From Hyphomicrobiales bacterium (GTDB lineage Bacteria; Pseudomonadota; Alphaproteobacteria; Rhizobiales; Beijerinckiaceae), in contig SEEM01000009.1 in the NCBI GenBank assembly GCA_004144595.1, forward strand, positions 1 to 64,000: DNA of 64,000 nt, read 5' to 3'. Below the pieces are notes generated by a model. It was not told the DNA's origin. It made no database searches and saw nothing but the letters and a program-made list of their open reading frames with translations. How positions within the stretch are numbered: the stretch's first letter is position 1; the number at the start of each line of letters is the position of its first letter. The position numbers were made by a program, and so were the translations under genes. Below, piece by piece: positions 1-64,000 of the stretch.

Positions 1-267
1 AGCCCGAAGATCATGCTGTTCGACGAGCCGACCTCGGCGCTCGACCCGGAGATGGTCAAGGAGGTGCTCGACACCATGGTCTCGCTCGCCGACGAGGGCA
101 TGACCATGCTCTGCGTCACCCACGAGATGGGCTTCGCCCGCCAGGTCGCCGACCGCGTCATCTTCATGGACGCCGGCCAGATCGTCGAGATGAACACCCC
201 CGACGCGTTCTTCAAGAACCCCCAGCACGAGCGCACCAAGCTCTTCCTCAGCCAGATCCTGCACTGA
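1..267 (+). CDS. Amino-acid ABC transporter ATP-binding protein, C-terminal part (5' end outside window)
   Basis: The frame is open from the first base, so the gene begins upstream of the window; 88 residues are visible. They hold the Walker B stretch and D-loop ([12 protein letters not shown]) and the H-loop histidine in [16 protein letters not shown], which is typical of the GlnQ/HisP class of polar amino-acid importers. The Walker A and ABC signature motifs lie outside the window. The stop is followed after 32 bases by a binding protein and then two permeases, so this is the energy-coupling subunit of that importer and acts on the cytoplasmic face of the inner membrane. Confidence 0.93.
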
Positions 268-299
268 GCAGACCCAACCTTTCCGGATCGGAGATCGTC

Positions 300-1181
300 A
301 TGACCGCTATCTCGCGTCGCCGCCTTCCCCTCCTCCTCGCCGGGGCCTTCACAGTGCTCGCGGCGTTCAGCGGCCCGGGGGCATCACAGGCGCAAGCCCA
401 GTCCGAATGGGCCGGCAAGAAGCTCGTCGTGGGCATCCATAATCGCACGCCCTGGGCCTATCGCGACAAGGATAGCAAGGTCGTCGGCATCCACCCCGAG
501 GTGATCCGCGCCGTCTTCGCCCCGCTTGGCGTCAAGGATTTCGAGTTCGTCGTCTCCGATTTCGGCGCGATGATCCCCGGCCTGCTCGCGGGGCGCTTCG
601 ATATCATCGCGTCCGGGGTCGCCATCACCCCACCGCGCTGCGAGCAGGTGCTGTTCAGCGAGCCGGATGTGGCTGTCGGCGATAGCCTGCTGGTCAAGAA
701 GGGCAACCCGCTCAAGCTGCATTCCTACGAAGACATCGCGAAGAACCCGAAAATCCGTCTCGCCGGCGGCCGCGGCTCCGAGAACACCAAGAATGCCATC
801 GCGGCCGGCGTGCCGGAATCGCAGATCTCGCTTTTCCCGAACAACGAAGCCGCTGTCAGCGCCATTCTCGCCGACCGTGCCGACGTCACCACCCTGTCGG
901 TTCCCAGCGCCATCGGCGTGATCGACGAGCAGAAAGTGGAGGGCATCGAGCGGGCCGTGCCGTTCAAGGGCCTGATCAAGCCGAACGGCCAGCCGGCCAA
1001 GCTCTATACCGGCACGGTCTTCCCCAAGAGCAGCACCAAGCTGCGCGACGCCTACAATGCCGAGCTCGCCAAGCTTCGCGCCAGCGGCGGCCTCAAGCCG
1101 ATCATGGAGAAGTACAACTTCACCGCCGACGAGGACGCCGGCTCCGTCACCACGGCGCAGATCTGCGCCGGCAACGGCTGA
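300..1181 (+). CDS. Periplasmic amino-acid-binding protein of ABC transporter (family 3)
   Basis: A 293-residue solute-binding protein. The N-terminus has arginines (ISRRRLP), a hydrophobic stretch and an Ala-rich cleavage region near residues 28-35, a signal peptide for export. The mature part starts with the KLVVGIHNRTPWAYRD strand and has the FGAMIPGLLAGRFDII segment typical of SBP_bac_3 proteins. It lies between the ATPase and the permease genes of the same importer, 32 and 17 bases away. The ligand cannot be read from sequence. The amidohydrolase and C-S lyase downstream make an amino-acid derivative plausible, which is inference. Confidence 0.9.
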   Translation: MTAISRRRLPLLLAGAFTVLAAFSGPGASQAQAQSEWAGKKLVVGIHNRTPWAYRDKDSKVVGIHPEVIRAVFAPLGVKDFEFVVSDFGAMIPGLLAGRFDIIASGVAITPPRCEQVLFSEPDVAVGDSLLVKKGNPLKLHSYEDIAKNPKIRLAGGRGSENTKNAIAAGVPESQISLFPNNEAAVSAILADRADVTTLSVPSAIGVIDEQKVEGIERAVPFKGLIKPNGQPAKLYTGTVFPKSSTKLRDAYNAELAKLRASGGLKPIMEKYNFTADEDAGSVTTAQICAGNG

Positions 1182-1198
1182 ACGCTGCGGCCGGCATC

Positions 1199-1858
1199 AT
1201 GAGCTTTCTCGAAGTCCTCTCGGGCATCTTCCAGGGGTTGAACGTCACGCTGACGGTGACGGCGCTCGGCATGCTTTACGCCGTGCCCTTCGCCTTCGCC
1301 GCCGGCATCGCCCAGCATAGCTGGCGCGGCCTTGCCTATGGCGCTGTAACGGCGGTGATCGAGTTCTGGCGTTCGACCTCGGTCGTCATCCTCCTCTACG
1401 GCTTCTACTACACGCTGCCGTCCTTCGGCCTGCGGCTGTCGGGCATCACGGTCGGCTCGATGGTGCTAGGCCTGCATATCGGCGCCTATGGCAGCCAGGC
1501 CGTGCGCGGCGCCCTGCAGGCGCTCGACAAGGGGCAGAGCGAGGCCGGAAGATCGCTCGGCCTGCGCAGCTGGCAGATCCTGATGCTGATCGAACTGCCG
1601 CAGGCGCTGCTGGCGATGGTGCCGACCTTCATCAACCAGTTCATCCAGCTCGTGAAAGGCACCGCGCTGGTCTCGCTGGTGACACTGACCGACATGACCT
1701 TCCGCGCCAAGGAGATCTCGCAGCTCTTCTATGATCCGCCGAAGGTCTATTTCGCGCTGCTCGTGGCCTATTTCATCCTGTGCTATCCCGCGACGATCAT
1801 CGGCCGCTGGGTCGAACGCAAGGTCGGCGCCGGACGAAAGCTCGACCATGCTGTTTGA
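1199..1858 (+). CDS. Amino-acid ABC transporter permease (HisM/GlnP type)
   Basis: A 219-residue inner-membrane protein with several hydrophobic segments. The cytoplasmic EAA loop is recognisable in GQSEAGRSLGLRSWQILM, and the early IEFWRSTSVVILLYGFYY segment matches the 'fRgTPlllqL' region of polar amino-acid permeases. It starts 17 bases after the binding-protein stop. Its last 11 bases overlap the start of a second permease, so the two are probably translationally coupled and form a heterodimeric channel. Confidence 0.92.
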   Translation: MSFLEVLSGIFQGLNVTLTVTALGMLYAVPFAFAAGIAQHSWRGLAYGAVTAVIEFWRSTSVVILLYGFYYTLPSFGLRLSGITVGSMVLGLHIGAYGSQAVRGALQALDKGQSEAGRSLGLRSWQILMLIELPQALLAMVPTFINQFIQLVKGTALVSLVTLTDMTFRAKEISQLFYDPPKVYFALLVAYFILCYPATIIGRWVERKVGAGRKLDHAV

Positions 1859-2507
1859 TCTGGGCTTCGCTCTCTCGACCGTACCGAAGATCGCCGGCGC
1901 GCTCTGGACCTCGATCCTCGTCGCGTTGCTGAGCTGCATCGGGGCGTCGCTGCTCGGCTTCGGGCTGGAGATCGCGCGGCGCAGCAACGGTGTGATGCGC
2001 TATGCGATGCGCTTCCTGATCGATTTCATCCGCTCGACGCCGCTGCTGGTGCAGCTCTACTTCTTCTACTTCGTCCTGCCATCCTACGGCATCAAGCTGC
2101 CGGCGCTGGCCATCGGCGTCATCGCGATCAGCATCTATTACAGCGGCTATCTGGCCGAGGTCTTCAAGGCCGGCATCGACGGCGTGAAGCCGGGCCAGTT
2201 CGAGGCAGCGCGCGCTCTCGGCCTGAAGCGCCTGCAGACTGTCCTTCTGGTGATCGCGCCACAGATGCTGCGCAACATCGCGGCCCCGATGGGCAACTAC
2301 TTCATCGGCATCTTCAAATCGACGCCCTACCTCGCCGCCATTGCGGTCTACGAGGCTTTCGGCGCCGCGCTCGACATCTCGTCCGACACCTTCCGCTACA
2401 CCGAGCCGATGGTCGTCGTCGGCGCGATCTTCCTCGCCATCGCCCTCGTGCTCGCCTGGCTCGTCAGGCGGCTGGAAGAGCACCTCCTTTTCTCCGCGAA
2501 ACGCTGA
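1848..2507 (+). CDS. Amino-acid ABC transporter permease (second subunit)
   Basis: A 219-residue permease of the same family as its upstream neighbour. It has the FIRSTPLLVQLYFFYF segment and the EAA-loop sequence KPGQFEAARALGLKRLQ. The frame stays open upstream to 1731, but the ATG at 1848 is chosen because it gives a normal permease N-terminus (MLFDLGFALS), and everything before it lies inside the preceding gene. It completes the ATPase-binding protein-permease-permease set. The M20 amidohydrolase begins 21 bases downstream. Confidence 0.92.
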   Translation: MLFDLGFALSTVPKIAGALWTSILVALLSCIGASLLGFGLEIARRSNGVMRYAMRFLIDFIRSTPLLVQLYFFYFVLPSYGIKLPALAIGVIAISIYYSGYLAEVFKAGIDGVKPGQFEAARALGLKRLQTVLLVIAPQMLRNIAAPMGNYFIGIFKSTPYLAAIAVYEAFGAALDISSDTFRYTEPMVVVGAIFLAIALVLAWLVRRLEEHLLFSAKR

Positions 2508-2528
2508 AGACCGACCAACGGACCGATC

Positions 2529-3689
2529 ATGGATAAGACACTTCTTCCGCGGCTGACCGAGTGGCGCCGCCATCTCCACGCGCATCCCGAACTCTCCGAG
2601 AAAGAGACGAAGACCTCGGCCTTTCTCCAGGAGCGGCTGCGCGAACTCCGCATCCCTTTCGCAGCGGGCGTCGGCGGCACCGGCATCGTTGCGACGCTGT
2701 CGCGGCCGGGCTCGAACCGCTCGGTTGGCCTGCGTGGCGACATCGACGCCTTGCCCATCGCCGAGCGTAATGATGCCCCCTACGCCTCGCAGGCGCCGGG
2801 CGTGATGCATGCCTGCGGCCATGACGGCCACGCGGTCGCCCTCCTCGGCGCCGCCGCGATGCTGGCCGCCGATCCCGACTGGCAAGGCACCGTCCAGTTC
2901 ATCTTCCAGCCGGCCGAGGAAAATGGCGCCGGCGCCAAGGCCATGATCGCCGACGGGCTGTTCGAACGGTTTCCGATGGAGCGCATCTTCGCCTTCCACA
3001 ACTGGCCGGGGCTCGAGGCCGGCACCGTCGCCGTCCACAATGGACCGGTCATGGCAGCGGGCGGCCGCTGGCAGGTGACCTTGCACGGCCTCGCCGGCCA
3101 TGCCGCCATCCCGCATCAAACGCGCGACCCGATCCTGGCCGCGGCACATCTGATCATGGGCCTGCACACCATCATTTCGCGCAATGTCGACCCGTGCGAC
3201 GCCGTCGTGCTCTCGATCGGCCAGATCCAGGGGGGCGTGGTCAGCAACCAGATCCCGGAGAGCGTCACCCTCGTCGGCACGCTGCGCACCTATCGTCAGG
3301 ACGTCCGCGAAGCCGTCATCAAGCGCATGGAGAGCCTGATCGCGGGCACCTGCGAGGCCTATGGCATGCGCGCCGATGTCGAGATCCTCTCGACCGGCAG
3401 GTCGATCATCAACACACCCGTTGAGGTGAAGCTCGCCGTTGCAGCCGGTGAAGCGATCGGTGCCAAGGTCCGCACCGACTTGCGGCCCAGCACGACTGGC
3501 GACGACTTCTCCTTCCTGATCAAGGACAGGCGCGGCGCCTATGTCTGGATCGGCAACGGGCCGGCCGGTCCGGACGGGGAACTCCATAACGCCCGCTACG
3601 ACTTCAACGACGCGATCCTTCCGGTCGCGATCGACTGGATGCACCAGGTCGCCAAGCGCGCGCTGCGGGACGAGCTTCCAAAGCCATGA
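2529..3689 (+). CDS. M20-family amidohydrolase (N-acyl-amino-acid deacylase / hippurate hydrolase-like)
   Basis: A 386-residue di-metal amidohydrolase of the M20D type. Visible metal-ligand motifs are HACGHDGH (Cys96, His98), the FIFQPAEENGAGA segment with the catalytic Glu pair, and FHNWPG; the lid domain starts near GHAAIPHQTRDP. Family members remove acyl groups from N-acyl amino acids. Members that work on sulfur amino acids (SndA/SndB of Bacillus) also sit beside amino-acid ABC importers. Here it directly follows the importer (21 bases) and precedes a C-S lyase, so deacylation of an imported N-acyl (sulfur) amino acid is the inferred role. There is no signal peptide, so it is cytoplasmic. 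Confidence 0.9.
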   Translation: MDKTLLPRLTEWRRHLHAHPELSEKETKTSAFLQERLRELRIPFAAGVGGTGIVATLSRPGSNRSVGLRGDIDALPIAERNDAPYASQAPGVMHACGHDGHAVALLGAAAMLAADPDWQGTVQFIFQPAEENGAGAKAMIADGLFERFPMERIFAFHNWPGLEAGTVAVHNGPVMAAGGRWQVTLHGLAGHAAIPHQTRDPILAAAHLIMGLHTIISRNVDPCDAVVLSIGQIQGGVVSNQIPESVTLVGTLRTYRQDVREAVIKRMESLIAGTCEAYGMRADVEILSTGRSIINTPVEVKLAVAAGEAIGAKVRTDLRPSTTGDDFSFLIKDRRGAYVWIGNGPAGPDGELHNARYDFNDAILPVAIDWMHQVAKRALRDELPKP

Positions 3690-3773
3690 CCGTGAGGCAT
3701 CGCTCGATGCCGATCGACGGATTGCCTCGCTTTCTCAACAGCTTGAATATCGACCCGACAAGGGAAACCGACC

Positions 3774-4958
3774 ATGCATGACCTGACACTTTGCGTTCAC
3801 CACCCGGCCGTCGACGAGAAGGGCTATGCCTCGCTCGCCGTGCCGACGCACCGCGCCTCGACCATCGTCTATCCCGATGGCGCGAGCTTCATGGCCCGCA
3901 AGTATCGCGGCTTCGACGGCTATACCTACGGGCTGCACGGCACCCCGACGACCCGTACGCTCGAAGCGCAACTGACCCAGTTACACGATGGCATCCGCAC
4001 CGTTCTGGTGCCGTCCGGGCAGGCGGCGGTCACCATCGTGATGCTGTCGGTACTGATGCCCGGCGACAAGGTGCTGATCCCGGACCATGTCTACCCGCCG
4101 GTCCGCAGCTTCTGCGCCGAATACCTGGCGCCGCGCGGCATCGCCTATGGCGTCTACGACCCGCTGATCGGCGCCGGCATCGCCGATCTCATCGACGATA
4201 CGGTCAAGCTGGTCTGGGTCGAGTCGCCCGGCTCGAACACGATGGAGGTGCAGGACGTTCCCGCCATCGCGGCCGCCGCCAAGGCCAGGGGCGCGCTCGT
4301 CGGCTGCGACAACACCTGGGCGACGCCGCTACTCTTCAAGCCGCTGGAGCACGGCGCCGATTTCGCCTGCGAGGCGCTGACCAAATATGTCGGTGGCCAT
4401 TCCGACCTGCTGCTCGGCTCGATCACCGTCAAGGACATGGCGTTGCGCCAGAAGATGAAGGAGATCCTGCGCGGCTTCGGCGTCGGCGTCTCGCCGGATG
4501 AAGCCCAACTCGCCTTGCGCGGCATCGAGACCATGGGGCTGCGCGTCGCCCATATGGGCAAGATCTCGGAGGATTTCGCCCGCCGGCTCGTCGATCATCC
4601 CATGGTCGAGCGCGTGCTGCATCCGGCCCTGCCGTCGTGCCCGGGCCACGCGATCTGGAAGCGCGACATGGGACGCTCGTCTGGCCTGTTCAGCCTTGTG
4701 CTGAAGCCTGTCGACGACGACGCCATGAGCGCGGCGCTGAGCGCACTGCGCGTCTTCGCGATCGGCGCCTCCTGGGGCGGCACGCGCAGCCTCGTCGCGC
4801 CGCAGGCGATCGCGCCGGACAGGACTGCGACGACCTGGGCCGCGAAGGGCCCGTTGCTGCGCATCAGCATCGGCCTCGAAGAGCCCGGCGAACTCTGGAC
4901 CGATCTGAGCCGGCTGCTGTCGGTGCTCGGGCAGGCCTCCGCGACCAAGGCGGCCTGA
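3774..4958 (+). CDS. PLP-dependent cystathionine beta-lyase-like enzyme (Cys/Met metabolism family)
   Basis: A 394-residue fold-type I PLP enzyme. The PLP-binding lysine is Lys204 in ALTKYVGGHSD. The phosphate-binding region appears as VPSGQAAVTIV near residue 80, the YTYGLHGTPTTRTLE segment supplies the usual Tyr/Arg, and the cofactor-stacking Asp is in GCDNTWATPL. The C-terminal substrate-binding stretch SWGGTRSLV is typical of MetC-type lyases rather than gamma-synthases. It would cleave a C-S bond of cystathionine or another S-substituted cysteine. The start has a good ribosome site (AAGGGA) upstream. Confidence 0.88.
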   Translation: MHDLTLCVHHPAVDEKGYASLAVPTHRASTIVYPDGASFMARKYRGFDGYTYGLHGTPTTRTLEAQLTQLHDGIRTVLVPSGQAAVTIVMLSVLMPGDKVLIPDHVYPPVRSFCAEYLAPRGIAYGVYDPLIGAGIADLIDDTVKLVWVESPGSNTMEVQDVPAIAAAAKARGALVGCDNTWATPLLFKPLEHGADFACEALTKYVGGHSDLLLGSITVKDMALRQKMKEILRGFGVGVSPDEAQLALRGIETMGLRVAHMGKISEDFARRLVDHPMVERVLHPALPSCPGHAIWKRDMGRSSGLFSLVLKPVDDDAMSAALSALRVFAIGASWGGTRSLVAPQAIAPDRTATTWAAKGPLLRISIGLEEPGELWTDLSRLLSVLGQASATKAA

Positions 4959-5067
4959 CAGCAGGAAGCATCGAACCTGCGATGACGACACGGCGCGAGC
5001 CTCGCGCCGTGAAGGGAGGATTTTGCCCGAAGGCAGCGTTTCAAACACAAAACGAAGGGGAAATACA

Positions 5068-6090
5068 ATGAAGATGCTTACCTACAGGCTGGGCGCAGCC
5101 CTCGCGGCAACCTGCCTCCTGGCGCAGCCCGCCGCAGCGGACACGCTCAAGGCGATCCGCGATCGCGGCAAGATCATCTGCGGCACCAGCACCGGCGTCG
5201 CGGGCTTCTCGACCCAGGACGCCAATGGCCGATGGCAGGGCTTCGATATCGATATCTGCCGTGCGCTGGCGGTCGTGATCTTCAACGACAAGGAAAAAGC
5301 CTCCTTCGTGCCGCTGACCTCGAAGGACCGCTTGATCGCCTTGCAGGCGGGCGAGGTCGATGTCCTGCCGCGCACGACGACATGGACGTTGGCGCGCAAC
5401 ACGGGCCAGGGCGTCACCTTCACCGGCGTGAACTACTATGACGGCCAGGGCTTCATGGTACCGAAGAAGCTCGGTGTCGCCAGCGCAAGCAAGCTCGATG
5501 GCGCCTCGATCTGCGTCGCCCAGGGCACGACGAGCGAATTGAACCTCGCCGACTATTTCCGCCGTACAAAGATGAAATACGAGGTCGCGGCCTTCGGCAC
5601 TGCAGAGGATGCGCTCAAGGCTTACGAGTCCGGGCGCTGCGACGCCTATACGACCGACGTATCGGCGCTCTCGGCCAATCTGCTCAAGTTCCGCGATCCC
5701 GGCGACCATGTCGTGCTGCCCGAGGTGATCTCGAAGGAGCCGCTCGGCCCCTGGGTGCGTAGCGGCGACGATACCTGGTTCAACCTCGTGCGCTGGACCC
5801 TGTTCGCCCTGATCAATGCCGAAGAGCTCGGCGTGACCAAGGCGAACGTAAAGGACCTCGCGGAAACCTCCGCCAATCCCGAAATCCGACGTTTCCTCGG
5901 CAAGGATGGCAAATACGGCGAAGGTCTCGGGGTGACCAATGACTGGACCATCAGGATCATCGCCGCAGTCGGCAATTACGGCGAAAGCTTTGAGCGCAAT
6001 CTCGGCATGAATTCGCCGATGAAGCTCCAGCGCGGCCCGAACGCGCTCTGGACCGAGGGCGGCCTCCAGTACTCGCCTCCGTTCCGGTGA
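5068..6090 (+). CDS. Amino-acid-binding periplasmic protein, AapJ/BztA-like
   Basis: A 340-residue binding protein. The ATG at 5068 is preferred over an in-frame ATG at 5023 because it is preceded by AAGGGGAAA and begins a clean signal peptide ending near AQPAAADT. The mature protein opens IRDRGKIICGTSTGVAGFS, and the SKDRLIALQAGEVDVLPR and DAYTTDVSAL segments match general L-amino-acid-binding proteins of the AapJ/BztA group. Those normally sit with AapQ, AapM and AapP; here no permease or ATPase follows. It may serve the importer encoded at the start of the operon or one elsewhere. Confidence 0.88.
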   Translation: MKMLTYRLGAALAATCLLAQPAAADTLKAIRDRGKIICGTSTGVAGFSTQDANGRWQGFDIDICRALAVVIFNDKEKASFVPLTSKDRLIALQAGEVDVLPRTTTWTLARNTGQGVTFTGVNYYDGQGFMVPKKLGVASASKLDGASICVAQGTTSELNLADYFRRTKMKYEVAAFGTAEDALKAYESGRCDAYTTDVSALSANLLKFRDPGDHVVLPEVISKEPLGPWVRSGDDTWFNLVRWTLFALINAEELGVTKANVKDLAETSANPEIRRFLGKDGKYGEGLGVTNDWTIRIIAAVGNYGESFERNLGMNSPMKLQRGPNALWTEGGLQYSPPFR

Positions 6091-6097
6091 AACGCTT

Positions 6098-6124
6098 CGT
6101 CACACCGCCCTGAGCGGCGTGACG
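6098..6124 (+). terminator. Hairpin just after the AapJ-like gene, possible terminator
   Basis: An inverted repeat with two 11-base arms (CGTCACACCGC and GCGGCGTGACG, one mismatch) and a 5-base loop starts 8 bases after the stop at 6090. There is no T-run after it, so factor-independent termination is uncertain; it may only stabilise the 3' end of the mRNA. Confidence 0.35.
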
Positions 6125-6599
6125 ATCAACCACCCGTCCGGCGCCGAGGACATCGCGGCCTCGACGCCGAACACCTCAGCGACCATGGCGGGTTCGATCC
6201 CGGTCTTGGGGGCACGTGGCAAACCAGACACCCCTGCCCCATCACGGCGATGCGGAATCGCGCTCGCGCAGGGTCGCGACGGCGTCGGTGTCGCAGGACG
6301 GGTCTCGTTCATCACCGGCCTCACAGCTCGACGCCGGTCCCTGCCGCGACGCGCCGGCCAAACGCCGAGCCCGATCTCGATGAGCGCGCATGGATCAGGA
6401 TCGGACAAGCCCTCTGAGACGAGTCGCTCCACCTCCATCTTCACGACGAAATCGCCGGAGCTGCGTGCCGGCCAGAGCCCGTTCCAGCAGACGCTTCATC
6501 GTCAGGTCCCGCCTTCTCTTCTTCTCTTGCGTAATTCAATTGAATGATGTGACGTAAGGTTTCGCGCTCCAAATTGCCTCCTTCTTAATAGGATCGGCT
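6125..6599. other. Gene-poor stretch, no supported gene
   Basis: About 475 bases between the hairpin and the orphan gene. Frames open on both strands here give low-complexity Arg/Pro/Ser-rich translations that match no family I recognise. A tRNA T-loop-like motif lies at 6188-6203 without the rest of a tRNA. Toward the right end the composition becomes AT-richer (about 6500-6600, around TTCAATTGAATG), which fits a promoter for the downstream gene. It could contain decayed coding DNA, but I cannot show this. Confidence 0.4.
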
Positions 6600-7793
6600 A
6601 TGGCACCTGAGCTTTCATCGTCCGTCGGGCGCTCGCCTGCCGATAACATGCCGATTGACGTCACGCTCGTGCAGAATTTTATGGGGGCCTGGCTCAGTAG
6701 CATTCGCAGCCCGATGATCGGCATAGCGGCATCATGGCTGCCGATGCTCTATGACGATACGCTCGGCGATGTGATCTTCTTTTTTCAGAAGCGACGAGGG
6801 CTTCCCAAGGCCGATGGCCGGATCGATCGCGAAGGCCGAACCTGGCGAGAAATGGTTATTGTTTTCGGGAAGATGGTCGAGGACATCCCAGGATGGCCCC
6901 GTCCACCGAAGCGTGACGTACCACCGGTGCTCGATCTTAACGTCATTCGGATTCAGCAGCGACTTCGAAATACATCGCCAGCGGATCCGTCAGTCCTTTC
7001 GATCGCTCCAGCTAGCGTGATGCCATTTCTTTTTCGCCCAGTGAGGAAGGGTGCGATGTTGGCGCCCCTCAAAGTTACTGGGGCTATAAGGCAATTCTTG
7101 TTCAGAATTGAAAAGAACGGCGCGATATTCTGGGTCGGGGTTGCTGTCCCGGTTGGCACGATCGATTTTTCTCGCGCCTACATCTTCTTCCACCCGGACA
7201 CAATTTCGCAAACCGACGACGCAAAATATCCCGCCTTTACGGGTCGATGGGAAGAGTCCGTCCATAATTACGTCTTCTATCTAGGCGTTCAGATGGCAGC
7301 AATGAAGCAGATGGTTCTCATCGTTCCATTCATGACTTGGGCCTCTCGTGCAAATAGCTCCACAACCAATCTTTTTGCCGATCGCGGCATTGATACGCTG
7401 GATGATATTATGATTGCCGTCCACCATTCCCTGGGCGTCAATTTCGACAGATACGGCGGGCTGCGTCAGGTCGGGGTGTCCAGCTACAGCTCCGGTGTCA
7501 ATCACCTTTTCAGGTTCGCGGAGGTCGTCGGTGGCGCCGACAACGCGATCATTCGAGAGCAGATCGATTTCGACAGCGCGTATATGACGAACCGCCATAA
7601 GGTCGCGCCCGTTTTGCCCTATTGCGTCAATTGGAACGTCACCCAATCGCCCCCTCGCTTCAAGGGGCAACTCGGGTGGCTCTATCTACCTCACGAGGCG
7701 TTCGGCAAGGTCGTCAACGGCAAGCAAGATACGCACGGTAAAATCGGCAATATGATGTTCCATACGATGATGATGCTCAGTGCAATCCAATAA
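6600..7793 (+). CDS. Hypothetical protein with alpha/beta-hydrolase-like Ser elbow; lower-GC orphan
   Basis: A 397-residue protein I cannot assign to a named family. It has no signal peptide and only short hydrophobic segments. The stretch VGVSSYSSGVNHL has a strand, small-x-Ser-x-small-Gly, helix pattern resembling the nucleophile elbow of alpha/beta hydrolases, with the candidate Ser at residue 297. Histidines near the C-terminus (DTHGK and MMFHTMM) could complete a triad; this is inference. Codon use differs visibly from neighbours (ATT, TTT, ATA, AAA and CTT are frequent), and it stands alone, so recent transfer is likely. The ATG at 6600 has no strong ribosome site; an in-frame ATG lies at residue 17. 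Confidence 0.7.
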   Translation: MAPELSSSVGRSPADNMPIDVTLVQNFMGAWLSSIRSPMIGIAASWLPMLYDDTLGDVIFFFQKRRGLPKADGRIDREGRTWREMVIVFGKMVEDIPGWPRPPKRDVPPVLDLNVIRIQQRLRNTSPADPSVLSIAPASVMPFLFRPVRKGAMLAPLKVTGAIRQFLFRIEKNGAIFWVGVAVPVGTIDFSRAYIFFHPDTISQTDDAKYPAFTGRWEESVHNYVFYLGVQMAAMKQMVLIVPFMTWASRANSSTTNLFADRGIDTLDDIMIAVHHSLGVNFDRYGGLRQVGVSSYSSGVNHLFRFAEVVGGADNAIIREQIDFDSAYMTNRHKVAPVLPYCVNWNVTQSPPRFKGQLGWLYLPHEAFGKVVNGKQDTHGKIGNMMFHTMMMLSAIQ

Positions 7794-7906
7794 AAGAGAT
7801 CGCCGCGGGATGAGGGCATCGATCCTGCCAGACCGAGCTTAGGTCCTGAGGGTCCGCTTAATCGCAGAGTATCAATCTCAGCTGTTGGCGCAACGGGCAC
7901 GGGTTA

Positions 7907-8836
7907 TCAGTCCATTCGAGCGCGTTCATCGGATTGGCAGCGCTCCCAATAGGGTGGTTGTCCAAAAGCATGACGAAGGCAATCGGCGAAGGCGCGCAGC
8001 TTGGCCGAGGGGCGGCGCCCTTCGGGATGCGCCAGATAGATGAACTCGGGCTGCGGCTGCACGCCGATGTCGACGATGCGAAGCCGACCGTGCTCGATAT
8101 CGGCGCCGGCAATGAACAATGGAAGCAGGGCTATGCCAAGGCCGGCCAAAGCCGCATCGCGCATCATGTCCCCGTTATTGACCCGCAGACTGGGACGCCC
8201 CCGAACGCTGACCATCCCTTCCGGACCATGGAACGACCAGTCGCCGCTGCCCCGGTTGGTGTAGAAGATTCCGCTATGGCCATTGAGCGCGCTCATCGAA
8301 TCCGGGCTGCCGTGCCGCTCGATATAATCTGGCGATGCGACGAGCACCCTCCGGCTCGGGGCCAGTGTCCAGGCGACAAGGCGCGTGTCCGCGATCGGTC
8401 CGTGACGCAGCACGGCGTCATAGCTATCAGCGCCGGCCTCGACCCGGCGGTCGTCGAGGTCGAGCGTCAGCGCGATCTCGGGATGGAGAGCGAGAAAGGG
8501 ATAGATTGCGGGGCCGAGATGCATGCGGCCAAAGGTGACCGGTGCTGAGATCAGCAGCGGCCCGGCCAGCATGCCCCGCCGTTCGGCCATGTCGGCCGCG
8601 GCCTCCTCGACCTCCCGGGTGATGCGTGTGGCGCGCTCCAGAAAGGCCGCGCCGTCCTCGGTCAACGTCAGTCGGCGGGCGCTGCGATGCAGCAGCGCCG
8701 CACCGAGGCTGCGTTCCAATTCGGCCAGGCGATCGCTGACCACGGATTTCGACAGGCGTAACCGGCGGGAGGCCTCGCTCAGCGACCCGGCTTCAGCAAT
8801 CGCGACGAAGGTCGAGATGCCATCTAGCTTTAACAT
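7907..8836 (-). CDS. LysR-family transcriptional regulator
   Basis: A 309-residue LysR-type protein. Residues 1-60 form the winged helix-turn-helix (FVAIAEAGSLSEASRRLRLSKSVVSDRLAELER), followed by the linker helix and a periplasmic-binding-protein-like effector domain that starts at LLISAPVTFGRMHLGPA. The LSKSVVS recognition helix and the domain layout resemble the CrgA/DsdC-like group that often controls a divergent neighbour. Here that neighbour is the alpha/beta hydrolase at 8973. The 136-base spacer carries an inverted pair of TTCGG-type half-sites. Confidence 0.92.
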   Translation of the reverse strand: MLKLDGISTFVAIAEAGSLSEASRRLRLSKSVVSDRLAELERSLGAALLHRSARRLTLTEDGAAFLERATRITREVEEAAADMAERRGMLAGPLLISAPVTFGRMHLGPAIYPFLALHPEIALTLDLDDRRVEAGADSYDAVLRHGPIADTRLVAWTLAPSRRVLVASPDYIERHGSPDSMSALNGHSGIFYTNRGSGDWSFHGPEGMVSVRGRPSLRVNNGDMMRDAALAGLGIALLPLFIAGADIEHGRLRIVDIGVQPQPEFIYLAHPEGRRPSAKLRAFADCLRHAFGQPPYWERCQSDERARMD

Positions 8837-8888
8837 CGTTCGGTTATTCCGGAGCTCAGTTTCGCCGATGGGATGCTAATCCGAACGA
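8836..8888. promoter_or_regulatory. Candidate LysR binding region between divergent genes
   Basis: TCGTTCGGTTA (8836-8846) and TAATCCGAACGA (8877-8888) are inverted copies that differ by one inserted base, with centres about 41 bases (four helical turns) apart. TTCCGGAGC lies between them. LysR proteins commonly bind two such sites between their own gene and a divergent target, so this fits, but the assignment is inference. Confidence 0.4.
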
Positions 8889-8972
8889 AGGCGGAATGCT
8901 ACGTTGCGTCATGCCAACGGGGCTGACAGCGACGGTCAGTAGACCGCCCTCCCGGCCGGCGGGAGATGGACG

Positions 8973-9890
8973 ATGTTGAAAATTGCCCTGACGCTTGGAG
9001 CGCTCGCCCTCGCCGCACCGGCGACCGCTCAGGTTCCGGACTTCCCGGCCTCTTTCAAGACGCAGGAGATCGCCACCAACGGCGCGACGATCCATGTCAG
9101 GGTTGGCGGCCAAGGCCCGGCGGTGGTGTTGCTGCACGGCTATGGCGAGACCGGCGACATGTGGGCGCCGATGGCAGCCGACCTGGCCAGGAACTACACC
9201 GTCGTGGTGCCCGACCTGCGCGGGCTCGGCCTGTCGTCCAAGCCAGCCTCCGGCTTCGACAAGAGGACGCAGGCCGGGGATGTCGCCGGCGTGCTCGACG
9301 CTCTCAAGATCGAGCAGGCCGATCTGGTGACGCACGATATAGGCAACATGGTCGGCTTCGCCTTTGCCGCGCAGCATCCCCGTCGTGTCGGCCGCTTCGC
9401 GCTGATCGACGCGCCGGTTCCCGGAGTCGGCCCCTGGGAGGATATTCTGAAAAACCCGCTGCTCTGGCATTTCCGCTTCGGCGGGCCGGATATGGAGCGG
9501 CTGGTAGCGGGGCGCGAGCGAATCTATCTCGACCGCTTCTGGAACGAGTTCTCGGCGACGCCAGCCCGCTTCAGCGAAGCCTCGCGCGAGCACTATGCCA
9601 AACTCTACGCGCTGCCGGGCGCGATGCACTCGGGCTTCGCCCAATTCGCGGCCTTCGACCAAGACGCGATCGACAACCGCGCCTATCTGGCAGCTGGAGG
9701 CAAGCTTGCCATGCCGGTGCTGGCCATCGGCGGCGAGAAGTCGTTCGGCACCGCGATGGCGGCCGTGATGCGGGCTGCCGCAACCGACGTGAGCGAGGGC
9801 GTCATCCCCGATTCCGGGCACTGGATCATGGAAGAGAACCCGACAGCTACCGTCGCCATGGTGCGGGCCTTCCTCGATAAGGGACGATAG
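8973..9890 (+). CDS. Secreted alpha/beta hydrolase (epoxide hydrolase / haloacid dehalogenase-like fold)
   Basis: A 305-residue alpha/beta hydrolase. The N-terminus (MLKIALTLGALALAAPATAQ) is a signal peptide with cleavage near residue 20, so the enzyme is periplasmic. Motifs are the oxyanion-hole HGYGET, the DLRGLGLSS strand end, an Asp at the nucleophile position in VTHDIGNMVGF, and the catalytic His in DSGHWIMEENP. An Asp nucleophile points to epoxide hydrolases or dehalogenases rather than esterases. It is divergent from a LysR gene that probably controls it. Export is unusual for the group; the substrate is unknown. Confidence 0.85.
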   Translation: MLKIALTLGALALAAPATAQVPDFPASFKTQEIATNGATIHVRVGGQGPAVVLLHGYGETGDMWAPMAADLARNYTVVVPDLRGLGLSSKPASGFDKRTQAGDVAGVLDALKIEQADLVTHDIGNMVGFAFAAQHPRRVGRFALIDAPVPGVGPWEDILKNPLLWHFRFGGPDMERLVAGRERIYLDRFWNEFSATPARFSEASREHYAKLYALPGAMHSGFAQFAAFDQDAIDNRAYLAAGGKLAMPVLAIGGEKSFGTAMAAVMRAAATDVSEGVIPDSGHWIMEENPTATVAMVRAFLDKGR

Positions 9891-10063
9891 TCCCGCCAAT
9901 CCGAGGCAGTTCGACGGGACCGCCTCAAGAGGCGCGGGAGCCGAAGTCTTGCGCGCAGCGTCCGCCTTTTGGGCAAGGGCCGCAGGTCAGGTTATGGCGC
10001 ATTTCGCACGATGTCGGGCGCCATTTCGAAACGAGCAGATCACGCGCGCACGTCAGGGAGCCG

Positions 10064-10822
10064 TCACCATTTCGGCATCGCTCCGCCGTCAATCACCTGA
10101 ACTGAACCGGTAACATAGGAGGCCTCGTCGCTGAGCAGCCAGGCGACGAGGTTGGCGATCTCTTCCGGGCGCGCCTTGCGCGGAATCGGTCGTGATAGGA
10201 TCGCCGCGTTGGCGCCGACATGCCGGGTCTGGTCGACAATCTGTGACATCGGCGTATCGGTCATGCCCGGCGCCACCGCATTGATGCGGATGCCGTGCGG
10301 ACCGTAGTCGATCGCAGCCCCTTGCGTGATCGCCATCAGCGCCGCCTTAGAGGCCGCGTAGGGGATGCGCTTGGGATTGATGCGCCAAGCCCCGATCGAC
10401 GCCACGTTGACGATGGCGCCGGGCGTGCCCTGCTGCAGCATGCGGCGCAGCACCTCGCGCATGCCCAGCCACATGCCGCGCGCATTCACGGCGAACACCC
10501 GGTCGTAATCGGCCACATCCATTTCGTGGAGCGGCGCGCTGTTGCCGAGAATGCCGGCATTGTTGGCGAGCAGATGCACCGCCCCGAACGCCGCGACGGT
10601 CTCGTCGACATAACGGCGGCACTGCGCCTCGTCGGAAACATCCGCCACGATCGGTTTCACCACTGCGGCGTCGAAGCCCAGCGCGAACCTCTCCAGCGCA
10701 GCCGGATCGTGATCGACCGCGGCGACCCGGCAGCCCTCAGTGACGAGGCGCGTGACGATGGCCGCGCCGATGCCTTGCGCGGCGCCGGTGACGATGGCGA
10801 CCCGACCTGTCTGCGTGCCCAT
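10064..10822 (-). CDS. SDR-family NAD(P)-dependent oxidoreductase
   Basis: A 252-residue classical short-chain dehydrogenase. It shows the TGAAQGIG cofactor loop, NNAG motif, a Ser in NVASIGAW, the active-site YAASK and the VAPGMTDTPM stretch. The start at 10822 is preferred over an in-frame ATG at 10876 because GAGGAG lies nine bases upstream and the protein then begins MGTQTGRVAIVTG. It is divergent from the acyl-CoA dehydrogenase operon and shares the control region with the two TGACTG palindromes, so it is probably a co-regulated step of the same pathway (oxidation of a hydroxyacyl-CoA or alcohol). Confidence 0.9.
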   Translation of the reverse strand: MGTQTGRVAIVTGAAQGIGAAIVTRLVTEGCRVAAVDHDPAALERFALGFDAAVVKPIVADVSDEAQCRRYVDETVAAFGAVHLLANNAGILGNSAPLHEMDVADYDRVFAVNARGMWLGMREVLRRMLQQGTPGAIVNVASIGAWRINPKRIPYAASKAALMAITQGAAIDYGPHGIRINAVAPGMTDTPMSQIVDQTRHVGANAAILSRPIPRKARPEEIANLVAWLLSDEASYVTGSVQVIDGGAMPKW

Positions 10823-10866
10823 TATCGGCGTCTCCTCGGCATCTGCGTCGCTTGCGCCAACAATCT

Positions 10867-10913
10867 TGACTGCCAAGTCAGTTTATGTGAGACGGATTGT
10901 GACTGTCCAGTCA
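10867..10913. promoter_or_regulatory. Paired palindromes, probable TetR operators
   Basis: TGACTGCCAAGTCA (10867-10880, imperfect) and TGACTGTCCAGTCA (10900-10913, perfect arms TGACTG/CAGTCA) are 33 bases apart, about three helical turns. They lie between the divergent SDR and acyl-CoA dehydrogenase genes. TetR-family repressors of CoA-thioester catabolism bind palindromes of this size, and a TetR gene is the fourth gene of the operon. The second copy ends five bases before the ATG at 10919. Confidence 0.65.
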
Positions 10914-10918
10914 GTTTT

Positions 10919-12154
10919 ATGAACTGGACGACGCCAGCTGCGGGACGAAGCATCTTGGGCCATTGGGAAGACGCGTATCTACGGGCGTTTCGGGCGGAGG
11001 TGAGAGCCTTCTGCGACCATGCCGTTCCGGCCTCGGTGCGACGTAAGGTCGAGACCCACGCGCTGCTGGAAAAGCAGGATATCGTCGATTGGCAGAACCG
11101 CCTGCAGGAGCGCGGCTGGCTCCTGGGCCATTGGCCCAAGCGCTATGGCGGTGCCGACTGGTCGCTGCTGCAGCGCTATGTCTTCCTAGACGAGACCGCC
11201 AATGCCGGCGCACCGCGGATCGCGCCCTTCGGCGTCAATTATTGCGGGCCGGTGCTCTACACCTTCGGCACCAAGGAGCAGTGCGACCGCTACCTGCCCG
11301 GCATCGCCGATTCCACCACATGGTGGTGCCAAGGCTATTCCGAGCCCGGCGCCGGCTCGGACCTGGCGGCCCTGAGCACGCGCGCCGTGCGCGACGGCGA
11401 CAGCTACCGGGTCACCGGGCAGAAGGTCTGGACCACCTTCGCGCATTGGGCCGACATGATGTTCTGCCTGGTTCGCACCTCGACGCATGACAAGCCGCAA
11501 GAGGGGATTTCGTTTCTCCTGATCGACATGAAGAGCCCCGGCGTGACGGTGCGCCCGATCGTCACCATGGATCTCTGCCACGAGACCAACGAGGTCTTTC
11601 TGGACGATGTCGTCGTGCCCGCCGAGAACCTGATCGGGATCGAGGGCAAGGGCTGGACCTACGCCAAGTTCCTGCTCGACAACGAGCGCATCTCGGTCAG
11701 CTACTTCGTCGGGCGGGTCAAGCTGATGCTGGACCGCCTGAACCGCCTGGCCGAGACCACCTATGAGGCGGGCCGTCCCTGCGCCGTCGACCCCGAGTTC
11801 AAGCGCAACTTCGCTGATATGAGCGTATCGGTGCGGGTTCTGGAGTCGCTTTGCGCCCGGCAGCTCGCCTTCACCGGCCAGGATGAAGGGGCCCGCAGCG
11901 TCGGCGCCTCGATCCTGAAGCTGCGCTGCACGGAACTCAGTCAGAAGATCGCGCAGGCGCAGATCGACCTGATCGCCCGCCAGGGCCTGCCCTACCGGCC
12001 GGAGTTGCTGACCTTCGACGGCGAGAGCGAGCCCGATGCCGCTCTCTGGGAGGCCGGCGTCGTGCGTAGCCACCTCATCGGCCGCGCGTCGACGATCTAT
12101 GGCGGCTCGAGCGAAATCCAGAAGAACGTCGTCGCAAAGGCGCTTGGCCTATGA
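10919..12154 (+). CDS. Acyl-CoA dehydrogenase, large-type subunit
   Basis: A 411-residue flavin acyl-CoA dehydrogenase. It contains WCQGYSEPGAGSDLA, the VTGQKVWTTFAHWAD strand, and the C-terminal FAD-contact IYGGSSEIQKNV; Gly replaces the Glu seen in the YEGT motif of medium-chain enzymes, so the base must come from elsewhere. The ATG at 10919 gives a normal N-terminus, but there is no ribosome site and an operator abuts it, so the mRNA may be leaderless. It overlaps the second dehydrogenase by four bases (ATGA). The pairing resembles the PimC/PimD subunits of pimeloyl-CoA dehydrogenase. Confidence 0.9.
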   Translation: MNWTTPAAGRSILGHWEDAYLRAFRAEVRAFCDHAVPASVRRKVETHALLEKQDIVDWQNRLQERGWLLGHWPKRYGGADWSLLQRYVFLDETANAGAPRIAPFGVNYCGPVLYTFGTKEQCDRYLPGIADSTTWWCQGYSEPGAGSDLAALSTRAVRDGDSYRVTGQKVWTTFAHWADMMFCLVRTSTHDKPQEGISFLLIDMKSPGVTVRPIVTMDLCHETNEVFLDDVVVPAENLIGIEGKGWTYAKFLLDNERISVSYFVGRVKLMLDRLNRLAETTYEAGRPCAVDPEFKRNFADMSVSVRVLESLCARQLAFTGQDEGARSVGASILKLRCTELSQKIAQAQIDLIARQGLPYRPELLTFDGESEPDAALWEAGVVRSHLIGRASTIYGGSSEIQKNVVAKALGL

Positions 12155-13272
12155 CTGCGCATCTCGATCCAGAAACCCGCGCTTTGCTCGGAGACGGCCT
12201 GCGCCGGATCGGCGTCGAGCATGGTTTCGAGAGCCGGCGACGACAGAAGCAGGCTGACGGCCATGCCCTCTGGCGCGCCTTGGGCGATCTCGGCGTCACG
12301 GCTCTTGGCCTGCCGACTTCGGTCGGCGGGCTCGACGCCGGTATAACCGATCAAGACCTGGTCATGAGCGCGATCGGGCGCGACCTGCTGATCGCGCCGT
12401 TCCTTTCGACCAGCGTACTGTGCGCGCCGCTGCTTACCGCCTGCGCGACGCACGAGCAGACAGCGCGTTGGCTCGAAGCGGATGGCCGGTCCGCGATGCT
12501 GGCCCTTGCGCATGCCGAGCCGCAGTTGGGCTATGCGCGCTTTCCCGTCGCGACGCAGGCGATTGCGGCCGAGGGCGCGTTTGTGCTGTCCGGCACCAAG
12601 CAGGCGGTGCTCGATGCGCCCTTCGCAGACACTCTGCTGGTGACGGCGACGCTGCCCGACGGGATGCTGGGCCTGTTTGCCCTGAAGGCCGGCAGCAGCG
12701 GCCTGTCGCTCGACGCCTATCACACGCTCGATGGTCAACCGGCAGGCCATGTCACGCTGGACAAGGCCCGCGCGGAGCTCGTCAGTGCCGGCGATGTCTC
12801 CGCCCTGCTGGAGGATGCCCTCGATCGCGCCGTCATCGCGACCTGCGCGGAAGCGCTCGGCGCCATGGAGGCGGTCGTCGCGCTGTGCCATTCCTATCTC
12901 AAGACCCGTCGCGCCTTCGGGCGGAACCTGTCGCAGTTCCAGGTCCTGCAGCATCGCTTCGTCGACCTGCACATCGCCCTGGAGGAGACGCGCGCGATCG
13001 TGGACACGGCGGAAGCCGCGCATGACTCTGGCGCGCCCGACCGCGCTGCCGTCGCCGTAGCCTGCAAGATCACCACGGGCCGCAATGGCCGCCTGATCGC
13101 CGAGCAGGGTGTCCACCTGCATGGCGGGATCGGCATGACCGATGATTTCATCATCAGCCACTACTTCAAGCGCCTCATGATGACCGAGGCGCGTTTCGGC
13201 GGCGTCGCGCATCATCTCGATCGCTACGTCGCCTTGGTCGAGCCGGCCCCTGCATCGGAGGCCGCCGCGTGA
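12151..13272 (+). CDS. Acyl-CoA dehydrogenase, small-type partner subunit
   Basis: A 373-residue acyl-CoA dehydrogenase relative. The C-terminal half is recognisable (YLKTRRAFGRNLSQFQVLQ, LHGGIGMTDDF), but the IYGG-x-EIQ tail of the first subunit is missing and the middle is weakly conserved. In heteromeric acyl-CoA dehydrogenases one partner is reduced in this way, so a mixed tetramer with the upstream protein is likely (inference). It is coupled on both sides: ATGA overlap at 12151 and GTGA overlap with the ligase at 13269. Confidence 0.88.
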   Translation: MTAHLDPETRALLGDGLRRIGVEHGFESRRRQKQADGHALWRALGDLGVTALGLPTSVGGLDAGITDQDLVMSAIGRDLLIAPFLSTSVLCAPLLTACATHEQTARWLEADGRSAMLALAHAEPQLGYARFPVATQAIAAEGAFVLSGTKQAVLDAPFADTLLVTATLPDGMLGLFALKAGSSGLSLDAYHTLDGQPAGHVTLDKARAELVSAGDVSALLEDALDRAVIATCAEALGAMEAVVALCHSYLKTRRAFGRNLSQFQVLQHRFVDLHIALEETRAIVDTAEAAHDSGAPDRAAVAVACKITTGRNGRLIAEQGVHLHGGIGMTDDFIISHYFKRLMMTEARFGGVAHHLDRYVALVEPAPASEAAA

Positions 13273-14924
13273 GCGCGCTTTCGGCCGTGACGGGGCTGGC
13301 GCCGGCTGCAACCGGCTGGGCCTTGCGCGACGATGCGCTCGCGCCAGCCTATCGCAGGTCCGGGGCCTGGAGCGGGCGCACCATCGCGCAGGACGCCTGG
13401 GAGCTTGCCGCCGCAAGGCCTGAACAGATCGTGGCGATCGCCGGCGATGAGCACGTCAGCGTCGGCACCGTCGTCGCCGATGCCGAAGCGTTGGCCGTCT
13501 CGCTGACGCGGCTCGGACTCAAGCCGGGCGACACCATCAGTTACATCCTGCCCAACTGGCTCGAGGCCTTGCCGATCAACCTGGCCGCGGCAAGGCTGGG
13601 GCTGGTGATCAATCCGATCGTGCCGATCTATCGCGCAGCCGAACTCCGCCACATGCTGCGCGACTGCCGCACCAAAGCGCTTTTCATCACCGAGCGCGTC
13701 CGCAGCCTGCCCATTGCCGAGATCGTCTCAGGCCTGCGTGCCGAGCTTCCGGAGCTTCGCCATGTGGTGCATGTCCGCACTGACGGGGCGTTGCAGTTGA
13801 AGGATCTGATCGCGCAAGGCCGCGACGGGACCGCGCCAGCCGCCGCGGTTTCGTCCGAGGCGGTCAAGCTCGTGATGTACACCTCCGGCACGACCGGGCC
13901 CGCCAAGGGCGTGCTGCACAGCCACGACAGCACGGCGCGGGTCATGGCGATGGGTGTGGCCAACTGGGGGCTGCCGGCCCCGCCGACCCTGCTCATCGCA
14001 ACGCCGATCGGCCATATCACCGGCTATCTCTGGGGCCTCGAAGCTCCGTTCCGGATCGGGGCGCGGGTGGTGTTGCTCGATCGCTGGGACCCGGCCGAGG
14101 CCGTGCGCCTGATCGATCGCCATGCGGTCGAGGTCACCACGGGGGCGGCCCCGTTCCTGCGCGACACGGTCGACGCCGCCATCGCCGCCGGCTCGCGCCT
14201 GCCGAGCCTCAAGCGCTTCGGCTGCGGCGGGGCCGCGGTGTCGCCCCGGCTGGTCCGCGATGCGCAGACGACCTTTGCACAGGCAACGGCATTCCGGATC
14301 TATGGCAGCACCGAAGCGCCGAACATCACCCAAGGCTATGCCGACCCTGCGGCGCTCGATCTCGCAGCCGAGACCGATGGCCGCCCGGTGGATTACGAGG
14401 TCCGCATCATCGACGGTGCCGGGCGCGACGTGCCGCGCGGTGGCGAGGGCGAGATCATCGCGCGTGGCCCCGCGCTCTGCCGGGGGTATACCGACCCCGC
14501 GGCCAATGCCGCGACCTTCGACGCGGACGGCTTCTGTCACACCGGCGATCTCGGTCGTATCACGCCCGAGGGCGCGCTTGTCATCACCGGGCGGCTCAAG
14601 GATCTGATCATTCGCGGCGGCGAAAACCTCTCGCCCAAGGAGATCGAGGACGCGCTGGCCAGCCACCCCCTGATCCGCGAAGCCGCCGTGGTGGGCAAGC
14701 CGCATCCACGACTGGGCGAGGTCGTCTGCGCCTGTATCGTCCCGGCCGGAGACCACCTGCCAACCCTGTCTGACCTAGCCGCTCATCTCGATCGGGCCGG
14801 CCTGGCGCGGCAGAAAGTCCCGGAGGACATGTTGATCGTCGCGGATATGCCCCGGACCGCCTCGGGTAAAATCCGCAAGGATGAGCTCCGGCGGCTCCTT
14901 GCCGAACGCGGAGACCAGCCATGA
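13269..14924 (+). CDS. AMP-forming acyl-CoA ligase
   Basis: A 551-residue adenylate-forming ligase with a GTG start overlapping the previous stop. Motifs are the P-loop YTSGTTGPAKGVLH, YGSTEAPN, the DGFCHTGDLGRI motif, the hinge GRLKDLIIRGGENLSPKEIE, and the catalytic Lys in TASGKIRKDEL. It would activate a free carboxylic acid to its CoA thioester in the cytoplasm, giving the substrate for the two dehydrogenases. The overall look is of medium-chain or alicyclic acid ligases; the actual acid cannot be read off. Confidence 0.92.
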   Translation: MSALSAVTGLAPAATGWALRDDALAPAYRRSGAWSGRTIAQDAWELAAARPEQIVAIAGDEHVSVGTVVADAEALAVSLTRLGLKPGDTISYILPNWLEALPINLAAARLGLVINPIVPIYRAAELRHMLRDCRTKALFITERVRSLPIAEIVSGLRAELPELRHVVHVRTDGALQLKDLIAQGRDGTAPAAAVSSEAVKLVMYTSGTTGPAKGVLHSHDSTARVMAMGVANWGLPAPPTLLIATPIGHITGYLWGLEAPFRIGARVVLLDRWDPAEAVRLIDRHAVEVTTGAAPFLRDTVDAAIAAGSRLPSLKRFGCGGAAVSPRLVRDAQTTFAQATAFRIYGSTEAPNITQGYADPAALDLAAETDGRPVDYEVRIIDGAGRDVPRGGEGEIIARGPALCRGYTDPAANAATFDADGFCHTGDLGRITPEGALVITGRLKDLIIRGGENLSPKEIEDALASHPLIREAAVVGKPHPRLGEVVCACIVPAGDHLPTLSDLAAHLDRAGLARQKVPEDMLIVADMPRTASGKIRKDELRRLLAERGDQP

Positions 14925-15586
14925 GCGAGGCTCCAGCCACTGTTCTGCCGCGCAAGCGCAAGCGTTCTGTCGCACAGGAGGCGAAGACCGAGGCGACCCG
15001 GCGGCGACTGCTCGAGGCCACCGCGAGCGTGATCGGCGAGCAGGGCTTCGGCAAGACCACGATCGACGCCATCACGGCGCGCGCCGATGTCGCGCATGGC
15101 GCGTTCTACCTGCATTTCGCCTCGCGCCAGGACGCCTTCGACCAGGTCCTAACCGTGCTCGGCAACGATCTCGTCGAGGCGATCGGCGCCAGCATCAAGG
15201 ACGCTCACGACATCGCCGAGATCGAGCGGCGGGGCCTGCAGGCCAATCTCGCCTTTTCCAGCAGTCATCCCGGCATGCATCGCGTCATGAGCGAGGCGGA
15301 GCTCTTCGCGCCGGAAGCCTACAAGGCCTTCATGGGCAGCCTGCGCAGCCGCTATGTCCGCTCGCTCCGGCGCAGCCGCGACGCCGGCAAGCTGATCGGC
15401 TTTCGCGACGACGAGCTCGAAACCCTCGCCGTGCTGCTGATGGGCCTGCGGCGCGCGCTGATCCACGCCTTTTGCCTCGACGGAGCGGCGGTCCGGTCGC
15501 CGCCTCCCGAGGTCATCGAGACCATGCTGGCCTTCGTGGTGCGCGGGCTCGTGTCTTTGCCAGAGGACGCAGCCGACGAGACCTGA
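14921..15586 (+). CDS. TetR-family transcriptional regulator
   Basis: A 221-residue TetR-type repressor. The DNA-binding domain covers about residues 25-75 (RRRLLEATASVIGEQGFGKTTIDAI, then ADVAHGAFYLHFASRQD), preceded by a basic tail PRKRKRS. The C-terminal ligand domain is not family-specific to the eye. It overlaps the ligase stop by four bases. It is the only regulator in the operon, so it probably autoregulates through the TGACTG-N2-CAGTCA sites at 10867-10913, with a CoA thioester as likely inducer (inference). Confidence 0.92.
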   Translation: MSEAPATVLPRKRKRSVAQEAKTEATRRRLLEATASVIGEQGFGKTTIDAITARADVAHGAFYLHFASRQDAFDQVLTVLGNDLVEAIGASIKDAHDIAEIERRGLQANLAFSSSHPGMHRVMSEAELFAPEAYKAFMGSLRSRYVRSLRRSRDAGKLIGFRDDELETLAVLLMGLRRALIHAFCLDGAAVRSPPPEVIETMLAFVVRGLVSLPEDAADET

Positions 15587-15656
15587 CCGAGAGATCTGAT
15601 CAACAAGACGGCCGCGCCAAAGCGGCCCGCAAACAGGCATGGGAGAGGAACACGCA

Positions 15657-16673
15657 ATGACGACGACCAGACTCAACACGGCTGAATCGATCGGTGAACG
15701 CCGCAAGTTTCTGCTGGGCGCAGGCCTTGCCTTCGCACTGGCTGCGCTGACGCCGGGATCGCTGGCGGCCCAGGACTTTCCGAACAAGCCGGTGCGGCTG
15801 CTGGTCGGCTTCGCCGCCGGCGGTCCCAGCGACCTGCTCGCGCGCATCGTGGCGCAGAAGCTGTCGGATCACTGGAAGCAGCCGGTTGTCGTCGAAAACC
15901 GTGTCGGCGCGGCCGGGACGGTGGCAGCAGCCGTGGTCGCCCGCGCGGCACCCGACGGTTACACGCTCGCCTTCGCCGGCAGCACGACGTTCATTGGCTA
16001 TGAGCTGCTCAATCCGAGCAAGGTGCCCTACAAGACGCTGGAAGCCTTCGAGCCGGTCTGTCTCGTCGCCGATCAGACCATGGTCATGTCGACGCGCACC
16101 GATCTGGGCGTCAAGACGGTCCAGGAGTTCGTCGCCATGGCGAAGTCGAAGCCCGGCGCGATGAACTTCGGCATGTCCGGTTTCGGCAGCCCGCCGCATC
16201 TCAACATGGAGCTGTTCAAGCAGGGCGCGGGCATCGACCTGCTGACGGTGCCCTTCGCGGGATCGGCGCCCTCGGCGCAGGCGCTGCTCTCCGGCACGAT
16301 CGACGCGATGATGGATGGCCCCCAAGGCAGCATCAATATCGCCAAGGACGGCAAGACGCGGATCATCGCGGTCGCCGACGACAAGCGCCTGGCGGAACTG
16401 CCTGACGTCCCGACCTTCAAGGAGCTCGGCTACGATGCCCAGGTGAAGTCCTGGTACGCGCTGCTGGCGCCCAAGGGCACGCCGCGCGCGGTCATCGACA
16501 AGATCGATGCCGATGCAAGGCAGGTGCTTGGCGACGAAGCGGTTCTGGAAATGATCACCCGCTCGGGCTTCAAGCGCAATCTGCTCGACAGCAAGGACTT
16601 CGGCACGATGCTGCGCGAGCAGACCGCGAAGGTCGCCGCGCTGATCAAGAGCGCCAACATCAAGGCCGAATGA
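15657..16673 (+). CDS. Tripartite tricarboxylate (TTT) transporter binding protein, Bug/TctC family
   Basis: A 338-residue periplasmic binding protein. The ATG at 15657 has GGGAGAGGAA upstream and is preferred over the one at 15639. The N-terminus has a twin-arginine-like ERRKFLLGAG followed by a hydrophobic stretch and cleavage near LAAQDFPNKP. FPNKPVRLLVGFAAGG and RVGAAGTVAAA are hallmarks of Bug proteins. It is followed by TctB- and TctA-like membrane subunits. Such systems import carboxylates, so it probably delivers the acid handled by the ligase and dehydrogenases. Confidence 0.93.
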   Translation: MTTTRLNTAESIGERRKFLLGAGLAFALAALTPGSLAAQDFPNKPVRLLVGFAAGGPSDLLARIVAQKLSDHWKQPVVVENRVGAAGTVAAAVVARAAPDGYTLAFAGSTTFIGYELLNPSKVPYKTLEAFEPVCLVADQTMVMSTRTDLGVKTVQEFVAMAKSKPGAMNFGMSGFGSPPHLNMELFKQGAGIDLLTVPFAGSAPSAQALLSGTIDAMMDGPQGSINIAKDGKTRIIAVADDKRLAELPDVPTFKELGYDAQVKSWYALLAPKGTPRAVIDKIDADARQVLGDEAVLEMITRSGFKRNLLDSKDFGTMLREQTAKVAALIKSANIKAE

Positions 16674-17194
16674 GCCCGGCGGCGCGCATGCGCGCCGCTA
16701 CCTTCTCACCCGCAGCGGGACGACCCATGCCTGCCATCCGCAAGCCTAAGGACCTTCTGTCGGGCGCCTTCTTCATGGCGGTTGGCCTTGCGGCGATCGG
16801 GCTGGCTCAGGGCTACACGATCGGCACGGCCAGCCGCATGGGATCGGGCTATTTCGCTGCCCTGATGGGGCTGATCCTGTGCGCCTTCGCCGTCATCCTG
16901 ATCGGCCGCAGCTTTTTCGGCAGGGTAGAGCCATTGCCCGGCATGCTGCTGCGCGGGCCAGCGCTCGTTCTGATCTCGGCACTGCTTTACGCTGTGCTGC
17001 TGCGCCCTGTCGGATTGATCGGTGCGACGCTGGCGCTGGTCGGCGTCAGCGCTCTCGGCAGCCCGCGCAGCCGGCCGCTGCCGACCCTGCTGCTCGCGCT
17101 CGGCCTGGCAGCCGGCTGCACGCTCGCCTTCGTCTACGCGCTGGGCCAGCCGATCCCGATCCTGGGCGAGATATTCGGACGCTGGGCGAGGTAG
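16670..17194 (+). CDS. tctB: TTT transporter small membrane subunit (TctB)
   Basis: A protein of up to 174 residues with four hydrophobic segments, the size and topology of TctB. The ATG at 16670 overlaps the TctC stop (ATGA). A second in-frame ATG at 16727 (MPAIRKPKDLLSG) would also give a normal TctB N-terminus, so the start is uncertain. It ends four bases before the TctA start. Its exact role in these transporters is not settled; it is needed with TctA. Confidence 0.85.
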   Translation: MSPAARMRAATFSPAAGRPMPAIRKPKDLLSGAFFMAVGLAAIGLAQGYTIGTASRMGSGYFAALMGLILCAFAVILIGRSFFGRVEPLPGMLLRGPALVLISALLYAVLLRPVGLIGATLALVGVSALGSPRSRPLPTLLLALGLAAGCTLAFVYALGQPIPILGEIFGRWAR

Positions 17195-17198
17195 GGCG

Positions 17199-18698
17199 AT
17201 GGAACTGATCGATCACCTCGCATTGGGCATGTCGGTCGCGCTGACGGCGCAGAACCTGATGTACTGTTTTCTCGGCTGCCTGCTCGGCACGCTGATCGGC
17301 GTGCTGCCGGGCATCGGCCCGGCCGCCACCATCTCGATGCTGCTGCCGGCCACCTTCGCGCTAGAGCCCGCGACCGCGCTGATCATGCTGGCGGGTATCT
17401 ATTACGGCGCGCAATATGGCGGGTCCACCACCGCGATCCTGGTCAATCTGCCGGGAGAGGCGACCTCAGTGGTGACGGCGCTCGACGGCTACCAGATGGC
17501 GCGCCAGGGCAAGGCCGGCCTCGCGTTGGCCGCGGCCGCGATCGGCTCGGTCGTGGCCGGCACGGTCTCGACGCTGGTCATTGCGGTATTCGCCTTGCCG
17601 CTGAGCGACATCGCCCTGAAATTCGGCCCGGCCGAGTATTTTTCACTGATGCTGCTTGGGCTGGTTGTCTCGGTCGTGCTGGCGAGCGGCTCGCTGATCA
17701 AGGCGCTCGCCATGATCGTGCTGGGCCTGCTGATCGGAATCGTCGGAACAGACGTCAATACCGGAGACCTGCGCTTCACCTTCGGCATCCCCGAACTCTC
17801 CGACGGCATCGGCATCGTCGTGCTCGCCATGGGCCTGTTCGGGCTTGGCGAGATTATGCGCAATCTCGAGGGCGGCGACCACGCCAACGCCGCCACCAGC
17901 CATATCAGCTCGCTGATGCCGAGCTGGCAGGACCTCAAGGATATGACTGCGCCGATCCTGCGCGGCACGGGGCTGGGCTCGGTGCTCGGCATCCTGCCCG
18001 GTGGCGGCGCCCTGCTGGCGTCCTTCGCCGCCTATTCGCTGGAGAAGAAGATATCGAAGTCGCCCGAACGTTTCGGCAAGGGCGCGATCGAGGGCGTGGC
18101 GTCGCCTGAGGCTGCCAACAACGCCGGCGCGCAGACCTCCTTCATTCCGATGCTGACGCTCGGCATCCCCGGCAACGCGATCATGGCGCTGATGGCCGGC
18201 GCCATGATCATGCATGGCGTCCAGCCCGGCCCCGGCGTGATGCGCGAGCAACCCGGCGTGTTCTGGGGCCTCGTCACCTCGATGTGGATCGGCAACGTCA
18301 TGCTGCTGGTTCTGAACCTGCCGCTGGTCGGCGTCTGGGCCCGGCTCGTCACCGTGCCCTATCATCTGCTATATCCGGCGATCCTGGTGTTCTGCTCGGT
18401 CGGCGTGTTCACGCTGAGCTCCAGCGTCGTCGATCTCTATCTGATGTGCCTGTTCGGGGCGATCGGCTACCTGCTGACGAAGCTCGATTGCGAGCCAGCG
18501 CCGCTGCTGCTGGGCGTGGTTCTGGGCCCGATGATGGAAGAGAACCTGCGACGCACCATGCTGCTCTCTCGCGGAGATCCGATGATCTTCCTGCAGCGGC
18601 CGATCAGCGCCGTTCTGCTCGGCCTGACCCTGGTTTCCGCCCTGGCGATCGCCAGCCCGTTCATTCGGCGCGGCCGCGACGAGGCGCTCGCCGAGTAA
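17199..18698 (+). CDS. tctA: TTT transporter large membrane subunit (TctA)
   Basis: A 499-residue polytopic inner-membrane protein, the usual TctA length. Diagnostic stretches are GVLPGIGPAATISMLLP, GIYYGAQYGGSTTAILVNLPG and the second-half mirror ILPGGGALLASFAAY plus LTLGIPGNAIMALM, reflecting the two inverted halves. The ATG at 17199 lies after GTAGGGCG and four bases past the TctB stop. The protein is the permease that works with the TctC-like binding protein, driven by an ion gradient. Confidence 0.95.
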   Translation: MELIDHLALGMSVALTAQNLMYCFLGCLLGTLIGVLPGIGPAATISMLLPATFALEPATALIMLAGIYYGAQYGGSTTAILVNLPGEATSVVTALDGYQMARQGKAGLALAAAAIGSVVAGTVSTLVIAVFALPLSDIALKFGPAEYFSLMLLGLVVSVVLASGSLIKALAMIVLGLLIGIVGTDVNTGDLRFTFGIPELSDGIGIVVLAMGLFGLGEIMRNLEGGDHANAATSHISSLMPSWQDLKDMTAPILRGTGLGSVLGILPGGGALLASFAAYSLEKKISKSPERFGKGAIEGVASPEAANNAGAQTSFIPMLTLGIPGNAIMALMAGAMIMHGVQPGPGVMREQPGVFWGLVTSMWIGNVMLLVLNLPLVGVWARLVTVPYHLLYPAILVFCSVGVFTLSSSVVDLYLMCLFGAIGYLLTKLDCEPAPLLLGVVLGPMMEENLRRTMLLSRGDPMIFLQRPISAVLLGLTLVSALAIASPFIRRGRDEALAE

Positions 18699-18729
18699 GC
18701 CCATGCTTCATCTGCCGCCAGGAGATATC

Positions 18730-19536
18730 ATGTCCAACGAAGACCCCATCCTCGTCGAGCGGCTCGGTCCGATCACGCGCATCTGGCATAACCGTCCCGA
18801 GGCCCGCAACGCCGAGAGTGAAGCGCTGCTGCGCCGGCTCGACGAGGCGCTGACCCAGGCCAATGACGATCCCGAGGTCCGGGTCGTGATCCTCGGCGGC
18901 AAGGGCGAGCACTTCTCCGCCGGCCATGACCTTAAGGAATGGAAAGAGAAGCGGTCGGGCTTCGGCGTCGAGGAGCGCTGGGCCTTCGAGGAGGAATGCT
19001 ACTTCAACTACTGCATGCGAATCTGGCATTTCCCCAAGCCGACGATCGCGCAGGTCCAGGGCGCCTGTATCGCGGGCTCCTTCATGGTCGCCAATATGTG
19101 CGATCTCATCGTCGCCTCCGACGACGCCTTCTTCGCCGATCCTGTGGTGATCACGCTGGGCGCCGCCGCTGTCGAGGTCCTGATCCATCCCTGGGTCATG
19201 GGCCTGCGCCGCGCGAAGGAGATGCTGTACACCGGCGAACGCATGACCGCCGAGGAAGCCCATCGCATCGGCATGGTCTCGCGGCTTGCGCCACGCGCCG
19301 AACTGGAAGCCGAAACGCTGAAGCTCGCCGAGCGCATCGCGCTGACTCCGCCCTTTGCGCTCAAACTGATCAAGCGCTCGCTGAACCGGACCGCCGACAT
19401 CCAGGGGTTTGGCAATGCGGTGAACGCGCATTTCGATACCCATCAGCTTTCTCACGCGACCAACGAGTTCCGCGCCCTCAGCCTGGCCGGTATGGACGGT
19501 GCCATCGCACGCGGCAAGTCGCGGCTGGGGACCTGA
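18730..19536 (+). CDS. Crotonase-family protein (enoyl-CoA hydratase/isomerase-like)
   Basis: A 268-residue crotonase-fold protein; ATG 18730 follows AGGAGATATC. It has RPEARNAESEALL, the first oxyanion-hole segment HFSAGHDLKEW and VQGACIAGSFMVANMCDLI. In the second active-site region the usual F-x-x-P-E reads FADPVVITLG, so the first catalytic Glu of hydratases is absent. It may therefore be an isomerase, ring-opening hydrolase or another crotonase rather than a standard hydratase. It sits between TctA (31 bases) and an SDR (2 bases) in the catabolic operon. Confidence 0.85.
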   Translation: MSNEDPILVERLGPITRIWHNRPEARNAESEALLRRLDEALTQANDDPEVRVVILGGKGEHFSAGHDLKEWKEKRSGFGVEERWAFEEECYFNYCMRIWHFPKPTIAQVQGACIAGSFMVANMCDLIVASDDAFFADPVVITLGAAAVEVLIHPWVMGLRRAKEMLYTGERMTAEEAHRIGMVSRLAPRAELEAETLKLAERIALTPPFALKLIKRSLNRTADIQGFGNAVNAHFDTHQLSHATNEFRALSLAGMDGAIARGKSRLGT

Positions 19537-19538
19537 CC

Positions 19539-20369
19539 ATGGCCGATGACGCGGTCCCGGACTATCGGGCCAGGCTCGATCTGAGCGGCAGAGGGCATGT
19601 CGTCTTCGGTGCCGGGCGGGGCATCGGCCGGCAATGCGTCCATGCGCTACGGCAGGCCGGCGCGAACGTCGTCTGCGTCGACAACGACAAAAACCGCGCA
19701 CGCGCCGTTGCAGCGGAGGTCGGTGGGCTCGCGCTCGTCGCCGACGTCTCGGTTGCAGGCGAAATCGACCGCGCCGTCACTGCCGCCGCCGCCCATCTCG
19801 GCAGGCTCGACGGCATCGTCGACATCATCGGCGGATCGCGCGGCGGTTGGGTCGAGGATCTCGACGAGGCGCAGGCTGCCAGCGAGATCGCCTTCAACCT
19901 CGGCCAGGCCATGCAGATCACCCGCGCCGGCGCTCGCGCCCTGGGCACGCATGGCGGCTCGATGACCTTTGTCGGCTCGGTCGCGGGATTGACCAGCATT
20001 CCTCGCCAGGCGGTCTATGGAGCAGCCAAGGCGGCTCTGCATCATTTCGTGCGCTCGGCGGCTGCCGAACTCGGTCATCGCGGCATACGGGTCAATGTCG
20101 TCGCGCCGGGGTTTGTCGCCACGCCGCGCATGAACGAGCGCTTTAGCGCACAGGACTGGGCCGAGCTGACCGCGGCAACGCCGCTTCAACGGGTCGGCTC
20201 GCCCGACGAGATCGCGGGCGCCATCCTCTTCCTTGCTTCCGATCTGGCAGGTTTCGTGACCGGCCACGTGCTCGTGGTCGATGGCGGGGTCACCGCTCCG
20301 ATCAGGGTCAGATCGGCCCCATCTCGAGAGCAACTTGCAGGTCGGGACGCTGGCTCCGTCCGGTCGTAG
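19539..20369 (+). CDS. SDR-family oxidoreductase
   Basis: A 276-residue short-chain dehydrogenase that starts two bases after the crotonase stop. It has the cofactor loop GAGRGIGRQC, an acidic residue after the second strand (VCVDND) favouring NAD, active-site Ser in FVGSVAGLTS, YGAAK, and VAPGFVATPRM. The conserved NNAG motif is replaced by DIIGGSRGG. It ends with an extra tail beyond the usual VVDGG. It probably oxidises the hydroxyacyl-CoA made by the preceding enzyme (inference). It is the last gene of the operon. Confidence 0.88.
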   Translation: MADDAVPDYRARLDLSGRGHVVFGAGRGIGRQCVHALRQAGANVVCVDNDKNRARAVAAEVGGLALVADVSVAGEIDRAVTAAAAHLGRLDGIVDIIGGSRGGWVEDLDEAQAASEIAFNLGQAMQITRAGARALGTHGGSMTFVGSVAGLTSIPRQAVYGAAKAALHHFVRSAAAELGHRGIRVNVVAPGFVATPRMNERFSAQDWAELTAATPLQRVGSPDEIAGAILFLASDLAGFVTGHVLVVDGGVTAPIRVRSAPSREQLAGRDAGSVRS

Positions 20370-20510
20370 TCCATGTCGGCAGAGAATGTTTTCGCCGCCG
20401 AGCCGAGGGCGGATCGCCGCGCTGGGGCGTAGCGTTTGCGAGGCAAGAACGACCAGTGGCGTCCTCGGATTGCAACTGGCAATCTGGCATGAACGGGCTC
20501 CCGTATGGGA

Positions 20511-21281
20511 TTAGAGCTCGATCATCACCGGAGCGTGGTCACTGGTGTGCTCCCAACCACGCGGTGAACGCCGAACCTCCGCGCGCTTGAGCGTTTCAGC
20601 CAGCGCAGGGCTCAGCAGGACGTGGTCGATCCTCAGTCCAGCGTCACGTTCGAACGAATTCCGCCAGTACTTCCAGAACGTGTAGATCCGCTCTCGGGGA
20701 TGGAGGTGCCTGACGGCGTCGACCCAACCCTGCTCAAGCAGGTTGGCATAAGCCTGCCTCACCTCAGGCCGAAACAGAGCGTCCTCCCTCCAGCGCTCGG
20801 GCGCATAGACATCGATATCCGTGGGCATGACATTGAAGTCACCAATGAGCGCTACCGGCACATCGAGCGAAAGAAGCTCCTCGGCGTAGCTTTGCAGCCG
20901 CTCGAACCAGCGAAGCTTGTATTCGAACTTGGGGCCAGGAGCTGGATTGCCGTTGGGGAGATAGATGCATCCGATGAGTATCCCATGCGCCGCGGCCTCG
21001 ATGTACCTGCTGTGGCCATCGTCGGGGTCTCCGGGCAGCCTGCGGCGCGTAAGGACCAGCGGGCTGCCGCGCCTTGCAAGGATGGCGACGCCGTTCCAGC
21101 TCTTCTGGCCCTGCCAAACGGCCTCATACCCCGCCTGCTGCAGTTCCCGCTCTGGAAAGCGGGAGTCGGGACATTTCAGCTCCTGTAGGCAGACTACGTC
21201 CGGCCGATCTTGCTTGAGCCAGCGCAGGAGAACCGACAGGCGACCGTTGATGCCGTTGACGTTATAAGTGGCGATCTTCAA
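20511..21281 (-). CDS. xthA: Exodeoxyribonuclease III
   Basis: A 256-residue exonuclease III/AP endonuclease of the EEP fold. Characteristic stretches are MKIATYNVNGINGRL, the metal-binding Glu in VCLQELKCPD, LIGDFNVMPTDIDV and the C-terminal RIDHVLLS and HTSDHAPV. It repairs abasic sites and 3'-blocked ends. It is the last of three minus-strand genes behind an EcfG-type promoter at 22236-22261, so it is probably induced by general stress; a second housekeeping copy elsewhere would be expected. Confidence 0.95.
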   Translation of the reverse strand: MKIATYNVNGINGRLSVLLRWLKQDRPDVVCLQELKCPDSRFPERELQQAGYEAVWQGQKSWNGVAILARRGSPLVLTRRRLPGDPDDGHSRYIEAAAHGILIGCIYLPNGNPAPGPKFEYKLRWFERLQSYAEELLSLDVPVALIGDFNVMPTDIDVYAPERWREDALFRPEVRQAYANLLEQGWVDAVRHLHPRERIYTFWKYWRNSFERDAGLRIDHVLLSPALAETLKRAEVRRSPRGWEHTSDHAPVMIEL

Positions 21282-21321
21282 TTGCGCCTGTCCTCACAAC
21301 CCGCGCTTCCGGCTAGGCTTG

Positions 21322-21966
21322 TCACAGGTGCTCCTGCAAGAATGCCTGCGTCCTCGACAGCGCGTCAGGCCAGGTCGCGAGCGAGAGCCCATGTCCCTCG
21401 CCTGGATAGATGTGGCTCTGCACATTGCCGCCATTGCCCTTGATCAGCTTCTCGATCGCGCCAGCGTTCGACACAGGAACGATACGGTCGGCGTCCCCAT
21501 GCAGAATGAGCGTAGGGGGCAATGATGCCCTCTCCAATCCGGGCGGGAGGAAGCCGAAGAAGTCGACGACGGCCTTGATCCGGCTGTCGCGAGCGGCCAG
21601 TGCCAGAGCCAATGCTCCGCCGAGAGAGAAGCCGACAACGGCGAGCCGATCCTGCCTTTCGACCTTTATGCTCTCGATCGCGTCGAGCCAGATCGGAAAC
21701 TTGGTCTTGATCTCACCATAGCGGGCTCTTCGATCACCCGTGGCCTCGAAATAGCGCGGTAGCCAGACGCTGTAGCCGGCGGCGGCGATCATGTTCGCGG
21801 CGAACTCATATCGACCGCTGTTGGTCAAACCATCCGAGCCGTAGAGCAGGATGACGCTGCGTCCAGGAATCTTCGGACCGAAGCGATCGACTGCAATGCT
21901 TGCGCGAGCCGGACCAGCAACGATTGTCGCGCCTGCGCCTGCCACAAAATGCCGTCGATCCATCAT
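21322..21966 (-). CDS. Dienelactone-hydrolase-family alpha/beta hydrolase, exported
   Basis: A 214-residue hydrolase. The N-terminus ([20 protein letters not shown]) looks like a twin-arginine or Sec signal. The catalytic set is Ser in GFSLGGALA, Asp in HGDADRIVP and His in GEGHGLS. The family includes dienelactone hydrolase and general esterases; the substrate is not evident. Its start overlaps the stop of the DUF2171 gene and it lies 40 bases before xthA, so all three probably form one stress operon. Confidence 0.85.
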
Positions 21967-22202
21967 TCAGCCGCCTCGGACCATCGCTCTTTTGCCTCAG
22001 CAGCTGGGACGATCAGCTTGATGGTGTCGCCCTCGATGCCGATGACGAGCCCCAGGTCGATATAGTGGTGGGCGCCGCCCGACTCGGGGTCATTCTTCTT
22101 GAGTTTGATGAGCTGGCCGCTGAGAGCGTCGACGGTTCCGACGTGACCTCCATCGGATCCGATCACCCGTTGGCCGTCCCTGATTTGCTCGACGAACATC
22201 AT
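21963..22202 (-). CDS. DUF2171 family protein
   Basis: A 79-residue soluble protein with a PRC-barrel-like pattern ([15 protein letters not shown], then a strand-rich segment ending [17 protein letters not shown]), which matches small DUF2171 proteins. The start has AGGAAGGAA upstream. It is first in a three-gene minus-strand operon, 34 bases downstream of an EcfG-type promoter. The function of DUF2171 is unknown; a link to stress is inferred from the promoter. Confidence 0.8.
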
Positions 22203-22235
22203 TGCTGGATTTCCTTCCTGAGCCTGTCCCGGAGC

Positions 22236-22261
22236 AACGGGGCGTCTGGTGTGGAGGTTCC
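22236..22261 (-). promoter_or_regulatory. EcfG-type (general stress sigma) promoter for DUF2171-hydrolase-xthA
   Basis: Read on the minus strand: GGAAC (22261-22257), a 17-base spacer, then CGTT (22239-22236). This matches the alphaproteobacterial EcfG/RpoE2/SigT consensus GGAAC-N16/17-cGTT. The expected transcript would start near 22230 and give a leader of roughly 30 bases before the DUF2171 ATG. Confidence 0.7.
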
Positions 22262-22509
22262 TGCCCGCGCACCGGAACCGTCTCTCGCGCGCAAGGATCC
22301 AGTGGTCAGGACAGGCGCTATAGGTACGGACGGATTTCGGTGTGGGAAGAAGGCGTCCACAAATCGAGGGACTATTCTGATCGACATACGGCAGGCGCGG
22401 ATGCAGGACGATCCCAATCGCCAGCCAAGCCCCCCATCCGCCGCACCTGTTTCAAGCAAAAAGTGCCCGTCGCGATGTCCTCGGCTGACCGAAGATCCGA
22501 GCCGATTGA

Positions 22510-22534
22510 GGAACCCCTTCGTCCAGAGCCCGTT
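22510..22534 (+). promoter_or_regulatory. EcfG-type promoter for the glgE-treS-glgB operon
   Basis: GGAAC (22510-22514), a 16-base spacer, and CGTT (22531-22534), 38 bases before the glgE ATG. Both elements match the EcfG consensus exactly. The predicted start near 22541 leaves a short leader that includes the AAGGACGGG ribosome site. Confidence 0.75.
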
Positions 22535-22572
22535 GTCCCAATGAACCCCTATGGAACTAAAGGACGGGCGCT

Positions 22573-25500
22573 ATGCAAAACGGTGCATCGATCGATACGG
22601 ATCCGCACCGTGCTCGCGACCGTTCCCCCTCCCCGAGGATCTACTATCTCCATCCATGGCTCGAAGAAGCCGGGTTATGGCCCGAGGCGGTGGATCAGGC
22701 GGCGGATCTTGGCTTCACCCATGTGCTGCTGGGCTGGCCGTTCGGCTCCGAGACCGATCTTTTCGGAACCCTGGATCTGAAATTCGCCGGCGGACTGAAC
22801 GCCGATGCGGCGATGGCCGGGCTGGCGGATGCATGCGCCGCGCGGTCGATGCAGTTCTGGATCGACCTTTCGCTCGACCGGATCGCCGCCCGCAGTGACC
22901 TCGCCGCCCAGCGGCCCGGTATGTATCGACCGGCCCCGGCGCCGTTCCTCGATCCGCGGACGGTCGCCTCGGCCGGCTCGCTGTTCGCAGCGGTCGAAAG
23001 CCAGGATTTCGTCCCGTTTTGGCAGGAAGTGCTGACAGGCTGGCAGTCCCTGGGGGTCTCCGGGGTGCGCTGCCACAACGCCTCGGCCGTTCCATTGAGC
23101 GTCTGGGATCAGATACTGGCAGCGGCGCGCGCCAACGACCCCGGCTTCCGGTCCTTCGGCTGGTTGCCCGAAGCCTCGTGGGACGAAAAGGCGCGCGCGA
23201 GCGAGGTCTTCGACTTCGTTCCGTCATCGACGGCCTGGTGGACGGGCACCGAGACGTGGGTGATCGACGAGTACAACGCAATCGCCGGCCGGGGGCGGTT
23301 GATCGGCGTTCCGGCCGATCCGTTCGCCAGCCGGGTGTCGGCGCGCTCGGCCGTTGACGGTGCGCGGGATGGGACGGTGCGCATTGCGGATGCGGCCCTG
23401 CTGGCCGACGGATGGCTCCTGCCCATGGGCTACGAATACGGCATGGATGCTCCGTTCGCCTCGGCGAGGCGGGAGGACTACCTTGCCGCTCAGGGGCGCC
23501 CCCTGGATCTGCGATCCTCCATTCGGTCTGTCAACGACGAGGTTGAGACGCTGGATGGCGCCCAGACCGGGCTGGCTTCGATGCGGCCGTTCGTGCTGGA
23601 CGCCCGCTCCACCGTGGTTCTGCGCCAGTTCGGCCGCGACGCCGCGCATCTGGTCGAGATAAACCGACATCCCGTCGAATACGCCATGGCCCGATCGCCG
23701 CACTATGCGGCCAAGCTCGGAGCCGTCTCCCCCGGCGATCGAGAGGGCGCGCCTATACCTCCCGCATGCGGCCGCGTCTTTCTTTTGATCCCCGGCCAGA
23801 TGGTTCGAAGCGAGGGTCCCGTTCGCATTCCTGATCGAGACAACCTCGTCTCGGCGCGCATCGCGATCGAGAACGTGAGCCCGGCCGCGGATGACGGCCG
23901 GTTTCCGGTGAAGCGCAGCGCCGGCGACCGGGTGGTCGTCTCCGCCGACGTTTTCGGCGACGGGCATGACGTCATCGAAGTGGAGCTTCTCTGGCGACCC
24001 CCGGGTGCAACCGAATGGCACCGGCACCCCATGCGGCACCTGTCGAACGATCGTTGGGAAGGCGTTTTCACGATCCATGGCATCGGCCGTCACAGCTTCG
24101 CGATCGAGGCTTGGTGGAGCGAGTTCGGAACGTTCCGGCGAGACTTCGCCAGAAAGCGCGATGCGGGCCTGGACCTCACGCTGGAGGTCCAGGAAGGCCG
24201 GCTTCTGCTCGAAAGCTTCGCTCAGTCGGCCGACGCCGAAGCGCGGCTGGTGATTGAGAAACTTCTTGGCCAATTGAGCGCCGACCAGGACGAATGCGCT
24301 GAGGTCCTGCAGTCGGAACCGTTGGCAGCGGCGATGGCTGCGGCGGATCGCAGGCCCCACGCGGTGGGTCGCGACCGGATCTACGAGATCGAAGCGGATC
24401 GGGAAGGTGCGGCCTTCGCGAGCTGGTACGAACTGTTCCCCCGCTCGGTCACCGACAGCCCCGACCGCCACGGCACGTTTCAGGATGTCATCGGTCGGCT
24501 GCCGGCCATTCGGGAGATGGGGTTCGACGTCCTCTATTTCCCTCCGATCCACCCTATCGGGCGGACGAACCGGAAAGGCCGCAACAACACCCTGACGCCG
24601 GGACCGGACGATCCGGGCAGTCCTTATGCGATCGGCTCTGCCGAAGGCGGTCACGACGCGGTTCATCCGCAACTGGGAACGCTCGACGATTTCGAGCGGC
24701 TCGTCGACGAAGCCGGCCGTCACGGCATCGAGATTGCGCTGGACTTCGCCATCCAGTGCTCGCCCGACCATCCCTGGCTGCGAGAACATCCGGACTGGTT
24801 CAGCTGGCGGCCGGACGGATCGATGCGCTATGCCGAAAATCCGCCGAAGAAGTACCAGGACATCGTCAATGTCGACTTCTACGCGCCGGGCGCGATCCCC
24901 GATCTGTGGTTCGCCCTGCGGGACGCCGTTCAGTTCTGGGTTGACCGGGGCGTGCGCATCTTCCGCGTCGACAACCCGCATACCAAGCCTTTCCCTTTCT
25001 GGGAGTGGCTGATCGCCGATATCCGCTCCCGCGACCCGCGCGTCCTGTTCCTTGCCGAGGCCTTCACCCGCCCCAAGATCATGTATCGGCTCGGCAAGGT
25101 CGGTTTCTCGCAGTCCTATACGTACTTTACCTGGCGCAACACGAAGGCCGAGCTGACCGAATACCTCACCGAGCTCAACGAGGCGCCGGCGCGAGACGTC
25201 TACCGCCCGCATTTCTTCGTCAACACCCCGGACATCAACCCCGTCTTCCTGCAGAATTCGGGGCGTCCGGGCTTCCTGATCCGCGCCGCGCTCGCGGCCA
25301 CGCTGTCTGGGCTTTGGGGGGTCTATTCCGGCTTCGAACTCTGCGAGGCGGAGCCGGTCCCCGGCAAGGAAGAATACCTCGACAGCGAGAAGTACGAGAT
25401 CAGGCCGCGCGATTGGCTGAGCACCGGAAACATCGTCGCGGAGATCACCGCGCTGAACCGCATCCGGCGCAACAATCCCGCCCTCCAGAGTCATCTCGGC

Positions 25501-25797
25501 CTCACCTTCTACAGCGCGTCCAACGAGAACGTTCTCTATTTCGGCAAGCGCGAGCCGCAAGCCGACGAGATCGTCCTGGTGGCGGTCAACCTCGATCCCC
25601 ATGCCGCGCATTCCGCCGCGATCGAGGTACCGCTCTGGGAATTGGGCCTGCCGGATCACGGTTCGGTATCGGTCCTGGATTTGATGCAGGGACATCGCTT
25701 CACCTGGCACGGCAAGATGCAGGATATCCGTCTGGATCCGCACGCCCTGCCCTTCGCGATCTGGCGCATCGCTGCGCTCAAGGGAGATAACCGTTGA
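22573..25797 (+). CDS. glgE: Alpha-1,4-glucan:maltose-1-phosphate maltosyltransferase, long form
   Basis: A 1074-residue GH13_3 protein. GlgE itself starts about residue 430 (DUF3416-type beta domain [20 protein letters not shown], then the barrel at [12 protein letters not shown]). The catalytic nucleophile is Asp800 in [10 protein letters not shown] and the acid/base Glu829 in FLAEAFTRP. GlgE adds maltose from maltose-1-phosphate to alpha-1,4-glucan. Residues 15-330 form an extra amylase-like region ([23 protein letters not shown]) lacking obvious catalytic residues. The downstream TreS-maltokinase makes the substrate, and glgB branches the product. Confidence 0.95.
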
Positions 25798-28700
25798 ACG
25801 CGCCCCTGCCCTCGAATCCGAATTCCGATAGCCGCGTCGCCGCAGAGTCCCATGAGGCCGACCCTCAGTGGTACAAGGATGCGATCATCTACCAGCTGCA
25901 CGTGAAGTCGTTCTTCGACGCCAATGGCGACGGGATCGGCGACTTCCCCGGCCTGCTGTCCAAACTGGATTACATCGTCAGCCTGGGCGTCAACGTCCTG
26001 TGGCTGCTCCCGTTTTACCCATCGCCGCGCCTCGACGACGGCTACGACATCTCGGCCTACAAGGCCGTCCACCCCGACTACGGCACGGTTGCGGACGTCA
26101 AGCGCTTCATCAGGGCGGCCCATGAGCGCGGCTTGAGGGTCGTTACCGAGCTCGTCATCAACCACACCTCGGACCAGCACCCCTGGTTCCAGCGGGCGCG
26201 GCTGGCAAAGCCTGGCTCAGCTCATCGCGATTTCTACGTCTGGTCGGACAATGACCAGCTCTACTCCGGCACCCGCATCATCTTCCTCGACACCGAACGC
26301 TCGAACTGGACCTGGGACGCCACTGCCGGTGCCTATTATTGGCATCGGTTCTACTCCCATCAGCCGGATCTCAACTTCGACAATCCAGCCGTGCTGAAGG
26401 CGGTGCTCGGCGTGATGCGCTTCTGGCTCGACATGGGCGTCGATGGTCTTCGGCTCGACGCCATACCCTATCTGATCGAGCGCGACGGCACGTCGAACGA
26501 GAACCTTCCCGAGACCCACGAAGTCCTCAAGAAGATCCGCGCCGAGCTCGATCGAACCTATCCGGACCGAATGCTGCTGGCCGAAGCCAACATGTGGCCC
26601 GAGGACACCCAGGCCTATTTCGGCGACGGCGACGAATGCCACATGGCGTTTCACTTCCCGCTGATGCCACGGATGTATATGGCGATCGCGCAGGAGGACC
26701 GCTTCCCGATCACCGACATCATGCGCCAGACCCCGGACATCCCCGAGGCCTGCCAATGGGCGATTTTCCTGCGCAATCACGACGAGCTGACGCTCGAAAT
26801 GGTGACGGACAAGGAGCGCGACTACCTCTGGAACACCTACGCCACCGACCGGCGCGCCCGGATCAACCTCGGCATCCGCCGTCGGCTCGCGCCCCTGCTG
26901 GAGCGTGACCGTCGTCGCATCGAGCTGATGAACAGCCTGCTGCTCTCGATGCCCGGCACGCCGGTCATCTACTACGGCGACGAGCTCGGCATGGGTGACA
27001 ACATCTTCCTGGGCGACCGCGACGGCGTGCGCACACCGATGCAGTGGTCACCCGATCGCAATGGCGGCTTCTCCAAGGCCGATCCCGCGAGCCTCGTGCT
27101 GCCTCCGATCATGGACGCGCTTTACGGCTTCGACGCCGTAAACGTGGAGGCTCAGACCCGCGACGTCCATTCTCTCCTGAACTGGACCCGGCGAATCCTG
27201 GCCGTGCGCAAGGAACACAAGGCCTTCGGACGGGGAACCCTGCGTTTCCTCTACCCGAAGAACCGCAAGGCCTTCGCCTACCTGCGCGAACACGATGGCG
27301 AGACGATCCTGTGCGTCGCAAACCTCTCGCGCTCGGCGCAGGCCTTCGAGCTCGATCTCGCCGAATTCGCCGGTCACTTCCCCGTCGAAATGCTGGGCAA
27401 TTCGGTTTTTCCCGCCATCGGCCAGCTGACGTATCTGCTCTCCCTGCCGCCCTACGGCTTCTACTGGTTCGTGCTGGCGAAGGACGCGCAGGCTCCGTCC
27501 TGGCACACGCAGGCGCCTGAACCGATGCCGGATTATCTCACCTTCGTCTTGCGGGGCGGCCCCGACGAGATGATCACCCCGCAGTACCGCCGGGAGTTCG
27601 AGACGAACATCCTGCCTCCCTATCTGGTGAAGCGCCGCTGGTTCGCGGCCAAGGACCAGAAGCTGGAGAGCGCCTCCGTCGCCTATACGGCACGGATCGG
27701 AGCGGGCCGCGAAATCGCCCTCGTCGCGATCGAGGCGGTGCACGGCAAGGGCACGGAGAGATACCTGCTTCCGATCGGCGTTGGCTGGGACGACGAGGTC
27801 ACGGCCGCCTTGCCGCAGCAACTCGCCCTGGCGCGGGTCCGCCGTGGCCGCCGCACCGGCTTCCTGACGGACGCCTTCACTCTCCCGAGCTTCATCCAGG
27901 AGCTGCTCTCGCTCCTGAAGGCGGGCGCATCGGTCAAGACGAGTGCGGGCGAGATCGTCTTCCGGCCCACTGCGGCCTTCGACGATGTCACCTTGTCGCC
28001 CGAGGATCCGATCCGCTGGCTTTCCGCCGAGCAGTCGAACTCCTCCGTGATCGTCGATCACAAGCTCATGCTGAAGCTGTTTCGTCGTTTGGCGCCGGGA
28101 CGGCATCCCGAGGCGGAGATGTCGCGCGTATTGACCGAGCGCGGCTTCGCGAACGCCCCGACGCTGCTCGGGGAGGTCGTGCATCGCCCCTCGGACGGCG
28201 AAGAGGAGTCGATGATCGTCGTTCAGGCCTTCATTCCCGGTGAAGGCGATGCGTGGGAATGGACGGCGTCGCTGATCCATCGCGTCCTGGACGAGATGGC
28301 CCGGCAGGATGCCGATCTTGGGGAGCTTCTGGCCCCTTACGAGACCTTCGCGCGGACCTTGGGGCAACGCCTGGGCGAGATGCACGTCGTGCTGGCGCAA
28401 CCGAGCGACGACGAGGCCTTCCAGCCGGTCAGTGCAGGTGAAGATCAGGTGGGGCGCTGGCTGGACCGCATTCGTGGCCGCGTGGAAGCGGCTTGCGACA
28501 ATCTTGCGCTTCGTCGCGATGAATTGCCGGAGGCGGAGCGTGAGCTTGCCGACCTGGTTTCGGGCGCCCGCAAGGAGCTGATCAGCTTCGTCGAAAACGC
28601 CTGTAAGGCCGGCAGGGAGGCGCCGCTTCATCGTGTGCATGGCGACTTCCATCTCGGGCAAGTTCTCGTCGCGAGCGGCGACGTTTTCATCATCGACTTC

Positions 28701-29120
28701 GAGGGCGAGCCGGCGCAGCCGCTCGCCGAGCGGCGGGCGAAGGACAGCGGGTGGCGGGACGTCGCCGGAATCCTGCGTTCGTTGGACTACGCGTTGGCCG
28801 CCGGGCGTCGTCAGGGCGCTGCCGCGGGACAGGAAGAGCGCTACGATGAAATGTCTGCCGCCTTCCGCGACTCGATACCTGCCGCGCTGCTGGAGGGCTA
28901 TCGCGAGGCGATTGCCAACAGCGCGCTATCTGGCTGGGAGAGCGAGCTGCTCGATCTCTTCATGATCGAAAAGGCTGCTTACGAGATCAATTACGAGGCC
29001 GGCAACCGGCCCGCCTGGCTGGCCGTCCCGCTTGCGGGGATGGCTGCTCTCGTCGAACGGGTGCGTGCGCACCGGACTTCGAGGCCTGAGGCGAAACCGA
29101 CGGGAAAACAGGATGATTGA
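25794..29120 (+). CDS. treS: Trehalose synthase - maltokinase fusion
   Basis: An 1108-residue fusion. Residues about 20-560 are TreS (GH13_16): [15 protein letters not shown], nucleophile Asp222 (GLRLDAIPY), acid/base Glu264 ([12 protein letters not shown]), Asp330 ([11 protein letters not shown]). It interconverts trehalose and maltose. Residues about 590-1100 are maltokinase, with the kinase-like [14 protein letters not shown] and [10 protein letters not shown] motifs; it phosphorylates maltose to maltose-1-phosphate for GlgE. The TTG start overlaps the glgE stop (TTGA) and follows AAGGGAG. Fusion of the two enzymes is common in proteobacteria and keeps the intermediate local. Confidence 0.95.
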
Positions 29121-31299
29121 AGCATCGGTCGATCGCGTCCCGCCCCTCGACGGCGCGACCGCGACGGCGCTTGAAACCGGGCGTCTCAAGGATCCGTTCG
29201 CGATCCTGGGCCCCCATCAAGGCGCCCGAGGCCGCTTTCTACGGGTCTTCGCCCCGGGTGCGCAAGGCGTCGCCGCCGAGGGGGACGAGGTCACTGTCCA
29301 GCTGCGCGCGCTAGAGCCGGCTGGCCTGTTCGCCGGCGATATCGAGGAAGGTCCCTACCGCCTCAGGATCACATGGCCGGGTGGCGAGCAGGTCACGGAG
29401 GATCCCTACGGCTTTGGTCCCATCCTCGGCGACGTCGATCTGCATCTCATCGGGGAAGGCCGCCATTTTGAATTGACGCGCGCGCTCGGCGCCAATCTCG
29501 ACGAGCGCGACGGCGTGCCCGGCGTTCGCTTCGCCGTCTGGGCGCCCAACGCGAACCGCGTTTCGGTGGTCGGGAACTTCAACGCCTGGGACGGCCGCCG
29601 GCACATGATGCGGCGGCGCGGCGAGAGCGGAGTTTGGGAACTCTTCGTGCCCCGGCTCACCCATGGCGAGCTTTATAAATACGAGATCGTCGACCCGGCC
29701 GGACAGTTGCTGCCGCAGAAGGCGGACCCGGTCGCTCGCGCGGCCGAATTGCCGCCCGGCACGGCGTCGATCGTCCCACGCGACGCCTCGCATGTCTGGA
29801 ACGACGGCGACTGGATGGCAAGGCGCGGCGAGCGACAGAGCGCGTCGTCGCCCATTTCGATCTACGAGCTTCATGCCGGCTCGTGGGTCCGCGCCGCAGA
29901 TGGCGAAAGCCTCGACTGGCGAGGCCTGGCGGATCGGCTGGTGCCCTATGCCAAAGCGCTCGGCTTCACGCATGTGGAACTCCTTCCCGTCGCCGAACAT
30001 CCCTTCGCAGGCTCCTGGGGCTACCAGCCGCTGGGACAGTTCGCACCGACGCGACGCTTCGGCGAACCCGAGGATTTCGCGATCTTCGTCGATGCCTGCC
30101 ACGCCGAAGGGATCGGCGTGATCGTCGACTGGGTCCCCGCGCATTTCCCCTCGGACGCGCACGGCCTCGCGCGCTTCGACGGTACCGCGCTTTACGAGCA
30201 CGAGGATCCGCGCGAGGGTTTCCACAAGGACTGGAACACGCTGATCTATAATTTCGGCCGTCGCGAGGTCGCAAATTTCCTGATCGCGAGTGCCGTGTAC
30301 TGGCTCGAACATTTCCATGTCGATGGTCTGCGCGTCGATGCGGTCGCTTCCATGCTATACCGCGACTATAGCCGCCAGCCCGGGGAGTGGATCCCGAACA
30401 GATACGGTGGCCGGGAGAACCTCGAGGCGGTCGATTTCCTGCGCCATCTCAACGCGGTGATTGCGGAGCGCCAACCGGGAGTGATCGTGATCGCCGAAGA
30501 ATCGACCGCCTGGCCGGGTGTGACGCGCCCGATCTCCGAAGGCGGTCTCGGCTTCGCGTTCAAGTGGAACATGGGCTGGATGCACGATACGCTCCACTAC
30601 CTCGAGCGCGACCCGATCCATCGGCGTCATCACCATCACGAGATGACCTTCGGTCTCGTCTATGCCTTTTCCGAGCGTTTCATGCTGCCCCTCTCCCATG
30701 ACGAGGTCGTCCACGGGAAGGGCTCGCTGCTGGGCAAGATGCCCGGCGACGACTGGCAGAAATTCGCCGGGCTGCGCGCCTATCTCGCCTTCATGTGGAC
30801 GCATCCCGGCAAGAAGCTTCTGTTCATGGGCGGTGAAATCGCGCAGCGCCGGGAATGGAACCACGACGGCGAAATCGATTGGGACCTTCTGAACGATCCG
30901 CGCCACCGCGGCGTTCAGAACCTGATCCGCGACCTCAACCGAATCTATCGGGAGCGTCAGGCACTGCACGCGACGGACGCGGAGCCGGCTGGCTTCCGAT
31001 GGGTGATCGGGGATGATTCTGAGAACAGCGTCTACGCATTCATTCGCAGCGCGCCAGACAGCCCGTCGGTCCTTGTCGCGGTCAACATGACGCCCTCGCC
31101 CCGCCGGCATTATCGCATCGGGGTACCACATGGCGGACATTGGCGGGAGCTGCTCAACAGCGACGCCGGCGAATACGGCGGTTCCGGCCTCGGCAACGGC
31201 GGCGGCGTTCACGCGCAGGACGTCCCATCAGGCGGCGAGGCGACGTCGGTGGAACTCATCCTGCCGCCGCTGTCCGTGCTGATCCTGATTCACGACTAG
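29113..31299 (+). CDS. glgB: 1,4-alpha-glucan branching enzyme
   Basis: A 728-residue GH13_9 enzyme, full length for the family. The order is an N1 beta domain, a CBM48 ([21 protein letters not shown]), the barrel with nucleophile Asp409 ([15 protein letters not shown]) and acid/base Glu462 ([14 protein letters not shown]), [20 protein letters not shown], and an all-beta C-terminus. The ATG at 29113 overlaps the treS stop by eight bases; an in-frame ATG at 29032 would lie inside treS coding sequence. It introduces alpha-1,6 branches into the glucan made by GlgE. Confidence 0.96.
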
Positions 31300-31393
31300 A
31301 GCGGTTCGCGCAAAGTGGACGGCTCGCGGAAGAACCCTATGAATCAACTGGCCTCAAGCAATTCTGCTACTTGCGGAGATGCGCCGGGGCCGG

Positions 31394-33193
31394 TCATGAC
31401 AGCCCCGCCAGCATGACCCCGGTCCAGGGCGCCAGCCCGATGGCGCCCTGATGATGTTTCTTTTCCTCCGGCCAGATCGGATGCTCGCCCTGCGCGCCGT
31501 CGTGTTCGAAGGTCTCGCTCCCGAAATTGGCGATGAAGCGCAGACTGCCGCCGGCGAAACGCCAATTCACCTCCAGCACATCCGGTGCCGGCCTCGACCA
31601 TCGCGCGCCTTCGAAAGCACTTTTCGTCACCGGCACAACCTTTTCGCTGCGGATGCGCAGAAGTTGCTGGGTTTCCGCCAGCAGGTCGCTGTGGGGCGGG
31701 CTGGTGGCCTCGCTCCAATCGAGCGATGAAGTCGAAAAGGTCCCGAATGCCGTCGGGTCAGGAATGCGCTCCTGCGCCGCCTCGTCCTTGAAATGGCCGA
31801 AGCTTCCGAATTCGCGCCTGCGCCCCTCTCGGACGGCCTTGGAAAGCTCCGCATCCGGAAAATCCACGAAGTACTGAAAGGGAGCGCTCGCGCCCCACTC
31901 CTCGCCCATGAAGAGGAGCGGGATCTGTGGGCTGAGCAGCAGACCGGCACGGGCCAACGCCAGCCTGTTCGGCTCTGCGAGATGCCCCAATCGCTCTCCG
32001 AAAGCCCGGTTTCCGATCTGGTCGTGGTTCTGGAGAAACGCGACAAAGGCCGATGGCGGAAGATGGGCGGACGGCTCGCCGCGAGGCTTGCCTTCATGGG
32101 CCGAGAGTTCGCCCTGATAGGCGAAGCCTTCCGCGAGGCAACGCCCCAAATGGGCAATCGGATCGGCATAATCGGCGTAGTAGCCGTCGCCTTCTTCTGT
32201 CAGCAGGCGATGCCATGCGTGATGGAGGTCGTCCGCCCACTGCGCCGTATGCAGGCTTGGCGCGCCGCTGTTCCGTTCGAGCCAGCGAGCCGCATTCTCG
32301 GCGTTCTCCAGGACAAGATGGATCTGGCGCCCGCCTGAGGCGGATCTGATCCTCTCCGCCAGCTCGGCGATGAAATGCCGGCTGCTGTCGTCCGCGATGG
32401 CATGCACCGCATCGAAGCGTAAGCCGTCGAAATGGAATTCCTCCAGCCAGTAGAGCGCGTTGTGGATGAAGAAGTCGCGCACGGTCTCTGCGCCGACCCC
32501 GTCATAGTTGATCCCTGCTCCCCAAAGCGTCTGGTGCCTGTCCGTGAAAAACGTGCCGGAATAGGCTGGCAGGTAATTTCCCGACGGCCCGAAATGATTG
32601 TAGACGACGTCGAGGATCATCATCAGGCCCAAACCATGAGCCCGGTCCACCAGCGCCTTGAGATCGTCCGGCGTTCCGTAGGCGTGATCCGGTGCGTAAT
32701 GCAGCACCCCGTCGTAACCCCAATTGCGCTGGCCTGGAAAATCGGCGAGCGGCATCAACTCGATCGCGGTGAAGCCCACGTCGCGCAGACGTTCGAGTTT
32801 GTCAGCGAACGCGGCGAAGGTTCCTTCGGGCGTCGCGGTACCGATGTGAGCCTCGTAGATCACCGCCTCCTCCCAGGCGCGTCCCTTCCACTCCCCGTCC
32901 GACCAGCTGTAGATATTCGGATCGACGACCAGGCTTGGTCCCTCGACGTCTTCGGGTTGGAAACGGGAGGCCGGGTCAGGAACCAGGAGATCGTCTCGCA
33001 CCCGAAATCGATACAGCTGGCCTGCCCCTGCATCCCTTAGGACGTAGCGATGCCATCCTCCTTCGGCTTCCATGTCGAACTCGCCCTGCGGAGTCCAAAG
33101 GCGAACCTGGGAGACCGAAGGCGCCCAGAAACGAAACTCGACCCCGTCTGCAAGAATGCGGCTGCCAAACGGCATTTCGTGAGAGCATTGCAT
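31394..33193 (-). CDS. treZ: Malto-oligosyltrehalose trehalohydrolase
   Basis: A 599-residue GH13_10 enzyme. An N-terminal E-set domain (GVEFRFWAPSVSQVRLWTP) precedes the barrel with EAVIYEAHIGTATPEGTF, nucleophile region HFDGLRFDAVHAI and acid/base region HLVLENAENAARWL. TreZ releases trehalose from maltooligosyl-trehalose made by TreY; treY is not in the window. The ATG at 33193 has AGGA upstream. It converges on glgB with a 94-base gap. With the TreS pathway next door, trehalose and glucan pools are probably linked. Confidence 0.93.
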   Translation of the reverse strand: MQCSHEMPFGSRILADGVEFRFWAPSVSQVRLWTPQGEFDMEAEGGWHRYVLRDAGAGQLYRFRVRDDLLVPDPASRFQPEDVEGPSLVVDPNIYSWSDGEWKGRAWEEAVIYEAHIGTATPEGTFAAFADKLERLRDVGFTAIELMPLADFPGQRNWGYDGVLHYAPDHAYGTPDDLKALVDRAHGLGLMMILDVVYNHFGPSGNYLPAYSGTFFTDRHQTLWGAGINYDGVGAETVRDFFIHNALYWLEEFHFDGLRFDAVHAIADDSSRHFIAELAERIRSASGGRQIHLVLENAENAARWLERNSGAPSLHTAQWADDLHHAWHRLLTEEGDGYYADYADPIAHLGRCLAEGFAYQGELSAHEGKPRGEPSAHLPPSAFVAFLQNHDQIGNRAFGERLGHLAEPNRLALARAGLLLSPQIPLLFMGEEWGASAPFQYFVDFPDAELSKAVREGRRREFGSFGHFKDEAAQERIPDPTAFGTFSTSSLDWSEATSPPHSDLLAETQQLLRIRSEKVVPVTKSAFEGARWSRPAPDVLEVNWRFAGGSLRFIANFGSETFEHDGAQGEHPIWPEEKKHHQGAIGLAPWTGVMLAGLS

Positions 33194-33356
33194 GTGATGT
33201 TCCTGATCGTAGACAACAGCAAAACGATCTCGGGGGCGGAAGTGTTTCCGCCGTTCGCAACAATGCCGCTGCCGGACACTTCGGAACCCAGGTGGGGCGA
33301 GGCGGGTAGCCGATCGCTGGGGTCAGTCGCTACCGATCAACCGATGTGATTTCATC
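33194..33356. promoter_or_regulatory. Divergent promoter region of treZ and the DUF768-like gene
   Basis: A 163-base spacer. It holds a perfect 7-base inverted repeat with a 4-base loop, GGCGGAA/TTCCGCC (33235-33252), that could be an operator or a leader hairpin of treZ. No EcfG-type promoter was found: the GGAAC at about 33285 lacks a correctly spaced GTT. Confidence 0.35.
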
Positions 33357-33602
33357 ATGAGCCGAAGAGCCACCGCTTTCGTCGTTGCCTGGGCAGACAA
33401 CGTCGTACAGGCAACCGAACTCGCAACCACAGAAATGGGCGCATCGGACCTGGCACGGAGGTGCATTGTGGCTGCACTTCACGACGGCATCGCGCCGGAA
33501 GAGATCGAGGTGGAATTCCCCAACCTCACCGACTTCTTCGCGAGCGCGCTACAGGCCGCAGCCGACAGGCAGGGAAAAGACCGCGCGTTCGACGATCCCT
33601 GA
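33357..33602 (+). CDS. Small DUF768-like protein
   Basis: An 81-residue soluble protein (begins MSRRATAFVVAWADN, later RCIVAALHDGIAPEEIEVE and a C-terminal helix FFASALQAAADRQ). Its length, the opening SRRATxFxxxW and the IxxEEIExE segment resemble DUF768 proteins, which are frequent in multiple copies in rhizobia and relatives. The function is unknown. It stands alone between treZ and an NTF2-like gene. Confidence 0.6.
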   Translation: MSRRATAFVVAWADNVVQATELATTEMGASDLARRCIVAALHDGIAPEEIEVEFPNLTDFFASALQAAADRQGKDRAFDDP

Positions 33603-33780
33603 TCCATGTTCTTGGATGCACGAACCCCATTGCGACCACAAGGCGGCCTATCGATCGGCTGGTAAAGGCTGTCGCTGGCCGCCATGCGCCCGATCACGGC
33701 GTTAGTGCGTCGTTCGGGCGCCGCACACCGGGCCGACGGGGCTGGATCAGCCCGCGTTAACACGCGACCGCACGCCCGCC

Positions 33781-34182
33781 TCAGCCTGCGGTGGAGCGAT
33801 CCTCGATCTGGGAGACGTGATTGAGCGCGATGACCCATCGGCCGTCGCGCTTGCGCATCAGGCGCGTGTTGACGCCGGTCTGATTGCCGGCGGCGCGGAC
33901 CAGCCTGTAGTCGCTGATCAGTTGGGCGGCATCCGGCGCCAGCATCTCGACTCGGATATTCGTGAAGGCGAGTTCGCCCTGCGAGCCGGGCGCACCGCCG
34001 TAGTCCGCGATGTAATGGTCGAGCGTCGCCTGCCAATCCTTCTGGATGCGCCCGCGCGAAACGAAGATCACGTCGGGGTTGGCGAATCCTGCCATGTAGC
34101 CATGGAAGTCGCCGCGGTTCCAGGCCGCCTGCATGGTGGCGATCACCGTGCGGATGGCATCCGCATCCGTTACATCGGACAT
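33781..34182 (-). CDS. NTF2-like SgcJ/EcaC (DUF4440) family protein
   Basis: A 133-residue cone-shaped NTF2-like protein: helix DADAIRTVIATMQAAWNRGDFHGYM, then FANPDVIFVSRGRI and the strand pair VNTRLMRKRDGRWVIALNHVS. Such proteins bind small ligands or act as simple hydrolases or dimerisation modules; no catalytic residues can be assigned. It starts 14 bases after the GntR gene on the same strand, so the two are probably co-transcribed. Confidence 0.82.
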   Translation of the reverse strand: MSDVTDADAIRTVIATMQAAWNRGDFHGYMAGFANPDVIFVSRGRIQKDWQATLDHYIADYGGAPGSQGELAFTNIRVEMLAPDAAQLISDYRLVRAAGNQTGVNTRLMRKRDGRWVIALNHVSQIEDRSTAG

Positions 34183-34196
34183 GACGAAGCTGCCTT

Positions 34197-34889
34197 TCAG
34201 GAGGTCGTTACGGAGATGGTTTCGTCTTCGTGCCGCTGCCGCCGGGTCAGCACTTCCTGGGCGGCCGAGACGAGGTGGCGACGTAGCGCGTTTTCCGCGG
34301 CCTTGGCGTCCTGATCCAGGATCGCATCGACGATCAGCTGGTGCTCGCGACAGGACTGCTTGATCCGACCCTTGTCCTTGAGCTGGAACTTGCGGAACGG
34401 CGCCAGCTTCAGCCGCAGGGTCTGGGCTGCAGCGATCAGGTCGCTGTTGTGGCTGCCCTGGAAAAGGTGATTGTGGAACCGGGTGTTGAGGTCGTTGTAA
34501 CCGTCATTGTCGCCCTCTTCGGCGAGCACGTTCATCTGGCGGTGCAGGCTTTCGAGCTCGCCGCGTTCGCCCATCGTCATCCGATGCGAGGCCAGCCGGC
34601 CGCATGTCGCTTCTAGCTCGGCCATCGCCTCGAACATCTCGTCGATGCGCTCGGCGGAAATCTGGGTGACGACGACGCCCTTGAAGGGCTCGCGTTCGGC
34701 CCACCCCCGCCCGCACAGGATATGCAATGCTTCGCGGACGGGTGTGCGCGAGACGCCGAACTGCAAGGCGATCGATGCCTCGTCGAGCCTTGCGCCGGCT
34801 GGAAACGCGCCGTTGATGACAGCCTCTTCCAACTGTTCAGCGATGAAATCGCTGCGACTTTTTCGCGTGGCGGCGGATATCTCCGACAT
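34197..34889 (-). CDS. GntR-family regulator, FCD/FadR subfamily
   Basis: A 230-residue regulator. The N-terminal winged helix (ISEQLEEAVINGAFPAG-like segment here FIAEQLEEAVINGAFPAG, then ALQFGVSRTPVREALHIL) is followed by an all-helical FCD domain with metal-ligand-like Asp/His positions (LNTRFHNHLFQGSHN, CREHQLIVDAIL). It is divergent from the gamma-glutamyltransferase/ABC operon. FCD-type TTGT-N2-ACAA sequence occurs in the spacer, so it probably controls both itself and that operon. Confidence 0.93.
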   Translation of the reverse strand: MSEISAATRKSRSDFIAEQLEEAVINGAFPAGARLDEASIALQFGVSRTPVREALHILCGRGWAEREPFKGVVVTQISAERIDEMFEAMAELEATCGRLASHRMTMGERGELESLHRQMNVLAEEGDNDGYNDLNTRFHNHLFQGSHNSDLIAAAQTLRLKLAPFRKFQLKDKGRIKQSCREHQLIVDAILDQDAKAAENALRRHLVSAAQEVLTRRQRHEDETISVTTS

Positions 34890-34955
34890 CGATCGCTCCC
34901 CTGCTCACACGTCGACCCTTCCGGAACCCACCGTCCCGATTGCATGCGAAGACTA

Positions 34956-34991
34956 CACAATCCTATTGCATTGTGGACAAATAATATACAA
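34956..34991. promoter_or_regulatory. Candidate GntR (FCD) operators
   Basis: In the AT-rich centre of the 223-base divergent spacer are TTGTGGACAA (34971-34980, perfect TTGT/ACAA arms), an overlapping inverted repeat CACAAT-N8-ATTGTG (34956-34975) and a TATACAA half-site (34985-34991). FCD-type GntR proteins recognise TTGT-N2-ACAA-like palindromes, and a gene for one is 67 bases away. Confidence 0.6.
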
Positions 34992-35112
34992 AAAGGCTGG
35001 GCCGCATCTGCCATGCGGCATGCCTTCCCGAGGCCTGCCTACTCTCGCGCGACATCCAGCCTTTCGGCACCCTTCTCAGGCGGCTGCAAACGGCTGGAAT
35101 TGAGGAACTGCC

Positions 35113-36945
35113 ATGACCTTCACGACGCGACCGGAACTGCGGGGCACATTCGGGGCAGTGTCCTCGACGCACTGGCTGGCTTCGACCGTCGGCATGTCCA
35201 TCCTGGAGAAGGGGCACACGGCCTTCGACGCCGCGGTCGCCACAGGCTTCGTCCTGCAGATCGTCGAGCCGCATCTCAACGGCCCGGCCGGCGAGGTGCC
35301 GATCATCGTCACCCCGGCCGGCGCCGACAAGCCGATCGTGATCTCCGGCCAGGGACCTTCCCCCTCGAAGGCGACCGTCGCCTATTTCAAGGGCCTCGGC
35401 CTCGACATCATCCCCGGAACCGGCCTGCTGGCCGCCTGCATTCCCGGAGCCTTCGGCGCCTGGCTGACCTTGCTGCGCGACTACGGCACCGCCGAGCTCG
35501 AGGACGTGCTGGCACCGGCGATCTATTATGCCCGCACGGGTCACCCGCTGGTGCCGCGCATCGCCCGCACGATCGGCGAAATGCGGGAGCTCTTCGAAAC
35601 TCACTGGCCCAGTTCGGCAGAGCTCTACCTGCCGGGCGGTGTCGCGCCCCAGTCCGGCAAGCTGTTCCGCAACCCGCAGATCGCGGCGCTCTACCAGCAG
35701 ATCGTCGACCACGCGAAATCCGGCAAGAACCGGGAGGCGCGCATCGATGCGGCTCTCGATTTCTGGTATCGCGGGCCGGTCGCCGAGCGGATCGAGGAAT
35801 TCTGCGCGACGGAGGAGGTCTGGGACGTCTCGGGCCGCCATCACAAGGGCCTGATCACCGCGCAGGACATGGCCGATTATCAGCCGCTGATCGAGAAGCC
35901 GGTCTCCGTGACCTATGGCGACTACGAGGTCTTCAAATGCGGGCCGTGGTCGCAGGGGCCCGTCCTGCTGCAGATGCTGCAGATCCTCAAGGGCACCGAT
36001 ATCGCCGATCTCGATCCGATGAGCGCCGATTTCGTGCATCTCGTCGTCGAGACCGCCAAGCTCGCGATGGCCGACCGCGATTCCTGGTATGGCGACAGCT
36101 CCGACGTGCCGATCAAGGCGCTGCTATCCTCCGGCTATGCCGATATCCGGCGCACGCTGATCACGGGGACTGCGTCCATGGAAGTCCTTCCCGGCACGCC
36201 CGACGGCCGCAATCCCAACCTGCCGCCGCTGCGCAAGGTCGGCACGATCGCGCAGCCCGGCCTCGGTGGCGGCGAGCCGACCGTCGCGCGCGAAGCCAAG
36301 CTGCCGAATGACCGGCAGGGCGAGCCGGCACTGACGCGTGAAGGCGCACAGCGCGGCGACACCGTGCAGGTGAGCGCCGTCGACCGCTGGGGCAACATGG
36401 TCTCCGCGACTCCGTCAGGCGGCTGGTTCCAGTCGAGTCCGGTCATTCCGGGCCTCGGCTTCAGCCTGACGACCCGCGCGCAGATGTTCTGGCTCGAAGA
36501 GGGGCTGAACTCCACCCTGGCGCCGTCGAAGCGGCCGCGCACGACGCTGACGCCGTCGACCGTCTATCGCGACGGCCAGCCCTACATGGCTTTCGGCACG
36601 CCGGGCGGCGACCAGCAAGATCAGTGGCAGCTCGTCATGCTGCTGCGCCATCTCCACAAAGGCATGAACCTCCAGGAAGCGATCGACGCCCCGTCTTTCC
36701 ACACGGACCACCTCGCCTCATCATTCTGGCCGCGCGAGATCAGCTATGGCGCCGTCACGCTCGAGTCCCGCTTCCCGGAGGCGGTTCGCGAGGACCTTGC
36801 GTCGCGAGGCCACAAGATCACGGTCGGCGATGCCTGGTCGGAAGGGCGCCTCTCGGCGGTCGCGCGCGAAATGGACGGCGACGTCCAGTTGATCAAGGCT
36901 GGCGCCAATCCGCGCGGCGTCCAGGGTTATGCGGTCGCCCGCTGA
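35113..36945 (+). CDS. Gamma-glutamyltransferase family protein (divergent, no signal peptide)
   Basis: A 610-residue Ntn-hydrolase of the gamma-glutamyltransferase family. The probable self-cleavage and nucleophile residue is Thr417 in GDTVQVSAVDRWGNMV; the C-terminal small-subunit motifs RPRTTLTPS and FGTPGGDQQDQWQ are clear. Unlike typical Ggt it has no signal peptide, and the glycine-rich GIGGGGF stretch near residue 55 is HLNGPAGEVPI. It may be cytoplasmic with another acyl-group preference. It is first in an operon with a peptide-type importer and follows GntR operators. Confidence 0.85.
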   Translation: MTFTTRPELRGTFGAVSSTHWLASTVGMSILEKGHTAFDAAVATGFVLQIVEPHLNGPAGEVPIIVTPAGADKPIVISGQGPSPSKATVAYFKGLGLDIIPGTGLLAACIPGAFGAWLTLLRDYGTAELEDVLAPAIYYARTGHPLVPRIARTIGEMRELFETHWPSSAELYLPGGVAPQSGKLFRNPQIAALYQQIVDHAKSGKNREARIDAALDFWYRGPVAERIEEFCATEEVWDVSGRHHKGLITAQDMADYQPLIEKPVSVTYGDYEVFKCGPWSQGPVLLQMLQILKGTDIADLDPMSADFVHLVVETAKLAMADRDSWYGDSSDVPIKALLSSGYADIRRTLITGTASMEVLPGTPDGRNPNLPPLRKVGTIAQPGLGGGEPTVAREAKLPNDRQGEPALTREGAQRGDTVQVSAVDRWGNMVSATPSGGWFQSSPVIPGLGFSLTTRAQMFWLEEGLNSTLAPSKRPRTTLTPSTVYRDGQPYMAFGTPGGDQQDQWQLVMLLRHLHKGMNLQEAIDAPSFHTDHLASSFWPREISYGAVTLESRFPEAVREDLASRGHKITVGDAWSEGRLSAVAREMDGDVQLIKAGANPRGVQGYAVAR

Positions 36946-36985
36946 TCGCGCGGGCGAAAACCAGGACATAAAGAGGGGACTATCG

Positions 36986-38506
36986 ATGAAACCAGCTTTT
37001 CTCGCTCTTGCCGCCGCGTTGGCGCTCGGCAACCTTGCCGTGACGGCGGCTCCCGCTACCGCTCAATCCGTCCTCAGGATCGGCCTGCAGGACGATCCGG
37101 ATACGCTGGACCCGGTCTCCAACTGGAGCTTCGTCGGCCGTCACGTCCTGCAATCGCTCTGCGACAAGATCGTCGATATCGACGACACAGGCAAAATCAT
37201 TCCGATGCTGGCGGAAAGCTGGGAATGGAGCCCGGACAGCACCGTGCTGACACTGAAGCTGCGCAAGGGCGCCGTCTTCCACGACGGGACGCCCGTCGAC
37301 GCCGCGGCGATCAAGTACAATCTGGAGCGCGCTCTGACCTCCGGCATCTCGCGCCGCAAGGCCGAGATCAGTGCGATCAAAACCGTCGATGCGGTCGATG
37401 CGACGACCGTCAAGATCAATCTCAAGGAGCCGTCGGTTCCGCTGCTCGCCGCGCTCAGCGATCGCGCCGGCATGATCATCAGCCCGGCTGCCGGTGCCAA
37501 GCTCGGCGACAAGTTCACCGATGCGCCGGTCTGCTCCGGCCCCTACAAGTTCATGGAGCGCGTCGTTCAGGACCGCATCGTGCTCGAGAAATTCCCGCAG
37601 TATTACGATGCGGCGAAATATCATTTCGATCGCCTGATCTATCGCGGCATGCCGGATTCCAACGTCCGTCTGCTCAACCTGCGCTCCCGCCAGCTCGACC
37701 TGATCGAGCGCCTCTCGGCGACCGATGTCGAAGCGGTCAAGAAGGACAAGGCTCTGGCCGTCGACCCCGTGATCGGGCTCGGCTATTACGGCGTCACCTT
37801 CAGCATCGGCGGCGACGGCGCCAATCTCGACGCCGGCAAGAAGGCCGCGATCCGCGAAGCCTTCAGCCTCGCGATCGATCGCCAGGCGATCAGCAACGTC
37901 GTCTTCGACGGCCAGGCCTCGACCGGCAACCAGCCGTTCCCGCCGTCCAGCCCCTTCTACGACAAGAAATTCCCGGTTCCGGCCCGCGACCTGGAAGCTG
38001 CCAAGAAGAAGATGGCCGAGGCCGGCGTGAAGTCGGTCGACCTCGAACTGCTCGTTCCCACCGATGCCGAGCGCCAGCAGGTCGCCCAGCTCATCCAGGC
38101 GATGGTGCAGGAGATCGGCATCAAGGTCTCGATCAAGCCGACCGAGCTGATGACGCTTCTCGACATCGCCCGGCAGGGCAAGTTCCAGGCCCATCTCGTC
38201 GGCTGGAGCGGCCGCGTCGATCCCGACCTCAACGTCACGCCGATGCTCTCCTGCGGCGCCGCGACGAACGACGCCAAGTACTGTAACGAGCAGCTCGACT
38301 CGACCCTCGCGAAAGCCCGCTCGCTCGGGGATGTCGAGGCGCGCAAGGCCGAGTATGCCAAGGCGATCGCGATCCTGCAGAAGGATCTGCCGATCGTCTA
38401 TCTCTACCACTCGCAGTGGATCTTCGCGCACAGCTCGGCGCTCACTGGGTTCAAGCCGGCGCCGGACGGCATCATCCGCCTGACCAATCTCAGCCGCAAG
38501 AACTGA
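36986..38506 (+). CDS. Peptide/opine-type ABC transporter binding protein (family 5)
   Basis: A 506-residue SBP_bac_5 protein. The ATG at 36986 follows AAGAGGGGACT and starts a signal peptide ending near APATAQS. The mature part opens LRIGLQDDPDTLDP and has LKLRKGAVFHDGTPVDAAAIKYNLER, the family hallmark. It would deliver peptides or gamma-glutamyl compounds to the permeases downstream. It is separated from them by 195 bases with a strong hairpin, a layout that often gives extra binding-protein mRNA. Confidence 0.93.
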   Translation: MKPAFLALAAALALGNLAVTAAPATAQSVLRIGLQDDPDTLDPVSNWSFVGRHVLQSLCDKIVDIDDTGKIIPMLAESWEWSPDSTVLTLKLRKGAVFHDGTPVDAAAIKYNLERALTSGISRRKAEISAIKTVDAVDATTVKINLKEPSVPLLAALSDRAGMIISPAAGAKLGDKFTDAPVCSGPYKFMERVVQDRIVLEKFPQYYDAAKYHFDRLIYRGMPDSNVRLLNLRSRQLDLIERLSATDVEAVKKDKALAVDPVIGLGYYGVTFSIGGDGANLDAGKKAAIREAFSLAIDRQAISNVVFDGQASTGNQPFPPSSPFYDKKFPVPARDLEAAKKKMAEAGVKSVDLELLVPTDAERQQVAQLIQAMVQEIGIKVSIKPTELMTLLDIARQGKFQAHLVGWSGRVDPDLNVTPMLSCGAATNDAKYCNEQLDSTLAKARSLGDVEARKAEYAKAIAILQKDLPIVYLYHSQWIFAHSSALTGFKPAPDGIIRLTNLSRKN

Positions 38507-38552
38507 GCCGGCACCGGGGCCGCGATGAGCACCTCATCCTCGATCCGTTCAG

Positions 38553-38578
38553 GCTCCGGGCGCATCCGCGCCCGGAGC
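38553..38578 (+). promoter_or_regulatory. Strong intercistronic hairpin
   Basis: A perfect 11-base stem (GCTCCGGGCGC / GCGCCCGGAGC) with a 4-base loop (ATCC), 47 bases after the binding-protein stop and 124 bases before the permease ATG. No T-run follows. Hairpins here commonly protect the upstream mRNA from 3' exonucleases and raise binding protein over permease levels. A 57-codon frame (38525-38698) runs through it but has no ribosome site. Confidence 0.6.
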
Positions 38579-38701
38579 TGCCACCGGCCGGCCCGCCTGA
38601 CGCCCCAGCCACGAAACATCGATCCCATGCTCGACAAGCTGCGCCCCGCTCCCGAAGCCATGGCCGCTCCCCTCGGCCTGACCCTGACGGGAGGGTGAAC
38701 C

Positions 38702-39643
38702 ATGCCGACACTGATCGCCCGCCGCCTGGCGCAGCTCGTCCCGACAGTCCTGCTGCTGTCGATCATCATCTTTTCGCTGCAGCATCTCCTGCCGGGCGAT
38801 CCGGCGCTGGTGCTCGCCGGCGAGAATCCGGACGAGGCGACGCTGGCCGCCATCCGCGCCCAATACCATCTCGATCAGCCGCTGATCGTCCAGTATCTCT
38901 ACTGGCTGAAGGGCGTCGCCACGGGCGATCTCGGCGAATCCATGCGCCATAACCGCCCGGTTCTCGAGCTGATCCTGCTCAAGCTGCCGGTCACGCTGCA
39001 ACTGGCGGTCATGGGCATCTGCATCGCGCTCGTGGTCGGCATCACGGCCGGCGTGATCTCGGCCCTGCGCCATAACAGCACGATCGATTACGCGACCAAC
39101 ATCGCGTCGCTCGCCGGCATTTCGGTGCCGAATTTCTGGCTCGGCATCATGCTGATCCTGTTCTTCTCGGTCCATCTCGGCTGGCTGCCGGCTTCCGGCT
39201 TCGTCAGCCCCTGGGAGGATCTGCAGATGAACCTCGCCACCACGATCATGCCCGCCTTCGTGCTCGGCACCGGGATCGCCGGCGTCATCATGCGCCATAC
39301 CCGCGGCGCGATGCTGCAGGCGCTCGGGAGCGATTATGTCCGGACCGCGCGGGCCAAGGGCCTCAGCGAATGGACGGTCGTGATCAAGCACGCGATGCGC
39401 AATGCGCTGACGCCGATCATCACGCTGGGAGCGCTGGAATTCGGCGCGCTCCTGTCCGGCGCGGTGCTGACCGAGCAGATCTTCACGATTCCCGGCTTCG
39501 GCAAGCTGATCGTCGATGCTGTCTTCACCCGCGATTATCCGGTGGTGCAGGGCGTCGTTCTCGTGACCTCGCTCTTCTACATCATCCTCAATCTGCTGGC
39601 CGATATCGGATACATCCTCGTCAACCCCAGACTGAGAAGCTGA
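38702..39643 (+). CDS. Dipeptide-type ABC transporter permease (DppB family)
   Basis: A 313-residue permease with the DppB hallmarks: LQHLLPGDPALVLAGE near residue 25, LDQPLIVQYLYWLKGVATGDLGES, and the EAA loop YVRTARAKGLSEWTVVIKHAMRNALTP. Six membrane segments are visible. The ATG follows GGGAGGG. It pairs with the DppC-type permease that starts a few bases after its stop. Confidence 0.94.
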   Translation: MPTLIARRLAQLVPTVLLLSIIIFSLQHLLPGDPALVLAGENPDEATLAAIRAQYHLDQPLIVQYLYWLKGVATGDLGESMRHNRPVLELILLKLPVTLQLAVMGICIALVVGITAGVISALRHNSTIDYATNIASLAGISVPNFWLGIMLILFFSVHLGWLPASGFVSPWEDLQMNLATTIMPAFVLGTGIAGVIMRHTRGAMLQALGSDYVRTARAKGLSEWTVVIKHAMRNALTPIITLGALEFGALLSGAVLTEQIFTIPGFGKLIVDAVFTRDYPVVQGVVLVTSLFYIILNLLADIGYILVNPRLRS

Positions 39644-39657
39644 AGCCCGTGTCGACG

Positions 39658-40530
39658 ATGACGAAAACCGGATCCTCGGCCAGCACGATGGCGAATATCT
39701 TCCGCGATCCGCTGTGGCAGCGACTGTCGAAGCGCAAGAGCGCTCTGGTCGGCCTCGCCGTGGTGCTGCTCATGGTTGGGCTAGCCGTCTTCGCGCCGCT
39801 GCTGGCGCCCTATGATCCGACCGCCCAGAGTTGGACGGCCGTCCGCAAGGCTCCCTCCGCCGCACACTGGTTCGGAACCGACGAAGCCGGCCGCGACATC
39901 CTGTCCCGCATCATCTGGGGTGCCCGGGCCTCCCTGCTGGCGGGCCTCACCTCGGTCGGCATCGCCATGGCGATCGGCGTTCCGCTCGGGCTCGCGGCAG
40001 GCTTTGTCGGCGGTTTCGTCGACGGCCTCATCAGCCGCTTCACGGATGCGATGCTCGCTTGCCCGTTCCTCATCCTCGCAATCGCGCTCGCCGCCTTCCT
40101 GGGGCCGAGCCTGACGAATGCGATGCTTGCGATCGGCATCACCGCCACGCCGTTCTTCATCCGCCTGACGCGCGGCCAGGTCCTCTCGATCAAGGGGGAG
40201 GATTACGTCGAGGCTGCACGGGCCATGGGCAATCCGCGCTGGCGCGTCGCGGCGCGCCATATCCTGCCGAACATCCTGCCGCAGCTGATGGTCCAGGCGA
40301 CCCTGACGATCGCGACGGCGATCATCGCAGAAGCGAGCATGTCCTTCCTCGGCCTCGGCCTCCAGCCACCTGCCCCGTCCTGGGGTTCGATGCTGAACTC
40401 GGCGCAGCGCTTCCTCGGCAACGCGCCCTGGATGGCGCTCTGGCCCGGCATCGCCATTTTCGCGACGGTCCTGTCGTTCAACCTGCTGGGCGACGGCCTG
40501 AGGGACGCGCTGGATCCGCGGACGCGCTGA
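39658..40530 (+). CDS. Dipeptide-type ABC transporter permease (DppC family)
   Basis: A 290-residue DppC-type permease: HWFGTDEAGRDILSRIIWGARASL-type segment, EAA loop DYVEAARAMGNPRWRVAARHIL, and the C-terminal FNLLGDGLRDALDPR. An in-frame GTG at 39649 with weak AGAAG upstream is an alternative start. No ATPase gene (DppD/DppF) follows: the next gene is on the other strand after a hairpin. The importer must borrow ATPases encoded elsewhere. Confidence 0.93.
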   Translation: MTKTGSSASTMANIFRDPLWQRLSKRKSALVGLAVVLLMVGLAVFAPLLAPYDPTAQSWTAVRKAPSAAHWFGTDEAGRDILSRIIWGARASLLAGLTSVGIAMAIGVPLGLAAGFVGGFVDGLISRFTDAMLACPFLILAIALAAFLGPSLTNAMLAIGITATPFFIRLTRGQVLSIKGEDYVEAARAMGNPRWRVAARHILPNILPQLMVQATLTIATAIIAEASMSFLGLGLQPPAPSWGSMLNSAQRFLGNAPWMALWPGIAIFATVLSFNLLGDGLRDALDPRTR

Positions 40531-40550
40531 TCGCCATGCACTGACGCTCG

Positions 40551-40567
40551 CTTCAGGCATCCTGAAG
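40551..40567 (+). terminator. Hairpin after the DppC-type gene
   Basis: CTTCAGG-CAT-CCTGAAG, a perfect 7-base stem with a 3-base loop, 20 bases after the operon's last stop and facing a convergent gene. There is no T-run, so it may act as a factor-dependent end or 3' stabiliser. Confidence 0.35.
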
Positions 40568-40689
40568 ACCTGACGATCACCCATTTCGGGCTGCTCAGCA
40601 GGCCCCATCGCGATCCTGCGCATGGAGTCGAGCGCGATTTGCGGCCGCGAGGTGCGGGTCTGTCGCCCCTCCGCATCCCCGGCGGCGCG

Positions 40690-41316
40690 TTACCTGAGGC
40701 GCCCGGCCCAGGCGGAAACCGCCTCGGCCATGGTGCCGAGATGGTCGGCGGCCGAAAACCCGGAAACCCGCTTGCGGGGCTTCAGATCATGGTCGCCATC
40801 CTCCAGCCAGAGGATGTCGATCGCCGGTGAAAGCCGATAGGACGAGACCTCATCGCGGGTGCCGAACTCGTCCCGCGTTCCCTGCACGATCAGCGTCGGC
40901 GTCTTCAGATCGGCGAGATGGCCGGTTCGCAATTGCTCGGGCTTTCCGGGCGGATGGAAGGGATAGCCGAGGCAAAGCAGCCCGCTGATCCGCCCGCTTT
41001 CGAGCAGCCTGTCCGCCACCATGCTGGCGACGCGGCCACCCATCGACTTGCCGCCGATGACGAGCCTGCCCGTGGCGCCGAGCGCTTCGACGGCGGCGAG
41101 ATATTGCGGGTTCAGCTTTTCGGCGCGCGGCGGCGGGCGAGAGCTTCCGCTGCGCCGCGCCGCCATATAGTCGAACTCGAAGCGGGCGACGCGAAAGCCT
41201 GCTCCAGCCAGCGCTTGCGCAGCCGCCGTCATCGATGGCGAGTCCATCGGGGCGCCGGCTCCATGGGCCAGGAGGATGGTCAGATCGGCCGTGTCCGGGC
41301 CGTCGAAAAGAAACAT
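40690..41316 (-). CDS. Alpha/beta hydrolase of the KANL3/TEX30 type
   Basis: A 208-residue cytoplasmic hydrolase: oxyanion region LLAHGAGAPMDSPSM, nucleophile Ser in IGGKSMGGRVASM, Asp in QGTRDEFGT and His in EDGDHDLKPRK. This arrangement matches small bacterial proteins related to KANL3/TEX30 and dienelactone hydrolases. The substrate is unknown. It starts 23 bases after the SelO stop on the same strand, so the two may be co-transcribed. Confidence 0.85.
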   Translation of the reverse strand: MFLFDGPDTADLTILLAHGAGAPMDSPSMTAAAQALAGAGFRVARFEFDYMAARRSGSSRPPPRAEKLNPQYLAAVEALGATGRLVIGGKSMGGRVASMVADRLLESGRISGLLCLGYPFHPPGKPEQLRTGHLADLKTPTLIVQGTRDEFGTRDEVSSYRLSPAIDILWLEDGDHDLKPRKRVSGFSAADHLGTMAEAVSAWAGRLR

Positions 41317-41339
41317 CGCGCTGTCCCGTATCGACCTGT

Positions 41340-42809
41340 TCAGGTTCCGCAGAACGTCGCCAGAACGCGCTCATGCACGGCCGGCGGGCGCTCATAATCC
41401 TCGCGGCCCGGCTGCGCCTCAAAGGGCCTTGCAAGCACGCTCTGGAGCATTTCGAACGGGCCGAAATCGTCGCGTTCGACAGCGGCCTCGATCACGGCCT
41501 CGACCTGATGGTTTCGCGCGATGTAGAGCGGGTTGACCTGCAGCATCGCGTCCCGACGCGCCTCGGCCGAAGCCGCCTCGCTTCGCAGGCGCTCACGCCA
41601 GCGGGCTTCCCAGGCATCGAAGGCTGCCGGGTCCTTGAACAGGTTGCGACAGGCCTCCGCGCTGTCATGCCCGGCCGCCTCGCTCAGGCGCCGGAAGACC
41701 AGCGTGAAATCGGCCTCGCCGGCCTGCATCGCATCGAACAGCCCCTTGATGAGCACGACATCCTCCTCTTGCTCCGTGGCGAAGCCGAGCTTGCGGCGGA
41801 AGCCCGCGATCAGATGCGCCTGGAATTGCGGGTCGAACCGGTCGAGCGCGGCCTGCGCGATCGGCACGGCCTTGTCGATGTCTTCATCCAGCAGCGGCAG
41901 CAGCGTCTCGGCGAAGCGGGTCAGGTTCCAGCGGGCGATCGGCGGCTGGTTGGCATAGGCGTAGCGGCCATGCTCGTCGATCGAGCTGAACACGGTCGTC
42001 GGATGATAGGTGTCCATGAAGGCGCAGGGGCCGTAATCGATGGTTTCACCGGCGATCGACATGTTGTCCGTGTTCATCACACCGTGGATGAAGCCGACGG
42101 TCATCCATTGCGCGACGAGCGCCGCCTGCGCGGCGATCACGGCTTCCAGCAACGCGAGATGACGCCCCTCGCCGGTGGAGGCGGGGTAATGCCTGGCGAT
42201 GACATGATCGGCAAGCAGGCGCAGGGCCTCAACGTCGCCCCGCGCCGCGAAATACTGGAAGGTGCCGATCCGGATATGACTGGAGGCGACGCGGGTCAGG
42301 ACGGCGCCCGGCAGCAGGGTTTCGCGCCGGACGGGTTCGCCGGTCAGGACCGCGGCAAGCGCCCGCGTCGTCGGGATGCCAAGCGCCGCCATCGCCTCGC
42401 TGACGATGTATTCGCGCAGCACCGGCCCGAGCGCGGCACGGCCATCGCCCCGGCGCGAGAACGGGGTCGGCCCCGCGCCCTTGAGCTGGAGATCGTGGCG
42501 CCTGCCGTCGCTGTCGACGATCTCGCCGAGCAGGATGGCGCGGCCGTCGCCGAGCTGGGGGCTGAAACCGCCGAACTGATGGCCGGCATAGGCGGTCGCG
42601 ATCGAGGCGGCCCCGGCCGGCACACCATTGCCGGACAGCATCACCACGCCTTCAGGGCCCCTGAGCCAATCGGGATCGAGACCGAGCTGGGTTGCGAGCG
42701 GCGCGTTCAACCGGATCAGCCGCGGCGCGGCGACCGGCGTCGGGGCGACCGCCGCATAGAAGCGCTCCGGCAGACGCGCATAGGAATTGTCGAAGGCGAT
42801 CTGGTTCAT
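41340..42809 (-). CDS. selO: Protein adenylyltransferase SelO
   Basis: A 489-residue pseudokinase-fold AMP transferase. The ATG at 42809 gives the usual N-terminus (NQIAFDNSYARLPERFY); a GTG at 42839 would add ten residues. Typical stretches are FSPQLGDGRAILLGEI, KGAGPTPFSRRGDGRAALG and the metal-binding HGVMNTDNMSIAGETIDYG. SelO AMPylates proteins involved in redox balance. The C-terminal Cys that is selenocysteine in animals corresponds here to the final VLATFCGT. Confidence 0.95.
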   Translation of the reverse strand: MNQIAFDNSYARLPERFYAAVAPTPVAAPRLIRLNAPLATQLGLDPDWLRGPEGVVMLSGNGVPAGAASIATAYAGHQFGGFSPQLGDGRAILLGEIVDSDGRRHDLQLKGAGPTPFSRRGDGRAALGPVLREYIVSEAMAALGIPTTRALAAVLTGEPVRRETLLPGAVLTRVASSHIRIGTFQYFAARGDVEALRLLADHVIARHYPASTGEGRHLALLEAVIAAQAALVAQWMTVGFIHGVMNTDNMSIAGETIDYGPCAFMDTYHPTTVFSSIDEHGRYAYANQPPIARWNLTRFAETLLPLLDEDIDKAVPIAQAALDRFDPQFQAHLIAGFRRKLGFATEQEEDVVLIKGLFDAMQAGEADFTLVFRRLSEAAGHDSAEACRNLFKDPAAFDAWEARWRERLRSEAASAEARRDAMLQVNPLYIARNHQVEAVIEAAVERDDFGPFEMLQSVLARPFEAQPGREDYERPPAVHERVLATFCGT

Positions 42810-42862
42810 CGCTGGAAGATAGGCCGCGAATGCGGCCACGCAACACGTGAAGCTTGGCTGCC

Positions 42863-42885
42863 CCCATGCGATCTGAGCGCATGGG
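42863..42885. promoter_or_regulatory. Inverted repeat upstream of selO
   Basis: CCCATGCG-ATCTGAG-CGCATGGG, a perfect 8-base repeat with a 7-base spacer, 54 bases upstream of the selO ATG and 39 bases past the stop of the M81 peptidase gene. No T-run follows on either strand. It may be an operator for selO or a 3' hairpin of the peptidase mRNA. Confidence 0.4.
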
Positions 42886-42923
42886 CTCGTCGCTATCGGC
42901 CGAGCAGCCCGTCCCGCCCTCCG

Positions 42924-44450
42924 TCAGTGCGCCTGCTTGGCCCAGTCCGCTGGAGGAAAGCTCGGACTGCCATAGGGGTAGTAATCTGTCAGAGTCAGGT
43001 TCTGATAAGCCAGTGCGTCGAGATGGACCGTGCCCATGAAGGGTTCGGGCGGCTCGACCAGAAGGATCGTCGGCGTGAAGCCACTGTCGTCGAAGCCCCG
43101 GCGGAAATGGACCCGCGACTTGATCGCGATGACGTCGAACTCATCCGGCGCGAGACCGAGCTGCCAGAGCTCCGAAGGCTCGATGATCTGGACGAGATAG
43201 GGGCTGAGCACCAGCAGGTTGCCTTTGCCGAATTCGACGCAAATCCAGTCCTTGCCATTGCCGCGCGCGGTCGTCGCCGGCCCAACAGAGCGCAGCGTGC
43301 CGGAGATGTGGATGGGGGCTCCTGCCGATTCATCGAAAAGGCCGCCGATCTCGGCATCGAAGGCATCGCCCGGCTTGGCGCCGGACTCGATCACGGCGCG
43401 GACCACATCGGGCGAGGCGATCGTGGCGACCAGCGTGCGTTCGAGCTTCTGGGCGACGATCTCCTGGAGCAGCCAGGTCGCATAGCCCGAGCGGTCGCTG
43501 TAATCGGCGAGGAGGACGGGTCCCTTGCCCTCGGCCACCGCGGCGCGGGCCTGAGCCACCGCATCCTTCGTCTTGTAGATCTTGACGGTGTCGAGCAGCG
43601 CCTCGCGACGGCGCCAGGTCCATTCCGCCATGTCGCGGATGACGCGCTCGGCCAGTTCCGGGTCGTCATTGGTCAGCACCTGCAGCGACATGCCGGCATC
43701 GGGAACGTCGGACCAGGGAAAGCCGAAGAACACATTGACGAAGACATCCGGCTCGCGCGCTTCCCAGATCAGCGCACGCTGGATCAGATCGGCCCAGGGC
43801 GAGGCGCCGGTCCACATCACAACGGTCGGCGCGATGATCGGAATGCGCAGGGTGCGATGCACCGGCTTGAAGCTGCCGCGGATCGCCCGGACCAGCATGC
43901 GCGCCGCGCGCTCGCCCTGCAGATGCATGTCGTAATGCGGGAAATACTTCACGCAGAACGCCATGTCGGCATGGGCCAGGAACTCCTCGTCCTCGTTGCC
44001 ATGCGGATCGAAGGTCGCGGTGATGAAAGCCTTCTTGCCTACCGCCTCGCGAACGCGCCGGGCGATATCGGCCTCCGGTCGCGGGACGCCGCGCACAGCC
44101 ATGGCGCCGTGAAGCGCGAGATAGACACCGTCGAGATCGGGCTGCGCCTTCATCTCCGCGATGATGGTGCCCATGAAATGCTCATAGGCATCCTCGGTCA
44201 CCCAGCCCGAGCCGGTGCCGGTGCGCGGAAAAAGCGGCGAGGTGATGCCGATCAGCTCGACATCCTCGAACTCGCGGGCAACTTGGACGAAGCCGCCCAT
44301 ATAGCCCTTGGGATCGGTGGCGAGCAGCGCTTCGCCGGAGGCGGGGGAGCCGGGGTAGATGAAGTCCTCCCGCGTCGTGTCGTTGGGGAGGAAGGTGACC
44401 GTCTCGTGGGAGAACTGAAGAACGGCGATCCGAAGCTTGGAATGTGTCAC
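42924..44450 (-). CDS. M81 (MlrC/microcystinase C-like) metallopeptidase
   Basis: A 508-residue protein with the DUF1485/MlrC layout: N-terminal domain with FSHETVTFLPNDTT, LDGVYLALHGAMAV, ITATFDPHGN and the metal-ligand-rich CVKYFPHYDMHLQGERA; C-terminal domain with YSDRSGYATW. Family members are zinc enzymes; the founding one cleaves linearised microcystin. Here the start overlaps the stop of a peptide-binding protein (ATGA), suggesting uptake and hydrolysis of an unusual peptide. Confidence 0.9.
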   Translation of the reverse strand: MTHSKLRIAVLQFSHETVTFLPNDTTREDFIYPGSPASGEALLATDPKGYMGGFVQVAREFEDVELIGITSPLFPRTGTGSGWVTEDAYEHFMGTIIAEMKAQPDLDGVYLALHGAMAVRGVPRPEADIARRVREAVGKKAFITATFDPHGNEDEEFLAHADMAFCVKYFPHYDMHLQGERAARMLVRAIRGSFKPVHRTLRIPIIAPTVVMWTGASPWADLIQRALIWEAREPDVFVNVFFGFPWSDVPDAGMSLQVLTNDDPELAERVIRDMAEWTWRRREALLDTVKIYKTKDAVAQARAAVAEGKGPVLLADYSDRSGYATWLLQEIVAQKLERTLVATIASPDVVRAVIESGAKPGDAFDAEIGGLFDESAGAPIHISGTLRSVGPATTARGNGKDWICVEFGKGNLLVLSPYLVQIIEPSELWQLGLAPDEFDVIAIKSRVHFRRGFDDSGFTPTILLVEPPEPFMGTVHLDALAYQNLTLTDYYPYGSPSFPPADWAKQAH

Positions 44451-46027
44451 AGCGGCCTTACGTCGTAGAATTGCGCGAACCCGATACGCATGCCGGTGAT
44501 CCCGCGATAGGCCGTCTTTTCGTAGTAGGCGCCGAGCGGGATATAGGGCACGTCGATGAAGAACTGCTTCTGGATCTCGGCACAGATCGCCTTCTGCGCC
44601 GCCAGATCCTTGGCCGCGAACCAGTCGAGCCGCAGCTCTTCGAGGCGCGGCGATTTCGGCCAGCCGAACCAGGCCTGATCGCCATTGCCGCGGATGCCGA
44701 GCTGACTCGCCGGATCGAAATTATTGGTGCCGTTCAGGTAGGTGAAGAAGATGTTCCAGCCACCCTTGTCGACGGGCTGCCGGCTGGCGCGGCGCTGGAC
44801 GACCGTGCCCCAATCGGTCGAGACCAGCTCGACATTCATGCCGGATTTCTGCAAGGCATCGGCCGCCACGGCAGCCAGCGCATGGGTCGAGGGGTAGTCG
44901 GTCGGGTCGAGCAGCACGATGCGCTCGCCCTTGTAGCCGGCGGCCTCCAGGGCGCGCTTGACGGCGGCGAAATCGCGCTTGCCGACCAGCACCTCCGTCC
45001 CCGCCGTCGTCGCCAGCGGTGTATCCGGGCTGAAGACGCCGACATGGTCCTTCCAGAGCGAGCGCTCGTCGCCGGCGACCGCCGTCATGCACTCGACCTG
45101 ATCGATGGCGCCGAGCAGGGCGCGCCTGATCGCGGGATTGTCGAAGGGCGGATGCAGCGCGTTGAAGCGCAGGCAACCGATGCCGCCGGCCGGATCGAGC
45201 CCGTCCAGCATGAGGCCCGGCTTGCCCTTGAGCGTGCCCTGGAGATCGGGCGTCGGGTTCTGCCACCAGTCGATCTCGCCGTTGCCGAGTGCGTTCGCGG
45301 CCGTCTGCGGATCGGGGATGATGTGCCACTCGACCCGGTCGAAATGAACGTGCTTCGGGCCGGCCGTGAAGGTGGCCGAACCATCCGGGCGCGGAACATA
45401 GCCGGTGAAGCGCTCATAGACGGTGCGGGCCCCCGGGATTCGCTCATCGGCCCTGAAGCGGAACGGCCCGCTGCCGATCATCTCCGTGACCTGCTTGTTG
45501 GGGTCGGTGACGGCGAAACGTTCCGGCATGATGCAGGGCATCGACGTCCCGGTCTTGCCGAGCGCGGCCGGCAGGAGCGGGAACGGCCGCTTGAGCCGGA
45601 ACTTCACGACGCGGTCGGATTCGGCCGACAGTTCGTCGGTGGCATCCATCAAGGCGCGACCGAAGGCGTCGCGCGCCGAGAAGCGGCGGATGCTCGGCAC
45701 GACATCCTGCGCCCTGACCGGCTCGCCATCGTGAAAGCGCAGGCCCTCGCGCAGCGTCAGCCGCCAGGTCTTGCCGTCATCCTCGACCGTATGGCCGGCG
45801 ACCATCTGGGGCTCGAAACCATAACTGGCGTTCTGGCCATAGAGCGTATCGAAGACGAGATAGCCGTGATTGCGCGTCACCGTCGCGGTCGTCCAGACCG
45901 GGTCGACGATCGCGACATCCGATTCCGGAATGAATTTCAGCACCTTTGCCGGCTGCGCGAGGCTGGGCTTTGCCAGCGTGGAGACGGCCGCACCGGCAGC
46001 GACACCCAGAAATGTCCGACGCTTCAT
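44447..46027 (-). CDS. Peptide-type ABC transporter binding protein (family 5), solitary
   Basis: A 526-residue SBP_bac_5 protein. The N-terminus MKRRTFLGVAAGAAVSTLA is a twin-arginine-like signal peptide. The mature part has LKFIPESDVAIVDPVWTTA and WRLTLREGLRFHDGEPVRA, as in dipeptide- and heme-binding relatives. No permease or ATPase gene accompanies it; the next gene is the M81 peptidase, coupled by a 4-base overlap. It probably works with permeases encoded elsewhere. Confidence 0.92.
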   Translation of the reverse strand: MKRRTFLGVAAGAAVSTLAKPSLAQPAKVLKFIPESDVAIVDPVWTTATVTRNHGYLVFDTLYGQNASYGFEPQMVAGHTVEDDGKTWRLTLREGLRFHDGEPVRAQDVVPSIRRFSARDAFGRALMDATDELSAESDRVVKFRLKRPFPLLPAALGKTGTSMPCIMPERFAVTDPNKQVTEMIGSGPFRFRADERIPGARTVYERFTGYVPRPDGSATFTAGPKHVHFDRVEWHIIPDPQTAANALGNGEIDWWQNPTPDLQGTLKGKPGLMLDGLDPAGGIGCLRFNALHPPFDNPAIRRALLGAIDQVECMTAVAGDERSLWKDHVGVFSPDTPLATTAGTEVLVGKRDFAAVKRALEAAGYKGERIVLLDPTDYPSTHALAAVAADALQKSGMNVELVSTDWGTVVQRRASRQPVDKGGWNIFFTYLNGTNNFDPASQLGIRGNGDQAWFGWPKSPRLEELRLDWFAAKDLAAQKAICAEIQKQFFIDVPYIPLGAYYEKTAYRGITGMRIGFAQFYDVRPL

Positions 46028-46145
46028 GCTGGAAACCCTCTCTGGAGAAGGTGAGAAACCGCACGGATAGCGCCCTGCGATCCACGATCCGTTGATCCTA
46101 TGATGGCGGAAATCCCGGGGGCAAGCGCTTTGGCATTGACGTCAA

Positions 46146-46387
46146 CGCAGGACGGCCCCTCGTTCGGGCAACCTGCGTCCATTCGGCGCGCGAACTCAGC
46201 GCATGGCTGCGCTGATCCATCCGTGCGTTGAGATCGCCCGGAGGCGACCCATATCTCGGGTGCGGTCGACGGCGCCTCCGCTTTCTCCTCCCGCGGAGCT
46301 TGCCGTTCCGTTCCCCTCGAGACCTTTTGGCCGCGTGCCAATGGTTTCCCCTTGGCCGGCTCCTTTTCGGGACGCCGGCCTTTTTTT
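46146..46387 (+). ncRNA. Candidate structured leader RNA or small RNA ending at an intrinsic terminator
   Basis: Four hairpins in a row on the plus strand: CGCAGG/CCTGCG enclosing GCCC/GGGC (46146-46177), TCAGCGC/GCGCTGA (46196-46215), CTCCGC/GCGGAG (46276-46298) and TTGGC/GCCAA (46327-46341), followed by the terminator. No plus-strand gene lies upstream, so a transcript ending at 46387 must start inside this region. It could be an independent sRNA or an attenuating leader of the DMT gene. I recognise no known riboswitch class. Confidence 0.4.
46354..46387 (+). terminator. Intrinsic terminator
   Basis: GGCCGGC (46354-46360), a 13-base loop and GCCGGCC (46374-46380), followed directly by seven T residues (46381-46387). 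It is the only stem-plus-T-run terminator seen in the window and works only in the plus direction. It lies 126 bases upstream of the DMT start and downstream of no plus-strand gene. Confidence 0.8.
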
Positions 46388-46456
46388 GCCTTGATGCCCT
46401 TCGTGCCCTGCAGGACAAAGCCATTGACGACGGGCTGCCGGCCCGCTGTGGCTTCT

Positions 46457-46507
46457 CTTGCCCGTTTTGGCTCCTGCCCCCTTTCGGCTCTTGCCCCGTT
46501 TCTGCTT
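46457..46507 (+). repeat. Three imperfect 17-base tandem repeats
   Basis: CTTGCCCGTTTTGGCTC, CTGCCCCCTTTCGGCTC and TTGCCCCGTTTCTGCTT lie end to end just before the DMT start at 46513. The plus strand is pyrimidine-rich here and has no purine-rich ribosome site. They could be protein-binding sites or a translational control element. Confidence 0.55.
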
Positions 46508-46512
46508 CGCGT

Positions 46513-47406
46513 GTGAATTTGACGACCAGACCGCCTTCATCGAGCGCCCATTCCCGCGGCGTCCTGCTCGTATTCGCCGCGACCGTGGCCTGGAGCGCCA
46601 GCGGCATCTATGCCCGCCTGCTGACCACGGATGCCTGGACAGCGATCGCCTGGCGCTCGCTTTTTGCCGCCATCTTCCTGATCGTGCCGATGGTCCTGTT
46701 CGGCGGCGCGGGAACGCGTCGGCAGTGGAAGAAGACCTTCGCCCCCGCGGGCCTTGCCCTGATCGCCTGCCAGACGATCAGCCAGGCCGCCTTCATCGGC
46801 GCCTACTACACGACCAGCGTGGCGAATGTGGCAGTCATCTACGCGACCGCGCCGTTCATCGCGGCGACCCTGGGCTGGCTCCTGCTGAAGGAGCCGATCG
46901 CATGGCGCGTCATGGTCGCAGGGCTCGTCTGCCTGATCGGCGTCGGGATCATCATCTCGGCGTCGATGGGTACGGGGCGGATCATCGGAGACCTGCTCGC
47001 GCTGCTGATGACGGTGACATTCGCGGTGGTCATCGTCGTTCCGCGGCTGGACCCGGAACTGCCGGCCATGCCGCCGATCTTCGTCAGCGCGGTACTCACC
47101 GTCGCGATCTTCGCGCCGTTCGGTTCCAGCGGCTCGCTCGATGGCCATAACCTCCTGGTGCTGGCAGCCTTCGGCGCGACGAATTTCTCGATCGCGCTCG
47201 TGCTGTTCATCATGGGCGCGCGGCATCTGCCGCCAGCTGAATCGGCCCTGATCGGCACCACCGAGGTCGTCATGACCCCCGTCTGGGTTTGGCTGCTGTT
47301 CGCCGAGCGGCCAGCGGTCGCCACCGTCATCGGGGGCTCAGTGATCCTTGCTGCGGTACTCTGGTACACGATCTCCGAACTGAGGCGCGGCAAGGAGCGA
47401 GGCTGA
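46513..47406 (+). CDS. DMT-superfamily (EamA) transporter
   Basis: A 297-residue membrane protein with ten hydrophobic segments and two EamA repeats (first GVLLVFAATVAWSASGIYAR; second around IIGDLLALLMTVTFAVVIVV). The GTG at 46513 is chosen because it gives the usual DMT length; the frame remains open to 46228, but that part contains the terminator and is unlikely to be translated. A TTG at 46519 is another option. DMT proteins export or import small metabolites; the substrate is unknown. Confidence 0.85.
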   Translation: MNLTTRPPSSSAHSRGVLLVFAATVAWSASGIYARLLTTDAWTAIAWRSLFAAIFLIVPMVLFGGAGTRRQWKKTFAPAGLALIACQTISQAAFIGAYYTTSVANVAVIYATAPFIAATLGWLLLKEPIAWRVMVAGLVCLIGVGIIISASMGTGRIIGDLLALLMTVTFAVVIVVPRLDPELPAMPPIFVSAVLTVAIFAPFGSSGSLDGHNLLVLAAFGATNFSIALVLFIMGARHLPPAESALIGTTEVVMTPVWVWLLFAERPAVATVIGGSVILAAVLWYTISELRRGKERG

Positions 47407-47565
47407 GCATCAGGACCGCCGCCGGGCGATATTGACAGGCCTCGTATCCGGGATACCACAAGCTCGACAATGCCGAGCGCGCCGCGCCGGCTCGGCATCC
47501 ATAGCCGACCGCTGCACGCCGCAAGGCTCAGTGCGACGGACAGCAGACGACGATCGAGGCCCGAC

Positions 47566-49005
47566 GTGAAGACCTACAGCAATTTCATCGCCAACGAATG
47601 GCGCGATGCCGTGGACGGCGAACATATCGACGTTCGCAACCCCTCGACCGGACAGGTCCTGGCGAAGCTGGCACGCGGCAGGCGGGAGGATGTCGACCTG
47701 GCGGTCGCTGCCGCCCGGCAGGCGCTTTCCGGCGAATGGGGCCGCCTGACCGCAACCGAGCGCGGACGCATCCTCACCCGGATCGGCACCGGCGTGCTCA
47801 GGAATATCGAGCTTCTGACCGAGATCGAGGCCCGCGATGTCGGCAAGCCGCTGACGCAGGCGCGGGCCGATGTCGTCGCGCTGGCGCGCTATCTCGAATT
47901 CTACGGGGCGTCGGCCGACAAGGTGCATGGCGACACCATCCCCTATCAGAACGGTTTCACCGTCCTGACGATCTACGAGCCGCATGGCGTCACCGGGCAC
48001 ATCATCCCGTGGAACTACCCGATGCAGATCCTCGGCCGCAGCCTCGGCGCGGCGCTGGCCATGGGAAACGCCGCAGTCGTCAAGCCGGCGGAGGAAGCCT
48101 GCCTCACAATCCTCGAATTCGCGCGGATCGCGCAGGAGGAGGGCCTGCCGGCCGGCGCGCTGAACATCGTGACCGGCTTTGGCGCCGAGGCCGGTGCGGC
48201 ACTCTCCGCGCATACCGACATCAACCACATCTCCTTCACCGGCTCGGCCCGGACCGGCGAGATGGTGCAGGCCGCCGCGGCCCGCAACGCCGTGCCGGTG
48301 ACGCTGGAACTCGGCGGCAAATCGGCGCAAGTGGTCTTCGCCGATGCCGATCTCGACCGCGCCGTGCCCTTCCTCGTCAATGCCGGCATCCAGAATGCCG
48401 GCCAGACCTGCTCGGCCTCCTCCCGCATCCTCGTCGAGCGTTCGGTCTACGAGGACGTGATCGCGCGGATGAGCGAGAGGTACCGGGCTCTCAAGGTGGG
48501 CCCGGCCGAATCCGATCTGTCCGTCGGCCCGGTTGTCTCGCAGCGCCAGAAGGCCATCATCGAGGATTTCCTCGACGTCGCCCGCAAGGACGGCCTGAAG
48601 GTCGCAGCGCAGGGGACGATCGTTCCGGGCGCTCCCACCGAGGGCGCCTATGTCGCCCCGACCCTGCTGCGCGACGTGCCGCCCGATCACCGGCTGGCGC
48701 AGGAGGAGATCTTCGGCCCCGTGCAGGTGATCATGCCCTTCGACACCGAGGAGGAGGCGCTGGCGCTCGCCAACGGCACGCCTTTCGGCCTGGTCTGCGG
48801 CATCTGGACGAGCGATGGCGGCCGGCAGTTGCGCATGGCGCGCGCCGCGCAGGCCGGTCAGGTCTTCATCAACAACTACGGGGCCGGCGGCGGCGTGGAA
48901 CTGCCCTTCGGCGGCGTCAAGAAATCGGGCCATGGCCGCGAGAAGGGTTTCGAGGCCCTCTATGGCTTCGCCAGCATGAAGACCATTTCGATCTTCCACG
49001 GCTAG
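47566..49005 (+). CDS. NAD(P)-dependent aldehyde dehydrogenase
   Basis: A 479-residue aldehyde dehydrogenase with catalytic Cys282 (AGQTCSASS) and general base Glu248 (LELGGKSAQ); the cofactor region GHIIPWNYPMQI and the C-terminal ELPFGGVKKSGHGREKG are typical. The GTG at 47566 with GAGG upstream is preferred to an ATG at 47470, which would add an Arg-rich, unconserved leader. It lies in a run with a DMT transporter and an amidase, consistent with breakdown of an aminoaldehyde or amide-bearing compound, but this is inference. Confidence 0.92.
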   Translation: MKTYSNFIANEWRDAVDGEHIDVRNPSTGQVLAKLARGRREDVDLAVAAARQALSGEWGRLTATERGRILTRIGTGVLRNIELLTEIEARDVGKPLTQARADVVALARYLEFYGASADKVHGDTIPYQNGFTVLTIYEPHGVTGHIIPWNYPMQILGRSLGAALAMGNAAVVKPAEEACLTILEFARIAQEEGLPAGALNIVTGFGAEAGAALSAHTDINHISFTGSARTGEMVQAAAARNAVPVTLELGGKSAQVVFADADLDRAVPFLVNAGIQNAGQTCSASSRILVERSVYEDVIARMSERYRALKVGPAESDLSVGPVVSQRQKAIIEDFLDVARKDGLKVAAQGTIVPGAPTEGAYVAPTLLRDVPPDHRLAQEEIFGPVQVIMPFDTEEEALALANGTPFGLVCGIWTSDGGRQLRMARAAQAGQVFINNYGAGGGVELPFGGVKKSGHGREKGFEALYGFASMKTISIFHG

Positions 49006-49061
49006 GGTCGTTCCGCGCGACTTTACCCTGCTGGAAGACTGGACCTGACGAGAGCGACACC

Positions 49062-50453
49062 ATGACCGAACTTGCCGACCTGACCGCCGTCGCCCTCGTC
49101 GAAGCCTACCGCGCCCGGAGGCTTTCGCCCGTCGAGGTGACCGATGCCGTGATCGCGCGCATCGATGCCTGGGAACCGCAGCTCAACGCGCTCTGGGCCT
49201 ATGATCCCGAAGCTGCGCGCGAGAGCGCGCGGCAATCCGAGGCGCGCTGGATGAAGGGCGAACCGATCGGCGCGATCGACGGCGTACCGGTCACGATCAA
49301 GGAGAACATCGCGACGAAGGGGACGCCGGTTCCCTTGGGCACCGCGGCCGTGACGCTCGTGCCCGCAGCGGCCGATGCGCCGCCGGCAGCGCGCACGCGG
49401 GAGGCCGGCGGCGTCATCCTCGCCAAGACGACCATGCCGGATTACGGGATGCTCTCCTCCGGCCTGTCGAGCTTCCACAAGCTGGCGCGCAATCCCTGGG
49501 ACCTCTCGACCAATCCGGGCGGCTCCAGCGCCGGCGCCGGTGCGGCAGCGGCCGCCGGCTACGGCCCGCTGCATATCGGCACCGATATCGGCGGCTCGGT
49601 CCGCCTGCCTGCCGGCTGGTGCGGCCTCGTCGGCCTGAAGCCCTCGGCCGGGCGCCTGCCGATCGACCCGCCCTTCATCGGGCGCGCCGCCGGGCCGATG
49701 ACGCGCACCGTCACCGACACCGCCCTCTACATGTCGGTGCTGACCAAGCCTGATCGTCGCGACACGATGGCCCTGCCCTATCAGGATATCGACTGGCTCG
49801 ACCTCGCAGGCTCTGCGAAGGGCCTGAAGATCGGGCTGTGGCTGGATGCGGGCTTCGGGCAGGAGGTCGGTGCCGAGACGCTCGCAGCCGTGCAGGGTGC
49901 CGCCGCGCTTCTGGCCGATGCCGGCGCGACCATCGTGCCGATCAAGCCCTTCCTGACCCGCACCATGATCGACGGGCTCGATCGCTTCTGGCGGGCACGC
50001 GGCTATGAGGATGTCTCGCGCCTTCCGGCGGAGCAGCAGGCCAAGATCCTACCCTACATCTTCAACTGGATCGTGACCGCCAAGCACTTCTCGGGCGGCG
50101 ATGTCTATTCCGGCTTCGCCCAGATCGACGCCATGCGCAACGCGCTGCACGGCGCGCTCGAGAACGTCGATTTCATGATCTCACCGACCGCGCCGGAACC
50201 GTCCTATCCGGCCGAATGGGCCTCGCCGCTCAACGATCCGCAGCGGCCCTTCGAGCATATCGCCTTCACGGTTTCGGCCAATATGGGCGGCCAGCCGGCC
50301 GTGTCGATCAATTGCGGCTATTCCAGCCGTGGGCTGCCGATCGGCCTGCAGATCATCGGCCAGTCCTTCGACGATCTCGGCGTGCTTCGCCTCGCGCGCG
50401 CCTTCGAGGAGATGCGCGCGCCGTCGCGGCCCTGGCCCAAGCTCTCGGGCTGA
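49062..50453 (+). CDS. Amidase-signature family enzyme
   Basis: A 463-residue amidase. The Ser-cisSer-Lys triad is visible: Lys80 (VTIKENIA), Ser155 (NPGGSSAG) and nucleophile Ser179 (TDIGGSVRLPA); the spacings of 75 and 24 residues equal those of fatty acid amide hydrolase. The ATG at 49062 follows the aldehyde dehydrogenase stop by 56 bases, so they are likely co-transcribed. It hydrolyses an amide to acid plus ammonia or amine. The GatA-type partner genes are absent, so this is a catabolic amidase. Confidence 0.93.
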   Translation: MTELADLTAVALVEAYRARRLSPVEVTDAVIARIDAWEPQLNALWAYDPEAARESARQSEARWMKGEPIGAIDGVPVTIKENIATKGTPVPLGTAAVTLVPAAADAPPAARTREAGGVILAKTTMPDYGMLSSGLSSFHKLARNPWDLSTNPGGSSAGAGAAAAAGYGPLHIGTDIGGSVRLPAGWCGLVGLKPSAGRLPIDPPFIGRAAGPMTRTVTDTALYMSVLTKPDRRDTMALPYQDIDWLDLAGSAKGLKIGLWLDAGFGQEVGAETLAAVQGAAALLADAGATIVPIKPFLTRTMIDGLDRFWRARGYEDVSRLPAEQQAKILPYIFNWIVTAKHFSGGDVYSGFAQIDAMRNALHGALENVDFMISPTAPEPSYPAEWASPLNDPQRPFEHIAFTVSANMGGQPAVSINCGYSSRGLPIGLQIIGQSFDDLGVLRLARAFEEMRAPSRPWPKLSG

Positions 50454-50465
50454 GATGCGGAACGC

Positions 50466-51581
<1,116 letters not shown>

Positions 51582-51636
51582 CACTTCCTCCCTGTCATCG
51601 TTGGAATACTGCGATCCTGCGCCGGAGCCGGCACTG

Positions 51637-53991
51637 TCAGGCCTTCTTGTGAATGGCCTTCCAGATCGCCTGCGGCGTCGCCGGCATGTCGATATGGCGC
51701 ACGCCATGCGGCGAAAGGGCATCGACGATCGCGTTCATCACGGAAGGCAACGAGCCGGCGCAACCGGCCTCGCCGCAACCCTTGGCCCCGACCGGATTGG
51801 TTCGTGTCGGCACACCCTCGCTGATGAAGCTGAAGAATGGCACATCCGCGGCACGTGGCATGGCATAGTCCATGTAGGAGCCGGTCCTGAGCTGGCCATC
51901 CTCGTCATAGGAGGTCATCTCGCAGATCGCCTGGCCGATACCCTGCACGACGCCGCCATGGAGCTGGCCCTCGACGATCATCGGGTTCACCAGCACCCCG
52001 AAATCATTGACCATGACATAGCCCACGATCTCGACATGGCCGGTATCGGGATCGATCTCGACCTCGGCGATATGGCAGCCATTGGGATAGGCCGAGGGCG
52101 CCGCCTTGAAGACGTGATCGACATCGAGCGTCGTGGGAAGGTCCTCCGGCAGGGAGGCGCCCGCTTGCAGCTTCCGGGCGAGTTCCATGATGTCGATCGA
52201 GCGGTCGGTTCCGGCGATGCCGAAGCGGCCATCGACGAACTCGATATCTGCGACGGCCGCCTCCAGCAAATGTGCGCTCAGCAGCTTGCCCTTCTCGATG
52301 ACGCGCTCGCTCGCCTCGATGATCGCCGAGCCACTCGCCATGATCGATTTCGAACCGCCGGTGCCGCCGCCCGCGATGAGGCGGTCGCTGTCGCCCTGCA
52401 CGAGCCGGATCTTGTCGAAAGGCACGCCGAGATGGCTGGTCAGGACCTGGGCGAAAGGCGTCCAGTGACCCTGCCCGTAATCGAGCGTGCCGGTGACGAT
52501 GGTCACCGTTCCGTCCGGCTCGAAATGGATGCCGCCCATCTCGCTGGTCGGAGGTGCCGTGACTTCGAGATAGCAGCCGATGCCGCGGCCGCGCAGCTTG
52601 CCGGCCTTCCGGCTGGCGCGCTCGCGCGCCCGGTAGCCCTTCCAGTCGGCAGCCTCCAGCGCGCGGGCGAAAAGCGCGGGGAAATCGCCGCTGTCATAGA
52701 CCGTCCCGATCGGGGTCTTCCACGGCAGTTGCGCGGGCCCAATCAGGTTGCGACGGCGAATGACGGCGCGGTCGATCCCCATCTCGCGGGCAGCGGTGTC
52801 GATCAGCCGCTCCATGAAATAATTGCCCTCGGGGCGGCCCGCGCCGCGATACGCCGCGATCGGCACGGTGTTGGTGACGGCGCAGCGCGTCCGCACCTCG
52901 ACAAGCCGCGTGCGGTACATGCCGACGCTGTTCTTGCCGATGTTCAGCGTCGCCATCAGCGGGCCGGGCTGGGTGAGATAGCCGCCCATATTGCCGAAGC
53001 CGGTGAAGCGCGTCGCGAGGAAGCGCCCGCCCGCATCGAGCGCAAGCTCCGCCTCGAACACCATGTCGCGGCCGTGATGGTCGGAGACGAAGCTCTCCGA
53101 GCGCTGGTCGGCCCATTTCACCGGCTTCTTCAAGAGCCGCGCCGCGTGGAGCAGCACGACATATTCGGGGAACACCGCCGATTTCATGCCGAAGGAGCCC
53201 CCGACATGACCGGTGATCAGGTGCATCTTCTCCTGCGGAACGCCCATCGCGGCCGCCAGGTTGTTGCGCATCCCGAAGGCGCCCTGGCTCGGTGCGTGGA
53301 GCGTGTAGCGCCTGGTCTTGCGGTCGTAGGCGGCGATCGCGGCACGCGGCTCGATCGGGTTCACAATGACGCGGTTGTTGACGATCCGCATCTTGGTGAC
53401 ATGGGCCGCATCGGCAAAGGCGGCCGCGACCTTGTCGGCATCGCCGAAATGGTAATCGAGGATGAGGTTGCCTGGCACGTCGTCGAAGAGTTCGGGCGCA
53501 TCGGGCGCCAGTGCCGCCTCGGCGGTGGTGACGGCGGGCAGGACGTCGATATCGAGTGCCACCGCCTCGGCGGCATCGCGTGCCTGCTGCATTGTCCGGG
53601 CGACGACCATCGCGACGGGGTCTCCGACGAAGCGCACCTTGTCCGCCGTCAGCGCGTGGCGGACCGGCTTCCTCATCGCCGATCCGTCGCGGTTCGGCAG
53701 GTCCACCGCACATTTCAACGTACCATAGCCCTGGCCGTCGAGGTCATCGGCGGTGTAGACCGCGACGACGCCCCTCATGGACCTGGCGACTGCGGCGTCG
53801 ATGCCGCGGATGACGCCATGCGCATAGGGACTGCGGACGAAGGCTGCGTAAAGCTGGCCGTCCAGCGCGAGATCGTCGGTATAGCGCCCCTCGCCCCGCA
53901 CGAGGATCGCATCCTCCTTGCGGGGGAGCGACTGGCCGATCCCGGCCGCGCGTCCTGCCAGGCGATCAGGCTCGGAAATATGCATGTTCAT
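51637..53991 (-). CDS. Molybdenum hydroxylase large subunit (xanthine dehydrogenase/CoxL form II-like), orphan
   Basis: A 784-residue molybdopterin-cytosine-dinucleotide-type subunit. It opens GQSLPRKEDAILVRGEGRYTDD, has GGSFGMKSAVFPE, the AYRGAGR stretch that marks form II CoxL-like proteins (true CO dehydrogenase has AYRCSFR), and GAKGCGEAGC with the catalytic Glu. The start is uncertain: ATG 53991 is chosen, and frames extend to 54096. The FAD and 2Fe-2S subunits that normally accompany it are absent on both sides, so its electron acceptor must be encoded elsewhere. Confidence 0.9.
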   Translation of the reverse strand: MNMHISEPDRLAGRAAGIGQSLPRKEDAILVRGEGRYTDDLALDGQLYAAFVRSPYAHGVIRGIDAAVARSMRGVVAVYTADDLDGQGYGTLKCAVDLPNRDGSAMRKPVRHALTADKVRFVGDPVAMVVARTMQQARDAAEAVALDIDVLPAVTTAEAALAPDAPELFDDVPGNLILDYHFGDADKVAAAFADAAHVTKMRIVNNRVIVNPIEPRAAIAAYDRKTRRYTLHAPSQGAFGMRNNLAAAMGVPQEKMHLITGHVGGSFGMKSAVFPEYVVLLHAARLLKKPVKWADQRSESFVSDHHGRDMVFEAELALDAGGRFLATRFTGFGNMGGYLTQPGPLMATLNIGKNSVGMYRTRLVEVRTRCAVTNTVPIAAYRGAGRPEGNYFMERLIDTAAREMGIDRAVIRRRNLIGPAQLPWKTPIGTVYDSGDFPALFARALEAADWKGYRARERASRKAGKLRGRGIGCYLEVTAPPTSEMGGIHFEPDGTVTIVTGTLDYGQGHWTPFAQVLTSHLGVPFDKIRLVQGDSDRLIAGGGTGGSKSIMASGSAIIEASERVIEKGKLLSAHLLEAAVADIEFVDGRFGIAGTDRSIDIMELARKLQAGASLPEDLPTTLDVDHVFKAAPSAYPNGCHIAEVEIDPDTGHVEIVGYVMVNDFGVLVNPMIVEGQLHGGVVQGIGQAICEMTSYDEDGQLRTGSYMDYAMPRAADVPFFSFISEGVPTRTNPVGAKGCGEAGCAGSLPSVMNAIVDALSPHGVRHIDMPATPQAIWKAIHKKA

Positions 53992-54628
53992 CGCAAGGTA
54001 CCACAGTCGCATGACGGCCGCAGCGGTGACCCTGAGCGGATCAGCAAGGAACGCTTCGGCCTCGCACCGGCACCACCTGTCTTTCGAAGGCGGCACCGGG
54101 CGCGGTTATCATAGGCATCCTCGCGCCGCTTGGCGCCTGTGCTCGCGACATGGCTCCATTGACGGTGAGGTAGCCCGGCTCCCCTCACGGTGACGGACAG
54201 GCCCACCTTGGCGCGAACCCGTTCCACCGGCGCGATCATGACGGATGCCGGCGCCCTGAGAATGCCCGATCGCAACTTCATCCGGCGTAACCGACGCGAC
54301 GCTGGGGTGGTCCCCAGGGCTGTGAATACCGCACCGATCCGCGGCGATCGCCATATCGCATGCGAGCCGACCGGATATCTCCGGGATGAGCGCCGGCGCG
54401 ATGCAGCGCGCGCCGCTATTCAGCATGGCAACACGTCCCGTCTTTACACAACACTCACAATTTAAACGTATAAGTTGCATTCGAGAAGGCCGATGCTTCC
54501 TCGTTCGACGCTTCTCCTGCTGCTCCCGGCGCGGACGCGCCGGCCACGCCGAGGACAATGACGATGCCCGATCCCCGCGTTCCAGCATCGCAACCGCCCC
54601 GCCATCCGGCGCCGAAGGCGACCGCCTG
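53992..54628. other. 637-base region without a supported gene
   Basis: The spacer separates the molybdenum hydroxylase from the exopolysaccharide locus. It has a small perfect hairpin CTGGGG-TGGT-CCCCAG (54302-54317) and one distinctly AT-rich tract (54441-54485). Frames open on both strands yield translations without recognisable features. The region is probably promoter and leader DNA for both flanking genes. Confidence 0.5.
54443..54474 (+). promoter_or_regulatory. AT-rich tract, possible promoter of the polysaccharide genes
   Basis: TTTACA (54443-54448) and TATAAG (54469-54474) resemble -35 and -10 elements, but the 20-base spacing is longer than ideal. This is the only AT-rich stretch in the spacer and lies 155 bases before the first gene of the locus. 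Confidence 0.3.
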
Positions 54629-55768
54629 ATGCTGCAGCTCCCACAGCAGCCTTTCGCCGATGCGCGCCCTGCCCATAAGGGGGTGGTCAGGCCGCTCAAG
54701 GCGTCGGACGTGCCGGCAGTCGCCCGCCTGTTCCTGAAGATCTTCAGGCGCGCCGACAAACCGGCGGGCGCGGATCTCCAGAACTACCTGCGGATGCTGC
54801 TGCTGGCATCGCCATCCTACAGCGAAACCGCAGGAACGCAGGTCTATGAGCAGCAGGACGGGCGAATCCGGAGCGCCCTGCTCGCGGTGCCGATGCGCTT
54901 CGTGGCCAACGGAATCATCGTGCCGGGGCGGCTGCTGGGCGTCTTCATGACCGATGCCGAAAAGGAGGCAGCGGGCGCCGCGCAACTCATCCTGGCCCTG
55001 CGCCCACGGCGCGCCGACCTGGCCTTCTGCGACAGCGCTTCGCCGACGAGCAGCCATCATATGCTCGCCATCGGAAGCAGGCCGATCGCCTTGCAGAATC
55101 TCGAATGGTCCCGCAGCTTCCGGCCGATCGGCGCCTTCGCCGGGCGCTTCGACACGCGTTTCCTGCGCGGCAGGGCGCCCGGCCTGCCTATTCTCGCGCA
55201 CCCGCTCGACAGCCTGCTGCGTCGCCTGCTGCCGCCGGGGGAGATCAGCAACCATGATGGCCTGCGCGTCGCCGAGATACCCGTCCCGACTTTCCTGGTC
55301 CACGCGCCGCGACTAATCGCCCACTACGCGGTGCGACCGCTCTGGGCAGAGGAGGAGCTCTTCTGGCTGGTGTCGCTCGCCGCCCGGAATACCCGGCTCG
55401 GCACCTTCACCATCCGCTCGGTGCTCGACCGCAGCAGCGCGATCATCGGCTGCTTTGTCTATTACGCGGCCCCGGGCCGGACCGCCCATGTCCTCAACAT
55501 CCTCGCGCTTCCCGGCAGGGAACCCGCCGTGCTTGACGCGATGTTCCACCATCTCGACGAGACCGGCCATCTCGAAGCGCGCGGCCGGGCGCAGGCCGCC
55601 TTGATGGCCGGCCTCGCGCGGCAACGCTGGCTCGTCTTCCGGCACCGGGCCTTCACCCTCGCGCTGACGCGGATCCCCGAGATCAACGACGCGATCGCGC
55701 GCGGCGACATCTATCTCGGCGGTCTCGCCGGCGAGGACTGGAGCCGGCTCCTCACCGATTTTCATTAA
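54629..55768 (+). CDS. GNAT-like acyltransferase family protein of the polysaccharide locus
   Basis: A 379-residue soluble protein. The first 110 residues (GVVRPLKASDVPAVARLFLKIFR, later VPGRLLGVFMTDAEKEAAGAAQLI) resemble the start of a GNAT-type N-acyltransferase, and the C-terminal half (RSVLDRSSAIIGCFVYYAAPG, then LMAGLARQRWLVFRHRAFTLAL) looks like a second such fold. The ATG at 54629 has GAAGG upstream. It lies ten bases before a glycosyltransferase, suggesting acylation of a polysaccharide sugar or lipid; this role is inferred from position. Confidence 0.65.
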   Translation: MLQLPQQPFADARPAHKGVVRPLKASDVPAVARLFLKIFRRADKPAGADLQNYLRMLLLASPSYSETAGTQVYEQQDGRIRSALLAVPMRFVANGIIVPGRLLGVFMTDAEKEAAGAAQLILALRPRRADLAFCDSASPTSSHHMLAIGSRPIALQNLEWSRSFRPIGAFAGRFDTRFLRGRAPGLPILAHPLDSLLRRLLPPGEISNHDGLRVAEIPVPTFLVHAPRLIAHYAVRPLWAEEELFWLVSLAARNTRLGTFTIRSVLDRSSAIIGCFVYYAAPGRTAHVLNILALPGREPAVLDAMFHHLDETGHLEARGRAQAALMAGLARQRWLVFRHRAFTLALTRIPEINDAIARGDIYLGGLAGEDWSRLLTDFH

Positions 55769-55778
55769 GGCGGATGCG

Positions 55779-56777
55779 ATGGCGGTCTCGGTCATTCTCA
55801 AGACCCTCAACGAGGAGGCGCGGATCGGCGCCGCCATAGAAAGCGTTCTCGCGGCGCTTGCGGGGATCGGCGGCGAGGTCATCGTGGCCGATGGCGGCTC
55901 GCGCGACCGCACGCTCGCCATTGCTGCGGACTATCCCGTTCGCATCGTCCAGCTCGATCCGGCGACGGCACCGAGCTGCGGCATCGGCCCGCAGCTCGGC
56001 TTCCAGTACAGCCGCGAGCCCTTCATCTGCCTGATGGATGGCGACATGCTGCTCGACCCCGGTTTCCTGCCCGAGGCTCTCGCCTTCCTTGACGCCCATC
56101 CTCGCATCGCCGGCGTCACCGGTCATGTCGAGGAGATGAACCAGACGAGCCTCGAATATGTCCGGCGCGGTCGCCGCCCCTCGCCTGAGAGCCGTACGGG
56201 GCCGATCGACCGCATGAATGGCGGCGGCCTCTACCGGCGGGCGGCGATCGAACAGGCCGGCTACCTCTCGGACCGCAACCTGCACGGCTATGAGGAATTC
56301 GACCTCGGCGTAAGGCTGCGCGTGCATGGCTGGAGCCTCTATCGCCTCGACCGCCGCTTCGTCCGGCATTTCGGGCACGCGCTCAACGCCTATGCACTGC
56401 TCGTGCGGCGCTGGAAATCGGGCTACCTGCGCGGAATCGGGGAATTGCTGCGCGGCGCCCTCGGCCAGCCGCAATGGCGGCAGCTCGTCCAGGAGTTGCC
56501 CGAGCTGAAGCTCTGGGCCGGCGTCTATGCCTGGCTGGCGGTCATGATCGCGCTGCCCTTCGCGATGCCGAGCCCGTTTGTCGGGCTTGCGATCGCCATT
56601 GCCCTGACAGCCGGCGTCGTCGGAGGAATGAGCCTGCGGCAGCGCAGCCTGCGGCTCGGGCTCTATGCGGTCGTCGCTTGGCTGTTCCATGCAGCCGCCC
56701 TGCCGCTCGGCTTCCTTCAGGAGCGCAAGGCTCCCGACGCCTGGATCGAGAGCCGGATCGTCGCGGACGGTTCATAG
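55779..56777 (+). CDS. Glycosyltransferase family 2 with C-terminal membrane segments
   Basis: A 332-residue GT2 enzyme. The GT-A fold starts SVILKTLNEEARI, with nucleotide-binding ADGGSRDRT and the metal-binding DGD in CLMDGDMLLD; the acceptor-side motif is YEEFDLGVRLR. After about residue 235 there are two to three hydrophobic segments that anchor it to the inner membrane. It probably adds a sugar to a lipid-linked repeat unit. Its last six bases overlap the end of the convergent flippase gene. Confidence 0.9.
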   Translation: MAVSVILKTLNEEARIGAAIESVLAALAGIGGEVIVADGGSRDRTLAIAADYPVRIVQLDPATAPSCGIGPQLGFQYSREPFICLMDGDMLLDPGFLPEALAFLDAHPRIAGVTGHVEEMNQTSLEYVRRGRRPSPESRTGPIDRMNGGGLYRRAAIEQAGYLSDRNLHGYEEFDLGVRLRVHGWSLYRLDRRFVRHFGHALNAYALLVRRWKSGYLRGIGELLRGALGQPQWRQLVQELPELKLWAGVYAWLAVMIALPFAMPSPFVGLAIAIALTAGVVGGMSLRQRSLRLGLYAVVAWLFHAAALPLGFLQERKAPDAWIESRIVADGS

Positions 56778-58067
56778 CGCCCGCCCGGCTGCCGCCTGCA
56801 GGCGGCTGCGCTGTGCGAGCCGAAGCAGCACGAGCCATGCTGCCACGACGATAGCCCCCTCTACGAGATAGAGCGCAACGAAGGTTCCGAGCGGCGCGGC
56901 GAGCCAGGTCGCGACGGCGATGAGAACGCTGCCGAGCAGATTGGCGCCGTTCAGTATCCAGGCGCGCGCATCCTGCCGGCCTGAGGCTCCCAGCAGGTCG
57001 GCCGCCGCCGCCCAGGCGCCGACGAGGACGATGGTGCCCGACAGGCAGCGCACGAAGAACGGGAGTTCCTCAAACTGCCGCCCGAACAGGATCGGAAGCT
57101 CGGGTGCGAGCAGGAACAGGCCAAGGCAGGTCGACACGCCAAGCGCCAGAGCCGCGGCCAGGGCTCGGTTCGCCAAGGGCAAGGCGAGATGCAGGCCGTC
57201 GCGGCTCTCCCGTGCGAGACGCGGATAGAGAAGACGGTTGAAGGCATCGATCGCGAGATAGCTCGAGTCCATAATCCGCCGGGCGACGCCATAGCTGCCG
57301 ACCGTCGCGAGCGGAGCGAACAGGCCGATCACCAGAAGGTCGACATTCGCGCGGACGGCGCGCATCACGAATTGCGAGCTGAACAGGAGACCGGGCTTCA
57401 GCTCCGCGCGCAGGACCGCGAAGCGGGGGCGGCCGAGCGGGCGAAGCCAGGCGGCACCGGCCAGGGCATAGACAAGGTTTCCGGCGCATTGCCAGAGCGC
57501 CCATTCGGCCAGGGTCGAGACCCCCGATATCAGACAGGCGAATCCCGCGGTCGCTATCCGCGCCAGGGCAAAACCGACGACGGCACGGTTGGCAGCGTGA
57601 AAGCGACCGAGACCGAGAAAGGCGGTCTCGACGAGCAGGATCACCCTGACGACGACCACATTGCCGAAGAGCAGCAACGCCAATGTGGTCAGGTCGACCG
57701 AAGGACCTGAACTCAACCGGAGCCAGCCCGTCAGGACGGCGGTGCCGCCGATGACGAGCACCCCTCCCGTGAGGCCGATCAGGCACAGATTATGGCCCAG
57801 CAGGCCTGCATAGCTTGCCGGTTCGCGCGAGACCCGCCGCAGCAGGCAGTCTGAGGCGCCGAGGCCGCAGAGCTGAACCGCGATGGTGGTGACGGCCGAT
57901 ATCTGCACGAACAGGCCGAACTCGGTCGGCCCGAGCGCGCGCGCCAGAATCGCGAAAGTCACGAGTTGCGACAGCGCGGCCGAGGCCAGGGCACCGCTCG
58001 ACAGCAGATAGCTGACAAGGGCCGGGCGGGCGGCCCGCAATCTCCAGCTCGCAAGCAACCTCGACAT
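56772..58067 (-). CDS. Polysaccharide flippase (MOP superfamily, Wzx-like)
   Basis: A 431-residue membrane protein with about twelve hydrophobic segments. The N-terminal segment LSQLVTFAILARALGPTEFG is typical of Wzx/RfbX flippases, and the mid-protein GVARRIMDSSYLAIDAFNRL and FGRQFEELPFFVRCL segments fit MOP proteins. It would move lipid-linked repeat units across the inner membrane. It is transcribed away from the Wzz-like gene from a shared AT-rich spacer. Confidence 0.88.
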   Translation of the reverse strand: MSRLLASWRLRAARPALVSYLLSSGALASAALSQLVTFAILARALGPTEFGLFVQISAVTTIAVQLCGLGASDCLLRRVSREPASYAGLLGHNLCLIGLTGGVLVIGGTAVLTGWLRLSSGPSVDLTTLALLLFGNVVVVRVILLVETAFLGLGRFHAANRAVVGFALARIATAGFACLISGVSTLAEWALWQCAGNLVYALAGAAWLRPLGRPRFAVLRAELKPGLLFSSQFVMRAVRANVDLLVIGLFAPLATVGSYGVARRIMDSSYLAIDAFNRLLYPRLARESRDGLHLALPLANRALAAALALGVSTCLGLFLLAPELPILFGRQFEELPFFVRCLSGTIVLVGAWAAAADLLGASGRQDARAWILNGANLLGSVLIAVATWLAAPLGTFVALYLVEGAIVVAAWLVLLRLAQRSRLQAAAGRAL

Positions 58068-58180
58068 CCCTAACGCTACCTCAGTTAAGGTTAATGTTTA
58101 ATTGAAAACACTACCTTAGGTTGTATTTTTCTATCTTAAAAGGATTACTTCAATCTGAAGATGTGATCTCGAGAATAGTG
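58068..58180. promoter_or_regulatory. AT-rich divergent control region of flippase and Wzz-like operon
   Basis: A conspicuously AT-rich tract in GC-rich DNA. CTACCT-x-AG occurs twice in direct orientation (58076-58084 and 58111-58119), each with an inverted AGGT arm: ACCT-N6-AGGT at 58078-58091 and ACCT-T-AGGT at 58113-58121. It is a good candidate site for a regulator of polysaccharide production such as the MucR/Ros type, which favours AT-rich targets; that link is inference. Confidence 0.5.
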
Positions 58181-58196
58181 CGAGTCCGGAGGAGCT

Positions 58197-58292
58197 ATGC
58201 TCACGATTGCCGCCGCCAGCCCCGCCCGCCGCCACCGCGTGCTGCCCGAGCCGCTCCCGGCAAGGCCGGAAATCAGCGCGCCCTCCAACTGA
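58197..58292 (+). CDS. Possible 31-residue leader peptide ORF
   Basis: An ATG at 58197 directly follows GGAGGAG (58188-58194), one of the strongest ribosome sites in the window, and opens a 31-codon frame (starts MLTIAAASPARRHR) that stops 11 bases before the Wzz-like ATG at 58304, which itself has no clear ribosome site. It may be a real small protein or serve only to couple translation to the next gene. No family is recognised. Confidence 0.35.
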   Translation: MLTIAAASPARRHRVLPEPLPARPEISAPSN

Positions 58293-58303
58293 CGCAGACC
58301 GAC

Positions 58304-59728
58304 ATGTACGTCACGACCGACACCAGCCCGATGCCGGGCGGGAACGATCTGCCTTATCGACAAGCGGTCGAAAAGGCGCGCCCGCCGGCCGATGCGATCA
58401 GCCCGACGCGGGTTCTGGGCTGGCTCCTGCGTGGCTGGCCCTGGCTGGCGGTCGCGGCCTTCGCCGGCGGCGCCGCAGCGGTCGGGGCGGGTCAACTTGT
58501 GACGCCTCGCTTCACCGCCACGACGGAGCTGACGATCGCGCCGTCCAACCTGCTGATCGCCCCGAACGACCTCTACGCGACCAATATCCAGAGCGACAGC
58601 CAGATCCTGGATGTCGAGAGCAAGATGCGGATGATCGCCTCGGGTAATGTCCTGCGGCGGGTCGTTGACGCGCTCGATCTCGGGAACGACCCCGAATTCG
58701 CGCCCAGCCCATGGCTGCCTGACTTCCTTTGGGCATCCGACCAGCCCCATCGGGCGACCGAGCTCGCCCGCATCCTCGCCAGACGCGTCACGGTGACCCG
58801 GCAGGAACGCTCCTATGTCGTATCCGTGTCGGCATGGGCCGGTGAGGCGTCCCTCTCGGCCCGGCTCGCCAACGCCATCGCCGAAACCTTCCGGGCCGAG
58901 ATCGTGCGAGCCGATGCCGAGCGGGTCGGGCGTGCGGCGCAGGGACTGAGCGCCCGGCTCGGCGAGATCAAGGCTGCGGCGTCTGTCGCAGAAGACCAGG
59001 TCGAGGAGTTCCGTCGTGCGCACGGCCTGCAACAAGGCCTCTCGAAGCAGCCGCTCAGCTCGGAAGCGCTGGAACGGATGAGCGCCAAGCTGACCGACGC
59101 CAAGGCACGCCTGGCCGAGGCGGAAGCCCGCTACGGCGAGGTGTCGCGCTCCGTCTCGACGCAGGGCGTGCAAGGCGGCGGCGTGCAATCGCAGACGCTC
59201 GCCGGATTGCTCGCCGACGAGGCGGGCCTGCGCCGACAGGTCGCGGTGCTCACCAAGACGCTCGGGCCCCGACACCCGTCCCTGGCGAATGTGCTCGCTG
59301 AAGCCGACGCGTTGACCATGGCGATCAGATCCGAGACCGAGCGCCTGCGGCGCGCCGCACGCATCGAGGTCGATCAGGCGAGGCGCGCGCTCGACACGCT
59401 GAACGGCGAGACGAAAGCTCTGCGCGGCAGCGTTTCCGTCGACGACCAGGCCCTGGTCAAGCTGCGCGAACTCGAGCGCGAGGCCGCCGCCCGCAGCGCG
59501 CTCTACCAGACCTTCCTGACGCGGGCCGGCGAGACCGCCCAGCGCCAGCAGATCGACGCGACCGATGTGCGCGTGATTACCCCGGCCACCGCGCCCTCGC
59601 GGCCGATCTGGCCACTCCGTCCGATCATCGCGGCCGCAGCCGGCATGGCGCTGGGGCTGCTGCTCGCGGCGGGCGGGCTGACGGGGCTCGGATATCTCCG
59701 CGCGATCCGCAGGAGCGCCACGCCATGA
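58304..59728 (+). CDS. Wzz/GumC-like polysaccharide chain-length/export protein
   Basis: A 474-residue protein with two membrane segments (about residues 45-65, WLAVAAFAGGAAAVGAG, and near the C-terminus PIIAAAAGMALGLLLAAGG) flanking a long periplasmic coiled-coil region. The Wzz fold follows the first segment (FTATTELTIAPSNLLIAPND), and the P-rich PATAPSRPIWPLRP stretch precedes the second. There is no cytoplasmic tyrosine-kinase domain. It would set polymer length with the polymerase next door. The ATG at 58304 is preferred to one at 58121 inside the AT-rich promoter. Confidence 0.9.
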   Translation: MYVTTDTSPMPGGNDLPYRQAVEKARPPADAISPTRVLGWLLRGWPWLAVAAFAGGAAAVGAGQLVTPRFTATTELTIAPSNLLIAPNDLYATNIQSDSQILDVESKMRMIASGNVLRRVVDALDLGNDPEFAPSPWLPDFLWASDQPHRATELARILARRVTVTRQERSYVVSVSAWAGEASLSARLANAIAETFRAEIVRADAERVGRAAQGLSARLGEIKAAASVAEDQVEEFRRAHGLQQGLSKQPLSSEALERMSAKLTDAKARLAEAEARYGEVSRSVSTQGVQGGGVQSQTLAGLLADEAGLRRQVAVLTKTLGPRHPSLANVLAEADALTMAIRSETERLRRAARIEVDQARRALDTLNGETKALRGSVSVDDQALVKLRELEREAAARSALYQTFLTRAGETAQRQQIDATDVRVITPATAPSRPIWPLRPIIAAAAGMALGLLLAAGGLTGLGYLRAIRRSATP

Positions 59729-61044
59729 TGGACCAGATGCAACCACGCCCGGTGGCCGGTATCGCGGCCCCCCTGCTCTTCACGGCGACGCTGCTGTTCT
59801 ATCTGGTCACGCTGACGCCGTTCATCGACCTCTCGGCCGTCGCCACGGGCGATGCCGCGACTGTCAAGTCGAACATCCTCAACCAGCTCGTCTATCTCGG
59901 GCTGACGGCGGCGCTGTGGCTCGCCGCCTTCCGGTCGAGCGCGCGCCATCTCGTCGCCCGTCCACGCGGCATCCTGATCGTGATGCTGCTCTGGTTCGCG
60001 GTCGTCTCCGCCCTCTCAGTGCAGCCCGATCTCGCGCTCAAACGCGTCTTGCTTGCGATGCTGACGCTTGTGAACGGCAGCATCCTGCTCCTGCTGCCGC
60101 GCTCCGAGCGCCAGTTCGCCGGCATGCTCACGCTGTGCTGCCTCGGTGCGCTGGCGCTGGCCTATCTCGGCGTCGCACTGATGCCGCATCTGGCGATCCA
60201 TCAGGCCAGCGAAATCCGCGAGCCGATGAGCGCCGGGCTCTGGCGCGGGCATTTCGCCCATAAGAACGTCGCGGCGGCGGCGATGGTGGTGATCAGCTTC
60301 GTCGGCCTCTACCTGTTCGGCACGGGCCGGCGCGTCGTCGGCTGCGTGATGATCCTGCTGGCGGCCGCGTTCCTCGCCCGGACCGGCGGAAAATCCGCGA
60401 TCGCCGCCCTGCCCGGCATCCTCGCCATCGCCTGGGCCTTCGAGCGCTGGCGCGCCATGCGGGTCCCGATGGTCGTGCTGGGGATCGCGGCGATCAACAT
60501 CCTGACGATCGGCTGCGCGATGTCCCCGACCATCCGCGGCCTGATCGCCCAGCTCGGCATCGACCCGACCTTCACCAACCGCGTCGACATCTGGAAGATC
60601 GGCGCGACCACCGTCCTGGACAAGCCGTTGACCGGCCACGGCTTCCAACTGTTCTGGCAGACCGACGCGATGGTCCACAAGGGTGGCGCTGCGGCCGGCT
60701 GGGCCTACGCTGCCTTCAACGGCCACAATGCCTATCTCGACATGGCGATCACCACCGGCATCCCCGGCCTGGCCCTGACGCTCGTCCTCATCGTCTGGCT
60801 GCCGCTGCGCGCCATCGCCCGCGCCGAAGCGACCACCAACGACCCTGCCCTGACCCGCCTGTTCGTCCGGATCTGGCTCTACGGAATTCTCGCGGCCTGC
60901 GTCGAGAGCCTGTTCTTCCAGTCCGGCAGCCTAATCTGGTTCATGCTCGTCGTCGCGATCTTCGGCCTGCATCTCCAGGCCAGCGCGCACGAGATCCGCG
61001 AGCCGGCGAACCATCTCCGCGGCATGGAGCCGGCCCATGCCTGA
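59725..61044 (+). CDS. O-antigen ligase/polymerase-like membrane protein (WaaL/ExoQ type)
   Basis: A 439-residue polytopic membrane protein with about ten to twelve segments. The Wzy_C-type signature is in the large loop and next segments (GLWRGHFAHKNVAAAAMV, then TNRVDIWKIGATTVLDKPLTGHGF and FNGHNAYLDMAITTGIPG). It overlaps the Wzz-like gene by four bases (ATGA) and the deacetylase by eight. It most likely polymerises the exopolysaccharide repeat unit in the periplasm. Confidence 0.9.
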   Translation: MMDQMQPRPVAGIAAPLLFTATLLFYLVTLTPFIDLSAVATGDAATVKSNILNQLVYLGLTAALWLAAFRSSARHLVARPRGILIVMLLWFAVVSALSVQPDLALKRVLLAMLTLVNGSILLLLPRSERQFAGMLTLCCLGALALAYLGVALMPHLAIHQASEIREPMSAGLWRGHFAHKNVAAAAMVVISFVGLYLFGTGRRVVGCVMILLAAAFLARTGGKSAIAALPGILAIAWAFERWRAMRVPMVVLGIAAINILTIGCAMSPTIRGLIAQLGIDPTFTNRVDIWKIGATTVLDKPLTGHGFQLFWQTDAMVHKGGAAAGWAYAAFNGHNAYLDMAITTGIPGLALTLVLIVWLPLRAIARAEATTNDPALTRLFVRIWLYGILAACVESLFFQSGSLIWFMLVVAIFGLHLQASAHEIREPANHLRGMEPAHA

Positions 61045-61855
61045 TCCATCCGCCTCGGAGCACAACGCCCGTCTGCCGGCTCTGATCGACCGCTATGCCG
61101 CGCGCCTGGAAAACCGGCTGATCCGCGCCGTTCCGCGGGAGCTCATGCATATTCCGACGCGGGAGCCGATCGTCTCCTTCACCTTCGACGACGTGCCGGA
61201 TTCCGCCCTCGATGCCGGCGCAGCGATCCTCGAAGGAAACGGCGCCCGCGGCACCTTCTACATCTCGGGCGGCCTGGAAGGGCAGGTCGAACCCGACCGC
61301 AGGGTGATCGAGCGGGCAGGCTGCCGGGAGCTCGCGGCACGCGGCCACGAGATCGGCTGCCACAGCTTCGCCCATCACGACCTGCGCCATGTCGGCACGC
61401 AAGCTCTGATCGAGGACCTCGCCCGCAACGCCGCTTATCTCGACGCCGTCGACCCCCGCGTGGCGCCGCGCAATTTCGCCTATCCCTACAATAGCGGCTC
61501 TTTCGGGAAGCGGGCCCTGCTCGCCCGCACCTTCCGCACTTGCCGCGCCGGTGGCGAGGGGATCAATCGCGGCCCGGTCGACCCGACCTTCCTGCGCGCG
61601 GTCGAGATCCGGCAGCCGCAGCACCATGTGCTGGGGCTCGCCCGCTGGATCGACGCGCTGATCGCCGATCCCGGCTGGCTGATCTTCTTCACCCATGACG
61701 TCGCGCCGCGGCCGACACCCCATGGCTGCACGCCAGCCGGCTTCCACCTGCTCGTCGCCTATGCCGTGACGCGCGGCTGCCGTGTGCTGACCGTCGATGC
61801 CGCGCTCGACACGATGGGTTTGAGGCAGATGGGTCTTGGGGAGCAGCGGCGATGA
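61037..61855 (+). CDS. Polysaccharide deacetylase (NodB-type carbohydrate esterase 4)
   Basis: A 272-residue CE4 enzyme. The metal and catalytic motifs are SFTFDDVPDS (base and metal-ligand Asp pair), GHEIGCHSFAHHDL (two metal His) and the later NFAYPYNSGSFG; the C-terminal His lies in FFTHDVAPRPT. No signal peptide is seen, so it may act on a cytoplasmic, lipid-linked intermediate. It overlaps both neighbours, by eight and four bases. It removes N- or O-acetyl groups from the nascent polymer. Confidence 0.9.
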   Translation: MPDPSASEHNARLPALIDRYAARLENRLIRAVPRELMHIPTREPIVSFTFDDVPDSALDAGAAILEGNGARGTFYISGGLEGQVEPDRRVIERAGCRELAARGHEIGCHSFAHHDLRHVGTQALIEDLARNAAYLDAVDPRVAPRNFAYPYNSGSFGKRALLARTFRTCRAGGEGINRGPVDPTFLRAVEIRQPQHHVLGLARWIDALIADPGWLIFFTHDVAPRPTPHGCTPAGFHLLVAYAVTRGCRVLTVDAALDTMGLRQMGLGEQRR

Positions 61856-63078
61856 CGCAGCCCCGGCGGCTCCTGGCCATCAACAACTATTTCTACCGGC
61901 GCGGCGGTGCCGAGAGCGTCTTCCTGGATCATATCGACCTGTTCAGCGCAGCCGGCTGGGACGTGGTGCCCTTCGCGATGCGGCACCCTGCCAACCTGCC
62001 GAGCCCCTGGTCCGAGCATTTCGTCTCCGAAATCGAATATGGCGGCGCCGGCGGGCCGTTCACCAAGGCGAGGCAGGCCGCCAAGGTGATCTTCTCGCTG
62101 GAGGCGCGCCGCAAGATCCGCGACCTGATCGGCCGGGCACGCCCGAACGTCGCGCATGCCCATAATGTCTATCACCACATCTCGCCGTCGATCTTCGGCG
62201 CCCTCAAGGCCGAGGGCGTGCCGCTGGTGATGACGGCCCACGACCTGAAGATCGCCTGCCCTGCCTACAAGATGCTGAGCGGGGGCAGCGTCTGCGAGCG
62301 CTGCCGGGGCGGGCGCATCCACAATGTCCTGCTGCATCGCTGCGTCAAGGATTCGGCCGCGGTGAGCGGGCTCGTGCTGATGGAGACGCTGGTCCATCGC
62401 AGCCTCGGCCTCTATCGCGACACGCTCGACCGCCTGATCGCGCCGAGCCGCTTCTACCGCGACAAGCTGGTGGCATGGGGCTGGGACGCGGAGCGCATCG
62501 CCTATATCCCCAATTTCATCGACACGCGCGGGTTCACGCCTGCGGCCGGCGAAGGCGATTATTTCGTCTATGCCGGGCGGCTGGCGCCGGAGAAGGGACT
62601 GGCCACGCTCCTGCGCGCCACCGCGCTGGCGCGCCAGAAGCTCGTCCTCGCCGGCAGCGGCCCCGAAGAGCCGCGCCTGCGCCGGCTCGCCGCGGATTTC
62701 GGCGCCGATGTCAGCTTTGCCGGCCATCTCGGCAAGCCGGAACTGCAACGGCTGATCGGCGAAGCGCTGGCGCTCGTCCTGCCTTCCGAGTGGTACGAGA
62801 ACGCCCCCGTCAGCATTCTCGAGGCCTATGCGCTCGGACGTCCGGTCATCGGCGCTCGCATCGGCGGCATTCCCGAACTGGTCTCCGACGGCGAAACCGG
62901 CCTGCTGGTCGAGCCCGGCAATGCTGCCGGCCTGGCCGAGGCGCTGGTCGCGCTCGCTGCACGGCCTCGCGCCGCACGCGCCGCAATGGGAGCGGCCGGC
63001 CGCGACTGGGCCACCCGCGAATTCTCGCCCGCCCGCTACCGCGAACGCACCCTCAATCTGTACGAGGCGATCTGCTGA
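61852..63078 (+). CDS. Glycosyltransferase family 4
   Basis: A 408-residue GT-B enzyme. The N-terminal domain begins LLAINNYFYRRGGAESVFLD with the Gly-rich loop; the C-terminal donor-binding domain has FVYAGRLAPEKGLATLLRA and the EX7E region ENAPVSILEAYALGRPVIG. A CxxC-like cluster (CPAYKMLSGGSVCERC) is typical of one GT4 branch. ATGA overlap with the deacetylase and one-base TGATG overlap with the next gene show tight coupling. Confidence 0.92.
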   Translation: MTQPRRLLAINNYFYRRGGAESVFLDHIDLFSAAGWDVVPFAMRHPANLPSPWSEHFVSEIEYGGAGGPFTKARQAAKVIFSLEARRKIRDLIGRARPNVAHAHNVYHHISPSIFGALKAEGVPLVMTAHDLKIACPAYKMLSGGSVCERCRGGRIHNVLLHRCVKDSAAVSGLVLMETLVHRSLGLYRDTLDRLIAPSRFYRDKLVAWGWDAERIAYIPNFIDTRGFTPAAGEGDYFVYAGRLAPEKGLATLLRATALARQKLVLAGSGPEEPRLRRLAADFGADVSFAGHLGKPELQRLIGEALALVLPSEWYENAPVSILEAYALGRPVIGARIGGIPELVSDGETGLLVEPGNAAGLAEALVALAARPRAARAAMGAAGRDWATREFSPARYRERTLNLYEAIC

Positions 63079-64000
63079 TGTATACGCTCATCCCGCCAAT
63101 AGGCGCCCATCGACCGGACAGAAAAATCATCTTCGTCGGGCTGCGCGGCATCCCCGAGATCCAGGGCGGGATCGAGACCCATGTCGCCGCGATCTCGACA
63201 CGCCTGGCGGAGCGTGGCTGGCGCGTCGAGGTGCTCGGCCGCTCGCCCTATCTCAGGTCTCGCAAGCCCTATCGCTGGAAGGGCGTCACCGTCACGCCGG
63301 TCTGGTCGCCTCGCTCGCGCAGCTTCGAGACGCTGCTGCATACGGCCCTGAGCCTGTTCGTCGCGGCCAGGCAAAACCCGGACCTGGTGCATATCCATGC
63401 GATCGGACCGGCGCTGCTGACCCCGCTCGCACGCCTGCTCGGCCTGCATGTCGTGGTAACGCATCACGGCTTCGACTACGAGCGCCAGAAATGGGGTGTC
63501 GTCGCGAAATCGATCCTGCGAACCGGCGAAGCGATGGGAATGCTGTTCTCGCACGCGAGTATCGGGGTCTCCAAGACGATCGTCGACAGCGTCAGCCGCA
63601 AGTTCGGCGTCGGTGCGACCTTCATCCCCAACGGAGTCGATAGCCCGCCCACGCAGCTCGGCACCGCCTATCTCGATCGGATCGAGGTCAAGCCGCGGCG
63701 CTATATCCTGTCCGTCGGGAGGATCGTCGAGGAGAAGCGTCATCTCGATCTGATCAGTGCTTTCGCGCGCCTCGCCGATCCCGGCCTCAAGCTCGTCATC
63801 GCCGGCGCGGCCGATCATGCCGGCTCCTATCAGCGTGCGGTCGAAACTGCGGCGGCAGCGACGCCCGGCGTGGTGATGGCGGGCTTCCAGCGCGGCGAAG
63901 CATTGTTCCAGCTCTATCGGCATGCCGGCCTGTTCGTCCTCCCCTCGAGCCACGAGGGCATGCCGATGGTGCTGCTCGAGGCGCTCAGCTACGGCGTGCC
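63078..64000 (+). CDS. Glycosyltransferase family 4, 3' end outside window
   Basis: The frame opens at ATG 63078 (overlapping the previous stop as TGATG) and is still open at the last base; 307 codons are visible. It has the N-terminal FVGLRGIPEIQGGIETHV loop typical of GT4 enzymes near rhamnosyl- or glucosyl-transferases, the linker FIPNGVD, YILSVGRIVEEKRHLDLI and the start of the EX7E motif in EGMPMVLLEALSYG. It continues the exopolysaccharide operon to the right. Confidence 0.92.
   Translation, partial: MYTLIPPIGAHRPDRKIIFVGLRGIPEIQGGIETHVAAISTRLAERGWRVEVLGRSPYLRSRKPYRWKGVTVTPVWSPRSRSFETLLHTALSLFVAARQNPDLVHIHAIGPALLTPLARLLGLHVVVTHHGFDYERQKWGVVAKSILRTGEAMGMLFSHASIGVSKTIVDSVSRKFGVGATFIPNGVDSPPTQLGTAYLDRIEVKPRRYILSVGRIVEEKRHLDLISAFARLADPGLKLVIAGAADHAGSYQRAVETAAAATPGVVMAGFQRGEALFQLYRHAGLFVLPSSHEGMPMVLLEALSYGV

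Follow-up and report, generated by a model that had tools for sequence, protein, structure and literature searches.

The closest described systems are the EcfG (RpoE2, sigma-T) regulons of Alphaproteobacteria. The published EcfG consensus is GAAC-N16,17-C/GGTT in Methylobacterium (PMC4814048), and a ggAAC-N16-cgTT motif is described in PMC4167512, without glgE in the available sections of that source. In Sphingomonas melonis, EcfG-dependent genes include Ku, topoisomerase IB, general stress protein 26 and a trehalose cluster. A PRC-barrel domain gene is also among them, and its GGAAC...GGTT box lies 27 nt from the start (PMC6599016). In Bradyrhizobium diazoefficiens, treS (blr6767) is under EcfG and TreS has been proposed to degrade trehalose (PMC8092242). 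In Pseudomonas aeruginosa, TreS/Pep2 and GlgE connect trehalose with alpha-glucan, and GlgE-derived glucan confers desiccation tolerance (PMC8084333). Literature searches for EcfG together with GlgE (as whole words), and for the general stress response together with Alphaproteobacteria and maltosyltransferase, returned nothing. Neither glg genes nor the exonuclease terms sought appear in the available sections of PMC3616915 and PMC6180224, and exonuclease III was not found in the excerpts of the EcfG-regulon literature matches listed.

The 64,000-nt stretch of DNA analyzed here (the window) contains a 370-nt spacer between a DUF2171 gene and glgE (22203-22572) that carries two exact GGAAC-N16/17-CGTT sequences pointing outward. 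The features of this locus are as follows.

20511..21281, minus strand: exodeoxyribonuclease III paralogue (xthA); TIGR00195 and TIGR00633 above cut-off
21322..21966, minus strand: alpha/beta hydrolase of the dienelactone-hydrolase family; PF01738 above cut-off; 4-nt overlap with the end of the DUF2171 gene
21963..22202, minus strand: DUF2171 protein of 79 aa, putatively of a PRC-barrel-like fold; PF09939, 71.4 bits against a cut-off of 25
22236..22261, minus strand: EcfG-type promoter box GGAAC-N17-CGTT, exact match, ahead of DUF2171-hydrolase-xthA
22343..22568, no strand: stretch containing the junction between the operons, from the limits of blastn homology to relatives G075 and G012
22510..22534, plus strand: EcfG-type promoter box GGAAC-N16-CGTT, exact match, ahead of glgE-treS/mak-glgB
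22573..25797, plus strand: glgE, alpha-1,4-glucan:maltose-1-phosphate maltosyltransferase; PF11896 and PF21702 above cut-off
25794..29120, plus strand: treS-maltokinase fusion; TIGR02456 and TIGR02457 above cut-off
29113..31299, plus strand: glgB, alpha-glucan branching enzyme; TIGR01515 above cut-off
31394..33193, minus strand: treZ, converging on glgB; TIGR02402 above cut-off

The minus operon thus runs from DUF2171 through the alpha/beta hydrolase to exonuclease III, while the plus operon, in the order glgE, treS-maltokinase fusion and glgB, brings together the four functions of a GlgE-pathway operon (glgE, treS, maltokinase and glgB). The closest named records to its GlgE are from Bosea. 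A scan of the window found no EcfG box belonging to treZ; in one relative (G013), treZ lies divergent from glgE. Since the genome has three exonuclease III genes, xthA among them, any stress role for xthA would be an additional one.

The two boxes have the form that the initial annotation had described, two outward-facing sequences 30-40 bases from start codons: both elements are exact, and the minus box ends 33 nt from the DUF2171 ATG at 22202 and the plus box 38 nt from the GlgE ATG at 22573. Each combines a GGAAC -35 element, a C/GGTT -10 element and a spacing of 16-17, as in sigma-EcfG promoters, and no sigma-70-type match was found in the spacer. The number of matches in the window is by itself at chance level and proves nothing, as the two exact matches compare with a shuffle mean of 1.37 and 42 of 100 shuffles reach two. 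Relaxing the motif adds a third match in the window (53237-53262), which lies inside a gene, and leaves the two main boxes as the only ones in spacers.

A different picture emerges from the genome as a whole, an assembly of 431 contigs listed as 5.25% contaminated, in which genes were predicted with a purpose-written caller based on codon usage (it misplaced several glgE starts in relatives) and the reversed motif pattern, counted over the same genome, served as the control. The exact motif is only slightly in excess in number, with 99 matches against 83 for the reversed pattern, but 75 of the 99 lie in spacers compared with 28 of the 83 (Fisher 1.7e-8). Matches that lie both in a spacer and 10-150 nt before a start on the same strand number 51/99 against 9/83 for the control (Fisher 2.6e-9), and 29 spacer matches against 4 fall 20-60 nt before a start. 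The genome-wide placing of the exact motif is therefore not due to chance. The 24 of 99 matches that fall inside called genes weigh against the promoter reading, but the motif is not as common in genes as in spacers, and it was equal abundance that the initial annotation had named as refuting its proposal.

We scanned with Pfam all 52 genes that have a spacer box within 150 nt upstream. Candidates that look like stress genes include, among those related to DNA, two Ku genes, topoisomerase IB and a uracil-DNA glycosylase, and further DUF892, DUF883, BrkB, a lipocalin, an HWE histidine kinase and two proteins resembling pyridoxamine oxidase. A transglycosylase-associated protein, a response regulator and regulators of the Crp and MarR types are also in the set. 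Others are metabolic or have no Pfam family. At one locus of this genome (C207:81716-90919), two Ku genes that face each other are both preceded by an EcfG box, and a Crp-type regulator there also has one.

The regulators of such a response are encoded in one locus of the genome. PhyR scores 379.7 against a cut-off of 240, and NepR scores 53.5 bits against a Pfam cut-off of 25.7, although its NCBIfam score of 29.7 is below the cut-off of 100. The adjoining ECF sigma factor (247.6 against a cut-off of 219) passes models that are not named EcfG, and we call it EcfG because of its position beside nepR and phyR. Upstream of nepR, 131 nt from its called start, there is a GGAAC-N16-GGTT box. The scan that detected it accepted any base before GTT and gave no match on the strand of phyR in the interval from nepR to phyR.

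The box ahead of glgE is conserved in relatives. Within the genus, 18 of 67 genomes had a GlgE match and 14, including the window's, were full-length; G089, in which the gene is split over contigs, and the weak amylase-family matches of G006, G073, G086 and the second match of G071 were left out. In all 14 full-length cases the glgE strand carries a box no more than 200 nt from the start of the match (9 CGTT and 5 GGTT), as against 3 of 14 on the opposite strand and none for the reversed pattern. Among named glgE loci (79 of 80, L038 having been dropped for want of upstream sequence), a box occurs on the glgE strand in 26/79 and on the opposite strand in 2/79 (Fisher 3.6e-7), with one match to the reversed pattern; the other 53 loci have no box within 250 nt. 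Seven of these 26 boxed loci are Bosea-like by title or identity (L031-L036 and L039) and come partly from the same genomes as the genus set, and outside the Bosea-like loci the box is present in 19/72. One of the seven, the L034 contig, is labelled as a cyanobacterial MAG (Kaiparowitsia) and carries a Bosea-like glgE with a box; it is probably mis-binned.

The box is also conserved in the genus at DUF2171, which had 50 matches in 37 of 61 sampled genus genomes. Of 30 examined loci, 26 have a box. Among 24 close orthologues (including that of the window), a box ending in [C/G]GTT is found on the gene strand in 20, on the opposite strand in one and as the reversed pattern in one, and GGAAC-N16/17-NGTT lies at -50 to -73 in 23 of the 24 while the letters between the elements vary. 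All 6 of the more distant genus loci are boxed too, no further than 130 nt from the start of the match. At the level of the order, the box is mostly absent, with 3 of 29 loci, the window's own left out, having one within 150 nt. A stress role for DUF2171, which the initial annotation had thought likely, is thus well supported by promoter conservation in this genus and not beyond it. DUF2171 proteins, mentioned among the literature matches listed only in Acinetobacter papers, become a recurrent stress-regulon candidate in this genus, which is a new assignment. The predicted model of the protein (pLDDT 89.8) tentatively suggests a PRC-barrel-like fold; a fold search matched it with MTH1859, with archaeal PRC1/PRC2 and with a PRC-barrel protein of Rhodopseudomonas palustris. 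Searching the sequence against solved structures gave nothing of note, the two matches having E values of 0.53 and 0.71.

Because of the placing of the motif before genes across the genome, the conservation of both boxes in relatives and the presence of the regulators, the boxes behave as EcfG-type promoters, and the earlier proposal that both sites are general-stress sigma promoters is very probably right. Two other origins for the matches deserve consideration. If they were chance occurrences in GC-rich spacer DNA, a window count near the shuffle mean is what one would see; position-specific conservation at both genes largely contradicts this explanation, as does the genome-wide placing, and we consider it extremely unlikely. 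GGAAC-like -35 elements are common to many ECF factors, so that a different ECF sigma factor could in principle read the boxes, and the genome does hold five further sigma-factor matches. These are 26-35% identical, and none is a close EcfG paralogue. Against such a factor, the C/GGTT -10 element and the 16-17 spacing agree with those published for EcfG (PMC4814048, PMC3892343), and several of the other box genes belong to types already described as EcfG targets, which makes this explanation very unlikely as well.

A separate question is whether the two promoters form a single switch. The initial annotation had proposed one stress switch for both operons, and an evolved bidirectional switch coupling DNA repair with alpha-glucan synthesis would account for both boxes lying within one 370-nt spacer. 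Divergent (minus, plus) pairs of exact motifs no more than 400 nt apart are also more frequent than random placing predicts (3 in the genome against 0.2 expected), and boxed divergent neighbours are seen in relatives: in L222, glgE is divergent from a boxed DUF4142 gene followed by a boxed LigD, and in L224, DUF2171 is divergent from LigD, both boxed. The genome-wide count that had been suggested as a check on rarity thus confirms that such pairs exceed chance, yet the pair in the window is not unique, being joined by C224:5003/5035 and C320:104835/104871. One flank of the C224 pair is DUF992 and one flank of the C320 pair is pyridoxamine-oxidase-like. The relative G012 has divergent box pairs similar in sequence to those of C224 and C320, with the same spacing.

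The arrangement of the spacer and its history argue against a shared switch. A distance of 248 nt separates the -35 elements, which speaks against overlapping or shared control elements. The DUF2171 search extended to 11 of the 13 other genomes in which glgE is full-length (all but G085 and G090), and the glgE-DUF2171 pairing occurs in none of the 11: three have no DUF2171 match and eight have DUF2171 elsewhere, as in G012, where it is about 17 kb from glgE. Conversely, no glgE match was found in G075, the relative whose DUF2171 is closest (95%). Homology by blastn to the G075 DUF2171 operon covers 20977-22342 and ends there, and homology to the G012 glgE operon begins at 22569; the junction therefore lies inside the spacer, where synteny is broken, and in relatives whose two operons are separate each gene retains its own box. 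The adjacency of the two boxes thus seems to reflect a local rearrangement rather than shared control, and we regard a common switch as very unlikely. Our preferred reading, which we hold to be highly probable, is of two independent sigma-EcfG promoters placed back to back in one spacer, with the operons joined by a rearrangement in this lineage. The gene content behind DUF2171 also varies, with an alpha/beta hydrolase homologue in 10/30 loci and an exonuclease III match within 1.5 kb in only 5/30, one of them partial. In that partial case (G075), the match behind DUF2171-hydrolase spans only residues 7-102 of 256.

Under the reading of two independent promoters, stress would lead to phosphorylation of PhyR, which would take NepR off EcfG. 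EcfG-RNA polymerase would then read the minus box into DUF2171-hydrolase-xthA, with xthA presumably co-transcribed, and the plus box into glgE-treS/mak-glgB, the transcripts starting from the respective boxes. The minus output would be a stress-specific exonuclease III together with a small PRC-barrel-like protein, and the plus output would be the conversion of trehalose via maltose 1-phosphate to branched alpha-glucan. What the operons would share is the sigma factor, as dozens of genes here seemingly do, and not a joint control element; their proximity would stem from the rearrangement that brought them together in this lineage.

The earlier suggestion that stress converts trehalose to branched glucan captures half of the picture. 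A second cluster in this genome (C192:1-18000) contains glgP, two glgX, glgA, glgB, malQ and treY, with one box before glgX and another before glgB2-malQ, adjoining glgP, the further glgX, glgA and treY. Together with the treZ of the window, the C192 cluster provides for conversion of trehalose to alpha-glucan and back, so that stress may drive interconversion both ways, as a cycle, in addition to the use of trehalose.

Relatives also show additional boxes around these genes. Twenty loci around glgE or DUF2171 in 18 relatives contain 44 extra boxes compared with 9.6 expected from each genome's own density (19 against 6.4 at glgE loci and 25 against 3.2 at DUF2171 loci), or 41 once overlapping two-strand matches are merged; the reversed pattern gives 11 against 7.7. 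Box-bearing neighbour genes number 26/166 in relatives against 1/199 control genes from the window's own genome, an excess whose significance is overstated, as some of the loci are alike (L223 and L224). The 26 boxed neighbours are spread over 11 of the 20 loci; besides the genes in L222 and L224 described above, they include a boxed BrkB divergent from glgE in L217 and L218. No such island is seen around the window, as only the two main genes are boxed among 53 called in C251:1-72000, and these 72 kb hold 3 boxes against 2.2 expected. A broader proposal, which we put forward tentatively and rate at somewhat less than an even chance, is that EcfG targets of the genus lie in movable islands in which boxed operons (glgE, DUF2171, LigD, BrkB and others) have been repeatedly re-paired, with selection acting on closeness and not on a fixed pair, DUF2171 serving as a core PRC-barrel-like effector and the whole trehalose/alpha-glucan cycle being driven by EcfG.

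These results extend the predicted stress regulon of this genus by glgE and glgX, by a second glgB-malQ operon, by an exonuclease III paralogue and by the little-studied DUF2171, for which they provide a testable role. They also illustrate that promoters forming a striking divergent pair may belong to one regulon and yet be independent of each other.

Compared with described systems, the GlgE pathway of P. aeruginosa has the same link between trehalose and alpha-glucan, but in a gammaproteobacterium. For B. diazoefficiens, treS alone is named in the available text, without glgE or glgB (PMC8092242), whereas in this operon glgE is the leading gene and treS forms a fusion with maltokinase. The glgX of S. 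melonis is given as a putative indirect target (PMC6599016), while here glgX has a box. The DUF2171 model may be related in fold to the PRC-barrel domain proteins MTH1859 and archaeal PRC1/PRC2. In their box, spacing, distance to the start and regulator genes, the promoters of this locus, known here from sequence, are like those of the alphaproteobacterial EcfG regulons. The two boxes are thus well supported as members of a known regulon, ordinary in kind.
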